Assembly (NCBI RefSeq): GCF_000769075.1
Contig: NZ_JRFC01000047.1
Location: 200 to 64,199, forward strand
Length of the DNA stretch: 64,000 bases
Origin: Porphyromonas sp. COT-290 OH3588
Lineage (GTDB): Bacteria; Bacteroidota; Bacteroidia; Bacteroidales; Porphyromonadaceae
Direction: 5' to 3'
The position numbers were made by a program, and so were the translations under genes. Positions 1-64,000 of the stretch are shown here, piece after piece. The notes beneath the pieces were generated by a model that was not told the origin of the DNA, did not search any database, and worked only from the letters and a program-made list of their open reading frames with translations. How positions within the stretch are numbered: the stretch's first letter is position 1; the number at the start of each line of letters is the position of its first letter.

Positions 1-93
1 CGATACAGTTAATTACATATTAAAGATAGTAATAATCAGAGATATATACAACGTTTCTAACCGAAAACAGGCAAAATGCCGTGCAACGGTCTC

Positions 94-165
94 TGAATAC
101 TATCCCCCTATCCCCCTCCCTGAGGGAAATTTCCCTCAGGGAGGGGGATAGGGGGATAGTATTCA
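94..165. repeat. 72-bp perfect palindrome without a loop
   Basis: Each base from 94 to 129 pairs with its mirror base from 165 down to 130, giving two 36-bp arms that meet at a central AAATTT. Each arm contains a tandem TATCCCCC TATCCCCC and a TCCCTGAGGGAAA stretch. There is no T-tract and no spacer, so it differs from the terminators in this window. It could extrude as a cruciform or form a long RNA hairpin. An assembly or amplification fold-back is possible. Confidence 0.9.
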
Positions 166-306
166 AGGCTCCCAAAGCCGCTCAAACACGCAAAAAACAC
201 CAAGAAAGATACAAGAAACTTTGTGCGGCGCATTGCGCAATAGTCTCATTTGATGCGGTTGCCCTGCTTCCCTAGTAGATTCTAGTCCGTATCTACAATT
301 TAGCAG

Positions 307-314
307 TACATTTG
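307..314 (+). promoter_or_regulatory. Candidate -7 element of the O-methyltransferase gene
   Basis: TACATTTG fits the Bacteroidetes -7 consensus TAnnTTTG and lies about 50 bp before the start codon at 368. No good TTG sits 19-21 bp upstream, so the match is partial. Confidence 0.35.
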
Positions 315-367
315 TCAGAGTGAAACAACTGAGTTGGTACTATAGAGCTAGATAATAGAATAAATTA

Positions 368-1021
368 ATGGCAGTAATCATAGGAGAAGATCCACTAGAG
401 CAGTATATTCTAGAGCACTCGTCGCCCGAGAGTCCTCTTCGTGCGGAGATTTACCGTGCTGCACATGTGCGGCTTATCCGCCCTCGAATGCTTTCGGGAC
501 ACTTGCAGGGTAATTTACTCAAGATGATTGCCCAGATGTGTCGAGCCAAGTTAGTATTGGAGCTAGGGACTTATACGGGCTATGCTGCCCACTGCTTGGC
601 CGAGGCACTGCCAGAAGATGGGCGAGTACATACGTTAGAGAGCGACGATGAGATGGAGGATTTCATTCGCCACTACATCAATCGAGCGGAGTATGGTCAT
701 AAGATCAAGCTACACATTGGAGATGCCATGAAGCTACTGCCAGAGTTGATGCGTCAGAACGACTTCGACCTAGTCTATATCGATGCCAATAAGCGACAGT
801 ACCCCGATTATTACAAATTGATCATCGATCATTTACATTCTGGTGCCGTCATTCTAGCGGACAATACCCTCTGGGACGGCAAAGTGGCTCTAGAACCTAA
901 GCCCTCGGATGTGCAAACTCAGTGCATCCTAGAGTTTAATGCAATGGTGCAGGCCGACGAACGGGTGGAAAATCTTATCCTCCCCCTAAGGGACGGATTA
1001 ACATTGATACGAGTCAAATGA
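368..1021 (+). CDS. SAM-dependent O-methyltransferase (caffeoyl-CoA/catechol type)
   Basis: This 217-residue protein has the length and motifs of the Methyltransf_3 family of small, cation-dependent O-methyltransferases. The SAM-binding motif I is LELGTYTGYAA at residues 64-74. The acidic metal and substrate site is seen as YIDANK (Asp139) and ADNTLWDGKV (Asp165, Asn166). Family members methylate catechol-like or hydroxylated substrates in the cytoplasm; the substrate here cannot be read from sequence. The next gene, hemB, starts about 60 bp downstream on the same strand, so co-transcription with the tetrapyrrole/cobalamin genes is possible but not shown. The family call is firm and the physiological role is unknown. 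Confidence 0.85.
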   Translation: MAVIIGEDPLEQYILEHSSPESPLRAEIYRAAHVRLIRPRMLSGHLQGNLLKMIAQMCRAKLVLELGTYTGYAAHCLAEALPEDGRVHTLESDDEMEDFIRHYINRAEYGHKIKLHIGDAMKLLPELMRQNDFDLVYIDANKRQYPDYYKLIIDHLHSGAVILADNTLWDGKVALEPKPSDVQTQCILEFNAMVQADERVENLILPLRDGLTLIRVK

Positions 1022-1083
1022 TCGCCTACCCAACTTGATTATAAGAATAAATAAGTATTACGATAATAATGTAGAATAGAATT

Positions 1084-2058
1084 ATGTATCCTCTAACTAG
1101 ACTACGCCGTCTGCGTCGCACCGAGAGCCTTCGCAGTCTGGTGCGTGAAACATCACTTAGCCCTAGAGATTTCATTGCTCCCTTGTTCGTTGTACACGGT
1201 ACAGGTATTAGAGAAGAGATTGGTTCGATGCCGGGGCAGTATCGACTGTCGGTTGATTGTTTGCTTGAGGAGTGCCGTACACTGGCGGAGCTTGATGTGG
1301 CAGGCGTAATGCTATTTGGTATTCCTGAACATAAAGATGCTACGGGCAGTGAGGCCTACAGCGAGCAGGGAATCGTGCAGCAGGCCATTCGTGCTATCAA
1401 GCGTGAGCTCCCCGAGCTTATCGTCATCGCAGATATCTGTATGTGCGAGTACACCGATCACGGGCACTGTGGCATCATACACGAGTGTGAGGTGGTCAAT
1501 GACGAAACGCTTGTTTACCTATCTCGCCAAGCTGTATCGTTTGCAGAGGCTGGGGTAGATATGGTAGCCCCTAGCGATATGATGGACGGGCGCATCATCG
1601 CCATGCGTCGAGCCTTGGACGAAGCTGGCTTTAGCTCACTGCCTATCATGTCGTATGCGGCTAAGTTCAGCTCGGCTTTCTACGGCCCATTTAGAGACGC
1701 AGCCGACTCAGCCCCTAGCTTCGGCGACCGCAGGGCTTATCAGATGGATCCAGCCAATGGACGCGAAGCTCTTCGCGAGATAGAGTCCGATATAGAGGAG
1801 GGTGCGGATATCGTGATGGTTAAGCCTGCCTTGCCCTATCTTGATGTCATCAAAGAGGCTTCTATGCGTTACGACCTACCGATAGCGGCTTATCAGGTCA
1901 GCGGAGAGTACGCCATGATTAAGGCCGCTGCTGCCAATGGCTGGATCGATGAGGATCGCATCGTTATGGAGTCTCTACTCTCAATTCGCCGAGCTGGCGC
2001 TAAGATCATCATGACCTACTTCGCAGCCCATGCGGCTCGCCTTCTTAGAGAGAAGTAG
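1084..2058 (+). CDS. hemB: Porphobilinogen synthase (delta-aminolevulinic acid dehydratase)
   Basis: HemB condenses two 5-aminolevulinate molecules to porphobilinogen, an early common step of heme, siroheme and cobalamin synthesis. The 324-residue length is normal. The two active-site lysines are visible in [18 protein letters not shown] (Lys194) and [11 protein letters not shown] (Lys247, the Schiff-base lysine). The catalytic zinc site has its cysteines in [13 protein letters not shown] (Cys119, Cys121, Cys129), so this is a zinc-type enzyme. The gene is followed immediately by cobU (1 bp between stop and ATG), cobT and cobS, which suggests that the product feeds corrinoid synthesis. No other early tetrapyrrole gene (hemA, hemL, hemC, hemD) is in the window. 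Identification is secure. Confidence 0.97.
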
Positions 2059-2059
2059 T

Positions 2060-2572
2060 ATGACAAGGGTACATCTGATTACCGGAGGCGAACGATCGGG
2101 CAAGAGTACATACGCCGAGCGTTTAGCCCTCGAGGCAAGCGATCACCCCGTCTACTTGGCTACGGCTCGTATCTGGGACGAGGAGTTTCGCCAAAGGGTT
2201 GATCTGCACCAACAGAGGCGTTGCGCATGCTGGGAGAACATAGAGGAGGAAAAATACCCCTCTCGGCACGACCTTTCGGGTCGGACGGTGCTTCTGGACT
2301 GCGTTACGCTTTGGGCGACTAACTTCTTCTTTGATCTAGACGCGCTTGTAGACGATGCACTGACCGCTCTCAAGCAGGAGTTTGACGCTCTGCTGGAGCA
2401 GCACGACCTTAATCTGATTATCGTAACTAACGAAATCGGTATGGGAGGTGTCTCGCCCGATGCGACACAGAGGCGCTTTACCTCCCTGCAGGGTTGGTTC
2501 AATCAGTATATTGCCGAGCGAGCTGATCGGGTAACGCTCATGGTCAGTGGTATTCCTCTGCAGGTGAAATAA
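2060..2572 (+). CDS. cobU: Adenosylcobinamide kinase / adenosylcobinamide-phosphate guanylyltransferase
   Basis: CobU phosphorylates adenosylcobinamide and then transfers GMP to give adenosylcobinamide-GDP, the activated corrinoid of nucleotide-loop assembly. The P-loop GGERSGKST is at residues 9-17, and His50 in HQQRR matches the guanylylated histidine of the family. The C-terminal half contains the typical [12 protein letters not shown] segment. I chose the ATG at 2060, which gives 170 residues starting [16 protein letters not shown]. An upstream in-frame ATG at 2030 lies inside hemB and would add ten non-family residues. The gene follows hemB after 1 bp and precedes cobT. The symbol cobP is used for the same enzyme in other organisms. 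Confidence 0.95.
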
Positions 2573-2598
2573 GTATAATATCTACACTACAAAGTACT

Positions 2599-3639
2599 AT
2601 GATACACTTCTCTATCAAACCTCTAGACGAGAGCTATCGCCCACGCCTTGAGAGTAAAATAAACAATCTTGGTAAGCCCAAAGGCTCTCTCGGTAAGCTC
2701 GAGAAGCTCGCTTTACAGCTCGGTATGATACAGCGTAGCCTTACTCCTAAGCTTTGTAACCCATACAATATTATATTCTGTGCCGACCATGGCATCGTAG
2801 AGGAGGGCATCAGTCAGAGCCCCAAAGATGTGACGTGGCAGGTCGTGTATAATATGCTCTCGGGGGGGGCAGGGGTATGTTACCTCTCTAGGCAACATGG
2901 AGTCAAGCTCCTAATCGTAGACTCTGGAGTCGATCATGAGTTCGCTCCACGCCCCGACCTCATTGACCGAAAGATCGGGTGGGGGACTCGTAGCTATCTC
3001 TACGAGGCGGCCATGACTTGGGAGGAACTGGATATAGCACTAGAGGTAGGGGCGGAGATGGTCGATCGGGTTCATGCTCTGGGGTGCAATGTTATCAGTT
3101 TCGGCGAGATGGGTATTACCAATACGGCGGCATCGGCAGTATGGATGAGCTTGCTTGCTGGTATCCCTCTAGAGCAGTGTGTCGGTCGAGGTAGCGGACT
3201 CGATGATGTCGGTGTACGGCACAAGTATGATATCTTGAGCCGAGCGATCGCCAACTACTCTGGCGATGGACGAGCCGAGGACATTATTCGCTACTTCGGA
3301 GGCTACGAGATGGTTATGGCTGTTGGAGGCATGCTTCGTGCTGCAGAGCTTGGCATGGTGCTTCTTATCGACGGATTCATCATGACCGCTTGTTTGCTTG
3401 CAGCTTCCAGGCTATATCCCGAGGTACTAGCTTACGCTGTCTATGGGCATCAGGGAGATGAGGCAGGGCATGCTCGTCTACTTAGCCACCTAGGGGCTAT
3501 GCCTCTACTACATCTAGATATGCGTTTGGGAGAGGGGAGTGGAGCTATCTGTGCTTATCCCATAGTGCAGTCTGCAGCGCTTATGCTCAGTGAGATGGCG
3601 TCATTCGAGAGGGCGAACGTAACCAAATACTTCGACTAA
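2599..3639 (+). CDS. cobT: Nicotinate-nucleotide--dimethylbenzimidazole phosphoribosyltransferase
   Basis: CobT makes alpha-ribazole phosphate from nicotinate mononucleotide and a benzimidazole, giving the lower ligand of cobalamin. The 346-residue protein has the family length and signatures: [11 protein letters not shown] near residue 25, ADHGIVEEG at 62-70, [12 protein letters not shown] (Glu170) and the catalytic glutamate in [13 protein letters not shown] (Glu312). It lies between cobU and cobS, and its stop overlaps the cobS start by one base, which points to translational coupling. The actual lower base cannot be read from sequence. Anaerobic Bacteroidales may use other bases. Confidence 0.97.
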
Positions 3640-4409
3640 TGACTTTGGCAAGTCTCTGGCGTTCCTTCTTGGCTGCCTCGTCGATGTTTACGCGCCTACC
3701 AGCATGGCGTTTGGCTAGTCTAACTAAGGAGGACTATGAGCATACGATAGACTGGTGGCCCGTCATTGGGCTTATCACTGGCGGAGTAATGGCAGGAGTC
3801 TTCCTCGCTAGCTCGTATATCTACTCTTCCCTGATTGCTCTACTACTGGCTATGGCGGCTCGGCTGATACTCACGGGGGCATTTCACGAAGATGGGCTAG
3901 GGGACTTTTTCGATGGCTTCGGCGGAGGGCGTAGCAGAGAGCAAATCCTCAGCATCATGAAAGATAGCCACGTGGGGAGCTATGCCGTCATAGGTTATGT
4001 GCTGTACTACTTATTATTTGTTTCGGTTTGCCTATCACTCCCCGTTCATATTATTCCAGTGGTTTTACTTTCATCGGATGTCTTTGCCAAATTTGTATCA
4101 AGTCTTCAGGTACAGTTCCTACCATACGCCCGCACGAGTGAAACGAGCAAAACGGGGGTGGTCTACAAACCAAGTAGGCTAATCCCACTAGTGCTGTCTG
4201 TAGTCTTGGCTATCGGCCTGCCTGCTCTTCTTCTATCGCCTTATATGCTCACCGCATTTATTCTCCCCCTGCTAGTAGGGGTGGCTCTGATGGGCTATAT
4301 CCGTAGGCGTATAGGGGGCTATACAGGTGATTGTTGCGGGGCTATCTTCCTGCTGACCGAGCTGACGTGCTTGCTCTCAATAGTCTCTGTAATCCGCATT
4401 TATGGCTAA
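3639..4409 (+). CDS. cobS: Adenosylcobinamide-GDP ribazoletransferase (cobalamin synthase)
   Basis: CobS joins adenosylcobinamide-GDP and alpha-ribazole (phosphate) in the inner membrane, the last or next-to-last step of cobalamin assembly. The 256-residue protein is polytopic, with hydrophobic stretches near residues 40-75, 115-155 and 185-250. The acidic catalytic motif HEDGLGDFFDGFGGG is at about residues 85-99, and GGYTGDCCGA lies near the end, as expected. Its ATG overlaps the cobT stop codon. I see no alpha-ribazole phosphatase (cobC) after it; the next gene belongs to the Rnf operon, so that function is elsewhere or missing. Short reading frames downstream to 4630 are not convincing genes. 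Confidence 0.95.
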   Translation: MTLASLWRSFLAASSMFTRLPAWRLASLTKEDYEHTIDWWPVIGLITGGVMAGVFLASSYIYSSLIALLLAMAARLILTGAFHEDGLGDFFDGFGGGRSREQILSIMKDSHVGSYAVIGYVLYYLLFVSVCLSLPVHIIPVVLLSSDVFAKFVSSLQVQFLPYARTSETSKTGVVYKPSRLIPLVLSVVLAIGLPALLLSPYMLTAFILPLLVGVALMGYIRRRIGGYTGDCCGAIFLLTELTCLLSIVSVIRIYG

Positions 4410-4478
4410 ACAAAAGCGTAGCGCAATATAATAGGTCGCTTAATAAGGAACTTTATATACCTAAAAATATGGAGTTTC

Positions 4479-4512
4479 TTGATATAGATTTAATAGATTA
4501 TACCTACATTTG
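4479..4512 (+). promoter_or_regulatory. Candidate promoter of the rseC-rnf operon
   Basis: A -7 element TACATTTG is at 4505-4512, followed by CGG as in the exporter promoter at 16.7 kb. The nearest TTG is 4479-4481, giving a 23-bp spacer, longer than the usual 19-21 bp. It lies about 120 bp before rseC. Confidence 0.45.
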
Positions 4513-4630
4513 CGGAGTGACGGATAGTCTTATAGGTAGAGATCGCTAGATGCTTTTGATGCTTTGAGACTGTCTCAGAGAGATTTGTAATGATGAGCTG
4601 ATAACTCCAGCTCCCCTACAATGATAATTT

Positions 4631-5059
4631 ATGGTAAGTGTGCAGAGACGCGAAGGGACTGTTTGTGATATTAACCAAAACCAAGTAACAGTTCGGATTC
4701 AGCAGCTCAGTGCCTGCGCTGGCTGTCATGCTAAGGATTTCTGCTGTTCGACAGACTGTGCCGAGCGTTATGTTCGTGTACAGACATCTGCTACCGACTT
4801 TAAGGTCGGGGATGTCGTGTTTGTCGAGGGCGAAGATCGTTTTGGTCGCTTAGCTGTCTTCCTTTCTTTCATCTTACCTATCCTTATTCTTGTGATTTCT
4901 TTGGTATTGGGGTTGCAGGTGATGAAGCTAGGAGAGCTCTCGGCTATCCTACTATCATTCGCTCTACTAGGAGTGTACTACGTGGGGCTCAAGCTTCTAG
5001 ACCGTAGGCTTAGGCGCATCATTAAATTTAATATCCGCAAACTAGATCAAGCATCATAA
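4631..5059 (+). CDS. rseC: RseC/MucC-family protein, first gene of the rnf operon
   Basis: This 142-residue protein has the RseC architecture. The N-terminal cytoplasmic part has a cysteine cluster (Cys29, Cys32, Cys38, Cys39, Cys43 in CAGCHAKDFCCSTDC). Two membrane segments follow at about residues 76-97 and 102-122, with a basic tail. RseC proteins work with Rnf/Rsx complexes, for instance in keeping SoxR reduced in enterobacteria, and commonly lie just upstream of rnfB in Bacteroidetes. The cysteines probably carry a metal or Fe-S centre, which is inference. rnfB starts 6 bp after its stop, so it belongs to the same transcript. The exact biochemical role in anaerobes is not established. 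Confidence 0.85.
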   Translation: MVSVQRREGTVCDINQNQVTVRIQQLSACAGCHAKDFCCSTDCAERYVRVQTSATDFKVGDVVFVEGEDRFGRLAVFLSFILPILILVISLVLGLQVMKLGELSAILLSFALLGVYYVGLKLLDRRLRRIIKFNIRKLDQAS

Positions 5060-5065
5060 GGAACT

Positions 5066-6037
5066 ATGATTACCATTATTGTACTAGCACTATTGGGGGG
5101 TATCGGTGCCCTATTGCTATTTTTCGTATCCAAAAAGTTTGAGGTTAAAGAGGATCCACGTATTGGAGAGGTCAATGAGGTGCTACCGCAGGCCAACTGT
5201 GGGGGTTGTGGCTTCCCTGGTTGCTCGGCTTTTGCCTCGGCTTGCGTCAAAGGCGATAGTCTGGAGGGTTTGTATTGCCCAGTGGGTGGATCTCCCGTGA
5301 TGGACAAAATTTCGGGTATTTTGGGGCTTGAGAGCGCCAAGAGCGATCCGCTTATTGCAGTCGTGCGATGCAACGGAAACTGTGAGGCTCGACCACGTAC
5401 TAACCTATATGATGGCGCAACCAGCTGCCGCATTGCCTCGGCTCTGTACAAGGGCGACACAGACTGTAGCTTCGGTTGTCTTGGACATGGGGACTGTGTG
5501 GCAGCGTGTGCATTCGATGCCATACATATGAATACAGACACCCTGCTGCCAGAGGTCGTAGAGGACGCTTGTGTTGCTTGTGGAGCTTGTGTCACGGCTT
5601 GCCCCAAGAGTATCATAGAGCTACGCAAGAAAGGGCCTAAGGGCAGACGCATCTTCGTGAGCTGCGTCAATAAAGATAAGGGTGGTACTGCAATGAAAGC
5701 CTGTAAGAGTGCTTGCATCGGCTGCTCGAAGTGCTTCAAAGAATGTAAGTTCGAGGCCATCACTATGGCAGATAATCTTAGCTACATCGACCATACAAAG
5801 TGCCGTCTGTGCCGCAAGTGCGTCAGTGTCTGCCCTACGAATGCGATCCACGAACTAGGCTTCCCTCCCAAGAAGGAGGCTCCAGCAGAGCCCAAGGTAG
5901 AAGCCACAAGTAAACCTACCGCCGAGGCTCAGCCAACGGCTACCGTAGGTACACCTAAGGTAGAGCCTGCGCCTATGCCCAAGGTTGAGTCGGAGCAGAG
6001 TGCTCCCTCGCAAGTTTCTGCACCTCAATCCAATTAG
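5066..6037 (+). CDS. rnfB: Rnf complex subunit B, polyferredoxin
   Basis: RnfB accepts electrons from soluble ferredoxin and passes them into the Rnf complex. It has an N-terminal membrane anchor (residues 2-21), then the RnfB-specific Fe-S motif CGGCGFPGC (Cys45, 48, 53). Four ferredoxin-like clusters follow: Cys134/138/144/148, Cys169/172/175/179, Cys217/220/223/227 and Cys246/249/252/256. Short RnfB/RsxB proteins of gammaproteobacteria have two such C-terminal clusters, so this is the long, multi-cluster form. From about residue 268 the protein ends in a Pro/Ala/Glu/Lys-rich, low-complexity tail of some 55 residues, probably disordered. It lies between rseC and rnfC in one operon. Confidence 0.95.
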   Translation: MITIIVLALLGGIGALLLFFVSKKFEVKEDPRIGEVNEVLPQANCGGCGFPGCSAFASACVKGDSLEGLYCPVGGSPVMDKISGILGLESAKSDPLIAVVRCNGNCEARPRTNLYDGATSCRIASALYKGDTDCSFGCLGHGDCVAACAFDAIHMNTDTLLPEVVEDACVACGACVTACPKSIIELRKKGPKGRRIFVSCVNKDKGGTAMKACKSACIGCSKCFKECKFEAITMADNLSYIDHTKCRLCRKCVSVCPTNAIHELGFPPKKEAPAEPKVEATSKPTAEAQPTATVGTPKVEPAPMPKVESEQSAPSQVSAPQSN

Positions 6038-6068
6038 TCTAATCAAAACACCAGAATAATTGACCAAT

Positions 6069-7403
6069 ATGCTAAGGACATTTAGTCTGGGAGGTATTCA
6101 TCCCCCCGAAAACAAACTATCAGCCGGTAAACCTATTCAGCCCGTAGCCTTACCCAAGGAGGTGATTATTCCGTTGGGGCAACATATCGGAGCTCCTGCT
6201 GTAGCTACAGTCCAGAAAGGCGATATCGTTAAGGTCGGCACAGTGATTGCCAAGAGTGGAGGCTTTATTTCTGCCAATATCCACTCCTCTGTGTCGGGGA
6301 AAGTGACCAAAATAGACTCTGTCTTCGATGCTAGTGGCTACAAGCGGCCTGCCATATTTATTGCGGTAGATGGCGAAGATACGTGGGAGGAGGGGATTGA
6401 CCGCTCTGCGGATATCGTTAGGGGCTGTGATCTCGAGCCACGTGCTATCATCGACAAAATACTAGTCTCGGGGATCGTTGGCCTTGGTGGTGCTACATTC
6501 CCCACACACGTTAAGTTATCTCCACCTCCGGGGCAGACAGCCGAGGTACTCATCATCAATGCTGTAGAGTGCGAGCCATACCTCACGAGCGATGATATCC
6601 TGATGATGGAGCATGGAGAGGAGATTCTCGTCGGTGTGTCTATCTTAATGAAAGCCCTAGGCGTTGGGCGATGCGTTATTGGTATCGAGAATAATAAGCC
6701 CAAAGCCATCGCACACATGAGTAATATTGCCTCTGCCTACTCGGGCGTAGAAGTGATGCCTCTGAAGGTGCAATATCCGCAAGGGGGAGAGAAGCAGCTC
6801 ATCGATGCAGTCCTCGGCAAGCAAATCAAGAGCGGTGCACTACCTATCTCCGCAGGGGCTGTGGTACAGAATGTCGGTACGGTCTTCGCAGTCTACGAAG
6901 CTGTACAGAAGAATAAGCCTCTAGTGGAGCGTGTCGTCACAGTAACGGGTAAGAAACTTAGCAACCCCTCCAACTTCCTCGCCCGTGTCGGCACGCCTCT
7001 CTCCGTGCTGATAGAGGCAGCAGGAGGTCTGCCAGAAGATACTGGTAAGATCATCGGCGGTGGCCCCATGATGGGTAAAGCCCTTTTGGGGGCTGATGTA
7101 CCTGTGACGAAGGGAACGTCTGGAGTACTCATTTTGCCTAGAGAGGAGAGCGTACGTAAGCCTATGCGCAACTGTATTCGCTGTGCCAAGTGCGTTAATG
7201 TATGTCCCATGGGACTTAACCCAGCGTTCCTAATGCGTGATGTGCAGTATAAGGCTTGGGACGATGCCGAAAAAGGCTACATCGTAGACTGCATCGAGTG
7301 TGGTTCTTGTAGCTTTACTTGTCCATCTAGCCGCCCATTGCTCGACTATATCCGCATCGGCAAGCAGCAAGTCATGGGGATTATTCGCTCACGTAAAGTC
7401 TAA
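6069..7403 (+). CDS. rnfC: Rnf complex subunit C
   Basis: RnfC is the peripheral NADH/NAD-interacting subunit with FMN and two Fe-S clusters. The sequence shows the family N-terminus MLRTFSLGGIHPPENK, the glycine-rich GLGGATFPTH at about residue 139 and the NAVECEPYLTSDD segment. Near the C-terminus are two 4Fe-4S motifs, CIRCAKCVNVCP and CIECGSCSFTCP. I start at the ATG at 6069 (444 residues); an in-frame TTG at 6060 would add only three residues. The stop overlaps the rnfD start by one base (TAATG), so the two are probably translationally coupled. Confidence 0.96.
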   Translation: MLRTFSLGGIHPPENKLSAGKPIQPVALPKEVIIPLGQHIGAPAVATVQKGDIVKVGTVIAKSGGFISANIHSSVSGKVTKIDSVFDASGYKRPAIFIAVDGEDTWEEGIDRSADIVRGCDLEPRAIIDKILVSGIVGLGGATFPTHVKLSPPPGQTAEVLIINAVECEPYLTSDDILMMEHGEEILVGVSILMKALGVGRCVIGIENNKPKAIAHMSNIASAYSGVEVMPLKVQYPQGGEKQLIDAVLGKQIKSGALPISAGAVVQNVGTVFAVYEAVQKNKPLVERVVTVTGKKLSNPSNFLARVGTPLSVLIEAAGGLPEDTGKIIGGGPMMGKALLGADVPVTKGTSGVLILPREESVRKPMRNCIRCAKCVNVCPMGLNPAFLMRDVQYKAWDDAEKGYIVDCIECGSCSFTCPSSRPLLDYIRIGKQQVMGIIRSRKV

Positions 7404-8386
7404 TGTTTATGGAAAAGTTAATTATATCTCCTTCGCCTCACATTCACAGTGGGGATACGGTAGAGCGCAATATGTATGCCGTACTGCTGGCACTTATCCC
7501 AGCGTGCTTGGTGTCGATCGCTCAGTTTGGTTTAGGTGCGTTAGTAGTCCTATCGGTAGCCGTAGGCGTATGCGTCTTAGCTGAGTGGCTAATCGTTAAG
7601 TATATCATGAAGTCCGAGGTGACTATCACGGACGGCTCAGCGGCACTCACGGGTATCCTTTTGGGGATGAATCTCCCAAGCAATCTCCCCGTGTGGATCA
7701 TCGCCATAGGCGCTCTCGTGGCGATTGGTGTAGGCAAGATGAGCTTCGGAGGTTTGGGAGGCAATATTTTCAATCCTGCTTTGGTTGGGCGTGTCTTCTT
7801 GCTGATTGCTTATCCTGCACAAATGACCATTTGGCCAGAGGCAGGGCAGCTGACGAGCTACACAGATGCTACGACTGGTGCTACGCCTCTTGGTATCATG
7901 AAAGGCGTGATCAACTCAGCTCTGGGAGCATCTTGGGATCAACTTCCCTCATCGATAGATATGCTCTTGGGGGTACACGGCGGATCACTTGGGGAGGTTA
8001 GTGCTTTGGCCCTGCTATTAGGGCTGGCATACCTGCTCTACAAGCGCGTTATCACGTGGCATATCCCAGTATCTATACTAGTTTCGGCTTTTACTCTTGG
8101 CGGACTGATGTATCTAACCAACCCAGATATTTATCCTGCACCTTGGTTCCATTTGCTTACGGGAGGTATGCTTCTTGGTGCGGTCTTCATGGCTACTGAC
8201 TATGTTACTAGCCCAATGAGCAAACGAGGTCAGCTTATCTATGGCTGTCTGATAGGGATTCTGACTGTGGCTATTCGTCTCTTCGGAGCCTATCCCGAGG
8301 GTATGAGCTTCGCTATCCTTATCATGAACGCCTTTACTCCGCTGATTAATATGTATGTGAAACCTAAACATTTTGGAGGGAAATAA
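7403..8386 (+). CDS. rnfD: Rnf complex subunit D (flavinylated membrane subunit)
   Basis: RnfD is an integral membrane subunit of the ion-translocating core. The 327-residue protein is strongly hydrophobic, with about nine predicted helices. It carries the covalent-FMN motif TGATPL within residues 158-163; Thr161 is the expected flavin attachment site by comparison with characterised RnfD/NqrB. A TAATG overlap with rnfC sets the first ATG; a second ATG six bases later is also possible. The order B-C-D-G-E-A matches other Bacteroidetes rnf operons. Confidence 0.95.
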   Translation: MFMEKLIISPSPHIHSGDTVERNMYAVLLALIPACLVSIAQFGLGALVVLSVAVGVCVLAEWLIVKYIMKSEVTITDGSAALTGILLGMNLPSNLPVWIIAIGALVAIGVGKMSFGGLGGNIFNPALVGRVFLLIAYPAQMTIWPEAGQLTSYTDATTGATPLGIMKGVINSALGASWDQLPSSIDMLLGVHGGSLGEVSALALLLGLAYLLYKRVITWHIPVSILVSAFTLGGLMYLTNPDIYPAPWFHLLTGGMLLGAVFMATDYVTSPMSKRGQLIYGCLIGILTVAIRLFGAYPEGMSFAILIMNAFTPLINMYVKPKHFGGK

Positions 8387-8389
8387 GCC

Positions 8390-9067
8390 ATGAAGAAGCT
8401 ATCATCTACATTGCCCAATATGGTGCTATCCCTCGTGGGAATCTGCCTTGTAGTATCAGGGGTATTGGCCCTGCTCAACGACGTTACCAAAGCACCTATC
8501 GCAGAGGCTAAAGTACGTGCCAAGGTTGATGCAATCAAGCAAGTAACTCCAGAGTTTGACAATAATCCGTACGAGGATCGCTTCTCAATGCTTCTAGAGG
8601 GCGACAAGGATCCGCTTATGATTTACCCTGCACGTAAGGGAGAAACCAGCGTAGGTTATGCTATCGAAACCTATACCAATAATGGGTTTAATGGTCGCAT
8701 TTCTCTGATGATGGGGCTAGACACAGCAGGCGTCTTGGTAGACTTCTCGGTCTTGGAGCTGAGCGAAACGCCGGGTCTTGGGACTAAGATTCCAGAGTGG
8801 TACCATACGCCTAGCAGTAAAGGACACATACAAGATATGCGTGGCCTGAATATGTCTGATAAAACTCCTCTGAAGGTAACCAAAGACGGAGGAGAAGTTG
8901 ATGCGATCACTGCCGCTACAATCAGTAGCCGTGCCTTCCTTGATGCGGTTAATCGTGGATACAATGCATATCTTCAAGTCAAGGGGCAAACTGCGGATAG
9001 TGTAAGTAGTGCAACAGCCCGTGCCGATCAGCCAGTACAGGCAACCAACAAAGAAGTAACAGAATAG
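8390..9067 (+). CDS. rnfG: Rnf complex subunit G (covalently flavinylated, periplasmic)
   Basis: RnfG is anchored by one N-terminal helix (about residues 10-30) and exposes an FMN-binding domain to the periplasm. The flavinylation motif appears as ITAATISS (Thr177 expected to carry FMN), and ETPGLGTK at 126-133 is the other conserved FMN-domain signature. It is 225 residues long and starts 3 bp after the rnfD stop. The last 25 residues are polar and Thr/Ala-rich. Flavin attachment needs an ApbE flavin transferase, which is not in this window. Confidence 0.95.
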   Translation: MKKLSSTLPNMVLSLVGICLVVSGVLALLNDVTKAPIAEAKVRAKVDAIKQVTPEFDNNPYEDRFSMLLEGDKDPLMIYPARKGETSVGYAIETYTNNGFNGRISLMMGLDTAGVLVDFSVLELSETPGLGTKIPEWYHTPSSKGHIQDMRGLNMSDKTPLKVTKDGGEVDAITAATISSRAFLDAVNRGYNAYLQVKGQTADSVSSATARADQPVQATNKEVTE

Positions 9068-9070
9068 CTT

Positions 9071-9664
9071 ATGAAACCACTAGATATCATTAAGAACGGC
9101 ATTGTCAAAGAAAACCCCGTCTTCGTCTTGTTGCTTGGTATGTGTCCGACACTGGCGACCACAAGCTCTGCGTCCAATGGACTTGCCATGGGGCTTGCGA
9201 CGACTTTCGTATTGATTTGCTCCAACAGTGTGATCTCACTCATCAAGCATCTCATCCCAGATATGGTGCGCATCCCCGGCTACATCGTAGTGATTGCGGG
9301 CTTCGTGACCGTCGTACAGATGGTTATGCAGGCTTATCTACCCGATCTCTATGCTAGTCTTGGCTTGTTCATTCCTTTGATTGTGGTAAACTGCGTTGTG
9401 CTAGGACGTGCAGAGGCTGTAGCCTCCAAGAATACTTTGGGTCATTCGGCTCTTGACGGAGTCGGTATTGGCTTAGGTTTTACACTTTCGCTGACACTTC
9501 TAGGGGCAGTGCGTGAGTTTTTGGGCACGGGCAAGTTCTTTGGCATGGAGCTATTCTCCGAGAGTTTTGGGGCGCTTCTGTTTATCCTTGCTCCCGGAGC
9601 TTTCATCGTGCTAGGCTACTTGATTGCACTGATGAATACGCTCAAAGAGAAGAAAGCATCCTAA
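9071..9664 (+). CDS. rnfE: Rnf complex subunit E
   Basis: This 197-residue, six-helix membrane protein is of the RnfE/RsxE/NqrD family. It has the family segments NPVFVLLLGMCPTLA near the N-terminus, NCVVLGRAEAVASKN in the middle and GAVREFLGTG in the C-terminal half. RnfE and RnfA are homologous, inverted-topology partners that form the Fe-S-containing core of the complex; the cysteines in CPTLA and NCVVLGRA correspond to the cluster ligands seen in related structures. It starts 3 bp after rnfG. Confidence 0.95.
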   Translation: MKPLDIIKNGIVKENPVFVLLLGMCPTLATTSSASNGLAMGLATTFVLICSNSVISLIKHLIPDMVRIPGYIVVIAGFVTVVQMVMQAYLPDLYASLGLFIPLIVVNCVVLGRAEAVASKNTLGHSALDGVGIGLGFTLSLTLLGAVREFLGTGKFFGMELFSESFGALLFILAPGAFIVLGYLIALMNTLKEKKAS

Positions 9665-9694
9665 TGATCCATCGCTTCAATAGACTATAAGATT

Positions 9695-10276
9695 ATGGCA
9701 CATTATATCATCATTTTCATAGCGGCTGTCTTCGTTAATAACGTTGTGCTGTCGCAGTTTTTGGGCATCTGTCCTTTCCTTGGCGTGTCCAAAAAGGTAG
9801 ATACGTCGGTAGGAATGGGGGCAGCTGTCGCATTCGTTCTGGCTATTGCAACCATCGTAACCTTTCTTTTACAGAAGTTTGTCCTAGAGCCTTTCGGTAT
9901 TGCCTTCATGCAGACTATTTCGTTTATCCTTGTGATTGCAGCTCTAGTACAGATGGTAGAGATTATTTTGAAGAAAACTTCTCCTGCCCTCTATCAGGCT
10001 CTAGGGGTATTCCTCCCTTTGATTACCACTAACTGCTGTGTGCTTGGGGTAGCGATCCTAGTAATCCAAAAGGATTTCAACTTACTTGAGAGCGTTGTCT
10101 ATGCGATTTCTACGGCTATCGGTTTTACCCTTGCTATGGTAGTTTTTGCGGGTATTCGTGAGCAACTAGATAGGACAATCCTACCACGTGCAATGCGTGG
10201 CATACCGATTGCTTTAATCTCTGCGGGCATTTTGGCGATGGCCTTTATGGGGTTCAGTGGATTGGTACGCTTGTAA
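9695..10276 (+). CDS. rnfA: Rnf complex subunit A
   Basis: This 193-residue, six-helix membrane protein is of the RnfA/RsxA/NqrE family. The N-terminal NNVVLSQFLGICPFLGVS and the central TTNCCVLGVAIL are the conserved segments with cysteines thought to hold the intramembrane Fe-S centre shared with RnfE. It is the last gene of the operon, 30 bp after rnfE, and is followed by the separate promoter of the HU gene. With rnfB, C, D, G and E the full six-subunit set is present, so the complex is likely functional. Confidence 0.95.
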   Translation: MAHYIIIFIAAVFVNNVVLSQFLGICPFLGVSKKVDTSVGMGAAVAFVLAIATIVTFLLQKFVLEPFGIAFMQTISFILVIAALVQMVEIILKKTSPALYQALGVFLPLITTNCCVLGVAILVIQKDFNLLESVVYAISTAIGFTLAMVVFAGIREQLDRTILPRAMRGIPIALISAGILAMAFMGFSGLVRL

Positions 10277-10310
10277 GCCCTTGATTCAACGCAAGCAAAA
10301 AAATAACTAG

Positions 10311-10343
10311 TTGTATATAATCGAAATATTTATTGTAATTTTG
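10311..10343 (+). promoter_or_regulatory. Candidate promoter of the HU gene
   Basis: TTG at 10311-10313 and TAATTTTG at 10336-10343 are separated by 22 bp. The same string TATTGTAATTTTG occurs in the lon promoter at 17.6 kb. The start codon of the HU gene is about 80 bp downstream. Confidence 0.6.
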
Positions 10344-10422
10344 AAGCAAAGATACCGCAGGAGTTTATGCGGTTTGTTGCGGAACACTTTTTAGTATTTA
10401 ACAATAAATTTCAAAGTCCGTT

Positions 10423-10686
10423 ATGAATAAGACAGAGTTTATCGCTCGTGTGGCAGAGAAGGCTGGGCTAACTAAGGTTGATGCCCAGAAAGCTGTGAAT
10501 GCTTTCGCTGATGTAGTGGCAGAACAGCTCAAGAAGGGCGACAAGGTAGCCCTACTAGGTTTTGGTACTTTCTCTGTAAATGACAAGCCAGCACGCACAG
10601 GTATTAACCCAAAGACCAAGGAAAAGATCAACATCCCAGCTCGTAAGGCTGTAAAGTTCAAACCGGGTTCAGCTCTAGAGATCTAG
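10423..10686 (+). CDS. hup: HU-family nucleoid DNA-binding protein
   Basis: This 87-residue HU protein binds and bends DNA as a dimer. It shows the N-terminal dimerisation helices (MNKTEFIARVAEKAGLTKVDAQ), the GFGTFSV turn and the beta-arm region with KPARTGINPKTKEKI, including the conserved Arg-Asn-Pro-type tip (here GINPKT). The C-terminus VKFKPGSALE is typical. It is monocistronic, with a promoter upstream and a strong terminator downstream. The call as HU rather than IHF rests on overall similarity. Confidence 0.95.
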   Translation: MNKTEFIARVAEKAGLTKVDAQKAVNAFADVVAEQLKKGDKVALLGFGTFSVNDKPARTGINPKTKEKINIPARKAVKFKPGSALEI

Positions 10687-10770
10687 TCCTATTGAGAAAC
10701 ATCTACTAGTGGTGAACGTTAGCCTCGATAAGTCTTAGGCATATTGGGCTATTCTGGTAAAAGAGTACAG

Positions 10771-10820
10771 AAACAACTTAGGGAGTGATGCTATACTGCA
10801 TCACTCCCTAAGTTGTTTTT
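10771..10820. terminator. Bidirectional intrinsic terminator between the HU gene and tolC-like gene
   Basis: Perfect 21-bp arms (10771-10791 and 10798-10818) flank the 6-base loop TATACT. A T-run follows on the + strand, and an A-rich left end serves the converging - strand operon. Confidence 0.9.
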
Positions 10821-10840
10821 GTGTCTAGCCTCCTAAGCGT

Positions 10841-12199
10841 CTAGCCACTGATCGTGGTGTAGAACTCTAGCACTCGTGAGCGCAACACAAAGTCGTACTT
10901 AGATTTGAGTGCCTCTATCTCTGCCAGTAGATGCCTCGTTTTGGCTTCGGAGTATTCATTCATCGTTGCCTTACCAGCCATTAGCTTAGCCTCTACAAGC
11001 TGCAATGCCTCTGCCGAGGCAAGTAGAGAGGCTTCGCTTACCGAGATTTTACGCTCTGTTGCTAGTACACTGGCTCTAGCTTGAGCAATCTCTTTGTATA
11101 GCTTTTTCTTGGCTTGCTCTAGCTGTAGGGTGCGCTCCGTATAGTTGATTTTGGCCATTCTGATGCGGCTACGCGTCCTGAAGGCATCGAAGATAGGGAT
11201 ACTTAGGTTGAGGCCTATATAGCTTCTGCCATTGTGATCCCACTGGTCGGCTAGAGAGGGATTGAGAGCAGCGAATGCACCATATTGATAGTAGTAATTA
11301 TTGCTATATCCAGTACTGAGAGATAGGGAGGGGTAGTAACCACTACGGGCTGATAAGATGTTGTGCTTGGCTGAGCCTATTGCATTCTTAGCGATTTGCA
11401 ACTCGGGTCGTATTTCTAGAGCACTATCGTAGATCTGATCTGCCGAGGCTATGGCATGCCCCAGACTCAAAGACTGTTGGGTTAGTTCTACACCTTGTAT
11501 CTCTACATCAGTTGGGCTATCAATAGCCTGAGTTAGGTCTAGCTTGGCTAGATCTAGGCTATTGAGTGCCTCCAGATGGCGTAGCTCCTCGGTGGCTAGT
11601 TGCGCTTCTGCTTCCGAGAGTTTGTCCCTCGACCAGCGACCAGAGGTTACCATTCCTCTAGTGTAATCACGCACTTGCTTTGTGCGCTCGCATTGCTCTG
11701 CCGTGGAGCGAGCCACTTCTCTGGCGAAAAGCCATGAGTAGTAGAGCTGCGTGACCTGAAGCGCTAAGTCCTCTTTGGCCTTTTGCAATTCGGCTGTCGC
11801 TCCTGCCACATCTAGCTGTGCAGCCTTGAGATCATGTAACCTCTGGAAGCCCGAGAAGAGTGATAGGCTGCCCGAAACAGATACTGACGTAGTAGCAGAC
11901 GAACGGTCTACATAGACTCCGGTTTTATCTTGAGATCGGCCGAAGCTAAAGCCCTGACCTGCATTCGCCGATAGGCTTGGAAGGAAGTCGCTACGTTTGG
12001 CCTCTAGCTGTACTCGAGCCCTGCCGATAGATAGCTCACGTGCCTTGAGCTCAAGGTTGCGCATCTTGGCTAGACGGATGCAGTCCTCTAGGGTAAGCGC
12101 CTTGACTGGCTGTGCATCTGTGTTTACCTCTTGTGCTAGGGCTAGAGGAGAGCCTACTAGGCCTAGACTAAGGATATAGATGATGATTGATCTATTCAT
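10841..12199 (-). CDS. TolC-family outer-membrane efflux channel
   Basis: This 452-residue protein starts with a signal peptide (about residues 1-22, ending ALAQ) and has two outer-membrane efflux protein repeats. These are rich in long alpha-helical, Ala/Leu/Glu/Lys segments such as AQLDVAGATAELQKAKEDLALQ and the parallel region near the C-terminus (EQAKKKLYKEIAQARASV). Such proteins form trimeric channels across outer membrane and periplasm. It is the last gene of the exporter operon, 11 bp after the adaptor gene, so it most likely is the exit duct of this transporter. The substrate is unknown. Confidence 0.92.
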   Translation of the reverse strand: MNRSIIIYILSLGLVGSPLALAQEVNTDAQPVKALTLEDCIRLAKMRNLELKARELSIGRARVQLEAKRSDFLPSLSANAGQGFSFGRSQDKTGVYVDRSSATTSVSVSGSLSLFSGFQRLHDLKAAQLDVAGATAELQKAKEDLALQVTQLYYSWLFAREVARSTAEQCERTKQVRDYTRGMVTSGRWSRDKLSEAEAQLATEELRHLEALNSLDLAKLDLTQAIDSPTDVEIQGVELTQQSLSLGHAIASADQIYDSALEIRPELQIAKNAIGSAKHNILSARSGYYPSLSLSTGYSNNYYYQYGAFAALNPSLADQWDHNGRSYIGLNLSIPIFDAFRTRSRIRMAKINYTERTLQLEQAKKKLYKEIAQARASVLATERKISVSEASLLASAEALQLVEAKLMAGKATMNEYSEAKTRHLLAEIEALKSKYDFVLRSRVLEFYTTISG

Positions 12200-12210
12200 A
12201 AGGAGTTGTT

Positions 12211-13317
12211 TTACTGAATAATCTGATTGCCACGAACACGTTCCCCCACCTTGATGCCTTGCTTGACCTCGGCTTTCTGCCCGTCGGATAGGCCTATCTC
12301 GACGAATCGCTCCTCGGTCTGGAGTGGATTTTCTTGTGTTACAATCTGTACGAAGGTCGAGTCTCCTCGGTAGCTAAGACAAGACTCTGGTATGGTGATG
12401 ACGTTGTCTGCCCTAGAGGTTGTGATCTTAGCATTGGCGCTGTATCCCGAGCGGAAAAGAGCGATAAGCTCTGAGTTCAGATTTTTCATTGCTCCCTTGA
12501 CCTCGAATAGTGTCGCCGCTTGGCTAGCCTTGCCTTGAGGCGAGATATACTCCACCTCTGCCTCGAACTTTTGGTTTGGTAGGGCGCCTAGGCTGATCTC
12601 CATGCTCTGTCCTAGCGCCAGCTTGCCTACTTCTGTTTCGTCAGCATTGCCAAGGAAAATAAGATCGCTCATGTTGGCGATTGTGGCGATTGTAGTCCCT
12701 TCGTTGAAGTTGTTGGCCTGTATCACGGAGCTACCTACCTTGACGGGGACGCTCAGTACCTTACCCGAGCGAGTCGCACGCACTAGGGTTGTACTCTCTT
12801 TACTACTCCGTGCACTCACGCCCTTGCGTATGATAAGCAGAGCGTCCTCTGTCGAGGCGAGCTGTAGCTTGCTTGTTTCGTAGTCGGCCTTGCTCTTCTC
12901 GTACTCTTCTACCGAGATCAGGCCTTGGTCGTAGAGACCTTGGTTGCGCTGATGAACAGCCTTGATGCGCTCGTGCTCTACACGTGTCTGAGCGAATTGA
13001 GCCTCTGCATTGTTGCTCTGCATCATCTCTGGGACTACAGCGATACGAGCTATGATGTCGCCAGTGGCAACCTCGTCACCGGGATTGACTAGTATCTCGG
13101 AGATGATGCCTGCTATCTGAGGTTTGATGGCGACCTCATCTCTGGGTACAATACTACCAGTGAGAACTAGATGCCGACGAATGGTATCGCCCGCTCGGGC
13201 TGTCTCGATCTGATAGCTGAGCGGATCGCCCTGCCCCCTGCGCCATAGGTAGACGAACGTGATAATCACTGCTAGGGCGAAGATAGCCCCGAGTAGCCAT
13301 TTGATAAACTTCTTCAT
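12211..13317 (-). CDS. Periplasmic adaptor (membrane fusion protein) of a MacAB-type exporter
   Basis: This 368-residue HlyD/MacA-like protein has an N-terminal anchor at about residues 6-25, a lipoyl-like half motif (GDTIRRHLVLTGSIVPRDEVAIKPQIAG), an alpha-hairpin coiled coil at about 100-160, and beta-barrel and membrane-proximal domains after it. It should link the inner-membrane permeases to the TolC-like channel. It lies between the permease and TolC genes on one strand with short spacing. The MacA assignment follows from the ATPase/FtsX-like permease neighbours; an RND adaptor is less likely because no RND pump is present. Confidence 0.9.
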   Translation of the reverse strand: MKKFIKWLLGAIFALAVIITFVYLWRRGQGDPLSYQIETARAGDTIRRHLVLTGSIVPRDEVAIKPQIAGIISEILVNPGDEVATGDIIARIAVVPEMMQSNNAEAQFAQTRVEHERIKAVHQRNQGLYDQGLISVEEYEKSKADYETSKLQLASTEDALLIIRKGVSARSSKESTTLVRATRSGKVLSVPVKVGSSVIQANNFNEGTTIATIANMSDLIFLGNADETEVGKLALGQSMEISLGALPNQKFEAEVEYISPQGKASQAATLFEVKGAMKNLNSELIALFRSGYSANAKITTSRADNVITIPESCLSYRGDSTFVQIVTQENPLQTEERFVEIGLSDGQKAEVKQGIKVGERVRGNQIIQ

Positions 13318-13344
13318 AATTGAGTGTTTTTATAATTGTTTCCT

Positions 13345-14625
13345 TTATTCTTCTCTGATTGCCTCGATGGCCTTGACTTCTATCGCCTTGATTGCTGGTA
13401 ATAGACCTGCCACCAATCCAGAGGCAACTATGATGAGTACTGCCAATAGAGCTGTACTTATGCTGATAATCGGATTAACCAACCTTAGCCCATCGGAGGA
13501 TCCCTCGCCTAAGGAACTGGTCGCCATGACGACGAGCGACATAACGCCCACGCCCAGTACTAGACCGAGTAGCCCCGATAGTGTGGTGAGCAGGCTCGAC
13601 TCGAGCATGAGCTGGCGAAGAATATCTCTAGGCCTTGCCCCGAGCGCTCGGCGCACGCCAATCTCCTGTGTCCGCTCGCGCACCGTGACGAGCAGGATAT
13701 TGCTCACACCAATGATACCAGTGAGCAGAGTGCCAATCCCGACAATCCAGACGAGTATCCCTAGTGCGATATTGATGCCATCGAAAGTAGCGAAGATCTC
13801 ATTGGTGTCGAATATGCGCACGGCCGTCTCGTCGGTTGGGGCGATGTGATGCTCTGCCCTGATAAGGTCTTTAATCTTTTCACTGGCTTGCTTACTATGC
13901 TCGGGGTGATGTGTCGTAACGTAGAGCAAGTCTACCTCTTCGGGTCGATTGCTTAGCGAGGAGACTATCCCTAGAGGAGCAAAAGCGGTGTGGCTGACCG
14001 GAACTACCATACTGAAGTTCTCACTCTTGGCCGATACGACTCCTACGATCGTGTAGTAGTGCCCCCCTATGAGTATGGATTTACCTACTGCCTGCGTAGC
14101 ACTAATGCCCATCTTCTCTGTAGCGACACGCTTGCCGATGATGCACACCTTGCGGTGCTCTCGCTCATCTTGTAGGCTAAGATGACGACCAGCGATAAGG
14201 TTGACTAGTGTGATGTCGAAGAACTCGGGGGTTACCCCAGCCAAAATCTGCCTATCCTTCTTGCCTTCGTACTCGATCGTTGATCCCCAATCCTGTAGAG
14301 AGGCCCCAATCGCCTTGATCTCGGGTACACGAGCGCGTAGAATGTCTATATCTCGCGGGCTCATATCCCATCTGCGACCTTTGCCGAAGCCCGAATAGGG
14401 GAGGCTAGTTTCACTTGTATAGATCTGTAGCATATTGGGAGCGACCGACGAGGTCATCTCCTTGATGCCGTTCTGCAGCCCTTTGCTCAGGGATAATAGG
14501 ATAACGAGCATAAATATGCCCCAAAACACCCCGAACGATGTGACAATGCTTCGACGTTTATTTCTGCCTAGCGTATGCCCCACCTCACGTAGAGTCTCGC
14601 GGTCTAATAGCCTTTTCATAATCAT
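13345..14625 (-). CDS. ABC transporter permease, MacB/FtsX type (second permease)
   Basis: This 426-residue protein has the MacB architecture without an ATPase domain. There is an N-terminal transmembrane helix at about residues 28-50, a large periplasmic MacB_PCD domain (about 50-270), and an FtsX domain with three helices at about 295-320, 345-375 and 385-415. The conserved REIGVRRALGA-like segment is present as RTQEIGVRRALGARPRDI. It is paired with a second permease just upstream, so the transporter is probably a heterodimer. The start may be either of two nearby ATGs (14625 or 14619); I keep the longer because AGGAG precedes it. Confidence 0.9.
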   Translation of the reverse strand: MIMKRLLDRETLREVGHTLGRNKRRSIVTSFGVFWGIFMLVILLSLSKGLQNGIKEMTSSVAPNMLQIYTSETSLPYSGFGKGRRWDMSPRDIDILRARVPEIKAIGASLQDWGSTIEYEGKKDRQILAGVTPEFFDITLVNLIAGRHLSLQDEREHRKVCIIGKRVATEKMGISATQAVGKSILIGGHYYTIVGVVSAKSENFSMVVPVSHTAFAPLGIVSSLSNRPEEVDLLYVTTHHPEHSKQASEKIKDLIRAEHHIAPTDETAVRIFDTNEIFATFDGINIALGILVWIVGIGTLLTGIIGVSNILLVTVRERTQEIGVRRALGARPRDILRQLMLESSLLTTLSGLLGLVLGVGVMSLVVMATSSLGEGSSDGLRLVNPIISISTALLAVLIIVASGLVAGLLPAIKAIEVKAIEAIREE

Positions 14626-14641
14626 ATCTCCTGTGAATTCA

Positions 14642-15931
14642 TTACTGCCTCATAGCCTCGACTGTAGGGATGCGAAGCGCTTTGCGGGCTGGTAGATAGC
14701 CAGCAAGCAGTCCACCTAGCATCATCACGAGGATCGCACCGATAGCCGTGCTTACCGTTATATTGGGATTGATGAATAGGTAACTCTTAAAAGAGCCAAT
14801 CTCCTTGACGCCCCATCCATTGACCACCATGATGTAGTCTACCAGTGCCATAATCCCTACACCGACCACTAGCCCCATAAGCCCAGAGATTAGGGTGATG
14901 AATACAGACTCTGTGAGGACCATGCCGATGATATCCTTGGTCTTGGCGCCTAGTGCCTTGCGAATGCCAATCTCTCGCTTGCGCTCGGTGACGGCAATCT
15001 GCATGATGTTGATTACCCCAACGACACCTATAATTAAGGTGCTTAGCCCAATAAGCCACAGAAATAGATCGATGCCGAAGAAGACCTGCTTCATCGTTCC
15101 GAGCATGGCGGCTTGAGAATCGACACGGATCGCACGCTCGTCGCTAGGGGAGAAGCCCTTCATGCCCGCACAGATCTGCGTTAATGCTTGGTCGAATGCC
15201 TCTTCCGCCTCGTCGCTATCTATGCTAGGGCATAGAGCCTGCATACCCCAGACTTGATTAGCTCGATGATCCGAACCGCTTAACCTCATGATCTGCATGG
15301 TCGATAGAGGAATGTAGCTCTTGCCATTCTCTCCATAGCTATCCTCGTGTACCCCAATCACCGTGTAGCCACTACCCGAGATCATCACTTGCTTACCTAG
15401 AGCAGCCTCTTCGGTATTGAATAGACTCCGAGCTAGATAGTCGTTGAGGACGATGACTTTGCGGATCTCACGTTCGTCTCTTGTATTGATAAATCGACTT
15501 GACGAAACTTTATATTTAAGATGTCTAACCTGACTGTAGGCCTCTGTGACGCCGAATAGATAAGTTTCGCCAGCTCGATCTGCATACGACACTCGGATAC
15601 CCCAGCGGTTGTTGTATGGTGCTACGAGCTGTATTTGGGGCATCTGTCGCTGTATCTCGTAGCAGTCGTCTATGTGGTAGGCGGGCTCGTACCAGCGAGG
15701 TAAGCCATTATAAGGCTCAGATAGATAGCCGAAGGATATGTCTACCGCGGAGTTATTAAGACCTTGAGCAGATATATTCCTCATGATACCTCGGCTGATA
15801 CCCGTACCAGAGCTAAGCAAGATGACTAGGATCAGTACGCCCCAGCCTACAGCTAGCCCTGTGAGTATCGTTCGGAGTTTATTCATCGAGAGTGTTGCCA
15901 CGATCTCTCGTATTTGTTCTCGTCCCAGCAT
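14642..15931 (-). CDS. ABC transporter permease, MacB/FtsX type (first permease)
   Basis: This 429-residue permease has the same architecture as its neighbour: a helix at about residues 20-42, a periplasmic MacB_PCD domain, then FtsX helices at about 285-310, 335-365 and 385-410, with the segment KREIGIRKALGAKTKDI. It lies 25 bp after the ATPase gene and 16 bp before the second permease. Two different half-size permeases with one separate ATPase are common in Bacteroidetes; in enterobacteria ATPase and permease are fused in MacB. The substrate cannot be inferred. Confidence 0.9.
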   Translation of the reverse strand: MLGREQIREIVATLSMNKLRTILTGLAVGWGVLILVILLSSGTGISRGIMRNISAQGLNNSAVDISFGYLSEPYNGLPRWYEPAYHIDDCYEIQRQMPQIQLVAPYNNRWGIRVSYADRAGETYLFGVTEAYSQVRHLKYKVSSSRFINTRDEREIRKVIVLNDYLARSLFNTEEAALGKQVMISGSGYTVIGVHEDSYGENGKSYIPLSTMQIMRLSGSDHRANQVWGMQALCPSIDSDEAEEAFDQALTQICAGMKGFSPSDERAIRVDSQAAMLGTMKQVFFGIDLFLWLIGLSTLIIGVVGVINIMQIAVTERKREIGIRKALGAKTKDIIGMVLTESVFITLISGLMGLVVGVGIMALVDYIMVVNGWGVKEIGSFKSYLFINPNITVSTAIGAILVMMLGGLLAGYLPARKALRIPTVEAMRQ

Positions 15932-15956
15932 AGCTAGATGATTATTGATGTAGTAG

Positions 15957-16613
15957 TTAGCAGATCAATCCGTCCTTGATGTTTATGGTGCGGCTACATT
16001 GGTCGGCTACGGCTTGCTCATGAGTTACGATGATCATAGTTCGTCCCTCGGCATTCATTTCTTTGAGTAGCTGCATCACCTCTTCTGTTGTCTGGCTATC
16101 GAGGGCACCAGTGGGCTCATCTGCCAAGATTACGGCAGGCTCGGTGACGAGTGCTCGTGCTATGGCGACACGTTGTTTCTGACCTCCAGATAGCTCACTT
16201 GGTAGATGGTGTGCCCAGTTGGAGAGGCCCACTCGCTCTAGATACTGAGCTGCTCTACACATACGCTCGGCATATGGGACACCCCGATAGTAGAGGGGTA
16301 GGGCAATGTTTTCTAGTGCGTTCTTGAAAGGGATAAGGTTGAAGGACTGGAATATGAAGCCGATTTTGTGGTTGCGCATATCAGCGGCTTCGTTCTCGGT
16401 CAGATCCCTAACGATCTTACTGTCGAGCAGGTATTCCCCTTCGTCGTAGGTGTCTAGGATACCGAGGATGTTGAGTAGGGTGCTCTTGCCAGATCCCGAT
16501 GCGCCCATGATGGCGACCAGCTCTCCTGCTCCGATCTCAAGATCTATGCCTTTGAGTACATGTAGCGGTTGAGCTCCCGGGTAGGTCTTATGTATGTTTC
16601 TTAATTTAATCAT
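15957..16613 (-). CDS. ABC transporter ATP-binding protein, MacB/LolD type
   Basis: This 218-residue nucleotide-binding protein is complete: Walker A GASGSGKST at 37-45, Q-loop Gln89, signature LSGGQ at 141-145, Walker B VILADEP at 161-167 and a D-loop SQT after it. It energises the two permeases downstream. It is the first gene of the operon, with a good promoter about 80 bp upstream on the same strand. LolD and FtsE are close relatives, but the adaptor and TolC-like genes in the operon favour a MacAB-type tripartite exporter. Confidence 0.95.
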   Translation of the reverse strand: MIKLRNIHKTYPGAQPLHVLKGIDLEIGAGELVAIMGASGSGKSTLLNILGILDTYDEGEYLLDSKIVRDLTENEAADMRNHKIGFIFQSFNLIPFKNALENIALPLYYRGVPYAERMCRAAQYLERVGLSNWAHHLPSELSGGQKQRVAIARALVTEPAVILADEPTGALDSQTTEEVMQLLKEMNAEGRTMIIVTHEQAVADQCSRTINIKDGLIC

Positions 16614-16696
16614 CTCTAGGTTATTATAATGATGTTAAGTAATCTGCTTCTATCTCCTGTTTATGTTTATTGGTGTATTACTTATCTATTACACCG

Positions 16697-16726
16697 CAAA
16701 TGTAGTGCTTTTTAGTGAACAGACAA
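16697..16726 (-). promoter_or_regulatory. Promoter of the exporter operon
   Basis: On the - strand, TTG (16726-16724), a 19-bp spacer and TACATTTG (16704-16697) fit the Bacteroidetes consensus very well. The first gene starts about 80 bp downstream. Confidence 0.7.
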
Positions 16727-16995
16727 CTCTTAGCCTAGATTTTTTTCAAAACTTCTTCGCTTGACGGTACTATTTGGTGTGCATCTATGGTCTTCTACGA
16801 TACTATATATAGCAAGAGAGATAGTCTCTTGCTACCCTTGCGCCTTCCATGTTTGATAGAGGTTGGCTATGCTTCTAAACTGTAAATAAGTGTTATCTTT
16901 TTTCTTTTCACAGCGCTATCTCTGAGCTTTGCGATGAGCCGAAGTATTGAAATCGAAGGGCTAATTTGTTCCAGTTGGTGGAGTAACTTGCTCGG

Positions 16996-17218
16996 GTATG
17001 TCCATCAATCCGACAAGATTGATGGGAATAAATATCTCTTAGAGTGCCTTGGAGATGTAAAATCTATTGTTGATTAGATCTATATATTTGAAATATAGCA
17101 GCTTGTGAAATATTCGTTTTGGCTGGGTCTATGAGGGGAGCTGGTCGTGAGTGCCAAAATGAGGTCGGACGCCGTGTAGAGCCTCCTAGAGGCCAAATAC
17201 GAGGTCTGCCGTTTTTTG
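16996..17218 (+). repeat. Dispersed intergenic repeat, copy 1
   Basis: This is one of three copies in the window (others at 33375-33596, - strand, and 51567-51789). Block A contains AAGATTGATGGGAA at 17015-17028. Block B starts TAGAGCCTCCTAGAGGCCAA at 17177. The distance from GATGGG to TAGAG is 156 bp, the same as in copy 3. Block B contains a small hairpin, GCCTC-CTA-GAGGC. Confidence 0.75.
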
Positions 17219-17607
17219 CCCACTACAGATACAATCTCTCATCAACATTCTGAAATTTGAGCTAAAATATAAATCTAGGGGTACAGAAGTAGCCTTATCT
17301 CGATCGTTGCCAAAGCCTGCCATTTTCCCCACATCCCAATAGGATAAATTCTGCTTGTGGCGCCGCCACGCAATGGGTGGAACGAATGGGCGTAACACAA
17401 CAAGAACCATAGAGAAAACGCTTCGCCAATCCATGTTATCGGCGAGTATGCACGTATTATTTGGAGGCCACTATCCATTATTGGAGCCTCATCAGTATAA
17501 GTGGATATTCATACCACTCGTGTCTGAGAAAAAACAAAATAATGATTATACTGCTATCATCGTTCGAAGATTCAGGTCACTTTGATACGGCTACTCCACA
17601 CAGCACG

Positions 17608-17638
17608 TTGCTAGCTTAGGCATTTTATTGTAATTTTG
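17608..17638 (+). promoter_or_regulatory. Promoter of lon
   Basis: TTG at 17608-17610, a 20-bp spacer and TAATTTTG at 17631-17638 match the consensus. The leader before the lon ATG would be about 80 nt. No CIRCE-like inverted repeat is visible. Confidence 0.65.
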
Positions 17639-17724
17639 TGCGATTAAACGGAGTATTTTCGTAATCTATTGACCACTTATATTAAACTGTGGTATAAATA
17701 GTGAATCAGTATCTAAAGTAGAAC

Positions 17725-20178
17725 ATGATAGAAATCAACGAACTGGAGGCATTTTTTGATGCAAGCCAGTCACAGATAAGTAGTTCGGTAATGCCTATCA
17801 TCGGCGATATTGACCCGAATGAGGATTTTACGCTCTCGGACGAAGAGCTTGGAGCGACGATGCCCGTATTGCCTCTACGCAATATGGTACTTTTCCCGGG
17901 TCAGATTATGCCCGTATTGGTAGGGCGTGAGAAATCACGCAACCTAATTCGCTGGGCAGAGAGTAGTAAAGCTCTCTTTGCCGCAGTAGCTCAGCGTGAT
18001 GCAGAGGTGGAGGATCCTACCATCTCCGATCTGTATGAGGTGGGCGTGGTAGCTACACTTGAGCAAGTGCTAGAGATGCCCGATGGCTCTCTGACGGCAA
18101 TCATCAGAGGTAGCCAGCGTGTACGTATCGGGGCAGAACATAGCCTTATTCCTCACCTCTCTGCCGAGGTTAGTCTACTCTCGGAGATCATGCCTCGTAG
18201 AAACAACCCAGAGTTTAAGGTGCTCGCAGCTTCGATCAAGGAAAACTACCTCACGCAGTTTAAGTTGATACACAATGCGATGCCTAAGCAGATGCAGGAG
18301 AGCTTCCAGCGTAATAAGAATGGCATCTATCTGATCAATAACTCGATCGGGCTCTTGAGTATCAACATACAAGCCAAGCAAGCCCTACTCGAGCTAGACG
18401 ACATACGTGATAGAGGGCTCAAGGTGTTGGGCTTCCAGCAGTCCGAGCTACAGATGCTACGCCTAAAAGCAAGTCTGACCAATAAGACCCAGAGGGAGAT
18501 GGACAGACAGCAGAAGGAGTACTTCTTGCAGCAACAGATCCGTACCTTCCAAGAGGAACTAGGTGGTAGCGCCCACGATCTAGAGATTGCAGAGCTGCGT
18601 GAGCAGGCAGGTAAGATGCTCTGGAACGAGGCAGTAGGTGAGATCTTCGAGAAGGAGGTGCGCAAGGCCGAACGACTCAATCCGCAGAGCCCAGACTATG
18701 CAGTGCAGGTGCAGTATCTGCGTACCATACTATCATTGCCTTGGGGTGTCTACAGCCAAGACAACTTCGATCTGAAGAATGCTCAGAAGAAGCTCGACGA
18801 GGAGCACTTCGGCCTAGAGAAAGTCAAGGAGCGCATCCTTGAGCACCTAGCTGTACTCAAGCTCAAGGGAGATATGAAGTCGCCTATTATCTGCCTCTAT
18901 GGCCCCCCGGGAGTCGGCAAAACCTCTCTAGGGCGTAGCATAGCCGATAGTCTAGGACGCAAATATGTGCGCATCTCTCTAGGTGGAGTACACGACGAGG
19001 CAGAGATACGAGGCCACCGCCGCACCTATATTGGGGCTATGAGTGGGCGTATCATACAGAGCTTGCAGAAGGCTGGTACCTCAAACCCTGTCTTTGTCCT
19101 CGATGAGATTGATAAGATCTCGGGCGACTATAAGGGGGATCCCGCAGCTGCTCTGCTCGAGGTGTTGGACCCAGAGCAGAATGGTACCTTCCACGACAAC
19201 TACCTAGATATAGACTACGATCTAAGCAAGGTGCTCTTCATAGCCACTGCCAATAACATTGGGGCGATCTCACAGCCCTTGAGAGATCGCATGGAGCTAA
19301 TAGAAGTGTCGGGCTATATCGCCGAGGAGAAGATGCAGATCGCCAAGCGCCATCTGATCCCAAAGATCGCTCAAGATCACGGATTAGGGGAGCGCAACAT
19401 TCGCTTCACACCAAAGGCTATCGAGACCATCATCGAGCAATACACACGTGAGAGCGGAGTGCGTGCTTTGAGCAAGAAAATAGCTGCCATTATGCGTAAA
19501 ATCGCTTGGCAGGAGGCCTCCAATGCAGAGGCCAAAACCGAGGTAACCCCAGCTCTAGTCAAGGAGTATCTTGGCAAACCTATCTTCTCAAGAGATAAGT
19601 ACCAAGGCAATGAACATCCGGGAGTAGTGGTTGGTCTGGCTTGGACAAGTGTAGGAGGAGAGATCCTCTTCATCGAGAGTAGCTTGCATCGTGGGCAGGA
19701 GTTTAAGCTCAGCCTGACCGGTAGCCTCGGTGATGTGATGAAGGAGAGTGCCGTGCTAGCGCTCGACTATATCAGAGCGCACCGTGACGAACTGGGTATA
19801 GAGGATACTGCTATCAAGGATAAGGAAGTACACATACACGTCCCCGAGGGAGCTGTGCCCAAGGACGGCCCTAGTGCAGGCATCACGATAGTGACCTCTC
19901 TAGTATCTACCATGACGGGGCGCCTCGTGCGTCCACATATTGCTATGACGGGTGAGATTACTCTGCGTGGTAAGGTACTGCCCGTCGGTGGTATCAAGGA
20001 GAAGATATTAGCAGCCAAGCGCTCGGGCATCAAGGAGATTATTCTCTGCAAGGAGAACGAGAAGGATATCGCTGAGATCAAGGAGCTGTATGTGCGTGGC
20101 CTCAAGTTTCACTATGTCGAGGAGATCAGCCAAGTGCTTGATCTAGCCTTGGAGCCAGTAACGCCCCAAGCAAAGTAA
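17725..20178 (+). CDS. lon: ATP-dependent protease Lon (endopeptidase La)
   Basis: Lon is a cytoplasmic AAA+ protease that degrades misfolded and regulatory proteins. The 817-residue protein has the N-terminal substrate-binding domain with the LPLRNMVLFPG motif near residue 50, and an AAA+ module with Walker A GPPGVGKT at 393-400 and Walker B (VFVLDEIDK) about 60 residues later. The C-terminal protease domain carries Ser717 in PKDGPSAG and the catalytic lysine in GGIKEKI (Lys760). The N-terminal acidic segment of about 45 residues before the Lon domain is usual for Bacteroidetes. The next gene starts 6 bp after its stop. Confidence 0.97.
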   Translation: MIEINELEAFFDASQSQISSSVMPIIGDIDPNEDFTLSDEELGATMPVLPLRNMVLFPGQIMPVLVGREKSRNLIRWAESSKALFAAVAQRDAEVEDPTISDLYEVGVVATLEQVLEMPDGSLTAIIRGSQRVRIGAEHSLIPHLSAEVSLLSEIMPRRNNPEFKVLAASIKENYLTQFKLIHNAMPKQMQESFQRNKNGIYLINNSIGLLSINIQAKQALLELDDIRDRGLKVLGFQQSELQMLRLKASLTNKTQREMDRQQKEYFLQQQIRTFQEELGGSAHDLEIAELREQAGKMLWNEAVGEIFEKEVRKAERLNPQSPDYAVQVQYLRTILSLPWGVYSQDNFDLKNAQKKLDEEHFGLEKVKERILEHLAVLKLKGDMKSPIICLYGPPGVGKTSLGRSIADSLGRKYVRISLGGVHDEAEIRGHRRTYIGAMSGRIIQSLQKAGTSNPVFVLDEIDKISGDYKGDPAAALLEVLDPEQNGTFHDNYLDIDYDLSKVLFIATANNIGAISQPLRDRMELIEVSGYIAEEKMQIAKRHLIPKIAQDHGLGERNIRFTPKAIETIIEQYTRESGVRALSKKIAAIMRKIAWQEASNAEAKTEVTPALVKEYLGKPIFSRDKYQGNEHPGVVVGLAWTSVGGEILFIESSLHRGQEFKLSLTGSLGDVMKESAVLALDYIRAHRDELGIEDTAIKDKEVHIHVPEGAVPKDGPSAGITIVTSLVSTMTGRLVRPHIAMTGEITLRGKVLPVGGIKEKILAAKRSGIKEIILCKENEKDIAEIKELYVRGLKFHYVEEISQVLDLALEPVTPQAK

Positions 20179-20184
20179 TCCCTT

Positions 20185-20730
20185 ATGAACGAAGTATCAC
20201 AGACAGCCCTAGAGGTAGAGCGAGTGGTCGGGCAGTGCCGTAGCCTCTTCGCCTCCAAGCTCCACGACTATGGAGCAGCTTGGCGCATCATGCGTCCAGC
20301 CTCTCTGACCGACCAGATCTACATCAAAGCCGGTCGCATACGTACGCTACAAACCAAGGGCATGAACCGTGTGAATGAGGGCATCGAACCTGAGTTCGTC
20401 GGTATCGTCAATTACGGTATTGTAGCTATGATACAACTAGACCTAGGAGCTGTGGATCAGCCCGATATAGACGCCACTAGAGCCCTAGCTCTATATGATG
20501 AGAAGTTGTCTGCTACACTAGAGCTTATGGCAGCCAAAAATCATGACTATGGCGAGGCTTGGCGCTCTATGCGCCTAGGCTCTATCGTAGACTTGATACT
20601 CTCCAAGGTCTATCGGACTAAGCAGATTGAGGATTTGGGGGGTGATACTTTGGTATCTGAGGGCATCGAAGCTAACTATATGGATATGGTTAATTATGCC
20701 ATATTCGCATTAATCAAGATGCAGGAATGA
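20185..20730 (+). CDS. DUF1599 protein with an internal duplication
   Basis: This 181-residue protein is made of two similar halves. Residues 21-85 and 113-178 both contain HDYGxAWRxMRxxS (at 27 and 120), a central VNEGIE/VSEGIE and a final VNYxIxAxIxM segment. This matches DUF1599, named a nucleotide-modification-associated domain, whose biochemical role is not established. The conserved His-Asp-Tyr-Gly and Arg residues suggest a binding site in each half. It lies between lon and the DoxX-like gene, and its stop overlaps the next start by 4 bp, so it is translated as part of that operon. Confidence 0.8.
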   Translation: MNEVSQTALEVERVVGQCRSLFASKLHDYGAAWRIMRPASLTDQIYIKAGRIRTLQTKGMNRVNEGIEPEFVGIVNYGIVAMIQLDLGAVDQPDIDATRALALYDEKLSATLELMAAKNHDYGEAWRSMRLGSIVDLILSKVYRTKQIEDLGGDTLVSEGIEANYMDMVNYAIFALIKMQE

Positions 20731-22022
20731 GCCTCAAGCGTACACTTCTAGAGGCCTCCCGCATAGTTCTCGGTCTCGTCTTCGTTATATCAGGCCTACT
20801 CAAGGCAGTAGACCCAATGGGCGGAGCAATCAAGGTCGGGGAATACTTTGGTTCCATTCTTGGATCCAAGTTTTTGTGGATTTCGCACACTTTCCTGCCC
20901 CTGTCTGTACTGCTGTGTATAGTGGAGTTCTTGCTGGGGGCGTTTCTCTTGATGGGGATTTATCGACGTATTGCCTCGCGTATGACTTTTGTGATGATGG
21001 TCTTTATGACTATCGTCACGATTTACATATCGATTACTGACTCGGTCGGTGACTGTGGTTGCTTTGGGGACTTAATTAAACTCACCAATGTACAGAGCTT
21101 GATCAAGAATATCATCCTCTTGCCGATGTCCTACTTCGTGATGCGCTACGCCAGACAGATGAGCCATCTCTACACGCGCCGTGAGCGTTGGGTACCAGCC
21201 GCACTAGCCTTCATCGGCATCTCTCAGTTTACTTACTGCAATCAACGATATCTCCCTTATAGGGATTTTCGACCTTATCAGATTGGATTCGACCTCAACA
21301 AGAAGATACAAGAGGCTGACTCTACCTATCAGGCAGAGCTGCTTGAGGGGACAAGGTTTATCTATCGCAAGGGTGATAGGGTAGAGAGCTTCACAGTACA
21401 CAACCTCCCTGATACTACTTGGACCTACGAGAGGCAGGAACAGAGTTCCGAACTCAAGAACCGCAAGCTGACCTACAGCTTCGAGATGCAGAACTCCGAG
21501 GGAGAGGCGATGGAACACCAGATCCTCAACGATCAGACGGGAGTCTTGCTCCTTTTCTCCCTCAACTGGAATGACGCCAATCAAGACAATATAGATGAGA
21601 TCAACGAGCTCTACCGCTATGCTCAAGAGTATGGGTATAAGTTCTACGGTGTGTCGGCATCGACACCCGAGGAAGAGTCGGAGTGGCGCTACCAGACAGG
21701 TGCAGATTACCCAATCCTATTTATGGACGCCACGACTATTAAGACTATCATTCGAGCTAATCCGGGGTTAATCGTGATGAAGTCGGGGGTCGTAATCGAC
21801 AAAATTTCGTCGGAGATGCTCCCCAGCATAGACAAAATCCCCTCTTATATCCATAGCCGTATGAAGCTAGGGCAGGGGACGGTCCCATCGCCTATGCGCC
21901 TTTTGCTGCTTGGACTCTGGGCCTCCATCTTACTGCTTGGCCTCCTTAGACTGTTGGCTAGGCGCATCAATGCCCGTGGGTATATCATCGGTCGCAAGAA
22001 CCGAGTAGAAAAAGAGTTGTAA
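20727..22022 (+). CDS. DoxX/MauE-like membrane protein with a thioredoxin-like domain
   Basis: This 431-residue protein has four helices in the first 150 residues in the DoxX/MauE pattern (GLVFVISGLLKAVDPMGGAIK at the start, GDCGCFGDLI around residue 110). A periplasmic part follows that resembles a thioredoxin/AhpC-TSA fold at about 255-380 (LLFSLNWNDAN ... YPILFMDATTIKTII ... PGLIVMKSGVVIDK). A final helix is near 390-410. The thioredoxin-like part lacks a CxxC where one would be expected (NWNDANQDN). Such proteins are common in Bacteroidetes (BT_3928-like). A role in envelope redox chemistry is inferred from the fold only. It overlaps the DUF1599 gene and precedes tpiA. Confidence 0.75.
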   Translation: MSLKRTLLEASRIVLGLVFVISGLLKAVDPMGGAIKVGEYFGSILGSKFLWISHTFLPLSVLLCIVEFLLGAFLLMGIYRRIASRMTFVMMVFMTIVTIYISITDSVGDCGCFGDLIKLTNVQSLIKNIILLPMSYFVMRYARQMSHLYTRRERWVPAALAFIGISQFTYCNQRYLPYRDFRPYQIGFDLNKKIQEADSTYQAELLEGTRFIYRKGDRVESFTVHNLPDTTWTYERQEQSSELKNRKLTYSFEMQNSEGEAMEHQILNDQTGVLLLFSLNWNDANQDNIDEINELYRYAQEYGYKFYGVSASTPEEESEWRYQTGADYPILFMDATTIKTIIRANPGLIVMKSGVVIDKISSEMLPSIDKIPSYIHSRMKLGQGTVPSPMRLLLLGLWASILLLGLLRLLARRINARGYIIGRKNRVEKEL

Positions 22023-22055
22023 ATAATTTATTAATGTATAATTCAAGACAAAGAA

Positions 22056-22805
22056 ATGAGAAAAAACATTGTAGCAGGGAACTGGAAGATGAATAAGACC
22101 CTTGCAGAGGGCGTTGCTTTCGTTGAGGAGCTCAGCCAAGCTCTCAAGGGTAAGAGTCCTAAGTGTGATGTAGTTATTGCTGCTCCTTTTGTGCATCTAG
22201 CCACGCTAGCTGCCAAGGCAGAGGGTTTCGCTATCTCGGCAGAGAACTGCGCAGACAAGGATAAGGGTGCATACACTGGAGAGGTTTCCGCTGCTATGGT
22301 TGCCTCTACTGGAGCCAAGTATGTGATTCTCGGCCACAGCGAGCGTCGTGCCTACTACGGCGAAACAGACGCTATCCTTACAGACAAGGTAAACCTAGCT
22401 CTAGGCAATGGTCTAACTCCTATCTTCTGTATCGGTGAGGTTAAGGAAGAGCGTGAGGCTGGCGAGCACTTCCGAGTAGTGGAGCAGCAGATCTCTAACG
22501 CTCTATTTGGCCTATCGGCAGAAGATTTTGGTAAGCTAGTCATCGCCTACGAACCAGTTTGGGCCATTGGTACGGGGCTTACTGCTACGGCAGATCAAGC
22601 ACAAGAGATTCATGCCCACATTCGTTCGTTCATCGCTGGCAAGTATGGTCAGCAGATCGCAGATGACTGCACAATCCTCTATGGCGGTAGCATGAATAAG
22701 AAGAATGCAGCCGATCTCCTGAGCCGTCCCGATGTAGATGGTGGCCTCATTGGTGGAGCCTCTCTAGTTGTAGAGGACTTCCTGCCAATCATTGAGGCTG
22801 TTTAG
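22056..22805 (+). CDS. tpiA: Triosephosphate isomerase
   Basis: TpiA interconverts dihydroxyacetone phosphate and glyceraldehyde 3-phosphate. The 249-residue protein has all catalytic residues: Lys11 in GNWKMNK, His94 in ILGHSERR and Glu166 in [11 protein letters not shown]; the phosphate-binding loops YGGS and GGLIGGASL are also present. It starts 33 bp after the DoxX-like gene. With the PPi-dependent phosphofructokinase at 55 kb it supports a working lower glycolysis. Confidence 0.97.
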
Positions 22806-22938
22806 TCCCAAGATAGTCGAGGCCAGAGGCGGAGGGCCTTTCTAGTGCTCTCTCCTTTGGCCTGTATCTTCGTAGTTCCTACCACTCGTAGAGATAAGGG
22901 GTGTGCTAGGTGCTAGTGGTTTCAGTATTACTTAAAGA

Positions 22939-23475
22939 ATGAGTATTATGTCTAAGTTGTTAATGGCTACAGGGTTGTATCTATCTATGGTGGCGGGTGT
23001 ATGCGCTCAGCAGACTACTCCATCTGCAACTGCGAGGGCAGTACCGAAGAATATCTTCGAGGCACTTGAGGGCGAGGCTCCCGGCCAAGGACATGTCGTG
23101 ATCTATCAGTCCGAGGAGCTCAGGCGTCTAGTAGGCGTTGTGTCTGGCCGTTATGGAGCTGTCCTTGGACGTGAGGGCAATACTTCTCTGCTTATGGGGT
23201 ACCGCATTCAGTTTTTCAGTGGCAATACACCATCGTCCAAGGCGGAGGCTCAGTCACGTGCTGCACTTATTCGCCAGCTTGTACCAGAGTACAACTGCTA
23301 CATCAGCTTCAATGCTCCTTTTTGGCGCCTCGTGGTAGGTGACTTCCTCTCCATGGCTCAGGCAAGAGAGGTGCGCAACCGCCTACTAGGCGTACTCCCT
23401 GCTTGGAGTAAGGAGTCCTATGTGATCAAAGATAAAGTACGTATACTCAACTATGACCCCACCGCAGATGAATAA
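22939..23475 (+). CDS. Exported SPOR-domain protein
   Basis: This 178-residue protein has a signal peptide (residues 1-24, cut near VCAQ), a linker and a C-terminal region at about 95-170 that resembles a SPOR fold ([24 protein letters not shown] ... [23 protein letters not shown]). SPOR domains bind denuded peptidoglycan glycan strands. The gene sits between tpiA and folE; folE starts within its last codons. Two close ATGs (22939 and 22948) are possible starts. A role in cell-wall binding is inferred. Confidence 0.8.
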
Positions 23476-24064
23476 CCTTGATATCAACACCACCGATAGC
23501 TTACAGATCCAGCAAGCCCTAGAGCAACACTACCTTCAAGTACTTAGCCTCATAGGCGAAGACCCTACAAGAGAGGGATTGGTCAAAACCCCCGAGCGTG
23601 TAGCCAAGGCTATGCAGTTCCTTACTCAAGGCTATCGGCAAGATCCATCCGAGATCCTTCGCTCAGCAATGTTTCGAGAGGATTACAGACAGATGGTCAT
23701 TGTGCGTGATATAGACTTCTACTCCATGTGTGAGCATCACATGCTCCCTTTCTTTGGTAAGGTACATATAGGCTATATCCCCAATGGCTACATTACGGGG
23801 CTATCCAAGCTCCCTCGTGTTGTTGATGTTTTCTCTAGGCGCCTACAAGTACAGGAGCGTCTTACGACGCAAATCAAGGAATGCATTCAAGAAACACTCA
23901 ACCCTCTAGGTGTGATCGTCGTGATAGAGGCACAGCACATGTGTATGCAAATCAGAGGTGTAGAGAAACAGCACTCCCTGACCACGACGAGCGACTTCAC
24001 GGGGGCTTTTAAGGAAGCCAAGACTCGTGAGGAGTTTATGCAGCTCATCTCACGAAATAAATAA
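23468..24064 (+). CDS. folE: GTP cyclohydrolase I (type I, FolE)
   Basis: FolE converts GTP to dihydroneopterin triphosphate, the first step of folate synthesis and, in many bacteria, of the 7-deazaguanine (queuosine) route that needs QueE. The zinc ligands are Cys88 and His91 in [11 protein letters not shown] and Cys159 in EAQHMCM. The family motif [23 protein letters not shown] is intact. The ATG at 23468 overlaps the preceding gene by 8 bp and gives 198 residues; an ATG at 23453 would add five residues. Confidence 0.96.
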
Positions 24065-24079
24065 ATCTCCAGCCTACGT

Positions 24080-24700
24080 ATGCAGAGGTGCAATGCGGAA
24101 GCCTCTTGCCTAGAGAGCACTTTTGTCTGTGCCCCCATGGGTTATGCCCGTCATGTCGCTTTGTATCCAATGAATGGCGATGACATCTCTTGCCTAAGAA
24201 TAGACTACGATCTCTATACGACAGATTACGGTGATTTGCTCATTGCTTCCACCTATTTGGGAGTGTGTTACAGCACATTTTGTTCGTCTGTAGAAGCAGC
24301 CGAAGCCATTCTCCGGGGGGCCTTCCCCGGAGCAGAGCTATTTCGTCGCTCCTCAGAGTGGCAGGTCAGGTTGCTCTCTTGGCTTAAGCCTAACGCTCCT
24401 ACAGATCAGCATATAGCACTTCATCTTATGGGTACAGATTTTAGGTTGAAGGTTTGGCGTGCGTTGCTGGAGGTGCCTATTGGACATGTGGCTACATACT
24501 CAGACCTTGCTCAAGCCATAGACAATCCTCGAGCCGTGCGAGCCGTTGGTTCCGCGGTAGGGAGCAATCCCATTGTCCCGTTTATTCCATGTCATCGCAT
24601 CATTCGTCGTGATGGCTCACTTGGGAATTATAGTGCAGAGGGAGGAATAGAGCAGAAGGCTGCGCTCCTAGCCAGAGAGAAAGTGGTCTTGTCAATTTGA
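24080..24700 (+). CDS. ogt: Methylated-DNA--protein-cysteine methyltransferase (MGMT/Ogt)
   Basis: This suicide repair enzyme removes alkyl groups from O6-alkylguanine. The 206-residue protein has the DNA-binding/alkyl-acceptor domain with the active-site PCHRII (Cys171), the arginine finger region NPRAVRAVGSAVGSNP and the C-terminal GNYSAEGGIEQKAALL. The N-terminal domain (about 40-90) is also family-like. The true start is uncertain: an ATG at 24137 (MGYARHV) would give 187 residues and may fit the family better. No Ada-type N-terminal zinc domain is present. It follows folE by 15 bp. Confidence 0.9.
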   Translation: MQRCNAEASCLESTFVCAPMGYARHVALYPMNGDDISCLRIDYDLYTTDYGDLLIASTYLGVCYSTFCSSVEAAEAILRGAFPGAELFRRSSEWQVRLLSWLKPNAPTDQHIALHLMGTDFRLKVWRALLEVPIGHVATYSDLAQAIDNPRAVRAVGSAVGSNPIVPFIPCHRIIRRDGSLGNYSAEGGIEQKAALLAREKVVLSI

Positions 24701-24709
24701 TGTTTAACT

Positions 24710-25672
24710 ATGAGCAAGTCAGAGTATTACACGGCTGAAGGCATCTCTGCTCAGCACTACGAGGCTCTTTTGCATGGGCATAGCTATCCCCTTTATTATG
24801 CGCCTTGGTGGCTCTCCACGGCTAGTCGAGGTAAAGCTGTCTATGTGGCGAGTTTTCGTGCCGACCGATGCGTAGCTGTGCTTGCTGCTGCCCTTAGCTA
24901 TGGACGATTGATTACACCCTATTTTTGCCAATATAGTGGTATTCTGTTCCTTGACGAGGGGCTTACTCTGTATGAAAAGCAATTGATTACTCAGGCTATT
25001 CATCAACAACTGCCCAAACACACGTATTATCAAGTCAATTATCCGCCTAGCTATACTGATTGGTTAGGGCTACATTGGCTGTCATATAAGCAGACCACAC
25101 GTTACAATTATATTTGGGACATCACTGGGATTACCTCTAGGGAGGAGCTGCTTCAATCTATTAGCCCGACTCTACGCAAAAATCTCAAGGCCAGCGAGCG
25201 GGCAGGGTTCGTGTATGCCTCAAATGTGTCGATAAGAGAGGCTATAGCACTGCTGAGGCTAACAGCTAGTCATAAGAAGTATAGGAGTGATTTTGTCTTG
25301 CAGGAGCAACTGATTAGCCAGAGTATCGAGCGAGGGCAAGGACAACTTGTCGGTTTACGAACGCCAGATACGGGACAGTTAGCGATGGTTTCGTTCTTCG
25401 TCAAGCACCAAAGAGTGGCTTATCTGATAGGAGAGGGCAACGATCGTGCGCTCAGTGGGCGCTATCAGCTCAAGGCATTAGTTCTGATGCACTATATTCT
25501 ACAGGAGCAGGGAGGTATAGACTTGATCGATTTTGAGGGATCTATGCTTGAGCCAATTGCCAAAATCTATCAAGCGCTAGGAGCCTATCAGCAGTCCTAT
25601 ATGACCATAAGTAAGGGGAGTAAGTATAGTTTAGCCGGATTGCGAGCTCGCCTCTTGAGGCGTAAGGGCTAA
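24710..25672 (+). CDS. FemAB-like GNAT-fold protein
   Basis: This 320-residue protein resembles the FemAB/GNAT (Acetyltransf_6) family. The middle part contains RYNYIWDITG ... SPTLRKNLKASERAGF, and the C-terminal part contains VAYLIGEGNDRALSGRYQLKALVLMHYILQ, which looks like the acyl-donor-binding region of such transferases. Family members transfer amino acids or acyl groups to cell-wall or envelope molecules; the substrate here is unknown. It begins 9 bp after the ogt stop and is the last + strand gene before a convergent block. Confidence 0.7.
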   Translation: MSKSEYYTAEGISAQHYEALLHGHSYPLYYAPWWLSTASRGKAVYVASFRADRCVAVLAAALSYGRLITPYFCQYSGILFLDEGLTLYEKQLITQAIHQQLPKHTYYQVNYPPSYTDWLGLHWLSYKQTTRYNYIWDITGITSREELLQSISPTLRKNLKASERAGFVYASNVSIREAIALLRLTASHKKYRSDFVLQEQLISQSIERGQGQLVGLRTPDTGQLAMVSFFVKHQRVAYLIGEGNDRALSGRYQLKALVLMHYILQEQGGIDLIDFEGSMLEPIAKIYQALGAYQQSYMTISKGSKYSLAGLRARLLRRKG

Positions 25673-25679
25673 TGTAAGG

Positions 25680-26426
25680 TTAAGCGGAATAGATGAGGAG
25701 CTGCCAAGCAAAGAAGTTGTTGATTAGATGCAGCAATATAGGTATGCCAATTCGGCTAGTATAGTGATAGCTGTATCCGAGGACGAATCCAATAGTGAGG
25801 CGAGAGAGGAAACCGACCAAGGATAGATGCACTAGACTAAAAATCACACTCGTGACTCCAATCGCCAGCAATGGCCGATGTCTGTCGGCTGCAATAAAGA
25901 GGCTTTGCATAGTTCCTCTGAAAAATAGCTCTTCCACTAAGGCAGGCGTTAGGCAGATGACCACAAACTCCAAGAGTCTGCTATCCCAGCCCGACTGAAG
26001 TAGCTCTTTGATCTGTTGGGATACAGTATCTTCTATATCAATCCCCCAGCTACTAGGGAGTATACCGATGAGCCACTCGGACACGAAGCTAAGTGATGTA
26101 GAAGCTGCGACCATGCCACCAGCCACAGCAAATAGAAGCAGAAGAGAGAATGGGGAGCAAAATATCTCCCGCATCTCTCTGTACAGCCTCCTTGGTGTGG
26201 CTTGACGCAATAGCTGCCGCCCCTTGGGGTGGAACGATAGGGGCAGTAGAAATATGCCAATAGAGGACCACAGCATCGAATACATCAGAGCACTCTTGCT
26301 CTCGAGAATAGAGAACCCGAGCACCGAGGAGAGCGAGGCCACTCCTATCCCCACCAGCAGAGTACAGGCGAAGGTTAAGCCGATGAGGTATGCAATACTC
26401 AAGTATATGTCTGTCCTATTTGTCAT
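25680..26426 (-). CDS. CPBP-family intramembrane glutamic endopeptidase
   Basis: The 248-residue membrane protein carries the three CPBP (CAAX protease/bacteriocin-processing) motifs: EELFFRG (Glu165, Glu166, Arg170), SLVH (His200) and HLINN (His233, Asn236/237), spread over about seven helices. I start at the ATG at 26426; a longer frame upstream lies within the regulator gene and has no family features. The start is one base after the stop of the AraC-type regulator, so the pair is co-transcribed. Substrates of these proteases in Bacteroidetes are mostly unknown. Confidence 0.88.
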   Translation of the reverse strand: MTNRTDIYLSIAYLIGLTFACTLLVGIGVASLSSVLGFSILESKSALMYSMLWSSIGIFLLPLSFHPKGRQLLRQATPRRLYREMREIFCSPFSLLLLFAVAGGMVAASTSLSFVSEWLIGILPSSWGIDIEDTVSQQIKELLQSGWDSRLLEFVVICLTPALVEELFFRGTMQSLFIAADRHRPLLAIGVTSVIFSLVHLSLVGFLSRLTIGFVLGYSYHYTSRIGIPILLHLINNFFAWQLLIYSA

Positions 26427-26427
26427 G

Positions 26428-27366
26428 TCAATGCTGCTCGTAGGCAGGGAGGCGATTGCTCTTCCTGATTTGCTGCGGGGTGTAGCCAAAATTCTTGCGA
26501 CAGAACTGGCACAAGTAGCTGATGCTAGAGAACCCATAGCGCTTGACGATATCTTGTAGCGTGAGCTCCTGCTGCAGAATGTCATTGTAAATGTACCTGC
26601 ACTTCTGCTGCATCATCCATTTCTGAGGCGATAGACCAAACTCCTCTACAAACATTCGCTTGAGGGTCGTAGGTGATAGTTTGAAGTGCTGGCCTAGCTC
26701 ATCGATCGTTGCATTGCTATAGCCTAGATGGAATACTTTGGTTCGGAAGCCCGTATTCTTACAGTGATAAAATCTAAGAAACTCCTCGGCCATCTGCCTC
26801 GTATAGTCCAATCGTAGGAGTAAGAAGAACTCTTGGAGCTTGATGTCAAACACATTGACGTCAATGTGGGGGAACTTGAGATACAGCCCCACAGTTTTTC
26901 CCCACAACTCTACGCCAGATGACATCGGCATTGACCGCATAACGCATGGCTGATTGAGCTTCTTCCGACAAGAATGCTTGCGCTTTTTGCCGCGGTCCTG
27001 ACTAGTTTGATCGGGGCATTCGCCTAGACATAGATGAGTGCTAGGATGAAAGCGCATAGATAAACATGTCAAGCCGCTGGTTGTGCTCTCGAGAGAGAGA
27101 AAGCCTCCCATCGGAACTAAATAAATATGGTTACCACTGTTCGTTTGGAGTGTCTGTTTCTCATCTCCAATTATGTGCTCTCCTCCCATCACCCAAAGAA
27201 GAATGAAATATCCTTCACTTCGATAAATGCGTCTGTCCCCTTGCTTTAAGGTTGCTACTTCTGGTAAACGAAAGAGTGATGTTGGACATTGCTTAAAAGC
27301 CGAATGAGTAAAAAATATCTCGGACTTATTTGCTTTCTCCTCCCCTAATAGTAATTCCTTTCCCAT
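26428..27366 (-). CDS. AraC-family transcriptional regulator with a Cys/Lys-rich linker
   Basis: The 312-residue protein ends with two helix-turn-helix motifs typical of AraC (about residues 218-305: IDELGQHFKLSPTTLKRMFVEEFG and LQDIVKRYGFSSISYLCQFCRKNFG). The N-terminal part (about 30-110) looks like a cupin-type sensing domain. Between them is an unusual cationic segment with Cys113, Cys117, Cys133 and Cys141 around GKKRKHSCRKK, which could bind a metal or respond to redox state; this is inference. It is upstream of and coupled to the CPBP protease gene and lies downstream of a large outer-membrane receptor, which may be its target. Confidence 0.88.
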   Translation of the reverse strand: MGKELLLGEEKANKSEIFFTHSAFKQCPTSLFRLPEVATLKQGDRRIYRSEGYFILLWVMGGEHIIGDEKQTLQTNSGNHIYLVPMGGFLSLESTTSGLTCLSMRFHPSTHLCLGECPDQTSQDRGKKRKHSCRKKLNQPCVMRSMPMSSGVELWGKTVGLYLKFPHIDVNVFDIKLQEFFLLLRLDYTRQMAEEFLRFYHCKNTGFRTKVFHLGYSNATIDELGQHFKLSPTTLKRMFVEEFGLSPQKWMMQQKCRYIYNDILQQELTLQDIVKRYGFSSISYLCQFCRKNFGYTPQQIRKSNRLPAYEQH

Positions 27367-27677
27367 ATATCCTTCTCATTATAAATATCCTGCGAAGTTA
27401 CAAAAAACAATAATTATATAATCATATAAGTCAGCCCTAGGCATTTTCGGAGGAGCTAGTAGAGGGGATATGAGTATCTTTGTAAGATATTATTTATTTC
27501 CTGATTATCAGGTTGATATATCCTTGTCTTGGTGTATCCTAGGGTACGTATTGTAGTAAGTAATAGTATCGGATATACGTATAATCCCCTCCAATTTAAG
27601 TGCATATTTGTATTAAATTGGAGGGGATTAATGAGTTTGCGGGGCTAGATTGAGCAATATAATGAACTCATCGCTTA
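27367..27677. other. Intergenic region between the outer-membrane receptor and the AraC gene
   Basis: No gene seen. The stretch contains an 18-bp perfect inverted repeat at 27582-27630 and otherwise AT-rich sequence. Confidence 0.7.
27582..27630. repeat. 18-bp inverted repeat after the outer-membrane receptor gene
   Basis: The arms at 27582-27599 and 27613-27630 are exact reverse complements (TAATCCCCTCCAATTTAA) with a 13-base loop. No T-tract follows on either strand. It could be an atypical terminator for the receptor gene, an mRNA stabiliser, or an operator near the AraC gene. Confidence 0.7.
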
Positions 27678-30470
27678 TCAGAAAGGGTGACGCCTGCTAT
27701 CAAACCTCTTCATATCTGAGACAGAAGCATTACCCGTGAACTGATTGAAGCGATAGATAAAGTGGAGCATAACGTATCGTCCTAGAGTATTGGTTTCTAG
27801 CATTGAACTGCTTAAAGCATTGCTCTCTCTGTAGATGTTGTTTTGCTGGGCTAGTACGTCGTATGCCTTGAGGCGAATAGTCGCTCTGTTGTTCTTGAGG
27901 AAGGTGTACGATAGGCCGATATTAATCAGGGTTTGATCTCGATCGTAGCTTGATGTATACCCAGAGCTTGTGCGATAAGCAAGCAGAGCCTCTAGAGAGA
28001 AGCCTAGAGGTAGTTTGACATTCGTGTCCCAGTCTATACGGTAGTCCTGCGTGCTCTGCTGAGCTGTTTGTGGGAGTGTATTCCAAACATTGTAGTAGGC
28101 CCAAGTGCCTTTGATGCTGGTGTCTAGGCCGGCGTGTCTATAGGCCAGTGTTAGGCTTTCATTCAGTCTAATGGAACGAGCGTCGTTACGCTCTTCGTCC
28201 ACAAAGCCAATTTGATTGGATAGGCTATTGAAGCTATTGATGCGTAGCGAAAACCGCTTACCGGGGAGTGGTGTAGTGTAGAAACCACCAAGCCCCACAC
28301 GAGCATTGCCGTCGGCATTGGTGTAGCTAATGGTACGTACGCCTGTAGCAGGGTTGTATCTCGTACGGCTGACAATGTCGTTTTGGATATACTGTAGATG
28401 AGCGAAGATATTTAGAGAGCTCTGGCTACTTGGGTTAAATTGGCTAAATCGCCCAAATAGATTATGCATATACGCAGTTTTGAGGTTAGGGTTGCCCTCG
28501 TAGACAACGAGCTGATTGGTCTTATCTCTCACGGGGGCTAGCTGGTCGCTGCTGGGCTGGAAGCTGCGGCCTCGGTAGTCTAAGTTTAGGCTAAGAGCTT
28601 TGCGAGGGGTATATCTTAGCCTGAATGTGGGGGAGTAGTTCAGTACGCTTTGGTTGATCTGTCGATCTTCCCGACCAATCTTGGTGTAGTTACTCAGGTG
28701 CGATGGGTCTAGGTTGATACCTGCTGTAACGTCTAGTTTGTCGGTAGCCTTCTTCAGTGCTAACCCGATACGATGGGATAGGAAGTGCGAGCGTAGCTCA
28801 TTGCTGTACTCTGGGTTCACCAGATCGTATAGCCCAGTAGCGACTTGCTTCTCTCTGGCCACTCGATCAGACTTGACCTCTTCGCCCTTGATCTGATACT
28901 GTCCTTGTAGAGCAAAGCCACGACCTAGGGGTTCGACATAGCTTATCCTAGCTCGGTAGTTGATTTTGTTCGTCTTCGTTTCTAGATATTGGTCTATGTC
29001 CGTTATTTGTCCATCTAAATGATTGGTTAGTGTGCTCTGGTAGATCCCTGTAGCGTCATCTGTATTGATCCCTGCTAGTAGAGAAAGAGCTAGTGTACGC
29101 CCTTTATTCCCGAGTTTTTGGCTCAGGTCGATATGGATCCGAGAGTTTGATACCTTGCTATCCATAGACTGCTTGAGGCTACTGGTGTTTATCGTTTCGG
29201 TTCCCTGACCTCTAAAGGTTGTAGAGGATGAAGTCTTGTTTCCAGCACCTATACCATAGTTTACGTTTGGAGCCACGATAAGGGTGGTTTTGTCTGTTGG
29301 CTTCCACTCTAGGCGTAGGTTGGCTCCTGTATTGTATTTGTCATTGTGCTCCACAGATCGTCCTCGCTCGGTTGTATTGCCCGAGGCGATAATATCTGTT
29401 CGTTCGTATGCACTCTCTTTGAGTTTATCGCTGTTGCCGATGAAGGCACCAGAGGAGAGCTCCCCTTGTTTACCCAATGTGTAGCCTAGGTTGCCTCCAA
29501 GCACCTTGCTGGTGCTAATGCCATCATTGCTATTGCCTCCGCCACTAGCCCCTCTTGGCCCTCTAGTGTTCCCTCCGAATATATTATTCATCTGACCAAG
29601 ATCAGAGGCGATATCACTGAATCCTGAGTTATTGGTATTGTTTGCCCCTGCGACAATGCTCCATTGTGAGCTATCTGAGAAACGATTAAGCGTGGCATTG
29701 GCCTCGTATCTCCGATTTGGAACGCCAGCTCCAGCATACGCGGTGCCAAATAACCCTCTTTTATTGCTCTTCTTAATCGTTAGGTTGATGACTGTTTCTT
29801 CATCGCCATCCGAGAAGCCGGTCATGCGTGAGGCATCGCTCTCTCTGTCCAGTACTTGGATTTTGTCTATTGCATCAGCAGGAAGATTCTTTAGAGCGAC
29901 CTTGGGATCGCTCTCGAAAAAGCGTTTTCCGTCTACCATGATCTTGGAGATATTCTTCCCATTGATCGTGATCTGTCCGGCCTCATTAATCTCTGCTCCG
30001 GGCAGCTTTTTCACGAGCTCCTCTAGAGCTGCTCCCTCACTTGTCCTGTAGCTCCCTGCATTGTACTCTAGGGTGTCACCCTTGACCACGACCTCATTGG
30101 CCTTGCCTACGACAGTGATTTCCTGCAGAGTTTTTTTGTCTTCGTGCAAGATGATGTCGTTTAGGAGTAGGGTATTCTTATGCTCCGTGAGGGATAGCTC
30201 TTGTTTGTGGGTGATAAACCCGATGAAGCTAACCTCTAGAGTGTATCTACCTGCGGGGAGTTTGATCAAGCTAAATCGACCTGAAGTATCTGTCGATATA
30301 CCTGCTTGAGTCTGACCATTGGGGCGTAGTAGCCGTACACTGGCCTGTGGGAGGCTTTGCTTTGACTCGTCTAGTACTCGTCCTCTAATGTTGATGTTGC
30401 CTGCAGATAGTCCAAAAGACAATCCCATAAGGAGGCAGAATAGGCTCAACCTTAATCTATAATTAACCAT
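27678..30470 (-). CDS. Outer-membrane beta-barrel receptor with CarboxypepD-like domain
   Basis: The 930-residue protein has a signal peptide (about 1-23, LSFGLSAG), a carboxypeptidase-regulatory-like beta-sandwich (about 26-105), a TonB-receptor plug-like domain (about 115-230, with VVKGDTLEYNAGSYRTSEGAALEELVKKLPG and IMVDGKRFFESDPKVALKNLPADAIDKIQV), and a long barrel of the OMP_b-brl_3 type. Such proteins act as outer-membrane importers or surface proteins; the substrate is unknown. A Gly/Asn/Ser-rich loop near residue 305 (GGNTRGPRGASGGGNSNDG) is notable. No SusD partner is adjacent. An AraC regulator follows on the same strand. Confidence 0.85.
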   Translation of the reverse strand: MVNYRLRLSLFCLLMGLSFGLSAGNINIRGRVLDESKQSLPQASVRLLRPNGQTQAGISTDTSGRFSLIKLPAGRYTLEVSFIGFITHKQELSLTEHKNTLLLNDIILHEDKKTLQEITVVGKANEVVVKGDTLEYNAGSYRTSEGAALEELVKKLPGAEINEAGQITINGKNISKIMVDGKRFFESDPKVALKNLPADAIDKIQVLDRESDASRMTGFSDGDEETVINLTIKKSNKRGLFGTAYAGAGVPNRRYEANATLNRFSDSSQWSIVAGANNTNNSGFSDIASDLGQMNNIFGGNTRGPRGASGGGNSNDGISTSKVLGGNLGYTLGKQGELSSGAFIGNSDKLKESAYERTDIIASGNTTERGRSVEHNDKYNTGANLRLEWKPTDKTTLIVAPNVNYGIGAGNKTSSSTTFRGQGTETINTSSLKQSMDSKVSNSRIHIDLSQKLGNKGRTLALSLLAGINTDDATGIYQSTLTNHLDGQITDIDQYLETKTNKINYRARISYVEPLGRGFALQGQYQIKGEEVKSDRVAREKQVATGLYDLVNPEYSNELRSHFLSHRIGLALKKATDKLDVTAGINLDPSHLSNYTKIGREDRQINQSVLNYSPTFRLRYTPRKALSLNLDYRGRSFQPSSDQLAPVRDKTNQLVVYEGNPNLKTAYMHNLFGRFSQFNPSSQSSLNIFAHLQYIQNDIVSRTRYNPATGVRTISYTNADGNARVGLGGFYTTPLPGKRFSLRINSFNSLSNQIGFVDEERNDARSIRLNESLTLAYRHAGLDTSIKGTWAYYNVWNTLPQTAQQSTQDYRIDWDTNVKLPLGFSLEALLAYRTSSGYTSSYDRDQTLINIGLSYTFLKNNRATIRLKAYDVLAQQNNIYRESNALSSSMLETNTLGRYVMLHFIYRFNQFTGNASVSDMKRFDSRRHPF

Positions 30471-31143
30471 TTAGTGACTCTTGTGAATTTATGTTCTTGT
30501 TTTTACTTAGAATCAGGCGTAGAGCAAAAGTTTAATCTTCATCCTCGGGAGCGACCTCGCTGTATGCTCTCTGGTGTGCCCAAATGGTTGCTGTCGTATT
30601 CATAGCCCAACGGCTAAGAGAAGTCCTCAAATTTGAGAAAGTGAATATACGCCATTTTGGCGTGTTTCTGAAGTTTGAATTCAATCCTCAGAAAAATGAT
30701 TCTGGTTAACGAATTTATGTTCCCAAATAAGAATTAGCGGCCCTCGGCCAAAAGTGAGGGTAGTATAGGGTGGGGTAGTACTCGGGTATTTCAGTTTATG
30801 AACTTCATGAGCTCATAAATCTTCTGTGGTGTTCTGTAACTTTCTAGTTATGTATACTTTGTATATGTGTTTTATGATTGATAGTTTCGATTTCTATACA
30901 TGGTGTGACCTTAAGGCGATTACATGATTGCTAGAGCTATTGTAAGTAGCTTGTAACTAGTGTTTTTGTGAGATTTGTGCAAGTAAAACTTCTCGTTTTT
31001 TAGGCTAGTTAGTCTATGTGCTTCGTGCTCAAGGTTGCCTTTTAGAGTTTTGAATTTCAATTTTTAAAACTTCTTGTTTTTGAATTTGGAATTTTGATTT
31101 GTATATTTGTATCCAAATCTAGAATACAAACATCTCGGACAAT
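30471..31143. other. Intergenic region upstream of the XRE regulator
   Basis: I see no gene over about 670 bp. A small hairpin ACGCC-ATTTT-GGCGT lies near 30650, and the only strong signal is the XRE promoter at 31079-31109. The divergent outer-membrane receptor gene should have its promoter here, but I find no clear consensus for it. Confidence 0.6.
31079..31109 (+). promoter_or_regulatory. Consensus Bacteroidetes promoter of the XRE regulator
   Basis: TTTG at 31079-31082, exactly 19 bp, then TATATTTG at 31102-31109: this is the best match in the window to the primary sigma consensus. The start codon is 35 bp downstream of the -7 element. Confidence 0.8.
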
Positions 31144-31605
31144 ATGACAGACTTTATCAATCTCGAGGCAATATCTACACGACTAAAAGAGCTACTAGAG
31201 AGAAGTGAGATGAGTGCTAAAGACTTCTCTACACAGACGGGAATTGCTCCGTCTACACTCTCGCAGATACTCAATGGAAAGACGATGATCAACATCGACA
31301 GCATCAACAAGATTATTTCTCGTTGGCAGGGGGACCCCAACTTCGATCCGATGTGGTTTGTCCTTGGCGAAGCCTGCACACGCCTTGTAGATCAAGCGAA
31401 CGCTTCGGAAGCAGACGAGTCGTATAAGGGCAGCTCGGCTAATGCCCATGACAAAGCTCTAGAACTTGCCCTCTCAAGTAAAATCGAAGAGGTGGGACGC
31501 CTCAAGGCTAGCTTAGAGGGTATGAAACCCAAGGTAATTGATCACATTACAGTTTTCTATACAGATAGGAGCTTCGAAACCTATCGACTTAGTGCTGACG
31601 AGTAG
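31144..31605 (+). CDS. XRE-family helix-turn-helix regulator
   Basis: This 153-residue protein has an N-terminal XRE/Cro-type HTH at about residues 8-65 (RLKELLERSEMSAKDFSTQTGIAPSTLSQILNGK) followed by a linker and a helical C-terminal part. The DNA-binding domain is clear; the ligand, if any, is not. It is an isolated gene with its own consensus promoter and terminator. No phage or toxin gene is adjacent, so it is probably a chromosomal regulator rather than a mobile-element repressor. Confidence 0.85.
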   Translation: MTDFINLEAISTRLKELLERSEMSAKDFSTQTGIAPSTLSQILNGKTMINIDSINKIISRWQGDPNFDPMWFVLGEACTRLVDQANASEADESYKGSSANAHDKALELALSSKIEEVGRLKASLEGMKPKVIDHITVFYTDRSFETYRLSADE

Positions 31606-31662
31606 AGATATGGGATAGATAGGTAGCCAAGAGGAGCTGGAGTTGCTCCTACATGTACACAA

Positions 31663-31708
31663 AAAGCCCCGAAGCTAAGCGCCATTTTTGGCACAGCTTC
31701 GGGGCTTT
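31663..31708. terminator. Bidirectional terminator between the XRE gene and ilvE
   Basis: 14-bp arms (AAAGCCCCGAAGCT at 31663-31676, its complement at 31695-31708) enclose a loop that itself contains a small GCCA/TGGC stem. A- and T-rich flanks on both sides suit the two converging genes. Confidence 0.8.
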
Positions 31709-31739
31709 GGCTTTGCTTAAGCCTATGGATCAACAAGTG

Positions 31740-32771
31740 CTAGAAGTCGTAGACGGTTACCCAGCCATGGGTGTCTGGCTCATCTCCATACTGGATAGCA
31801 CGTAGCTTATTGTACATCTTCTCGCTGATTGGCCCTGCCTTGCCGTCTGGGCAGAACATATAGCTAGTACCCTCGTCTAGGTCGTCTACACGCTCGATGG
31901 GGCTGATGACGGCTGCAGTACCACAGGCACCTGCTTCTTGGAATGTGGCTAGCTCCTCCACGTGAATAGGTCTGCGCTCTACCTTCATACCCATGTCTTG
32001 GGCAATCTGCATGAGGCTCTTGTTGGTGATAGAGGGTAGGATAGATGTGCTCTCTGGGGTTACATACACGCCGTCCTTAATCCCGAAGAAGTTGGCTGGT
32101 CCGCATTCATCGATAAACTCCTTGTGCTTGGCATCTAGGTAGATAACAGCTGAGTAACCTTTGGAGTGAGCAAGCTGACCAGAGTAGAGGCTGGCTGCAT
32201 AGTTACCACCGACCTTGTATGTACCCGTCCCTAGAGGTGCAGCACGGTCATAGCCACGCATGATAGCCATAGGGGTTGGTCGGAAGCCCTCCTTGAAGTA
32301 AGGCCCTACGGGAGTAACAAAGATCATGAACATGTATTCTGTCGCAGGCTTAACCCCTACCTGTTGCCCAAGACCAATCATTAGGGGGCGGAGATAAAGT
32401 GATGCGCCGGAGCCGTATGGAGGTACGAAGCGACGATTGAGCTTGATGACTTTCTCTACAGCTTCCAAAAACAGCTCTGTAGGCATCTCTGGCATCATGA
32501 TACCCCGGCTGGTGTGTTGCATACGGTAGGCATTTTCTTCAGGTCTAAATACTCTCACTTTGCCATCCTTGCCCTCGAAAGCTTTCAAACCCTCAAACGA
32601 CTCTTGCCCATAATGAAGACAAGTCGCTGCCATCGGGATGTTGATAGTTTCTGATGAGGAAATTTCTAGTTCGCCCCAAGCGCCATTGCGGTAGTAGCAA
32701 CGGATGTTGTAGTCTGTGGGCACATAGCCGAAGGTCAAAGAAGACCAATCGAGATTAGCTTTGCTTCCCAT
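31740..32771 (-). CDS. ilvE: Branched-chain amino acid aminotransferase
   Basis: IlvE transfers amino groups between branched-chain amino acids and 2-oxoglutarate. The 343-residue protein belongs to fold-type IV PLP enzymes, with the PLP lysine in GTGTYKVGGNYAAS (Lys186), the substrate/PLP loop GQESFEGLKAFEG near residue 55 and the family segment ECGPANFFGI. The length and motifs fit the eukaryote-like bacterial IlvE group. It is monocistronic. In an amino-acid-fermenting anaerobe it may act mainly in catabolism; this is inference. Confidence 0.95.
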   Translation of the reverse strand: MGSKANLDWSSLTFGYVPTDYNIRCYYRNGAWGELEISSSETINIPMAATCLHYGQESFEGLKAFEGKDGKVRVFRPEENAYRMQHTSRGIMMPEMPTELFLEAVEKVIKLNRRFVPPYGSGASLYLRPLMIGLGQQVGVKPATEYMFMIFVTPVGPYFKEGFRPTPMAIMRGYDRAAPLGTGTYKVGGNYAASLYSGQLAHSKGYSAVIYLDAKHKEFIDECGPANFFGIKDGVYVTPESTSILPSITNKSLMQIAQDMGMKVERRPIHVEELATFQEAGACGTAAVISPIERVDDLDEGTSYMFCPDGKAGPISEKMYNKLRAIQYGDEPDTHGWVTVYDF

Positions 32772-32826
32772 TGTTTGTTTTATTTAAGTGTTTGTAAAAT
32801 GAGGAATGGTTTTACAATCCCACGAG

Positions 32827-32834
32827 CAAAGTTA
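32827..32834 (-). promoter_or_regulatory. Candidate -7 element of ilvE
   Basis: On the - strand, TAACTTTG matches TAnnTTTG about 55 bp before the ilvE start. No well-placed TTG is seen upstream, so the support is partial. Confidence 0.4.
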
Positions 32835-33046
32835 GGCTTTTGTTTTGGATAAAATGGGGCAATTAAGGACTATTTTCACAAATTGCTAGGGTATTACCTC
32901 TTAGGGCTTGACCGAGTGCTTCGGACTAATTCTCCAGATTTGGTCAAATTCCATATCTTTGAGATAGTTAAACTCATGGCTGATGGCCAAGGTCTTTGCG
33001 ATCATTTTCGTCGGATCACTATCAACCATAATTGGATTTAAAAACA

Positions 33047-33295
33047 ATGAAAGAAACTATCCATGGTCTTCTGATTGCGCTGGTCGTTGTTTCCATAACG
33101 ATTGCCTCGGTTATTTATTTCATTAAGCTCTTGATATTTATCATTAAGTTGATTTACAGAAAGACAAAAATCTATCTCATAAAGCGGGAGGAAGAGCGTA
33201 AAAAGCGTAAGCTTGAACCTAAGCCGATACATTTTACCCTACATATCACGATAAATCAAGTCGATAAGGGAGGTAAGAATATCCGTGCTAGATGA
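33047..33295 (+). CDS. Small single-membrane-segment protein with a basic tail, unknown
   Basis: An 82-residue frame starts at the ATG 33047 (a TTG at 33032 would add five residues). It has a hydrophobic segment of about 30 residues (LLIALVVVSITIASVIYFIKLLIFIIKLI), then a strongly basic stretch (RKTKIYLIKREEERKKRKLEPK) and a beta-like end (IHFTLHITINQVD). No family is recognised. It is isolated, with ilvE divergent and a repeat element downstream. The protein-like organisation (helix, positive-inside tail) speaks for a real gene, but the length makes chance possible. Confidence 0.45.
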   Translation: MKETIHGLLIALVVVSITIASVIYFIKLLIFIIKLIYRKTKIYLIKREEERKKRKLEPKPIHFTLHITINQVDKGGKNIRAR

Positions 33296-33883
33296 ACAGC
33301 TTTGAGGATTTTGTAATATTTACATTTTAGATGACGTTTTGATGTATTGCTAAGCCCGCTCTCGTTCGGTAGCACAAAAATACCATAACCTCGTATTTGC
33401 CGCCTAGGAGGCTCTACATGGCAGTTGGCCTCGTTTCGGTACTTGTTCCAGCTAATGCAAAATACCCCGCTTAAACTCAATAATTACAACTTGCTGATAA
33501 CAAGAGGACTTAACTCTGTGTCCGAGCAGTTTTATCCATTTGGAGTGAAGAAGTTTTGATTTCTTCCCATCAATCTTTTAGGATTAGTGGACATATCTCA
33601 GAGAATTAATGGGGCAGTCTTCTGAGATGTGTCCTCCAATTTTTCGAAGAAGTCGTACTAAGCCTTTCAGATCACCTCGACTGCCCCCAAGTTTAAGCCC
33701 GCTTTCTTTATAGATCTTAACAGAAATAGAGCAATTTCGTAGCTTCAAGTCAAGGATCTTAGGGTTCAACTCTGATGGATTTAATATAAGAAATTGGTGG
33801 CTAATTCTTATCTTTGTCCTAGCACTGTTGCTCAAGATGAGGCAGTGCTACTTCATCAATCAATTCTAAGGTATTAAAGTATT
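33296..33883. other. Intergenic region holding repeat copy 2
   Basis: No gene is supported. The stretch contains copy 2 of the dispersed repeat (33375-33596, - strand), with an inverted repeat at its outer end (33589-33602 against 33621-33634, one mismatch). The rest is AT-rich and unrecognised. Confidence 0.6.
33375..33596 (-). repeat. Dispersed intergenic repeat, copy 2
   Basis: On the - strand it contains block A (AAGATTGATGGGAAGAAAT) and block B (ATGTAGAGCCTCCTAGGCGG). Block B matches copy 1 at 31 of 35 positions, and block A matches copy 3 at 30 of 32. The GATGGG-to-TAGAG spacing is 155 bp, one base less than in copies 1 and 3. Confidence 0.75.
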
Positions 33884-34174
33884 ATGGCAAGTAAGCGTAG
33901 ACTAAAAAAGGGTGTTGTGGCTCTAGCGGCAGCATTATTCGACGAGGCTCTTCTATTCCGTGCCTTTGCTTCGGGTGAACAGGTCGATGAGCTAGAGGCC
34001 CTTATGGACGATATTATGGTATGGACAGACGATACGATCCGCCGTGTCGCTCGTCCCGACGGCAAGGACAATCCTAAGCTGGTACGTGCCTACTACACCA
34101 AGCTCCGCAGAGATATCAACGAAACTGCAGAGAAGTTCGACGAGCGCCTAGTTAAGGTGCTCGAGTCGTTGTAG
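33884..34174 (+). CDS. Small helical protein, unknown function
   Basis: The 96-residue protein starts MASKRRLKKGV, has an Ala-rich hydrophobic helix (VVALAAALFDEALLFRAFA) and then charged helical sequence (ELEALMDDIMVWTDDTIRRVARPDGK ... KLRRDINETAEKFDERLVKVL). I do not recognise a family. The basic N-terminus and amphipathic helices suggest an RNA-, DNA- or protein-binding role, which is only inference. It has its own terminator and lies before a membrane-protein gene. Codon usage looks like the neighbouring genes, so it is probably real. Confidence 0.7.
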   Translation: MASKRRLKKGVVALAAALFDEALLFRAFASGEQVDELEALMDDIMVWTDDTIRRVARPDGKDNPKLVRAYYTKLRRDINETAEKFDERLVKVLESL

Positions 34175-34200
34175 TGCATCAAGCTGATTCATTATCCCTA

Positions 34201-34260
34201 TCACCCAGCTGGTCGCATTCTCTTTGTTTAATTGGAGAATCGAGTGGCTGGGTGATTTTT
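34201..34260 (+). terminator. Intrinsic terminator after the 96-residue gene
   Basis: The outer stem TCACCCAGC (34201-34209) pairs with 34247-34255; an inner ATTCTC/GAGAAT stem adds to it; T-run at 34256-34261. Confidence 0.8.
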
Positions 34261-34286
34261 TCGTGACTTCATAGCTCCGACTTATT

Positions 34287-35270
34287 ATGTACGCTCCATC
34301 AAGAAGACTATCCTCGCAGGGGATCATTGCACTCTCTCTGCTGCTCTATACCCTAGGTCTGCTTCTCTCTGCACTGCCTCTAGACCCATGGCGCACGGCT
34401 CTCTATGAGCAGATGGGTTGGCGCCTGCCAGTGCCTCTAGATCTCTCGTATAGCTCCCTGCTAGAGTTTGCCGTGTTGGTGCCTGCTTTATCCATGATTT
34501 CCATCAGACTGACCGACTTCTTCTTCCTACACGACAAGTACGAGCAGCGTCTTAGCCTGCTTATTCTGCCACTGATCATGTATGCTGGTTTGTATCAGTC
34601 TGGGAGCTACGACGGCCTTGTCATAGCAGGCTCGCTCGGGGTGCTTTGGCTGCTGCTAGGGAGTTATCAAGACACTGAATGCCCCTCTCGCATGGTGCTA
34701 GTCGGTGCCCTGCTTGGAGGGCTTGGACTCTATCATGCCAAAGCACTATTGCTGCTACCTGTGCTCGTCCTGATGCTCTACCGACTGCGCTGTCTTTCTC
34801 TTCGCAATCTGCTCGCTACGCTCCACGGGCTTGCGCTTACCGCCTTCATTGCTCTACCTATATTCTATTTACTAGATCAAGATCTGCTCTTCTGGCACCT
34901 CGGGCAGTGGGTACACTCATGGGGCGTTTGGGGCTGGACTATGGAGGCTGGCGGCACTTCTTACTCAGATCTCCTCCCTCTCATTGTGCTTGTTGTGTTT
35001 TTGCTCGTCGGTGTGGGTATGCACTATGTGCGTGCTCAAGGAGAAAATGTTCGCCAGCGTGAACAAGAAGCCTCGCTTATACAGTTATCTATTGGAGGGA
35101 TTGCTTGCGCTATCCTCTCGTCCGAGAGCGTAGCGGTTCTGTACCTCGTGATCTGTGTACCGATTGTCACACTCCTGACTAGGGGTATTGGTCAGCTTCG
35201 GGGGCGAGCTCAGCGTATAGCACTCTCTACAATAGCTGTTTTATTGTTACTGACAGCACTATTTCATTAG
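34287..35270 (+). CDS. Polytopic membrane protein, unknown function
   Basis: This 327-residue protein is almost entirely hydrophobic, with about nine or ten helices (for example 14-33, 55-75, 90-125, 133-165, 175-195, 230-245, 265-300, 308-325). I see no catalytic or binding motif. Bacteroidetes genomes contain similar uncharacterised integral membrane proteins of this size (DUF6427-like), but I cannot confirm membership. The fhs gene starts 35 bp downstream, so they may share a transcript. Confidence 0.7.
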   Translation: MYAPSRRLSSQGIIALSLLLYTLGLLLSALPLDPWRTALYEQMGWRLPVPLDLSYSSLLEFAVLVPALSMISIRLTDFFFLHDKYEQRLSLLILPLIMYAGLYQSGSYDGLVIAGSLGVLWLLLGSYQDTECPSRMVLVGALLGGLGLYHAKALLLLPVLVLMLYRLRCLSLRNLLATLHGLALTAFIALPIFYLLDQDLLFWHLGQWVHSWGVWGWTMEAGGTSYSDLLPLIVLVVFLLVGVGMHYVRAQGENVRQREQEASLIQLSIGGIACAILSSESVAVLYLVICVPIVTLLTRGIGQLRGRAQRIALSTIAVLLLLTALFH

Positions 35271-35305
35271 TATCCACTCACTAACTCTAAACATATTTCA
35301 ACAAG

Positions 35306-36973
35306 ATGAAAACAGACATCGAAATCGCACGTGGCGTCAAGCTACGCCCCATCTCCGAGATAGCACAGAAACTAGGTATTGATACCGACAAACTAGAGCC
35401 ATACGGCAGGCATATCGCCAAAGTACCTCTATCGGTACTGGAGGGTAAATCTCCCAAGTCGAAGCTGATCCTCGTTACCGCCATTACCCCCACGAAGAGC
35501 GGACTAGGCAAAACGACCGTCTCCATCGGTCTATCGCTAGGGCTGAATAAAATAGGCAAGCGAGCTATCGTTGCCCTGCGTGAGCCTTCTCTGGGGCCTT
35601 GTTTCGGCATGAAAGGCGGTGCTGCTGGTGGTGGCTATGCTCAGGTGTTGCCTATGGAGAAAATCAACCTGCACTTCACTGGCGACTTCCACGCTATTAC
35701 TTCAGCACACAATATGATCACGGCGTTGCTAGACAACTACATCTATCAGCACCGCTCGGACGCAAGCAAGGGACTAGCCGAGGTCCTCTGGAAGCGTGTG
35801 CTAGACGTCAATGATCGTTCTCTAAGGCAGGTAATCACGGGTCTGGGAGGCTCGGCCAATGGTCTGCCTACGGAGTCGGGTTTCGACATTACGCCTGCTA
35901 GCGAGATCATGGCGATTCTATGCCTCTCACGTGATATGCAGGACTTGCGCCGCCGCATCGAGAATATCTTGCTCGGCTACACGCACGATGGCGCTCCATT
36001 TACGGTTAAGGATCTAGGTGTAGCGGGTGCGATCACTGTGCTACTACAAGATGCTATCGCGCCCAACCTCGTACAAACGACAGAGCATACTCCTGCATTC
36101 ATCCACGGAGGGCCATTTGCCAACATTGCTCACGGCTGTAACTCTATCCTAGCTACTCGTATGGCTATGGCACATGGCGAATACACGATTACGGAGGCTG
36201 GCTTCGGTGCCGACCTAGGAGCAGAGAAGTTCTTCAATATCAAGTGTCGCACTGCAGGGCTCAAGCCAGACTTGACTGTCCTCGTAGCCACAATCGGTGG
36301 GCTCAAGATGCACGGCGGTGTGCCCGAAACAGACCTCAAGAGCGAGAACCTCGAGGGGGTACGCACTGGGCTAGCCAACCTAGACAGACACATAGACAAT
36401 TTGCAAAGCTTTGGTCAGTCGGTTGTCGTATCCTTCAATAAATTTGCGAGCGACACCGATGCCGAGATTGAGCTGGTGCGTGAGCACTGCGCCGCTCGTG
36501 GAGTTGGCTTCGCTATCAACACCGCCTTTGGTGAGGGGGGCGAGGGAGCAGTAGAGTTGGCTAAGCTCGTTGTCGATACGATCGAGAGCAATCCGTCGAA
36601 GCCACTCGTGCACACCTATGAGCTGGAGGCGAGCATCGAGGAGAAAGCCAATGCCGTAGCGAAGAAAATTTATGGTGCCGACAAGATCACTTTCTCAGCT
36701 AAGGCCAAGAAGCAGCTCAAGCGCATCTCGGAGCATGGTTGGGAACGTTTCCCAATCTGTATCGCCAAGACGCAGTACTCATTCTCGCAGAACCCGACGG
36801 CTTATGGTAGTGTACGTGGTTTCTCTATGGAAGTAGCCGATATTGTGATCAATACAGGTTCGGAGATGATTGTGCTCGTTATGGGTGCCATTATGCGCAT
36901 GCCCGGTCTACCCAAGAGTCCACAAGCTCTACGCATCGATATCGTCAATGGCGAAATCGAAGGCCTGAGCTAG
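35306..36973 (+). CDS. fhs: Formate--tetrahydrofolate ligase
   Basis: Fhs activates formate with ATP to 10-formyltetrahydrofolate, feeding purine synthesis and one-carbon metabolism. The 555-residue protein has the P-loop-like [11 protein letters not shown] at 61-71, the glycine-rich [30 protein letters not shown] segment and the C-terminal [22 protein letters not shown], all characteristic. It is preceded by the membrane protein gene and followed by a strong terminator. In anaerobes lacking other formyl donors it links formate to biosynthesis. Confidence 0.97.
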
Positions 36974-37000
36974 TCGGTAGATATGCTCAAAATGACAACT

Positions 37001-37039
37001 CTAGGGGCTGTGCCACAGTGGCGCAGCCCCTAGTTTTTT
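37001..37039 (+). terminator. Intrinsic terminator of fhs
   Basis: The 10-bp stem CTAGGGGCTG (37001-37010) pairs with 37024-37033 and continues inward as GCCA/TGGC, followed by six T. Its T-run overlaps the -33 region of the next promoter. Confidence 0.9.
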
Positions 37040-37068
37040 CGCTATTCGGGAGAAATATATTACCTTTG
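37037..37068 (+). promoter_or_regulatory. Promoter of the thioredoxin-fold gene
   Basis: TTTC at 37037-37040 (partial -33), a 20-bp spacer and TACCTTTG at 37061-37068. The predicted transcript would begin near 37075 and have a leader of about 125 nt. Confidence 0.55.
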
Positions 37069-37074
37069 TCGCTC

Positions 37075-37200
37075 GTTCACAATAGACAAGCGGTTGATTT
37101 GTGACGATCTACAGCCCCGAAAGACGGGAACCAGCCACAATGCTTAGGTTGCATAAGCCTTCGTCTGAGCGGTTGGTATGTTGAATTTAATAAAAACTGT
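37075..37200 (+). ncRNA. Structured 5' leader of the thioredoxin-fold gene (candidate regulatory RNA)
   Basis: Several short stems are visible: CCCG-AAAGA-CGGG (37116-37128), GCTTA/TAAGC (37142-37146 with 37154-37158), and CCAGCC (37131-37136) with GGTTGG (37171-37176). An upstream GGTTG (37092-37096) can pair with the same CCAGCC segment, so two exclusive folds are possible. I do not recognise a known riboswitch class. Start and end are estimated from the promoter and the start codon. Confidence 0.45.
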
Positions 37201-37710
37201 ATGAATTTTAGAGGCATTCTTTTCGGTATTGCTGCCGCCTCAGTCGTTATGACTATTGGTACATCAGCCGTTCGCCCAGCCGACCGCACTAGCGGCCTTG
37301 AAGCAGGTGACGTACTACCGGAAATGAAGGTAACAGCCGAGCGTGCATACGACCTTGTACCAGCAGAAAACTCTAATCGCTACACCCTCGTACACTTCTG
37401 GGCAGCTTATGATGCCGAGAGCCGTGCGGAGAATGTAGTTTGGGACAGGTTCTTTGCTAGCACTGTGAGTGATAAAATCGCCTATCGAGGCATCTGCCTA
37501 GATCCCGATGAGGAAGTATTCACCCAGACGCTGACGCTCGATGGCGTAGATGCATTAGACCAGTATAGCACTCCTACGGACAAGCGCTTGGATCTGATGA
37601 AATCCTATGGTCTGGAGCAGAAGTTTCACTCATACCTCGTCGATGATAGAGGAGTAATCCTGAGTGTAGACCCTACGCCCGAAGAACTTGAAAGATTCTA
37701 TTTACTTTAA
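37201..37710 (+). CDS. Exported thioredoxin-fold protein without a CxxC motif
   Basis: This 169-residue protein has an N-terminal signal or anchor (about 1-25) and a thioredoxin/TlpA-like core. The segment YTLVHFWAAYDAESRAENVVWDRFF occupies the place of the usual VNFWASWCPPCRAE, but reads WAAYDAES (67-74) with no cysteine. The only cysteine of the protein is Cys99. Later segments (SYGLEQKFHSYLVDDRGVILSVDPTPEEL) also fit the fold. It therefore cannot do thiol-disulfide exchange in the usual way and may be a binding or structural protein. It is preceded by a long structured leader and is monocistronic. Confidence 0.75.
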   Translation: MNFRGILFGIAAASVVMTIGTSAVRPADRTSGLEAGDVLPEMKVTAERAYDLVPAENSNRYTLVHFWAAYDAESRAENVVWDRFFASTVSDKIAYRGICLDPDEEVFTQTLTLDGVDALDQYSTPTDKRLDLMKSYGLEQKFHSYLVDDRGVILSVDPTPEELERFYLL

Positions 37711-37754
37711 TCTGTCTGTACTCTGCGACATCATTTGTCTAGATTGGACAGCAA

Positions 37755-37806
37755 CAAAAATGGCTACCAGTAGCAGCACTTCGCTCGCTGGTAGCCATTG
37801 TTTTTG
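37755..37806. terminator. Bidirectional terminator between the thioredoxin-fold gene and porE
   Basis: Arms AATGGCTACCAG (37759-37770) and its complement (37788-37799) have a T-run after and an A-run before, serving both converging genes. Confidence 0.85.
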
Positions 37807-37833
37807 TCGAGATCCCTATCGATTGAGAGATAA

Positions 37834-39849
37834 CTATTGCTCTGGGACTACGACAAACTCCGTACGTCTATTGAGAGCATCACACACAGCCTGCTGCTCC
37901 TCGCTTAGATTAGCCACAAACTCGGGCGTAAGCTGATCACCCTCTTTGAGGAATGGATACTGCTCTGCCTGCCTCTGAGATACGGTAACGGGTTTTTGCT
38001 GCCCATAACCACGAGATAGCAGTCGCTCCGAGGCGATACCCTGCTCAATGAGGTAGGTCACTACTGACTGCGCTCTGCGTTCGGATAGACGCAGGTTATA
38101 TTCCTGCGCTCCGTGCCTATCGGCATGAGCCGATAGCTCGATGCGGATCTCGGGATTCTCTTGCATGATACGTATCAGCTCCCCTAGAGGCTCGGCACTC
38201 TCGGGCAGTAGCTCCGCACTGTCGAAAGCATAGTACACATGGCGCAGAGCCTCGTGCTCTTCTCGAGAGGCTAGCCGAAAGTCCACAACGTACTGCTCGC
38301 TACGCTGCGCCACCTCTGTGCGGAAACGTGCGTACTGGTTGAGGTAGCCGGGTGCCGAGGCGAGCATCACGTAGCTGACATCGCCCCTAGCTTTGATGCG
38401 GTAGCTACCGTCCTGCTTCGTAGTGGCGACAACCTCCGAGGCATCTTTGCTATTACCCACCAGTCTGACCGTTGCTCCTGCGATTGCATAGTCGTCCCGA
38501 TCCATCACATAGCCTTCAATAATTGTCACAATCTGAGGAAGGGAGAAGTGGTATAAGTGTGGTCTACCTCGCCCGTCATCTCTAGATGAGGAGATAATGC
38601 CTCTTACGGCTAGGCTCTCTTCGTCGGGTCTTTGGTTCAGCCGAGGGTCAAAAGCGATACCAAAATCGTCGGCATGGCTATTGAGGGGCTTCGGCAGTTG
38701 CTGTACATGCCACTGCCCAGAGGGGAGGAGTATGGCCTTGTAGACATCTAGCCCGCCATAGCTTGGGTGTCCGTCCGAGGAGAAATATAATAGGCTATCG
38801 CTCTGGCAGTAGGGGAATAGCTCGTCTGCTGGAGTGTTGATTGGCAAGCCTAGATTCTCCACCGCACCATAGCTATTGTTGTCGATGCTCACACGATAGA
38901 TGTCTTTGCCGCCATAGCCTCCGGAGATGTCGCTCACGAAGAACATAGTCTTGCCACTTGGGCTGATGCTAGGGTGAGCCGCCATGATCGTACTATCACG
39001 CCAAATATCTACCAAATTGCCCTTGCTCCAGCCTTGCTCACCAGATTTACTCGCTCGCCAGATCTGTGCCGTTCGCATATATTGGTCCGATCGCTCGGCT
39101 AGGGTGTAGTACATTGTAGCGCCATCTGCCGTTAGTGACGGAGTACCTTCGTCTGCAAGCGTGTTGAGTGCGCCTACCAACGTGTCAGGCTTGCTCGACC
39201 ATTGCCCATGCTGATCTCTCGACAGACGATACAGATTGCCGTCTAGCTCTCCCGTAATATCGTTTTTATCTCCCTCTCTGCCTCGATTGCTCCCAAAGTA
39301 CAGCTCCGAGCCATCTGGTGCGAAGGCTGGTGCATAGTCACTGGCACTAGAGCTCCAACCATCGGCTCTCTGTAGACGGTACCTCTGTACATCGGCGGTA
39401 TCGGTAAGGGCCAGACGACAGCCTTCTATCCCCACACGTGCCAGATGGCTTAGGCTATCTACAGCCAAGTATCGCTGATAATACTCGATTGCTTCAGGAT
39501 AGGCCTGAGCCATCTGAGTAGCCTGCCCCAGTCTAAGCAAGAGGAGTGAGTCGGGATAGCCATATCGCTCTGCACTGCGGTAGTAGTTGAGTGCTCGTTG
39601 GCTCTGCCTCAAGGTGCGATAAGCCTCTGCCGTATGCCATGCATAGTAGGCTCGTAGCTCTAGAGCTCGTGGCGGAGTACGCCGATAGAGCTGACTATAT
39701 AGCGTGGCAGCACGCAGATATTCACCTCTCGCCTCGGCCTCGGCCGCTTCCTTGCGAGAGGTGCCACAGCTCGTATGGACCAACACTCCAGAGAGCATGA
39801 GCACACCTACGAGATGCTTTGACCAAGATAACCCAATGAAACGATCCAT
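37834..39849 (-). CDS. porE: PorE-type T9SS outer-membrane lipoprotein (TPR, beta-propeller, CRD, OmpA)
   Basis: This 671-residue protein has a lipoprotein signal with lipobox VHTSC (Cys28), then TPR-like repeats (about 35-140), PD40/WD40-like propeller blades (about 165-410, for example APAFAPDGSELYFGSNRG and HPSISPSGKTMFFVSD), a carboxypeptidase-regulatory-like domain (about 440-520) and a C-terminal OmpA domain (about 545-655, ELSAHADRHGAQEYNLRLSERRA) that should bind peptidoglycan. This exact domain order is that of P. gingivalis PorE (PG1058), a component of the type IX secretion system that anchors the complex to the cell wall. Paralogues with the same parts exist, so the ortholog call is strong but not absolute. 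queE lies immediately upstream on the same strand. Confidence 0.85.
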   Translation of the reverse strand: MDRFIGLSWSKHLVGVLMLSGVLVHTSCGTSRKEAAEAEARGEYLRAATLYSQLYRRTPPRALELRAYYAWHTAEAYRTLRQSQRALNYYRSAERYGYPDSLLLLRLGQATQMAQAYPEAIEYYQRYLAVDSLSHLARVGIEGCRLALTDTADVQRYRLQRADGWSSSASDYAPAFAPDGSELYFGSNRGREGDKNDITGELDGNLYRLSRDQHGQWSSKPDTLVGALNTLADEGTPSLTADGATMYYTLAERSDQYMRTAQIWRASKSGEQGWSKGNLVDIWRDSTIMAAHPSISPSGKTMFFVSDISGGYGGKDIYRVSIDNNSYGAVENLGLPINTPADELFPYCQSDSLLYFSSDGHPSYGGLDVYKAILLPSGQWHVQQLPKPLNSHADDFGIAFDPRLNQRPDEESLAVRGIISSSRDDGRGRPHLYHFSLPQIVTIIEGYVMDRDDYAIAGATVRLVGNSKDASEVVATTKQDGSYRIKARGDVSYVMLASAPGYLNQYARFRTEVAQRSEQYVVDFRLASREEHEALRHVYYAFDSAELLPESAEPLGELIRIMQENPEIRIELSAHADRHGAQEYNLRLSERRAQSVVTYLIEQGIASERLLSRGYGQQKPVTVSQRQAEQYPFLKEGDQLTPEFVANLSEEQQAVCDALNRRTEFVVVPEQ

Positions 39850-39861
39850 ATTAACTAAATA

Positions 39862-40455
39862 CTAGCGAATGTCTATGAGCTTATGTGTCTGTAGGCTGAG
39901 CCTCCATTGTGGATGTTTGAGGACGAACTCGACGCAGCGCTCTACCGAGGCTTTGTCTAGCTGCATAGCATCATCGCCCACGAAAATAGGACTAACCAAA
40001 TAGGCCGAGGCCTTGGGGAGCTCCGAGATAGGCGGGGGGAGGGGGCCATCGGCCGAGATAGGGAAGCGGAACTCCGATACGCCCTCGGGGAAACTCTTGT
40101 GTAGTTGCTTCAGAGCCTCTGGCTTAGGGCTACAAGTGATGTAGTCTAGGCCTCGTGGCGGACGACGTGTGCCGTTCGTTTCGATAGCTTGAGTGTATCC
40201 TTTGCTATGAAAAAACTCAACAGCCTGCTCCGAAAGCTGGAGGGTGGGCTCTCCGCCCGTCCAAATGATGAAGCGGGCAGGGTAATCCGCTATGGCCTGC
40301 CAGATCTTCTCTAGACTCATCTCATCGCCGTGGTCGAAGTCTGTATCGCAAAATGAGCAACGCAGATTACACTTGGCCAAACGAATGAAAATGGCAGCCT
40401 TACCCGTATTGATGCCTTCACCCTGAAGGCTATAGAATATCTCGTTAATCAACAT
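39862..40455 (-). CDS. queE: 7-carboxy-7-deazaguanine synthase (radical SAM)
   Basis: QueE converts carboxy-tetrahydropterin to 7-carboxy-7-deazaguanine in queuosine synthesis. The 197-residue protein begins MLINEIFYSLQGEG, the family start, and has the radical-SAM cluster motif with Cys29, Cys33 and Cys36 (CNLRCSFC) followed by DTDFD. The SAM-binding GGEP motif is present as WTGGEPTL. FolE at 23.5 kb provides the upstream pterin. The porE gene starts 13 bp downstream; co-transcription is possible. The palindrome array at 40.5-40.8 kb lies directly upstream of this gene. Confidence 0.95.
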   Translation of the reverse strand: MLINEIFYSLQGEGINTGKAAIFIRLAKCNLRCSFCDTDFDHGDEMSLEKIWQAIADYPARFIIWTGGEPTLQLSEQAVEFFHSKGYTQAIETNGTRRPPRGLDYITCSPKPEALKQLHKSFPEGVSEFRFPISADGPLPPPISELPKASAYLVSPIFVGDDAMQLDKASVERCVEFVLKHPQWRLSLQTHKLIDIR

Positions 40456-41227
40456 AGTCCTACAAAGATATGGGATATCCGAGCATCAATCGCATGCTTG
40501 GAGCTATTTTGTCATAGGTAGGTGATGTCACTGACGACAAAAAACTTGCTTTTAGACGTCTGAAAAGTTTTGTTGAGACGTCTAAAAACTTCGGTTAAGA
40601 CGTCTCAATTCTACTAACCAAGCCTTGAAATATACATCTCAAATCTTGAAATATATAACTCAAACCTCGAAATATATATTTCCAGCCTTGAAATGTAATT
40701 TTGAGACGTCTCAATCGAACTTTTGAGACGTCTCAACGAAAGTTTTTAGACGTCTAAACAGATGTTTTATGACGACTCAACTTACCACAACATAATACTA
40801 GGGATTTGGCTACTGCAGAGTAGAGCGATACGAAGCATTATCTCAGCGGTTACATTGGCTTAGACCTATGGGGGCGAACAAGTGTGTTGATTGGGAGAGG
40901 AATATGGCAGCTCCAAGTATCTTATACGTGCTGGAAGGATTTGCACAAACGTATAAGAGTGGGCGCTATAAAGGCTCCGATAAATCGGTAGGACAGATAT
41001 ACGTCGCCTAATATGCTTGATAGATCGGGCTTATAGAGCCTAATGAGTCTTAGGAGAGATGTGTGTTATCGGCCAGAGTGTAGCAGGTGAGCAAGCGTTA
41101 GCTCGCAAGGACCTCAATCAATAGTCGTATATTAATTGAACATAACGCCTGTTATAAATTTATATATCTGATATACAATATCATATATTGCATTCCTTAT
41201 TATATATACCTACGCCTGCGATGGAGA
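40456..41227. other. Intergenic region of about 770 bp with a palindrome array
   Basis: No gene is visible. A possible -7 element (TATCTTTG on the - strand, 40470-40463) lies 8 bp before queE. The array of phased palindromes occupies 40532-40777. From 40780 to 41227 I see only AT-rich, unrecognised sequence. Confidence 0.7.
40532..40777. repeat. Array of 12 helically phased palindromes with mirror-image arms
   Basis: Left arm: four 22-bp units starting at 40532 (degenerate TGACGACA), 40554, 40576 and 40598, the last three with AGACGTCT. Centre: four 21-bp units starting CTTGAAATATA or variants at 40624, 40645, 40666 and 40687, each around a GAAATATATATTTC-like palindrome. Right arm: four 22-bp units at 40704, 40726, 40748 and 40770 (the last degenerate, TGACGACT), reading as the left unit on the opposite strand (AGACGTCTAAAAACTT...). 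Centre-to-centre spacings are 22, 22, 22, 32, 21, 21, 21, 11, 22, 22 and 22 bp. Confidence 0.92.
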
Positions 41228-43282
41228 TTAGAGGCGTTCGCTTTCCGTTGTCCCAGCGGCTCCGCCTCGGTACTTCTTAGTCTTGGTATTATTAAATCGG
41301 TAACTGACAGACAAACTTAGGTCGGGATAATCGGAATTAACTAGATGATATAGCTGGCCTGCTCGTGCGGCTAATCGGTACTCTTCTTGGCCAGTAGTCA
41401 GCATATCGTCAGCTCTCAAAGTGATGCTCCAGTGCCTGCCGATGCTTTTAGACACGGAGGTATCAATCTGCCAAACGTTGTAGAGCTTCTTGGAGAGCTG
41501 ACTGCCTCCTATGGCTCCACTTAACCCAACGGTGCATACGATACCCCAAGGCAGATTGATGAGATTGTCCCAGCTGGCCTCTATTGTTGGCCTATGTGGG
41601 TAGCCCTTGGCAATGTACCACACGCTAGAGAGCGTCCACGAGGGTTGCCACACCTCCCAATTGGGGGTATAAGCCAACTGAGCCCGATAGATCTGAGCAT
41701 CAATGTTTTTGTGGATAAGCATCAAACTGCTATTGTAGTAAGGGTGTCGCTCAATATCCTCCATCTGCAAATCCTCTGCTACCTGACCGCTTAGCTCAAG
41801 ACTGAGGTCGTGATAGCTGGCTCCTAACGTCAAAGTGTGATCGACACGAGGCCGTAAGAGTGGATTGCCCGCTTCTAGTGCATACTCGTGGACGTATAGA
41901 GCCGAGTTTTGTAGCCATCGATAGCTAGGGCGTGTGACGGCGGAGCTATATTGCAGAGAGAGGGCTCCATCACTATGCGAATAGGTAATGCCAGCAGACG
42001 GAAGCAAATACCATGTGCGACGTACAGCAATCTCTCGGTCAGTCTGCATGTCTTTCGTCCTCTGTTGTGTTTGCTCGAGACGAATGCCTAGATGAGCAGC
42101 ATAATGCTCTGCGAAACTATTGGACCAATGAGCATAGACCGAGTTGCTGCGTTCTAGATTCAGCTGCTGGCTATTGGGGAGTAGCCTTAGAGCTTCTGGG
42201 GTTAATGTCTTGGCTTGTTGGTTGATTTGGCTCAAGTTGCCGTCCCACCCCAGCTGGATATTCCCCCATTGGTCCGATCGCTCTGCGTATATCCTCCAAG
42301 CCAATACTTGCCCAAGCGTTGAGTATTGTGCTTCAATACTACGTGTCGCAGGAGCAGGCTTGAGGTCCTTTACTATGGCAGAGAGCTGACTATTCGCTTG
42401 ATTATAGATGTAGCTACCCTCAGCGTGCAGCGTCCACTCCGATGCGATTAGAGCGTGGTAGTAGCCGTTTATCTTGTGATTGGTGTGTGGTCGTATCAAT
42501 GCATTGACCTTCTCGGCTTGGTAGCTCCGACGGAGGATATCGCTCGGCTTCACTGTAGCCTCAATAGCTCTAGTCTGTGAGCTGGTTGCCTCTCTGTGGT
42601 AGCGGTAGCTTAGACCGAATTCTTGCCCTACACGAGGTTGGTAGACCAAGTCTGTATAGGCATCGTAGCCGATCTCTCGATCCTCGCCTTGCGCCTTTGC
42701 TTCATTGATCAGATTGTCAATGGCTATTTCGTTGTCTTGCTCAAAGTTGTTGGTGCGGCCATAAGTACTTCCCGAGATCTTTAGGCTGAGCTTGTCGCTA
42801 TGCCAATAGAGCTCTCCAAGGGTATTGTACCCCATCTCTTGCTGTTTAAGTAGATCCATGCCAACGTATCCTCCCAAGTTATTGTCAGTTTGCTTCTTAG
42901 GGACAATCCGTATGGCGGCACGAGCAGGTGTGTTGGCACTAAACTCATCGTTCATGACAAGCTCTATGCGCTCAATCTCCTTGGGGCTAATGTGCTCGAG
43001 ATCTCCTCGATCAATCCTTCGTCCTGCGAAATACAGACTAGGCTCTCCCCCACCCTGAATCCGAAGGCTATTGGCGGAGGCTTCTACCAAAGGAAATTGG
43101 TCGAGCACCTGCCACAGTCGAGGCAGATGCGCCAAAGGGGTATCTACAACATGACGGACTAATCGCCCCTGCTCGATCTCTCGGTTTGTCCCTCTGTGCA
43201 GGAGCACCTGTGCATCGACAGAGGTTGCGCCCAAGCCGATACAAGTCATAGCAAGGCTTAGCTTACGGACAACAGCTTTCAT
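41228..43282 (-). CDS. Outer-membrane beta-barrel protein with plug-like domain
   Basis: The 684-residue protein has a signal peptide (about 1-24, cut near VDAQ), a short TonB-plug-like domain (about 50-145, LRIQGGGEPSLYFAGRRIDRGDLEHISPKEIERIELV) and a barrel of many amphipathic strands to the C-terminus (LSLSVSYRFNNTKTKKYRGG). It lacks a CarboxypepD domain and has no SusD partner. It resembles OMP_b-brl_3 proteins of Bacteroidetes and may import a nutrient or metal complex; the substrate is not known. It precedes nothing closely on its 3' side except the long gap with the palindrome array. Confidence 0.8.
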   Translation of the reverse strand: MKAVVRKLSLAMTCIGLGATSVDAQVLLHRGTNREIEQGRLVRHVVDTPLAHLPRLWQVLDQFPLVEASANSLRIQGGGEPSLYFAGRRIDRGDLEHISPKEIERIELVMNDEFSANTPARAAIRIVPKKQTDNNLGGYVGMDLLKQQEMGYNTLGELYWHSDKLSLKISGSTYGRTNNFEQDNEIAIDNLINEAKAQGEDREIGYDAYTDLVYQPRVGQEFGLSYRYHREATSSQTRAIEATVKPSDILRRSYQAEKVNALIRPHTNHKINGYYHALIASEWTLHAEGSYIYNQANSQLSAIVKDLKPAPATRSIEAQYSTLGQVLAWRIYAERSDQWGNIQLGWDGNLSQINQQAKTLTPEALRLLPNSQQLNLERSNSVYAHWSNSFAEHYAAHLGIRLEQTQQRTKDMQTDREIAVRRTWYLLPSAGITYSHSDGALSLQYSSAVTRPSYRWLQNSALYVHEYALEAGNPLLRPRVDHTLTLGASYHDLSLELSGQVAEDLQMEDIERHPYYNSSLMLIHKNIDAQIYRAQLAYTPNWEVWQPSWTLSSVWYIAKGYPHRPTIEASWDNLINLPWGIVCTVGLSGAIGGSQLSKKLYNVWQIDTSVSKSIGRHWSITLRADDMLTTGQEEYRLAARAGQLYHLVNSDYPDLSLSVSYRFNNTKTKKYRGGAAGTTESERL

Positions 43283-43317
43283 AGAAGTTGAGTTGTGGGG
43301 TTAGCACTGTACAGAGG

Positions 43318-44793
43318 TTACTCTGCAGCAGTAGAGGTCTTGCTTCGGTATAGCTCATAGCGAGCCATAACCTCACGCACATATTTGTAAGTTTCTCTCC
43401 CTCGCAAATAGCCGTATTTGCACACGGGATCTGTATAGTATTTAGGGTCGCTCTTCAGTCGTATAAACTCCTCTACATGGCCGTCCCAGCGATTGGGGTC
43501 GGAGCCATACTTGCGCGCTAAGCGCTGAGCGTCTTGTATGTGGGCGACACCTGCATTGTAGCCCGCTAGAGTGAGCCTTATGCGTTGCTCCACGTCCTCC
43601 ACCGAGCGGAAATATCTCTCTGTCGCAAGTAGGCAATCTACCGACACACGAACCGATACGACGGGATTGAGCAGCTCCGCTTTGCTCGCACCGAAGCTCT
43701 GTCCAGTACGAGGCATAATGCCCATGAGGCCACGAGCGCCAGACCAACCGATGATCTCGGCTTTGAAGTTAGACTCCTGATAGGCGATAGAAGCTAAGAT
43801 CTGCCACGGCCAACCGAGGCGTGGGGCTTCCTTTTGGAACAACGCGTCGTAGGGCGACAGACGCCCAGCGCCTAGGTGCAGCATCTCTCCACGCCAGTCG
43901 TAGGGCTTAGAGGAGGGCTCTTGGCTGTCTTCTGTTTGCTCCTCCTCGAAGTATCTTTTGTACAGCTGCTTGTAAGCCTCAACCTCTGGAGCCTGCTCTG
44001 CCCAGCGGTCTATAGCTTCGGCTAGGCCGACACGCTCAGGAGAGGTAATCCAGCGCAGACGCTGTGGGAACCCAATCTCTAGTTTGATGTCGATACCGGG
44101 GTAATATCTCTTAGTGAGCCGAGCGAGCTCTTGGTCTACTACGGTATAGTCGATCTCTCGGTTGGCCACTTGAGCCATGAGATCCTCACTATTGATCGTG
44201 TCGCCAGAGAGAGCGACGATGTCGATGTCGCCTCCAAGCTGCTGCTCTAGGTTAAGTAGTCGCTGTTCGTAGCGGGATTCGGCTGGTACGTGTATGCGCT
44301 TGCCTAGTAGCTGAGTAACATTGCTGACATACATGCCTTGTTGCCCTTGCTGTCGTGAGGCTCTGCGTTGTACCAAGACTAGACCGCTTCGCTCCTCTAG
44401 CCCCGTATATCGGTAGCGTTGTTTCCCTGTGCCGCTGACAGCCTCTGGAGTAATACTTAGATCCATCAGTCCACTATCTATCAGATTATGGATCGCCTCA
44501 AGATTGGGGGCTATATGCAGCGTCATAGGCAGACCTAGACTATCTGCCATTAGCTTGACCAGCTCGTATTGGTAGCCCATCTCCTCATCTCGATAAGTGA
44601 AGTAGGTCGTTGCTCCAGAGAGAGTGACTACCCGCAGTGTATCGGGCAGAGCCATACGCCGAGCATAGAGCGTGCCCTGCTCTTTCTGTTTCGTACGTCG
44701 ATAGCCTAAGGCAATACTTGCTCCTGCTATGGCTAAACCAAGCAATAGTAAGATCAGAAGCATTGGCAGGGACTTGGGTTTGGCGACAGTCAT
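43318..44793 (-). CDS. mltF: MltF-like membrane-bound lytic transglycosylase
   Basis: The 491-residue protein combines an N-terminal membrane anchor (about 10-28), a periplasmic solute-binding-protein-like domain (about 50-270, type 3) and a C-terminal SLT transglycosylase domain. The catalytic glutamate is in ASIAYQESNF (about residue 342), followed by SGARGLMGIMPRTG and the AGYNAGVAHIQDA segment. MltF cleaves peptidoglycan with formation of 1,6-anhydro ends; the solute-binding domain regulates it by muropeptide binding. It lies between the barrel protein and the phosphatase on the same strand. Confidence 0.9.
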   Translation of the reverse strand: MTVAKPKSLPMLLILLLLGLAIAGASIALGYRRTKQKEQGTLYARRMALPDTLRVVTLSGATTYFTYRDEEMGYQYELVKLMADSLGLPMTLHIAPNLEAIHNLIDSGLMDLSITPEAVSGTGKQRYRYTGLEERSGLVLVQRRASRQQGQQGMYVSNVTQLLGKRIHVPAESRYEQRLLNLEQQLGGDIDIVALSGDTINSEDLMAQVANREIDYTVVDQELARLTKRYYPGIDIKLEIGFPQRLRWITSPERVGLAEAIDRWAEQAPEVEAYKQLYKRYFEEEQTEDSQEPSSKPYDWRGEMLHLGAGRLSPYDALFQKEAPRLGWPWQILASIAYQESNFKAEIIGWSGARGLMGIMPRTGQSFGASKAELLNPVVSVRVSVDCLLATERYFRSVEDVEQRIRLTLAGYNAGVAHIQDAQRLARKYGSDPNRWDGHVEEFIRLKSDPKYYTDPVCKYGYLRGRETYKYVREVMARYELYRSKTSTAAE

Positions 44794-44819
44794 AGCCTAA
44801 GGGAATTGAAGATGACTAA

Positions 44820-46256
44820 TTAGTTCGATTGGCGGCTCTGAGCTCTTCGCTGTATCGCTTCTCGATATTGATTCGCTTTCTTCTGAGCCTTGCTGGAGGA
44901 GCCGAAGGCATTGAACTCAAATCGCTCAGGCAGATCTCTCGCCCAGTCGATAGCCCGATTGGGCTTCTGCCCCGATCCGCTGTGGAGAAGCTCTACATCG
45001 TCGTACAGCTCGCCGCTGTACAGATAGGAGCGATAGCGTAGAGAGTTTGGTCGCACCTCAACGCTCTGGTAGAGTTGTAGCCCAGACCCCAGCCGATCGT
45101 GTATGGGATCGAAACCATTGCGATAGACCTTGGGCGAGCTGCTACTGATCACATAGAGCGGGCTGATGCTGTCGGCTCCGTCTTTTGTCGTGATGCGAGA
45201 ATAAGCGTGGTCATGTCCTTGGAGGATTAGGTCTGCACCTGCCTCCTCGAGTATGGGCTTATAGACATAGCGCATCACGGGGTGACTACGGCTATCTCTC
45301 ACACACTGCACTGCGTGATGGAACATAACCACCTGCCAAGGCTGCCCCGAGCTCTCGAGCGCCTCACGCAGCCAAGAGCGATGACGCAGTATGGCAATCG
45401 GGTCGTTGATCCCGTTGCTATCGAGGACGATGAAACGCATCAGCGGGAAGTCTACATAGTAGCTCCGCCTCTCGAAGCCCTCTGGGCCATTCGCGGGATA
45501 GTTGTACTGAGCTACCCAACGAGGGTCGAGCTCTCGAGTAAAGCCTTTTTTGAGGTATTCGTGATTGCCAGTGGAGAGGATAAATGGAGTTCTAGCCAAA
45601 TAACCTGCACCCCAAGCAGAGTACCAGACACTCCAATACTCATCGGTGGGGCCCTCTATTTGGTCGCCCGCAGCGGCTACGAAACTTGGCCTAATGGCAG
45701 AGTCGATATGCCCTGTCAGTCGCTCAAAGAGCTCGCTACTCATTTGCCCAGATGGATCCTGCACATCGCCTAGATAGATGAAGCGCACAAGTGTGTCCAA
45801 CCCACTGGGCATATCAATTCGCCCCGAAGCCTCTTGAGAGCCAGTCCTCACTCGGTAGAGATATGCCCTACCCTCCTCTAGGTTATCTAGGCTTGCCGTA
45901 TAGTAGCAACCACGCCCAGATCGAGTTTGTACGATTTGTCCCTCGGCAGCGATGCTTGTCCAGTCTAGCTCCTGAGGAAGGATCATATCCGACACCTCGG
46001 CATACAAGAGTTCGGAGGGCTGTAAGCTCTCACCACAGCGCCAAGAGATACTCCGCTCGCTAGCGAAGTTCTGCCCGGGCGTTAGTGTCAGACGATCTAT
46101 TTGCTCTGCCGTAGTATAGGGCTTCTCGGTTGGATTGCCGAACCAAGCCCTCCAGCGGAGCTTGAGTAGTATACCAACCCCTAAAGCAAGTACAAGCAAA
46201 ACAATTAGAAGCCTTAGCCGCTTGTTCTTATCTCGTCGTATCTCCTTCTCTCTCAT
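44820..46256 (-). CDS. Purple-acid-phosphatase-like metallophosphoesterase
   Basis: The 478-residue protein has an N-terminal membrane anchor (about 13-29), a fibronectin-like beta domain (about 60-155) and a calcineurin-like phosphoesterase domain with the metal ligands in order: GDVQD, GDQIEG, GNHEY, HHAV and GHDHAYSR. This layout matches purple acid phosphatases. The tyrosine ligand typical of plant enzymes is not evident. It should act in the periplasm or at the surface; the substrate is not known. The end is basic and Gln/Arg-rich. The next gene, coaD, is immediately upstream on the same strand, with a 6-bp gap. Confidence 0.88.
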   Translation of the reverse strand: MREKEIRRDKNKRLRLLIVLLVLALGVGILLKLRWRAWFGNPTEKPYTTAEQIDRLTLTPGQNFASERSISWRCGESLQPSELLYAEVSDMILPQELDWTSIAAEGQIVQTRSGRGCYYTASLDNLEEGRAYLYRVRTGSQEASGRIDMPSGLDTLVRFIYLGDVQDPSGQMSSELFERLTGHIDSAIRPSFVAAAGDQIEGPTDEYWSVWYSAWGAGYLARTPFILSTGNHEYLKKGFTRELDPRWVAQYNYPANGPEGFERRSYYVDFPLMRFIVLDSNGINDPIAILRHRSWLREALESSGQPWQVVMFHHAVQCVRDSRSHPVMRYVYKPILEEAGADLILQGHDHAYSRITTKDGADSISPLYVISSSSPKVYRNGFDPIHDRLGSGLQLYQSVEVRPNSLRYRSYLYSGELYDDVELLHSGSGQKPNRAIDWARDLPERFEFNAFGSSSKAQKKANQYREAIQRRAQSRQSN

Positions 46257-46262
46257 TATGGC

Positions 46263-46724
46263 CTATAAATCCAAGACAAAACCCTCGGGCAAGAACCCAG
46301 ACACATCGCCACCGAAATGTAATAGCTCACGTACTACAGTAGAGCTGATGTGTGTGAGCTGCTGCGATGCTGGGAGCAAAACCGTTTCCATACTGGCAAT
46401 ATGCCGGTTGAGGTCTGCGAGAGTACGCTCATACTCCATATCTGTGCTCGAGCGAACGCCCCTGAGTAGAAAGCGAACGCCCTGCTCTTGAGCGAAGTCT
46501 ACGGTTAGACCATCATAGGTCAGCACCTCTACCCTCGGCTCACTTCTGTAAAAGTACCTGATTTGCCTCTGCCTCTGCTCTGAGCTGAAGAGGCAACGCT
46601 TGCTTTCGTTCACGCCAATGGCGATGATTACCTTATCAAAGAGTGCAAGCCCTCTATTGACGATGTCTGCGTGTCCACGAGTAAATGGGTCGAACGACCC
46701 TGCATACATAGCGATGGTATCCAT
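46263..46724 (-). CDS. coaD: Pantetheine-phosphate adenylyltransferase
   Basis: CoaD transfers AMP to 4'-phosphopantetheine, the fourth step of coenzyme A synthesis. The 153-residue protein has the nucleotidyltransferase motif TRGH at 15-18 in MYAGSFDPFTRGHADIV and the second signature (VRSSTDMEYERTLADLNR) near residue 92. The length is standard. It lies between the M24 peptidase and the phosphatase genes with only a few bases on either side. Confidence 0.97.
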   Translation of the reverse strand: MDTIAMYAGSFDPFTRGHADIVNRGLALFDKVIIAIGVNESKRCLFSSEQRQRQIRYFYRSEPRVEVLTYDGLTVDFAQEQGVRFLLRGVRSSTDMEYERTLADLNRHIASMETVLLPASQQLTHISSTVVRELLHFGGDVSGFLPEGFVLDL

Positions 46725-46728
46725 GAGC

Positions 46729-47886
46729 TTATGGCTTTAGGTCGATGATTGCCTCCTCAAGAGGCGTCAAATTCTCTACCCCACTCTCTGTCACGAGGTA
46801 TGTATTCTCTATCCCTACGGCACCGATGTGAGGCAAAACGAACTTCGGCTCGTATGCGATGACCATGCCAGTCTGTAGCACATCTTTGCTACGTCCCATT
46901 AAGACGGGCATTTCGTTGATTTGTAGCCCTAGGCCGTGGCCTACGAACTGAGCCTTTTGCTCCAGCCCCATGAAGTAGCCGGACGCACCTTCCTGCTCTA
47001 CTAACTCTAGCGTACGGGTGTAGATGTCGGCACAGCTAGTACCGGGACCAGCCACTTGCATAATCTCCCCATGTAGTCGACGGCTAAGCTCGTGCAGGCG
47101 GTATGCCTCTTCGCTCAGCTTGCCGACAGAGAAAGTACGGGTCATATCGGACATATAGACTCCATAGTTGCCAGCCATATCTACCATAACGGCAGAGCCA
47201 TCACCAATCACTACCCCACTCGACCCAAGAGGCAGAGCCATAGAGCCTGCTCCGCCCATAGCGAAGTCGTAGGGAGAGGGAGCGGCAGCATTGTCCCCTG
47301 CGATTAGGCTACCCATATAGATCTCCATAGCAGAGCCGAAAGTGCGGAAGATCCCCACAGACCCAGATAGGCGCATCACACGCTCTATCTCTATTTGTAA
47401 CTCTACATCCGTCATACCAGAGTGATAGAGCTGAGGGATCTGTCGATAGACCTGCATGTGTGCCTTGGCCGTCTGACGGATTTGTTGGATTTCTTCCTCG
47501 GTCTTGACCATACGAGCCGTGCGCAGTAGCTGGGTTGCATTGGCGAGCTTCGCTTGTGGCAGTAGTTTGCGCTGTCGCTCAATCTCTGCATAGCTTAGCT
47601 CATCTAGCTCAAGAGCGATGGTGCCTATTGTAGACAAATCTATGTGCTCGGCTATCTGCTCTATCTTGCGTACGTAGTGGATTTGAGGCTGCGCTCCGTA
47701 GGTCTGCGGACGACGTACGAAGAACTGAACCTCCCCTTGGGCTGGTATGTAGGCAAGCCCAGAATAGATCTGCCCAAAGAGATAGAGTAGATTAACGTTG
47801 CTGGCCACGAGCATAGCATCTATGCCGCTGGCACGCATCAGACCTTGCAGTCGCTCATGGCGACGAAAGCAATCGTTATGTATCAT
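46729..47886 (-). CDS. M24-family metallopeptidase (Xaa-Pro aminopeptidase-like)
   Basis: The 385-residue protein has a creatinase-like N-terminal domain (about 1-135) and a pita-bread catalytic domain. The metal ligands are present: Asp in MVDMAG, Asp in YMSDMTRTF, His in VGHGLGLQINE, Glu in AYEPKF and Glu in GIENTYLV. So it should be an active dinuclear-metal peptidase, probably acting on Xaa-Pro peptides. This fits a proteolytic, peptide-using organism. It lies 4 bp before coaD and after dnaB on the same strand. Confidence 0.9.
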   Translation of the reverse strand: MIHNDCFRRHERLQGLMRASGIDAMLVASNVNLLYLFGQIYSGLAYIPAQGEVQFFVRRPQTYGAQPQIHYVRKIEQIAEHIDLSTIGTIALELDELSYAEIERQRKLLPQAKLANATQLLRTARMVKTEEEIQQIRQTAKAHMQVYRQIPQLYHSGMTDVELQIEIERVMRLSGSVGIFRTFGSAMEIYMGSLIAGDNAAAPSPYDFAMGGAGSMALPLGSSGVVIGDGSAVMVDMAGNYGVYMSDMTRTFSVGKLSEEAYRLHELSRRLHGEIMQVAGPGTSCADIYTRTLELVEQEGASGYFMGLEQKAQFVGHGLGLQINEMPVLMGRSKDVLQTGMVIAYEPKFVLPHIGAVGIENTYLVTESGVENLTPLEEAIIDLKP

Positions 47887-47928
47887 AGTTTAGGGTGGGT
47901 AATATGTGAAATATAGATGTGAATCTAG

Positions 47929-49497
47929 CTATGGCAAGAAATCTTGCCCCGGCATAGGAGGCGACAATGGGTCGAAGCTACCAGACGGATCGTTGAAGTC
48001 GGGCGTCGGCTGTGGCATATCCGTTTTCGCTCCTAGCCTAGAGCGACGTACGGTAAGGACACTGGTATTGAACTCATTGCCAGCACTAGGGCTCTGATAG
48101 GGCGAGAATTTGGCAAACTCGCTTTTGAAGGTTAGGCGCACATCTCCCACAGGACCGTTACGATGCTTGGCTATGATGAACTCCGCCACACCTCGTAGCG
48201 ACTCACCCGTCTTCTCGTCTTGTGTGATCTTGTAGTACTCGGGGCGATGAATGAAGCACACAATATCGGCGTCCTGCTCAATAGCCCCCGACTCACGCAG
48301 GTCGGAGAGCTGTGGACGCTTGCTATTGGCATCTCCCTGTCTATTCTCTACCCCACGATTGAGCTGAGAGAGTGCAATGATAGGTATCTGCAGCTCCTTG
48401 GCAAGCATCTTGAGCGAGCGCGAGATCATACTCACCTCCTGCTCACGGTTACCAAATCCCATACCGCTAGCGTTCATCAGCTGTAAATAGTCGATGATGA
48501 TCATCTGCACCTTGTGCTCTCGCACGAGGCGGCGAGCCTTACTGCGCAGCTCAAAGACCGAGAGGCTAGGGGTATCGTTGATGAAGAGCCTACCGGAGTC
48601 TAGCATTTTGATGTTGGTGTATAGGCGTGCCCACTCCTGCTCGTCTAGCTGACCGCTCTTGATCTTATCGCCCGAGATCTCACAGACGTTGGAGAGTAGA
48701 CGCTTAACCAGCTGCACAGCACTCATTTCGAGGTTGAATAGAGCTACTGGTATCTTGTGATCGACTGCCATATACTTAGCCATCGACACGACGAAAGCAG
48801 TCTTACCCATGGCAGGACGAGCAGCAATAATAATCAAGTCTGACCTCTGCCAACCAGCCGTCATCTCGTCGATAGCAGGGAAGCCAGAGGTAATGCCGCT
48901 AAGCCCGTCTTTGTTGTTGGCTGCTTTTTGTATTTCCTCCACAGCATCTTTGACCAATGGGTTGATCTCGGAGAAGTCCTTGGAAGAATTGTTTTGTGCG
49001 ATCTCGAATAGACGCCCCTCGGCTCTCTGTAGCTGCTCGGCGATGTCCTCCGTATCCTCGTAGGCATCTTTGAGTACCTCGCTAGAGAAGCCAATCAGCC
49101 TACGACTAAGAGCCTTCTTGGCCAATACGGCTGCATGAAACTCTAGGCTGGCCGTTGAGAGTACTTTTACCGTTAGACCAGAGATATAGGCAGGCCCACC
49201 GACGAGCTCTAGTTGCTCGGTTCGTCTAAGCTCTTCGGTTACGGTAAGCATATCGATCGGGTGCTGGCTTAGAGCTAGTGTCGTCATAGCCGTGTAAATC
49301 AGCTCGTGGGCTTTGACGTAGAAAGAGGTCGGTGTGAGCATCTCGCTTACACGGCTGTAAGCATCTTGCTCCAAGAGTATCGCACCAAGCACAGCCTCCT
49401 CGAAGTCTACCGCCTGAGGTGGCATACGCCCATCGAGAGGCACGATGGGCGTATCCTTAGGTGTTGTTTTACGTTTGGCTCGTTTAACTTCTGCCAT
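47929..49497 (-). CDS. dnaB: Replicative DNA helicase
   Basis: DnaB unwinds DNA ahead of the replisome as a hexamer. The 522-residue protein has the N-terminal helical domain (about 25-130) that binds primase and loader, and a RecA-like domain with Walker A AARPAMGKTAF near residue 233 and Walker B (MIIIDYLQLM) about 110 residues later. Segments such as LRESGAIEQDADIV and FIAK-like VAEFIIAKHRNGPVGDV are typical. No intein or insertion is seen. The last 40 residues are Pro/Gly/Ser-rich. lepA lies 6 bp upstream in the same direction. Confidence 0.97.
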   Translation of the reverse strand: MAEVKRAKRKTTPKDTPIVPLDGRMPPQAVDFEEAVLGAILLEQDAYSRVSEMLTPTSFYVKAHELIYTAMTTLALSQHPIDMLTVTEELRRTEQLELVGGPAYISGLTVKVLSTASLEFHAAVLAKKALSRRLIGFSSEVLKDAYEDTEDIAEQLQRAEGRLFEIAQNNSSKDFSEINPLVKDAVEEIQKAANNKDGLSGITSGFPAIDEMTAGWQRSDLIIIAARPAMGKTAFVVSMAKYMAVDHKIPVALFNLEMSAVQLVKRLLSNVCEISGDKIKSGQLDEQEWARLYTNIKMLDSGRLFINDTPSLSVFELRSKARRLVREHKVQMIIIDYLQLMNASGMGFGNREQEVSMISRSLKMLAKELQIPIIALSQLNRGVENRQGDANSKRPQLSDLRESGAIEQDADIVCFIHRPEYYKITQDEKTGESLRGVAEFIIAKHRNGPVGDVRLTFKSEFAKFSPYQSPSAGNEFNTSVLTVRRSRLGAKTDMPQPTPDFNDPSGSFDPLSPPMPGQDFLP

Positions 49498-49503
49498 AGT
49501 TGA

Positions 49504-51291
49504 TTAGTCTAGTTTTAGTACGGCCAAGAAGGCTTTCTGTGGCACCTCTACGGTACCGATTTGTTTCATACGTTTCTTACCTTCCTTCTGTTTCTCTAGA
49601 AGCTTACGCTTACGAGAGACGTCACCACCGTAGCACTTAGCTGTAACGTCTTTACGAACGGCCTTGATCGTTTCTCTGGCGATTACCTTGGCGCCGATAG
49701 CTGCTTGAATGGCAATATCGAACTGCTGACGAGGAATGAGCTCCTTGAGTTTCTCACACATACGGCGGCCGAATGGTACACTATTGTCCACGTGCGTCAG
49801 CGTAGAGAGCGCATCGACAGACTCTCCGTTGAGCAGAATGTCTAGCTTAACGAGCTTGCTAGGGCGGAACTCGCTGATGTGGTAGTCGAAAGAAGCGTAC
49901 CCCTTGGAGATGCTCTTGAGCTTGTCGTAGAAGTCAATCACGATCTCCCCTAGTGGCAGGTCGAAGAAAATCTCAATGCGGTCGCCTGAGATGTACTCCT
50001 GCTTGACGAGCTGACCTCGTTTGCCGAGGCATAGCGTCATGATGGGGCCTATATAGGCTGTATTGGTGATGATAGAGGCCCGAATATAGGGCTCTTCAAT
50101 ATGGTCGATGTGCGTTGGCTCGGGCAGACCTGCGGGGTTGTGCACCTCGATGCAGTTGCCCTTCTTGTCATACACTTTGTACGATACGTTGGGCACCGTG
50201 GTGATTACATTCATGTTGAACTCTCGGTCTAGACGTTCCTGAATAATCTCCATGTGTAGCAATCCTAGGAAGCCACATCGGAATCCAAAGCCGAGGGCAG
50301 CAGAGCTCTCTGGCTGGAAAGTCAGAGAAGCATCATTGAGCTGGAGTTTCTCTAGTGAGGCACGTAGGTTCTCGAAGTCCTCACTCTCGATTGGGTATAG
50401 CCCTGCGAATACCATAGGCTTCACCTCCTCGAAGCCTGCAATGGCCTCCTTGGCTCCTCCTACGATGTGGGTAATGGTATCCCCTACCTTAACCTCTTTA
50501 CTAGTCTTGATACCCGAGATAATGTAGCCCACATCGCCAGTTCTGACCTCCTTGCGAGGCTCCATATCTAGGCGGAGTACTCCGATCTCGTCGGCATCGT
50601 ACTCTTTACCTGTGGCTATAAACTTAACGTGGTCGCCTTTTTTAATCGAGCCATTCACCACCTTGAAGTAGGCGATGATGCCACGGAAAGGATTGAAGAC
50701 CGAGTCGAAAATGAGGCACTGGAGAGGTGCGTCGGGATCGCCCTTGGGTGCAGGGATACGCTCCACTATGGCAGAGAGTATGTTCTCTACGCCAATTCCC
50801 GTTTTGCCACTTGCCCGTATGATCTCCTCACGTTTGCAGCCCAAGAGGTCGATAATCTGATCCTCTACCTCCTCGGGCATAGCACTCGGCAAATCCACCT
50901 TATTGACAATGGGGATAATTTCCAAGTCATGCTCTAGAGCCATATATAGGTTAGAGATCGTCTGCGCTTGGATACCTTGAGCCGCATCAACGATGAGTAG
51001 CGCCCCCTCGCAAGCAGCGATCGAGCGTGACACCTCGTAGCTAAAGTCCACGTGTCCCGGAGTGTCAATGAGGTTGAGCACATATGGCTCTCCATTGTGA
51101 GTATAATTCATCTGGATAGCATGGCTCTTGATGGTAATACCACGCTCACGCTCCAGATCCATATTATCTAGCACCTGCTCTTGGAGTTCCTTACCCGTTA
51201 CGGTCTGCGTTGTTTCCAATAGTCTATCGGCCAAGGTGCTCTTACCGTGGTCGATATGTGCTATGATGCAAAAGTTTCTAATCTTATCCAT
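49504..51291 (-). CDS. lepA: Elongation factor 4 (LepA)
   Basis: LepA is a ribosome-associated GTPase that acts in translation under stress and in initiation/assembly. The 595-residue protein has the G1 box AHIDHGKST at 11-19, RERGITI (switch 1/G2), DTPGHVD (G3) and NKVD (G4), then the EF-G-like domains and the LepA-specific C-terminus with [25 protein letters not shown]. It is the first gene of a - strand run with dnaB, the peptidase and coaD. Confidence 0.97.
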
Positions 51292-52060
51292 ATTATAGGT
51301 GCAAACTTACACAAAATCCAGCGATTGCTCAACTACCTCTTGCCCCTGTCGTCCTATGCTCTCCAGACTTGCATCGGCTGAGAAGTGCATTGATTGAAGA
51401 AATAGTGCCAGAGGAGAAAAAGCAATCATATAAACTAGCTGTTAATATTTGCTAAAGGATCTCTCCTACTCCTCTACCTCATGCAGGAGCAATCTTGATG
51501 TATTCACTAGAGAGCTCAAAGAATTGATGGGAAGATTTAGTTGGATTGATGGACTAATTCCCCAAGGTGTATCCACTAATCTAAAAAGATTGATGGGAAG
51601 AAATATCTCGAAGAGGCTTTCGAGAGGAGGAAATTGGCCGGATGACCTTTCTATAGTTCTGTTTTCTAGACTATTATATAGAGGCTGTTTAGGGTGTATG
51701 TTTTCATTGGTCTAGGGCCAATGCCCTAAAAAGGGCTGGACGCAATCTAGAGCCCTCTAGGGGGCAAATATAAGGTTTGACATTTTCATGCTTACTCAAC
51801 TTGCTTCTCCCCATCAATAAGACGAAAAGTGAACGAGAATCTAAAATTCCATTAATCAAACTTCTTAAGCCACGAGCTTATCCAGATACCATAAGAAGAG
51901 AGGGAGCAGATCGCACAATGTCGATTTACTCCCTCCCCGTGGTCACCTACCTTGCAGAGGTATGCTACATAACCCTAGTATTTGGGGCGATATGACTTAC
52001 TTTGATGAGCACCGTGAACTAAGCTGCGCTCAGTACAGCAGACCTCTGTCTTAGTCGTGA
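51292..52060. other. Intergenic region holding repeat copy 3
   Basis: No gene is supported; short frames at 51449-51715 and 51777-51995 show no recognisable sequence and cross the repeat. Copy 3 of the dispersed repeat (51567-51789) lies inside, with an extra half copy of the GATGGGAAGA motif near 51535. The lepA and nanA flanks show no clear terminator. Confidence 0.6.
51567..51789 (+). repeat. Dispersed intergenic repeat, copy 3
   Basis: Block A (AAGATTGATGGGAAGAAATA) and block B (TAGAGCCCTCTAGGGGGCAA) are 156 bp apart from GATGGG to TAGAG, as in copy 1. The block B hairpin, here GCCC-TCTA-GGGGGC, differs in sequence but can still pair. Confidence 0.75.
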
Positions 52061-52975
52061 CTACTTATTGCAGCGATTGAAAAAGTCGATAGCCTCTAGC
52101 TCTGCCTTGATTTGGGCTTCTTCCTCGTCTGTGATATTCATGAAAGGCTTGCGATTAGGGCCGAGGTCTAGACCGATGAGCTTCATGATGCGCTTACCTG
52201 CACAGATATTGCCACGATACTTAGCAATTACATCAATCACATCTTGGGCATAGTTCTGTAGCTCACGAGCCTTCTTAATGTCGCCCGCTTTCCATGCCTC
52301 GATGATACCATTCAGACAGATAGCATTGTAGTTGGTCGTACCTCCGATACCGCCTTGGGCGCCCCCCATAACGAGGGCAGAGAGTATCGTTTCGTCCTGC
52401 CCGTGGAGCATATCATACTTGCCACCCTTGTAGAGCATACAGCGATTGTACTCGTAGAGATGCTCGTAGGTATACTTAATACCAGCGAAGTTAGGGATAC
52501 GGCCGTCCACAGCCTTGAGCAGATCTAGCATAGATAGATAGGCTCCGTTGAAGACCGGGATATGGTAGTAATAGAAAGGCAACGAAGGTGCCGCTGCGGC
52601 CATAGGCTCGATGTACTGCACGAGCTGCTCGATGCTACCAATCTTGGGGAATGGTGTAGCCATAGCCCCAATACCCCAAGCGCCAATCTTCTCGGCGTGA
52701 GCTGCTAGGCGTGCACTAGAGGTAAGCGATGTGCTACCTACGTGCACGATTACTTTGAAGCCCTCGGGAGCTACACGCACCCATTCCTCGGCTAGCTGCA
52801 TACGTTCCTCTTCGCTGAGCATATAGCCCTCACCAGAGGATCCGTTGATGAATACCCCTTTGAGCCCTGAGCGAACCAGCAGAGCACAATACTCGGGTAT
52901 AGGAGCGAGATTCACATTACCCTCGGCATCGAAGGGGGTGAATGGCGCATCAATTAGACCAATGATCTTTTCCAT
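52061..52975 (-). CDS. nanA: N-acetylneuraminate lyase
   Basis: NanA splits N-acetylneuraminate into N-acetylmannosamine and pyruvate. The 304-residue protein is a TIM-barrel of the DHDPS/NAL family. The Schiff-base lysine is in FAGIKYTYEHL (Lys167), the tyrosine in FYYYHIP (Tyr137), and the pyruvate-carboxylate loop reads GSSGEG (45-50), as in lyases of sialic acid rather than dihydrodipicolinate synthases. nanT is directly upstream on the same strand and a GH20 hexosaminidase is at 62 kb, supporting a role in host-glycan use. Confidence 0.93.
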   Translation of the reverse strand: MEKIIGLIDAPFTPFDAEGNVNLAPIPEYCALLVRSGLKGVFINGSSGEGYMLSEEERMQLAEEWVRVAPEGFKVIVHVGSTSLTSSARLAAHAEKIGAWGIGAMATPFPKIGSIEQLVQYIEPMAAAAPSLPFYYYHIPVFNGAYLSMLDLLKAVDGRIPNFAGIKYTYEHLYEYNRCMLYKGGKYDMLHGQDETILSALVMGGAQGGIGGTTNYNAICLNGIIEAWKAGDIKKARELQNYAQDVIDVIAKYRGNICAGKRIMKLIGLDLGPNRKPFMNITDEEEAQIKAELEAIDFFNRCNK

Positions 52976-53043
52976 TTTGATTTATTGATTTGATAAAAGT
53001 TGATTTGGATATCCGAAGTTATAGGGAGTCTTTGCCTAGAGGT

Positions 53044-54279
53044 TTACTCCATATTGTCTGTTTTGGGGCGTAGCAATAGGAGCTGAATCAGCACGACGAC
53101 ACCAATAGCGACTGCCATGGTAGCGAAGTCGGAGCCTAGGTTGTTTGTATCTTGGCTCTTGCCTAGTGCTTGAGTGATGTAGCCACCAGCGATGACACCG
53201 CTCATATTCATCAGGCCATAAGCCGTGGAGCGGTAACGAGAGGGGAAGAATTGGCAGAGGATAGGCATATTGTTCGTATCGAAGAAGCCTAGCCCGAAGC
53301 CAAAGAGGAAGCCTCCGCCCACCACTGTCACATACGAGTGTCCGAAGCCCAAAAGGAGTAGAGCTGGCACCATCATGCCGAGCCCAATGGCAGAGGTATA
53401 GACACGCCCCTTGACATTGGTCTGTGCCCAACGGTCGCTGATAGCACCGCCGACGAAGACCCCGATAAAGCAGGATAGAGCAATCGTCGCCGTAGAGATA
53501 GGCCCAGCGAGTGTCATATCAATACCTAGGTTCTGCTCAAAGAGTGTTGGGAGCCAATTCTTAGTAGCCCACCCCGGTAGGCTGGTAGCGGTAAAGAATA
53601 GTAGCATACCCCAGAAAGATACCGAACTGAAGATATGGCCAAGGCTGGCAAACATACCTCTGAGAGAGTTCTGTCCCTGAACTGACTGTTGGCGCTGCTC
53701 CCCTCGGCTAGGTACCTCGTGTAGCAAGAAAATGAGCACAAGAGCATATAGTGCACCGAAAAGGCCAAAGTAGAAGAACGTACTCTGCCAGCTCAGTTGC
53801 TCGGAGAGCAACGCTCCGAAGCCTCCTAGAGCTTGACCAACGTACAGCCCCGTCATGTGTACCCCGATAGCTAGAGATCGGCTACGGCCAGAGTGAAAGT
53901 CGGCAATCAGAGCTAGCGCCGCAGGGATATACATAGCCTCACTGAAGCCCATAACCATGCGTAGGGCATAGAGAGTGGAGAAGTCGTGCGTGAAGCCCAT
54001 CAGGAGCGTCACAGTAGACCAAACGAATAGACTACCAACGATCAGCCACTTGCGGTTGATGCGGTCTGCGATGAGGCCTGCGAAAGGGCTCGCTAAACCA
54101 TAGATCCACATGAAGGCGGCCATCAGCACGCCAAACATCTCTCCCGACTCTAGCTCTTTGATGTCTACGCTCATCGCAGACTTCATAGTCGAGAGCATCT
54201 GCCTGTCCATATAGTTGAGCAGGGCTACGACCCAGAGTAGACCAACGACGATCCAAGGATAATACTTACTATGCTTCAT
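53044..54279 (-). CDS. nanT: MFS transporter, probably sialic acid (NanT-type)
   Basis: The 411-residue protein has about twelve helices and the MFS loop motif GLIADRINRKW in its first half (about 66-76). It is adjacent to nanA with the same orientation (about 70 bp apart), the typical arrangement for Bacteroidetes sialic acid uptake. The substrate call is based on this context and on general similarity to Bacteroidetes NanT; other sugar acids are possible. No nanE epimerase or sialidase is seen in the window. Confidence 0.85.
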   Translation of the reverse strand: MKHSKYYPWIVVGLLWVVALLNYMDRQMLSTMKSAMSVDIKELESGEMFGVLMAAFMWIYGLASPFAGLIADRINRKWLIVGSLFVWSTVTLLMGFTHDFSTLYALRMVMGFSEAMYIPAALALIADFHSGRSRSLAIGVHMTGLYVGQALGGFGALLSEQLSWQSTFFYFGLFGALYALVLIFLLHEVPSRGEQRQQSVQGQNSLRGMFASLGHIFSSVSFWGMLLFFTATSLPGWATKNWLPTLFEQNLGIDMTLAGPISTATIALSCFIGVFVGGAISDRWAQTNVKGRVYTSAIGLGMMVPALLLLGFGHSYVTVVGGGFLFGFGLGFFDTNNMPILCQFFPSRYRSTAYGLMNMSGVIAGGYITQALGKSQDTNNLGSDFATMAVAIGVVVLIQLLLLRPKTDNME

Positions 54280-54326
54280 ATTTCAATTATTTGGTTAATC
54301 CTCTTACCAAGCCTAACTTTTGAATA

Positions 54327-54358
54327 CAAACATAGTTAAATAATCATTTTTTCGACAA
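54327..54358 (-). promoter_or_regulatory. Promoter of nanT-nanA
   Basis: On the - strand, TTG (54358-54356), a 21-bp spacer and TATGTTTG (54334-54327) match the Bacteroidetes consensus. The nanT start is about 48 bp downstream. Confidence 0.65.
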
Positions 54359-54604
54359 TCTATGGCGATAAATCTGACTTATCCGCCTTAACACGCTATT
54401 AAATCTTCTATTTTGTTTATTTACTCAAGTAGAGAGCAGTCTATAAATCATTAATATCGCCGAGATAGACAAAAATATCTTCACAATAAAAGGATATCTC
54501 TCCTTTCTCTTTATTATGTGTCCTATACCTTCAAAAATGGGGTTCGATGTGTGTCGGCTAGCTTGTCTTTTCCATGGGTTTGTTTCTGGATAAGGTGCCC
54601 AGAA

Positions 54605-54646
54605 CACAAAAAAGGTTCGTCAAAATGCAAATTTTGACGAACCTTT
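54605..54646 (-). terminator. Intrinsic terminator of tRNA-Leu
   Basis: 16-bp perfect arms (54611-54626 and 54631-54646) surround a GCAA tetraloop (TTGC on the - strand). On the - strand a T-run follows the stem. It lies 14 bp downstream of the tRNA 3' end. Confidence 0.85.
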
Positions 54647-54660
54647 CAAATTAAGAGCTG

Positions 54661-54744
54661 TACCCGAAGCGGGACTCGAACCCGCACAGCCAAAATGGCC
54701 AAGGGATTTTAAGTCCCTCGTGTCTACCATTCCACCATTCGGGC
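54661..54744 (-). tRNA. tRNA-Leu (anticodon UAA)
   Basis: The 84-nt class II tRNA reads on the - strand. The acceptor stem GCCCGAA pairs with TTCGGGT (one G-U), followed by the discriminator A. The anticodon stem AGGGA/TCCCT holds the loop CTTAAAA, giving anticodon TAA (UAA, Leu UUA codon). There is a long variable arm (GGCCATTTTGGCT) and a T-loop GGTTCGAGTCC. CCA is not encoded. It stands alone with its own terminator. Confidence 0.95.
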
Positions 54745-54932
54745 GCCTAGGATTGCTCCTAATAACGGGTGCAAAAGTAAGACATTTTCCTCATATAACA
54801 CAGTGAGTAGTCTATATCTTCCCAAAGATTTCCTCCCACAGGCTAACAAAACATACAGCAAGATTGTACACCAAGGACTACAACCGGTAGAGCCACAAAT
54901 ATTTATCGAGATTTAGATGTAAGGCCATACGA

Positions 54933-54972
54933 AAGGCGGTGTGTCGAAATGTAAACTTCGACGCACCGCCTT
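54933..54972 (-). terminator. Terminator of pfp
   Basis: 16-bp arms (54933-54948 with 54957-54972, one G-T) lie 25 bp after the pfp stop on the - strand. The T-tract is weak (CCTTTCG). Confidence 0.65.
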
Positions 54973-54997
54973 AGAATAGGATGTTTAGCCTAGAGAC

Positions 54998-56644
54998 TTA
55001 CTTAGATTGCTCTAGCTTTAGAGTTTCTGAGGGCTGGTCACATAGCTCCGATGGACCGAAGTACTGGATAGGACCGGGATAAACGTAACAAGTGTTCTCA
55101 GCCCACTCGGCACGCTTGCTTACGAAGTACTGGAATGGCTTACCATTGAGGTCTACGAGTGCCTTCTGGATAACTGGCTTCATAGCACCATGACGACGCT
55201 CCATATTCATCATCATAGTCGTAGGGATACCACCAGCGATCCATTCCTCTGCGGGAGCCGTTAGGTTCTGCACAGAGCTCATATAACCAGTAACGCCTGC
55301 GCTGATCAGACAAGCAGCCGTACGACCTAGAGCATAGCAGTAGTCTGCATCGAAGTTCGATGGCATAGCGCAGCGACCCTCGTACCCGAAGAAGTGTGTT
55401 AGGGCAGCGAACTTGCCATTGTACTTACCTTCGGCCTTCCATGCTGCAAGCTTGGTAGCTACCATCTCGGCCAGAAGCTTCTCCGTCTCGATGAGAGATA
55501 CTTGTACGTTGCCGTGTGGGTCACGGTCTAGGGTTAGCTGGCGAGCTACTGTAGCTGGTAGGCTAGCATAGAGAGCAGAGTTGGCTTCGCTCAGATGCGC
55601 TGTCACATAAGCACGTTGTTCGTCTGCAGGTACAGCACGGAACTCAGCTTCGTGGTGTGCGAGGTAATCGTTGAGCTCTGCGATCAGAGCCTTCATAGCA
55701 GGGATAAACTCTACTAGACCCTCGGGAATAAGTACCGTACCGTACTGATCACCCTTGGCTGAACGCTTAGCCACAGCCTCGGCGATAGAGGTTACTACGT
55801 CATCAAGAGTTAGGTTCTTGGCTTCGATCTCCTCAGATACGATTGCGATGTTTGGCTGTACCTGTAGGGCACACTCAAGAGCGATGTGAGAGGCAGAGCG
55901 ACCCATCAGCTTGATGAAGTGCCAGTACTTACGTGCAGAGTTGCAGTCACGTTGGATATTACCGATAACTTCGCTGTAGACTTTGGTAGCGGTGTCGAAA
56001 CCGAAAGAAGTCTCGATCTGCTCATTCTTGAGGTCACCATCGATTGTCTTGGGGCAACCGATTACCTGTACAGGAGCATCGATGCTCTTGTAGTACTCGG
56101 CTAGCACGGCAGCGTTGGTATTGGAGTCGTCACCACCGACGATAATCAGAGCGTTGATAGAGAGCTTTTTGATGATTTCTAAACCCTTGTCGTACTGCTC
56201 AATCTCCTCTAGCTTGGTACGCCCAGAGCCGATGATGTCGAAGCCGCCAGTATTGCGATACTCATCGATGATGTCGGCTGTCAGCTCCTTATAGTTGTGC
56301 TTAACGAGTCCGTCTGGACCCATCAAGAAACCATAGAGTTTGCTGTCTGGGTGGATCGCCTTGATGCCATCGAAGATACCAGAGATCACGTTGTGTCCGC
56401 CGGGAGCCTGACCACCAGAGAGGATAACACCTACATTGATAGGCTTAGCTTCAACAGCTTCTGTCGTTGCTTCAAATGTCAGCTTTGGCAGTCCGTAAGT
56501 ATTGGGGAATAGTTCCTTAATAGCTTCTTGGTCACTAACGCTCTGTGTAGCTTCGCCCAATACAACCTTCACCGAACCACGGAGAGCCTTGGGTAGCTTG
56601 GGGCTATACTGCCCACGAGCTGCTTGCAATGCACTTTTAATCAT
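54998..56644 (-). CDS. pfp: Diphosphate--fructose-6-phosphate 1-phosphotransferase
   Basis: Pfp phosphorylates fructose 6-phosphate with pyrophosphate and works reversibly, so it serves glycolysis and gluconeogenesis. The 548-residue, long-type subunit has GGQAPGGHN at 77-85, GGDDSNTN at 170-177 and PKTIDGDL at 198-205. The Asp in GGDDS, in place of the glycine of ATP enzymes, marks the PPi-dependent type. It is isolated between the tRNA and nrdB. Confidence 0.95.
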
Positions 56645-56785
56645 CGTCTTAATTATACTTTATCTTAAATATTGGTTACACTTAAGTTTTTCACTGCAAA
56701 TATCGCAATAATTTATCAAACTGCCTCAATTCTTGATTTTGAGCCTACAGGCTTATAAGCAAAATGCGTCTAGATAGAATACGAA

Positions 56786-56829
56786 AAGCGGCGTATCCTC
56801 GCACCGGAAGGTAAGAAGATACACCGCTT
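56786..56829 (-). terminator. Terminator-like inverted repeat after nrdB
   Basis: 12-bp arms (56786-56797 with 56818-56829, one mismatch) lie about 50 bp after the nrdB stop on the - strand. No strong T-run is seen on the - strand. Confidence 0.5.
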
Positions 56830-56880
56830 GCGTAGCGTAGAGCTCCCTCGTTGAGAGCCTACAATTATTGTTTATACAAC

Positions 56881-57924
56881 TTACAAGTCGTCTTCAATAG
56901 CACCACTCTTGGAGTAAGCGCTAGGCTTAGCCTCGAAGAAGTCGGTCTTGATCAGGTTAGCATTACTATACTGAGATACCCAGTTCATGCTTGGTGGTTC
57001 AGACTCATAGCCCTCGAAGAGCACCCCGAAGCCGAGGTTCTCACTACGTAGATTGGCTAGGTACTTGATGTAGTCGCTAACCATCTGTACTGTCAAGCCC
57101 TCGATTTGATCTCCGATGACATATTCACCCCAAGCAATTTCTTGTAGCGCACCTTCTTTGATCATGCCACGGAATGTTTCGATCGCTTCGGGAGTGAATA
57201 GCTGTGGTTCTTCCTTCTTGAGTTCTAAGATCATTGAGCGGAAGAGCCAAAGATGTGTATTTTCATCACGATTGATGTAGCGGATCTCCTGTACAGACCC
57301 CGGCATCTTACCATTGCGGCCAAGGTTGTAGAAGAACATAAAGCCAGAGTAGAAGTAAACCCCCTCTAGGATATAGTTCGCCACCATCGTCTTGAGTAGC
57401 TGCTGTGGGCTCTGATCTTCTTGGAACTCGTTGTAGATATCACCAATGAACTTATTGCGACGTAGCAGATGTTCATCGTCCTTCCATTGGTAGAGGATAG
57501 CCGAGCGCTCCTCAGGAGAGCAAATCGTATCGAGCATATAACTGTAGCTCTGCGAATGGACGGCTTCTTGGAAGGCTTGTATCGTCAAGCAGAGGTTAAT
57601 CTCATTGGCTGTGATATACTCCGCTACGTTAGGTAGGTTGGCAGTTTGGATACTATCTAGGAAGATAAGGAAAGAGAGGATCTTATCGTAGGCCACCTTC
57701 TCGGCTTGAGATAGTTCTCTATAGTCTTTGACATCCTGACTAAGGTTGATTTCCTCGGGGATCCAAAAGTTATTCATCGCTTGGCGATACCAGTCCGACA
57801 CCCAAGGGTACTTCATGTTGTTGAAGTCATTGAGGTTCGTCGTATTACCATTGATCATACGACGCTTGCTGACATCGACATCACCATGCTCGTTGAAGAG
57901 CGCTTTTTTCTTTAATTCAGACAT
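56881..57924 (-). CDS. nrdB: Ribonucleoside-diphosphate reductase beta subunit (class I)
   Basis: NrdB supplies the radical for NrdA. The 347-residue protein has the expected di-iron ligands Asp90 (FLIFLDS), Glu120 and His123 (QEAVHSQSY), a further Glu in LEGVYFYSGF, and Glu/His in INRDENTHLWLF. The radical tyrosine is Tyr127 in EAVHSQSY, matching Tyr122 of E. coli. This is a normal oxygen-dependent class Ia-type subunit, of interest in an organism that otherwise looks anaerobic. nrdA is about 100 bp upstream on the same strand. Confidence 0.95.
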   Translation of the reverse strand: MSELKKKALFNEHGDVDVSKRRMINGNTTNLNDFNNMKYPWVSDWYRQAMNNFWIPEEINLSQDVKDYRELSQAEKVAYDKILSFLIFLDSIQTANLPNVAEYITANEINLCLTIQAFQEAVHSQSYSYMLDTICSPEERSAILYQWKDDEHLLRRNKFIGDIYNEFQEDQSPQQLLKTMVANYILEGVYFYSGFMFFYNLGRNGKMPGSVQEIRYINRDENTHLWLFRSMILELKKEEPQLFTPEAIETFRGMIKEGALQEIAWGEYVIGDQIEGLTVQMVSDYIKYLANLRSENLGFGVLFEGYESEPPSMNWVSQYSNANLIKTDFFEAKPSAYSKSGAIEDDL

Positions 57925-58030
57925 AATTGACGGTCTTTTAAGTGTATGTTGATAGTTTGAGAGAAATTATAATAGCCCTGTTCCCTATCTCATAAGCATT
58001 GTATTGCTAGGAGATCGGAGCTGGTTTACT

Positions 58031-60538
58031 TTAGCTTGAGCAACTTGTACACTCCTCGACTTCGAGAGATCGGCTACGTATATAGTAGAGTGTCTTCACT
58101 CCACCCTCCCATGCTCTCAGATAGAGGTCTAGGATGCGACGGAAGCTATAGTCGTGTGTAATAAATAGATTGACAGACTGCGACTGATCCAAGTGACGCT
58201 GACGAACAGAAGCTGCATCTACGACCCACTCTTGGTCTATCTGATGGGCTGTCTTATAGAGCCAGAAGGTAGAATCGGAGAGCTGAGGCGCCACACGAGG
58301 AATGATATTACCCTTTTTCTCTTCTAGGAAGTAACGATTCATCACAGGGTCGATACCTGCCGTTGTGCCAGCGATGATAGAGGTCGAGCTAGTAGGTGCA
58401 ATAGCTAATAGATAAGCGTTGCGCATTCCTCTGCGTGCAACATCCGATGACAGACGCTTCCACTCAGGCGACTCATATTTGCGCATACGAAAGTAGTCCC
58501 CTGTCTGCCAGTCACTACCCGGGAAGCGCAGGTAAGAGCCCTTCTCCTCGGCAAGGAGTGAGGATGCTTCGATGGATAGATAGTTGATGCGCTCGTAGAG
58601 CTTGTCCATAAACTCAAGGTGCTCTGGGCTCTCCCACTTGATACCCTTCTGGGCAAGCAGATGATGATACCCACTTGTCCCTAGGCCAATGGGGCGCATC
58701 TTCATATTCGTAATCTCGGCATAAGGGATTGGGTAGAAGTTCAGGTCTATCACATTGTCCAAAGCTCGAATAATGGTGTGAATTACCTCACGTAGTTCAT
58801 CTTGATTGTCGGTATTGATATTGCCAAGCACTAGAGAGGCTAGGTTACATACTACGAAGTCGCCAGCCTCAGTCTCGGTCGTGATGATTTCCTTGCCGTT
58901 TTCTATGCGTACGGAAACCTTGACATCTTTGATTTCACTTTGGTTCTGAGCGATCTCAGTACATAGGTTGGAGCAATAGATGATACCTTGGTGTTTATTG
59001 GGATTGAGTCGATTGACCGTGTCTCGGTTGAAGATAAAGGGTGTACCAGTTTCTACGGCACTCTTAATAATCAATCGGATCATATCCTTGACCTTGATAG
59101 CGCGCTTACTGATGCGTGACTCATTAAGGCATTCTTGGTAGCGGCGCTCCCACTCCTCACCGTGGTAATCTTCTAGAGAGTATCCTTTGATAGCTAGTAT
59201 CTCGTGCGGACACATCATATACCAATTGCCCTCAATATTCTCCTTGACCATACGCCAAAAGAGGTCGGGCACACAAACACCGGGGAAGACGTCGTGTGCC
59301 TTCATGCGGTCGTCGCCATTATTTGTACGTATTTGTAGGAACTCTGGCATATCTCTATGCCAAATATCTAGATAGATGGCCACAGAGCCTTGGCGTACGC
59401 CCAGCTGATCCACGGCTACCGCCGTGTCGTTACAGAGCTTAATCCACTTGAGCACTCCACCAGCCACACCCTTGAAGCCTCTAATGTCAGACCCCACGGC
59501 GCGTACCTTACCCATGTAGATGCCCATGCCTCCGCCAAACTTAGAAACCTGAGCGAAGTTATCAATAGTACGATAAATACCAGTTAGACTATCTGGCATT
59601 ACATCTTCGAAACAGCTGCTTAGTTGGCTCAATGGCTTGCGTGCATTGCTCATGGTGGGAGTGGCCATTGTTACCTTTAGGCTACTGATGATGTCGTAGA
59701 TCTTCTTAGCCCAGATAACTCGTGAGTCGCCCTCTGGAATAGCCAAATGCATGGCAATCCCCATAAACATTTCTTGTGGGCGCTCAAGCAACACGTGGTT
59801 ATTGTCCGTGATTAGGTAGCGCTTAGATACTAGATGTAAACTACTATAGGTAAGCAAGTAATCCCTTGAGCTGTCCAAATAGCGACCCAGTTCCTCAACT
59901 TCACTCTTGGTGTAGTGCTCAAGGATGTAGCGGCCGTACAGATTCTGATCTGTCAGATAGGAGATCTTGCCGTAGAATGAATCTATGTATAACTTCGCTT
60001 CCTCACGATAGATACCACGCTCAATCTGCATAAGCAAGAGGCGAGAAGCGATAAACTCCCAATTAGGAGCCTCGGGTGTAATAAGCTCCACGGCCGCTTT
60101 GGTAAGTATTTCTAGTGTATCTGCCTGTTCCTTGTAGAAAGCTTGATACTTAGCATAGAGGAAGTCTAGCGAATAAGCTTTGCTCTGGAAGCTAGCTTGA
60201 ATGTCTTTGAGGAGGCTAATAATCTCTTGGTCCGAGATTGTTTGGCAGAATTTATTGATGACCTGGCGATACTCGGTGCGCTTCTCACGATAGAGAATGT
60301 AGTTCTTCGCTACTCGATAGTATCCAGCAGCCATTAAGGCATTCTCAACCATATCTTGGATTGTTTCTACCTCTACCATCTCTCGATCGGCAAGTTCAGA
60401 CTCTAGCTTTTTACATAGCTTGGCGATCTCTTTCTCAGGCATTTTCTCCCCTGAGGCAGTGAAGGCGCGACGGATAGCGTTGGAAACCTTAGATAGAGCG
60501 AAATCTTCCTCTGCCCTATCTCGTTTTATTATCCTCAT
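58031..60538 (-). CDS. nrdA: Ribonucleoside-diphosphate reductase alpha subunit (class I)
   Basis: NrdA reduces ribonucleotides with the radical from NrdB. The 835-residue protein starts with an ATP-cone (about 1-95) for allosteric control, and contains the family segments CNLASLVLGN (active-site cysteine), SSCFEDVMPDSLTGI, KFGGGMGIYMGKVRA and the C-terminal redox pair CTSC (in ECTSCSS), which exchanges electrons with thioredoxin or glutaredoxin. A -7 element TAACTTTG lies on the - strand at 60631-60624, about 85 bp upstream, with a poor -33. It leads the nrdA-nrdB pair. Confidence 0.96.
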   Translation of the reverse strand: MRIIKRDRAEEDFALSKVSNAIRRAFTASGEKMPEKEIAKLCKKLESELADREMVEVETIQDMVENALMAAGYYRVAKNYILYREKRTEYRQVINKFCQTISDQEIISLLKDIQASFQSKAYSLDFLYAKYQAFYKEQADTLEILTKAAVELITPEAPNWEFIASRLLLMQIERGIYREEAKLYIDSFYGKISYLTDQNLYGRYILEHYTKSEVEELGRYLDSSRDYLLTYSSLHLVSKRYLITDNNHVLLERPQEMFMGIAMHLAIPEGDSRVIWAKKIYDIISSLKVTMATPTMSNARKPLSQLSSCFEDVMPDSLTGIYRTIDNFAQVSKFGGGMGIYMGKVRAVGSDIRGFKGVAGGVLKWIKLCNDTAVAVDQLGVRQGSVAIYLDIWHRDMPEFLQIRTNNGDDRMKAHDVFPGVCVPDLFWRMVKENIEGNWYMMCPHEILAIKGYSLEDYHGEEWERRYQECLNESRISKRAIKVKDMIRLIIKSAVETGTPFIFNRDTVNRLNPNKHQGIIYCSNLCTEIAQNQSEIKDVKVSVRIENGKEIITTETEAGDFVVCNLASLVLGNINTDNQDELREVIHTIIRALDNVIDLNFYPIPYAEITNMKMRPIGLGTSGYHHLLAQKGIKWESPEHLEFMDKLYERINYLSIEASSLLAEEKGSYLRFPGSDWQTGDYFRMRKYESPEWKRLSSDVARRGMRNAYLLAIAPTSSTSIIAGTTAGIDPVMNRYFLEEKKGNIIPRVAPQLSDSTFWLYKTAHQIDQEWVVDAASVRQRHLDQSQSVNLFITHDYSFRRILDLYLRAWEGGVKTLYYIRSRSLEVEECTSCSS

Positions 60539-60813
60539 AGTGCTTATATCTAAATGTTTATCTTTTATGCTTATGACAAAGCTCCATTGCTTATAGTTAT
60601 TAGAATGAAGCCTTATTCGTCTCCAAAGTTACTCAAAAATACCCAACAATTCCTAGCCTCAGGATGAAGATTGCGCAAAAAAAGATTAATAAAAACATGG
60701 GCTTACTATGCTATCTACTCAACACCACTTGCTATGGATGCCTGTAGATAACAGGATTGCGAGGAATGCTCAGTGGGAAGTAACGGACACCTCCTATTGA
60801 TAGACAAAAGCTA

Positions 60814-61407
60814 TCAGATGATGGGTGGCAATAATGAATAGATGAGTAGCCCCAAGAGAGCGGCTACACTGAGAACCAATAAAGGACTTTGCTTGTATCG
60901 ATACACAGCGACGAAGCCCGCAACGAAGAGTACGAGGCTAATAACTAGTTGCAGAGGGGAAGTTTCCCACCTACCGAAGTTCTCGGGTGTCATCAAGATG
61001 AGGGCTGCTGCTGCGATTAGCCCTACGATTGTAGGACGAAGAGCACCAAAGAGGCTACGCATGAGAGGCTTATCCTTATGCCGAAGTAGGACAAAACTCA
61101 GAGCAATCATGAGCGTGAAAGGTAGCCAAACCACGCCTAGGGTTGCCACAAGTGAGCCGACAGCTCCTAGTAGAGGCGAGTAGCCTGCCTCTACGACAGA
61201 GGTGTAACCCACATAAGTAGCCGTGTTGATGCCGATGGGTCCCGGGGTCATCTGGCTTACCGCCACGATATCGGTGAACTCCTGTGCCGTGAGCCAGCCA
61301 TGCTGCTGCACTACCTCGGCTTGTATGAGCGAGAGCATCGCATAGCCTCCTCCGAAATTCACAATTCCGATCTTGGTAAATACCCAGAATAGTTCTAGAA
61401 AAATCAT
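60814..61407 (-). CDS. Chromate transporter half protein (CHR), second gene
   Basis: The 197-residue protein is one half-size member of the CHR family, with about six helices and the family start FLELFWVFTKIGIVNFGGGYAMLSLIQAEVV. Its start overlaps the end of the other half gene by 4 bp, so a two-gene, short-chain CHR pair works together. The conserved QMTPGPIGINTATYVGY is seen. Substrate may be chromate or sulfate-like anions; the physiological anion in anaerobes is not established. Confidence 0.9.
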   Translation of the reverse strand: MIFLELFWVFTKIGIVNFGGGYAMLSLIQAEVVQQHGWLTAQEFTDIVAVSQMTPGPIGINTATYVGYTSVVEAGYSPLLGAVGSLVATLGVVWLPFTLMIALSFVLLRHKDKPLMRSLFGALRPTIVGLIAAAALILMTPENFGRWETSPLQLVISLVLFVAGFVAVYRYKQSPLLVLSVAALLGLLIYSLLPPII

Positions 61408-61970
61408 CGTTTACTTCTGCTTTTGATGTTGCGCTCAAAGGTCGTAAGGCGTCCGTAGGTTAAGCCAAGGAACGCAGCACACAGGATGATGTACACGGGC
61501 GAAACTCCAAACAGATAGATAAGACCAGCCGAGAGCACGGGAATCCACCATGTGTAACGATTGAGCTTGGCCGAACGAGCCATGGTAAAGACAGGTACTG
61601 CAATTAGAGCAACCACCACTGGACGAATGGCTCTGAAAGCATACTCGACCCAAATATTGTCCTGTACGTGACGAAAGCCAAAGGCTAAAGCTAAAATAAT
61701 CAAAAAAGAAGGCAAGATATTGGCAGTCGTAGCAACGATGCCCGAGGTTATCCCCCCGAGCTTATGCCCGATATGGCTAGACATATTTACAGCGAAAACC
61801 CCCGGGGCGGTCTGTGCCACAGCCATGATGTCCATAAACTCCTCTCGACTAATCCACCCTTTGCGATCGACCAGCTCACGCTCCATCATCGGAATCATCG
61901 CATAGCCACCACCAATGGTACCAATACCTATCTTAAAGAAAACACCGAATAACTCTCGATTAAGTCCCAT
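61404..61970 (-). CDS. Chromate transporter half protein (CHR), first gene
   Basis: The 188-residue protein has the same fold as its partner: FGVFFKIGIGTIGGGYAMIPMMERELV, then AQTAPGVFAVNMSSHIGHKLGG. In longer CHR proteins both halves are fused. The two genes are tightly coupled, which supports a heterodimer. Upstream on the - strand is the GH20 gene, 13 bp away, so the transporter may be read together with it. Confidence 0.9.
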   Translation of the reverse strand: MGLNRELFGVFFKIGIGTIGGGYAMIPMMERELVDRKGWISREEFMDIMAVAQTAPGVFAVNMSSHIGHKLGGITSGIVATTANILPSFLIILALAFGFRHVQDNIWVEYAFRAIRPVVVALIAVPVFTMARSAKLNRYTWWIPVLSAGLIYLFGVSPVYIILCAAFLGLTYGRLTTFERNIKSRSKR

Positions 61971-61982
61971 AGTCCTTGAAAA

Positions 61983-64000
61983 TTAGAATGTATGGTAACG
62001 TAGGGGCAGTGCCTCTCCAGTTTCTAGGCTCACAAGACTCGCCGTAAACATCCACTTGACTAGACGTGTCTCTGGCGTGCCGAAGCAATCTACAGGTAGC
62101 TTGACGAGCACCCTATTCCACCCTGCACGTAACTGTACGGGGATAGGTGGGCGAGCCGTCGCATTCTCATTGCCTAGAGGTGTTTCCAGCGAGGCTTCGG
62201 TATGTACACTCGTCCACTTGGGAGCAGGGATAGATGTACCATTAATCCAAATACGACTCTGCCGGTAGTCCCAATGACCTAGAGGTGGTGGCAAATCGGG
62301 TTCGCTGCGACTATAATTCTGCGTTTCGAAGATTAGTCCAGCAGTTTGTGCCTTAGGGCTATGCACCCAAGCCATGGCGTAAGCGGTATGCTGCTCCTCG
62401 GGATGCTCATAGACACCCGGCATGATGCGCTTACCCCAAACGTGACGCAGGTAGAAGCCTGAGCCTTGATAGGATCTTGAGCCATAAGTTCGCCCCTCAT
62501 AGGTATAGCTAGGTCTCTGTCTAGGGGGTGCGAGCCTACCAGAGCGTATATCACTGAGGTACTGCGTCTCTATCGGGAAGACCTTAGCAAGGTCTCCTTG
62601 GTTGGATATAGGATCGACGATTACCCAGCTAGCTTGGGTCTGTGCCACGTAGGGGAAGGGCTCTTGGGCGAAGTAACGCCTTTTGTACCACAAGAGGCGA
62701 CGTTCAAAATCGGCAAAAGCCTTGTAGAGAGGTAGCTCACGGCTCTCTAGAATGGAGCTTGCCCTATCGAAGTAGCCATAGCCACCCCCAACCCAAGCAC
62801 GCTCGGCCAGAGCTAAGGTAGAGGCATAGAGATTATTTTGCGCCGTGATGCCTCGCTCGTCGGGGGCGAAGCGATCATTCCAAATGGCAACGATTGCCCC
62901 TGCATGGTCGGGCGAACCCTCATCTTGACGAAGAATCCGACTTCCAAAAAGCGCTATGGGGTCGGCAAAGAGGTCGTAGTGATTGAGGTAGTGCAGGCGG
63001 CTATCTATTGCAGGAATGCTGTGCTGTGCCTTGCCTCGATAGCTCCAGAGCTGTGTCATATCAATCTCGCCAGCCTTATACTGCCAACCCGGATTCCACG
63101 AGATTACCTTGCGGCCTAGGGAGCGAATGAAAGCCACCATCTCAGGGACAAACTCTGGGTCTGTAAACTCTACCTCATCGGTACCTATATGTATGTAGGG
63201 GACGTCAAGGGTCTCTGCTACCTCACGCAGAAGGACCTTGAGTACTTCCTTCCCTTGTGGTGTCTGCATCCCAAATCCCATAGCTCGCTCAAAAGCTGAG
63301 CTATGTCCCGGCATATCTATCTCGGGAATTAGTAGGACCTCGTGCTGTTTGCACCACTGAACCAAATCTCTGGCTTCATTTAGTGTATAGAATCGTCCCG
63401 GCATACGCTCGGTAGCAGCGATGCTATTGAGCTCGGGGTAGACCTTACTCTCTAGGCGCCATGCTTGATGCTCGGTTAGGTGCCAGTGAAAGACATTGAT
63501 TTTGAAGCGAGCAAAGAGGGCAATCTGTTTTTTTAGCTCCTCCATGGAGATGTACGTCCGTCCCACATCGTGCATGAAGCCTCTGATACGCCACGAGGGC
63601 CAGTCCACGACTCGGCAAGCTGAGAGAGCTTGCCCAGCAGTAGCATCTATCAGTTGTCTAAGCGTCTGTAGAGCTCGATAGGCTCCAGCTCGTGACGCAG
63701 ACTCAATAGCGATCCCTTTGGGGCTAATTACTAGACGATAGGCCTCTTCCTGATTGAGGAGTGCTTCATCAATATGCTCGACTAGTTTGATGGTTAGCTT
63801 AGTCGGATACATTGAGCCGACTTTGAAGAGCTTCTCCTGCATTAGCGCTACGGCTGTTTCGGCATGTACATCTGCCTCTATGGCAATAGTCTTCGACCTA
63901 AACTCCCCCTCTAGCTTAGTGTAGTGCTTGGGGCTAGGCAGGAGGTATTGCTCCTGCTGGGCAGTGAGAGAAGGCTCGAACCCTAGTAGGAGTATCCCTA
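61983..64000 (-). CDS. Beta-N-acetylhexosaminidase (GH20), N-terminus cut by the window end
   Basis: GH20 enzymes remove terminal N-acetylglucosamine or -galactosamine from host glycans. The catalytic pair is in IHIGTDEVEF (Asp-Glu), and the barrel segments WRIRGFMHDVGRTYISMEELKKQIALFARFKINVFHWHLTEHQAWRLE fit. There is an N-terminal GH20b-like domain before it. An ATG at 63842 exists, but the reading frame stays open to the window end, and the extra part contains a plausible signal peptide end (ILLLGFEPSLTAQQEQ), so the true start is beyond 64000. The last about 180 residues form an extra beta domain. The enzyme likely acts in the periplasm or at the surface. Confidence 0.88.
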   Translation of the reverse strand, partial: GILLLGFEPSLTAQQEQYLLPSPKHYTKLEGEFRSKTIAIEADVHAETAVALMQEKLFKVGSMYPTKLTIKLVEHIDEALLNQEEAYRLVISPKGIAIESASRAGAYRALQTLRQLIDATAGQALSACRVVDWPSWRIRGFMHDVGRTYISMEELKKQIALFARFKINVFHWHLTEHQAWRLESKVYPELNSIAATERMPGRFYTLNEARDLVQWCKQHEVLLIPEIDMPGHSSAFERAMGFGMQTPQGKEVLKVLLREVAETLDVPYIHIGTDEVEFTDPEFVPEMVAFIRSLGRKVISWNPGWQYKAGEIDMTQLWSYRGKAQHSIPAIDSRLHYLNHYDLFADPIALFGSRILRQDEGSPDHAGAIVAIWNDRFAPDERGITAQNNLYASTLALAERAWVGGGYGYFDRASSILESRELPLYKAFADFERRLLWYKRRYFAQEPFPYVAQTQASWVIVDPISNQGDLAKVFPIETQYLSDIRSGRLAPPRQRPSYTYEGRTYGSRSYQGSGFYLRHVWGKRIMPGVYEHPEEQHTAYAMAWVHSPKAQTAGLIFETQNYSRSEPDLPPPLGHWDYRQSRIWINGTSIPAPKWTSVHTEASLETPLGNENATARPPIPVQLRAGWNRVLVKLPVDCFGTPETRLVKWMFTASLVSLETGEALPLRYHTF

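Follow-up and report, generated by a model that had tools for sequence, protein, structure and literature searches.

The window, a stretch of 64,000 nucleotides from Porphyromonas sp. COT-290 OH3588, contains an intergenic array of phased palindromes between an open reading frame that we take to be queE-like and a second frame, presumably an outer-membrane receptor-like gene (Table 1). Behind the queE-like gene lies a frame that we assume to be porE-like, encoding an OmpA-like lipoprotein. The sequence TATCTTTG, in front of the queE-like gene, presumably fits the -7 consensus TAnnTTTG, and the sister locus L021 has identical letters at this element. The array sits upstream of this likely queE promoter.

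Table 1. Genes, promoter element and parts of the palindrome array, in window coordinates
Feature	Position	Strand	Basis and remarks
OmpA-like lipoprotein gene	37834..39849	-	ORF
queE-like gene	39862..40455	-	ORF and homologs; downstream of array
-7 promoter element of queE, TATCTTTG	40463..40470	-	likely; inferred from sequence
Composite phased palindrome array	40528..40781	.	mirror-symmetric about 40654
Left arm	40528..40608	.	AGACGTCT palindromes, 22-bp pitch; centres 40535 (decayed), 40557, 40579, 40601
Core	40605..40703	.	GAAATATATATTTC-type palindromes, 21-bp pitch; centres 40633, 40654 (dyad), 40675, 40696
Right arm	40700..40781	.	mirror copy; AGACGTCT centres 40707, 40729, 40751, 40773 (last decayed)
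Outer-membrane receptor-like gene	41228..43282	-	ORF; array beyond its 3' end

A preliminary description of this DNA had reported noncoding palindromes in 22-, 21- and 22-bp units at 40532-40777 with inverted arms, and our analysis reproduced each of these elements, with centres given as "after base" positions. TRF gave periods of 22, 21 and 22 for the three unit blocks, the centres were again spaced 22, 22, 22, 32, 21, 21, 21, 11, 22, 22 and 22 bp apart, the two 120-nt halves were 75% complementary without a gap, and no ORF of at least 60 aa overlapped the array. At least four of seven pairs were formed in 11 of the 12 palindromes. The statement that the outermost units are degenerate was borne out at the left end, where the palindrome at 40535 is the one exception, and the outermost right palindrome has just 4/7 pairs. 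The best four-site chain comprised 25 of 28 pairs at a pitch of 22 bp, compared to a maximum of 20 in 500 dinucleotide shuffles of the region. With at least four palindromes at a constant pitch of 21-23 bp in intergenic DNA, the array falls within the class surveyed below.

The core palindromes can also be read on an alternate axis, CAAGCCTTG, and the left arm carries AAAACTT/AAAAGTT marks between its palindromes at -114, -92 and -70 from the dyad. The symmetry of the array suggests that there may be a further, very decayed core centre at 40612, perhaps a lost unit at -42. If this unit is allowed, the odd spacings of 32 and 11 bp vanish (32 = 11+21) and the whole array is then symmetric about its dyad, with sites at 0, ±21, ±42, ±53, ±75, ±97 and ±119 bp, of which those at ±119 and -42 are decayed.

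Related loci and a class of phased arrays in the genus

Blastn among 26 genomes of the genus returned matches to the array in only its own genome (G000), where similar sequence is found at C6, C23, C12 and C13, and in the sister species G018. Parts of the array are thus common to four more own-genome loci and to two orthologous loci of G018, the queE locus L021 and the HU-like locus L022. Six loci of the two species carry the core (the window, L017, L018, L019, L021 and L022), and all have mirror-image flanks, with 120-nt arm identities of 0.54-0.75 compared to at most 0.47 in shuffles. In 12/12 arms of these loci, a motif composed only after the alignment had been seen, A[AT]A[AG][GC]T[TC], occurs 70 bp from the dyad; 10/12 arms have it at 92 and/or 114 bp. 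At L017 (C6), a second composite locus, AGACGTCT-type sites stand on one side at -53, -75, -97 and -119, as in the window. The preliminary description had held that homologous loci without phasing or palindromes would count against a conserved functional element; the related loci largely retain both. Across the genus, the array is not a general feature of queE, as only 3 of 23 queE loci examined (25 were found, two of them too short) had a chain scoring at least 19 at a pitch of 21-23 bp, namely those of G000, G018 and G013. L025 and L026, which gave the impression of arrays by eye, were below threshold and were left out of all counts.

For the wider class, we surveyed parts of five genomes of the genus, 1.68 Mb in all including the window, and did not use the window sequence as a query. 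Intergenic tandem-repeat rows of at least 2.5 copies, with overlapping rows counted apart, had periods of 21-23 bp in 12/12 cases in the own genome, 39/42 in G016, 16/19 in G011, 6/10 in G013 and 32/110 in G025, in which many heptamer and other repeats are present. Perfect 12-bp palindromes were too strict as a detector and were replaced by chains of four palindromes of seven pairs each at constant pitch. At a score of at least 22, this palindrome-only detector matched 31 intergenic regions in the five genomes, 29 at a pitch of 21-23 bp and 2 at 33 bp, and found nothing in three shuffles per region or in 1.44 Mb of coding DNA.

The palindromes themselves vary by genome, examples being GAGGGATATCCCTC and AAGTTATATAACTT in G016, ACCTATATAGGT and ACCAGTACTGGT in G011, ACCTACGGTAGGT at 23 bp in G013 and TTCCAACCTTGGAA in G025. 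Across 15 arrays that lie upstream of the HU-HIG genes considered below, the majority base accounted for 0.73-0.94 per unit column in the palindrome vs. 0.49-0.71 in the outer spacer. Composite arrays also occur elsewhere, as at L124 in G025, where three units of one palindrome are followed by three of another. We make no claim on gene geometry, since 7/66 arrays vs. 96/544 gaps were located between convergent genes (p=0.17). Of 139 double changes inside arrays, 103 were complementary, a figure that we do not count as evidence because the detector selects palindromes and thereby biases it.

Two other repeat populations were seen. A separate 21-bp family, CTTCGGAGGAATCAAATGAAA, mostly of 2.5-3.5 copies, occupies many intergenic sites in 400 kb of G025 (L106-L125), and it and the heptamer arrays of that genome differ from the majority of palindrome-class arrays. 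Unrelated phyla (L048-L085) also have rows of AGACGTCT at 21-23 bp, with examples from Verrucomicrobia, Kiritimatiellae, Sorangium, Saprospiraceae and Tannerella-like MAGs; their spacers differ and some are possibly coding.

Arrays upstream of HU-HIG genes

Two of the own-genome copies are directly upstream of HU-like genes. When the upstream regions of nine HU-like genes (including two already recognised as arrays) were inspected by eye, most contained 21-23 bp rows, and 7/7 proteins tested belonged to the HU-HIG family (PF18291), scoring above the curated cut-off of 26.2 bits. At least one HU-HIG gene is present in 26/26 genus genomes; among 60 sampled genomes of the order, 9 gave strong matches, with up to 18 in one genome.

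We scored the best four-site chain within 400 bp upstream of each gene, allowing pitches of 15-40 bp and applying a threshold of at least 19. In a discovery set of six genomes, which contains the few genes from which the HU-HIG idea first arose, an array was located upstream of 19 of 35 HU-HIG genes, in every case at a pitch of 21-23 bp; the own genome contributed 4 of 8. These 35 came from 36 matches, L230 being left out as a short, mis-sliced locus, and L247 offered only 315 bp of upstream sequence. None of 12 canonical HU genes had an upstream array. The controls L234 and L258 have starts that are off by a few codons. The loci L236 and L312 contain N runs. A canonical HU-type match within the window itself (10405-10677), weak to the PF18291 profile and without an upstream array, served as one control.

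In a held-out set from G006 and G012 (20 genes from 21 matches, one with an in-frame stop being excluded), 12 of 20 HU-HIG genes passed, again all at 21-23 bp, and the count was equal at 400 and 550 bp. Arrays at this pitch were found upstream of 67/1620 other genes, with another 72/1620 at other pitches; the proportion was 53/485 when the background was restricted to gaps of at least 200 bp, and 88/1606 at 550 bp upstream. The held-out enrichment was significant by Fisher's test against both the full background (p=6e-12 vs. 67/1620) and the restricted one (p=4e-7 vs. 53/485). Both sets remained enriched after three G016 genes with identical scores and a G006 pair with an identical array were each counted singly (17/33 in the discovery set, p=1e-14 vs. 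background; 11/19 in the held-out set, p=2e-6 vs. gaps of at least 200 bp). Among 20 HU-HIG genes from other families of the order, hand-picked out of 60 non-own matches, 5 had an array at 21-23 bp (p=0.001) and 2 had one at other pitches. HU-HIG genes whose upstream region was below threshold numbered 16/35 in the discovery set, 8/20 in the held-out set and, for a pitch of 21-23 bp, 15/20 in the other families. The three G016 genes (G016:C1:562677, 1225201 and 2091038) share one profile score, resemble one another in their chain scores upstream, and look as if they were recently duplicated or mobile.

Palindromes upstream of individual HU-HIG genes

Both palindrome types of the window's composite recur upstream of individual HU-HIG genes. 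AGACGTCT at 22 bp, the palindrome and pitch of the arms, precedes the gene G000:C13:135212, and GAAATATATATTTC-like palindromes at 21 bp, as in the core, precede G000:C12:31422. The window's right arm matched the array of the C13 gene with r=0.92, and the second composite, L017, matched that of the C12 gene with r=0.95. Among 26 genus genomes, a single one contained pairs of AGACGTCT spaced 20-24 bp apart, and these were confined to two places, the C13 HU-HIG promoter and the window. The sister genome G018 yielded no close relative of the C13 protein (the best is 52% identical), and its queE locus has no AGACGTCT arm palindromes, whereas the core is retained at that locus and the C12 protein has a 69% relative in that genome. 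The absence of a C13 relative is not certain, because the G018 genome is 92% complete.

The C13 protein consists of an HU domain and a Gly/Ser tail, and in the C12 protein the HU domain is accompanied, perhaps, by a winged helix at the C terminus (a Pfam match below cut-off). The C13 protein alone, used as a query, matched no PDB sequence; a model of its 98% relative (mean pLDDT 69.9) weakly resembled HU/IHF chains (best E 8e-3, prob 1.00).

A similar correspondence was seen for dispersed arrays. When HU-HIG arrays with a chain score of at least 17 were admitted, 21/52 dispersed arrays matched (r>=0.8) a palindrome found upstream of an HU-HIG gene in the same genome, compared to 6/312 in cross-genome comparisons, and same-genome matching of this extent was reached by 1/5000 label permutations, a count that possibly includes the unpermuted order. 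The 52 exclude one HU-HIG gene's own array and 12 arrays from G025, G001 and G014, genomes without an HU-HIG array. The most abundant G016 family (GAGGGATATCCCTC) has no counterpart among the HU-HIG arrays of that genome, and G025 has ten arrays but a single HU-HIG gene, which itself lacks one; accordingly, 31/52 comparable dispersed arrays had no same-genome HU-HIG match. Across 400 kb of G016 (L126-L145), about 15 arrays of GAGGGATATCCCTC/CTGAGGGATATCCCTCAG at 22 bp matched no G016 HU-HIG upstream array.

Protein and site similarity were weakly correlated (Mantel rho 0.20, 48/2000 permutations). All four protein pairs with at least 90% identity had a site similarity of 0.97-0.98, while all four pairs at 81-89% identity had unlike sites (r 0.20-0.51), and like sites (0.94 each) recurred in two more distant pairs, at 79% and 45% identity. 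Because like and unlike sites scatter in this way across pairs from 45% to over 90% identity, HU-HIG site specificity seems to change fast, though not simply with protein distance. In Prevotella pallens, the prediction of an AGACGTCT array next to a C13-like gene failed, as none of five AGACGTCT-pattern loci was near any of its seven C13-like genes; of the HU-HIG family, the search there covered relatives of the C13 protein. At L207 (G078, another family of the order), the encoded HU-HIG protein shares 77% identity with the C13 protein but the palindrome, by eye, is a different one, AAACCCTCGAGGGTTT, which suggests lateral transfer with retargeting.

Since the arm and core palindromes also precede the C13 and C12 genes, we propose that the element is a phased palindrome array that probably serves as a composite operator for these two HU-HIG (DNABII/HU-like) proteins. 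The preliminary description had listed a multi-site array for a dimeric protein among its readings; that reading is the best supported and now has two candidate binders, though the array's place upstream of queE is not shared by the genus as a whole. No sign of a role in partition emerged. Alternatively, the arrays could be operators of some other dimeric regulator family, with HU-HIG genes merely frequent targets. The GAGGGATATCCCTC arrays of G016 and the ten arrays of G025 that lack an HU-HIG partner would fit such a regulator, as would the other genes with an upstream array (67/1620), and PF18291 may miss some HU-like relatives. However, HU-HIG paralogs mostly have their own palindromes (the four pairs at 90% identity or more share theirs), a pattern that one outside regulator does not predict and that weakens this explanation; the confinement of AGACGTCT pairs within the genus to the genome with the C13 gene also speaks against it. 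We consider it unlikely.

Possible functions and relation to known elements

A nucleic-acid foldback, either a transcribed multi-hairpin (an attenuator or mRNA stabiliser) or a cruciform, is a less probable reading still. The RNA fold in the window reached -94.8 kcal/mol (z -13.3) and six other arrays gave z scores of -5.0 to -8.8, but any row of palindromes folds well, and a hairpin requires no exact pitch of 21-23 bp. Mirrored (complementary) spacers were significant (p<=0.05) in 8/20 HU-HIG-linked and 15/64 dispersed arrays, where about 5% would be expected, yet in 61 of the 84 arrays (23/84 being at p<=0.05) they were not significant. In addition, the best Rfam score was 45 bits vs. a gathering cut-off of 195, so that no family was matched, and the array would lie outside the queE transcript because the likely queE promoter is between it and the gene.

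That the element is a BrickBuilt-type MITE or selfish minisatellite without function is very improbable: several intergenic copies per genome with inverted arms and 21-23 bp units recall the 23-nt units inside a MITE described for P. gingivalis BrickBuilt (PMC4596501), but the BrickBuilt terminal repeat (GAGACCTTTGCA/TGCAAAGGTCTC) is absent near the element (6 window matches with at most 2 mismatches vs. 5.3 expected, none within 9 kb of the array), the spacers differ among copies by eye, the queE locus is shared with G018 so that the array's place is kept across two species, and a selfish repeat leaves the HU-HIG link unexplained. At 82-93 of the window, the IS5-type terminal repeat GAGACCTTTGCA recurs with one mismatch, perhaps as an insertion-sequence end or by chance.

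In the published account, BrickBuilt elements consist of 23-nt direct repeats with a leader and tail and IS5-type terminal repeats within a MITE, and BrickBuilt_14 adjoins a PF00216 (HU) gene (Table 1 of PMC4596501). The main text of that account does not use the word "palindrome" (PMC4596501). The arrays here resemble BrickBuilt in being intergenic, multi-copy tandem units of near-equal length in what is likely the same genus, and differ in their periods of 22, 21 and 22 as opposed to a 23-nt unit. The BrickBuilt rows, one of which adjoins an HU gene, may be members of the phased-array class. The BrickBuilt minisatellite/MITE is the nearest described element. The preliminary description knew of no described element of this design, and our search of titles and abstract openings likewise found neither phased arrays of palindromes nor targets of HU-HIG proteins described, but the element belongs to a class and is not a singleton.

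Among protein-bound arrays, the Fis UAS of rrn promoters, ArgR box pairs and iterons are known phased operators. These also have sites near whole helical turns apart, lie upstream of promoters and are often autoregulatory, whereas the rows described here contain four to ten palindromes, which vary between species, and are tied to a multi-copy HU-like family. Canonical HU is largely indifferent to sequence, and IHF sites are not known to form palindromic arrays. Cooperative DNABII (HU/IHF) complexes are comparable in that the candidate binders have an HU-type domain and homodimers suit palindromes, but the present arrays are palindromic, phased and mostly paralog-specific. Burroughs et al. 2017 reportedly described an expansion of HU-HIG in Bacteroidetes, with many paralogs per genome of this same family, as we see here, and are said to have proposed a role in the recognition of invading DNA; to our knowledge, no DNA target or array was named there, and we know of no DNA target for HU-HIG proteins.

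If the arrays are HU-HIG operators, each homodimer would read one palindrome, and dimers at the two-turn pitch would contact each other along one helical face and bind cooperatively; a constant pitch with freer spacers would suit such neighbour contacts. Where an array precedes the gene of the protein that reads it, it would set the level of that protein by autoregulation, while dispersed arrays such as that of the window would be targets, forming a regulon or local nucleoid structure. At queE, the C12 protein would hold the 21-bp core, and perhaps also the AAAAGTT marks of the arms, and the C13 protein would occupy the AGACGTCT arms. The joint effect of the two proteins would be to wrap or bend some 250 bp immediately ahead of the likely queE promoter and to modulate queE and the gene behind it.

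To a broader picture we give an even chance: Porphyromonas-like bacteria would possess diversifying HU-like proteins, each with a private palindrome in rows at the two-turn pitch. Such a histone-like, paralog-specific intergenic address code would change its letters between species and keep its pitch constant, and the window would represent two codes interleaved in one mirror-symmetric nucleoprotein scaffold. Were the arrays indeed HU-HIG operators, many protein-site pairs would be predictable from sequence and testable at once. If this is true, much of a puzzling class of intergenic repeats would be explained, and in a DNABII fold whose palindromic specificity can be switched, a nucleoid-type protein would have a new route to acting as a regulator.
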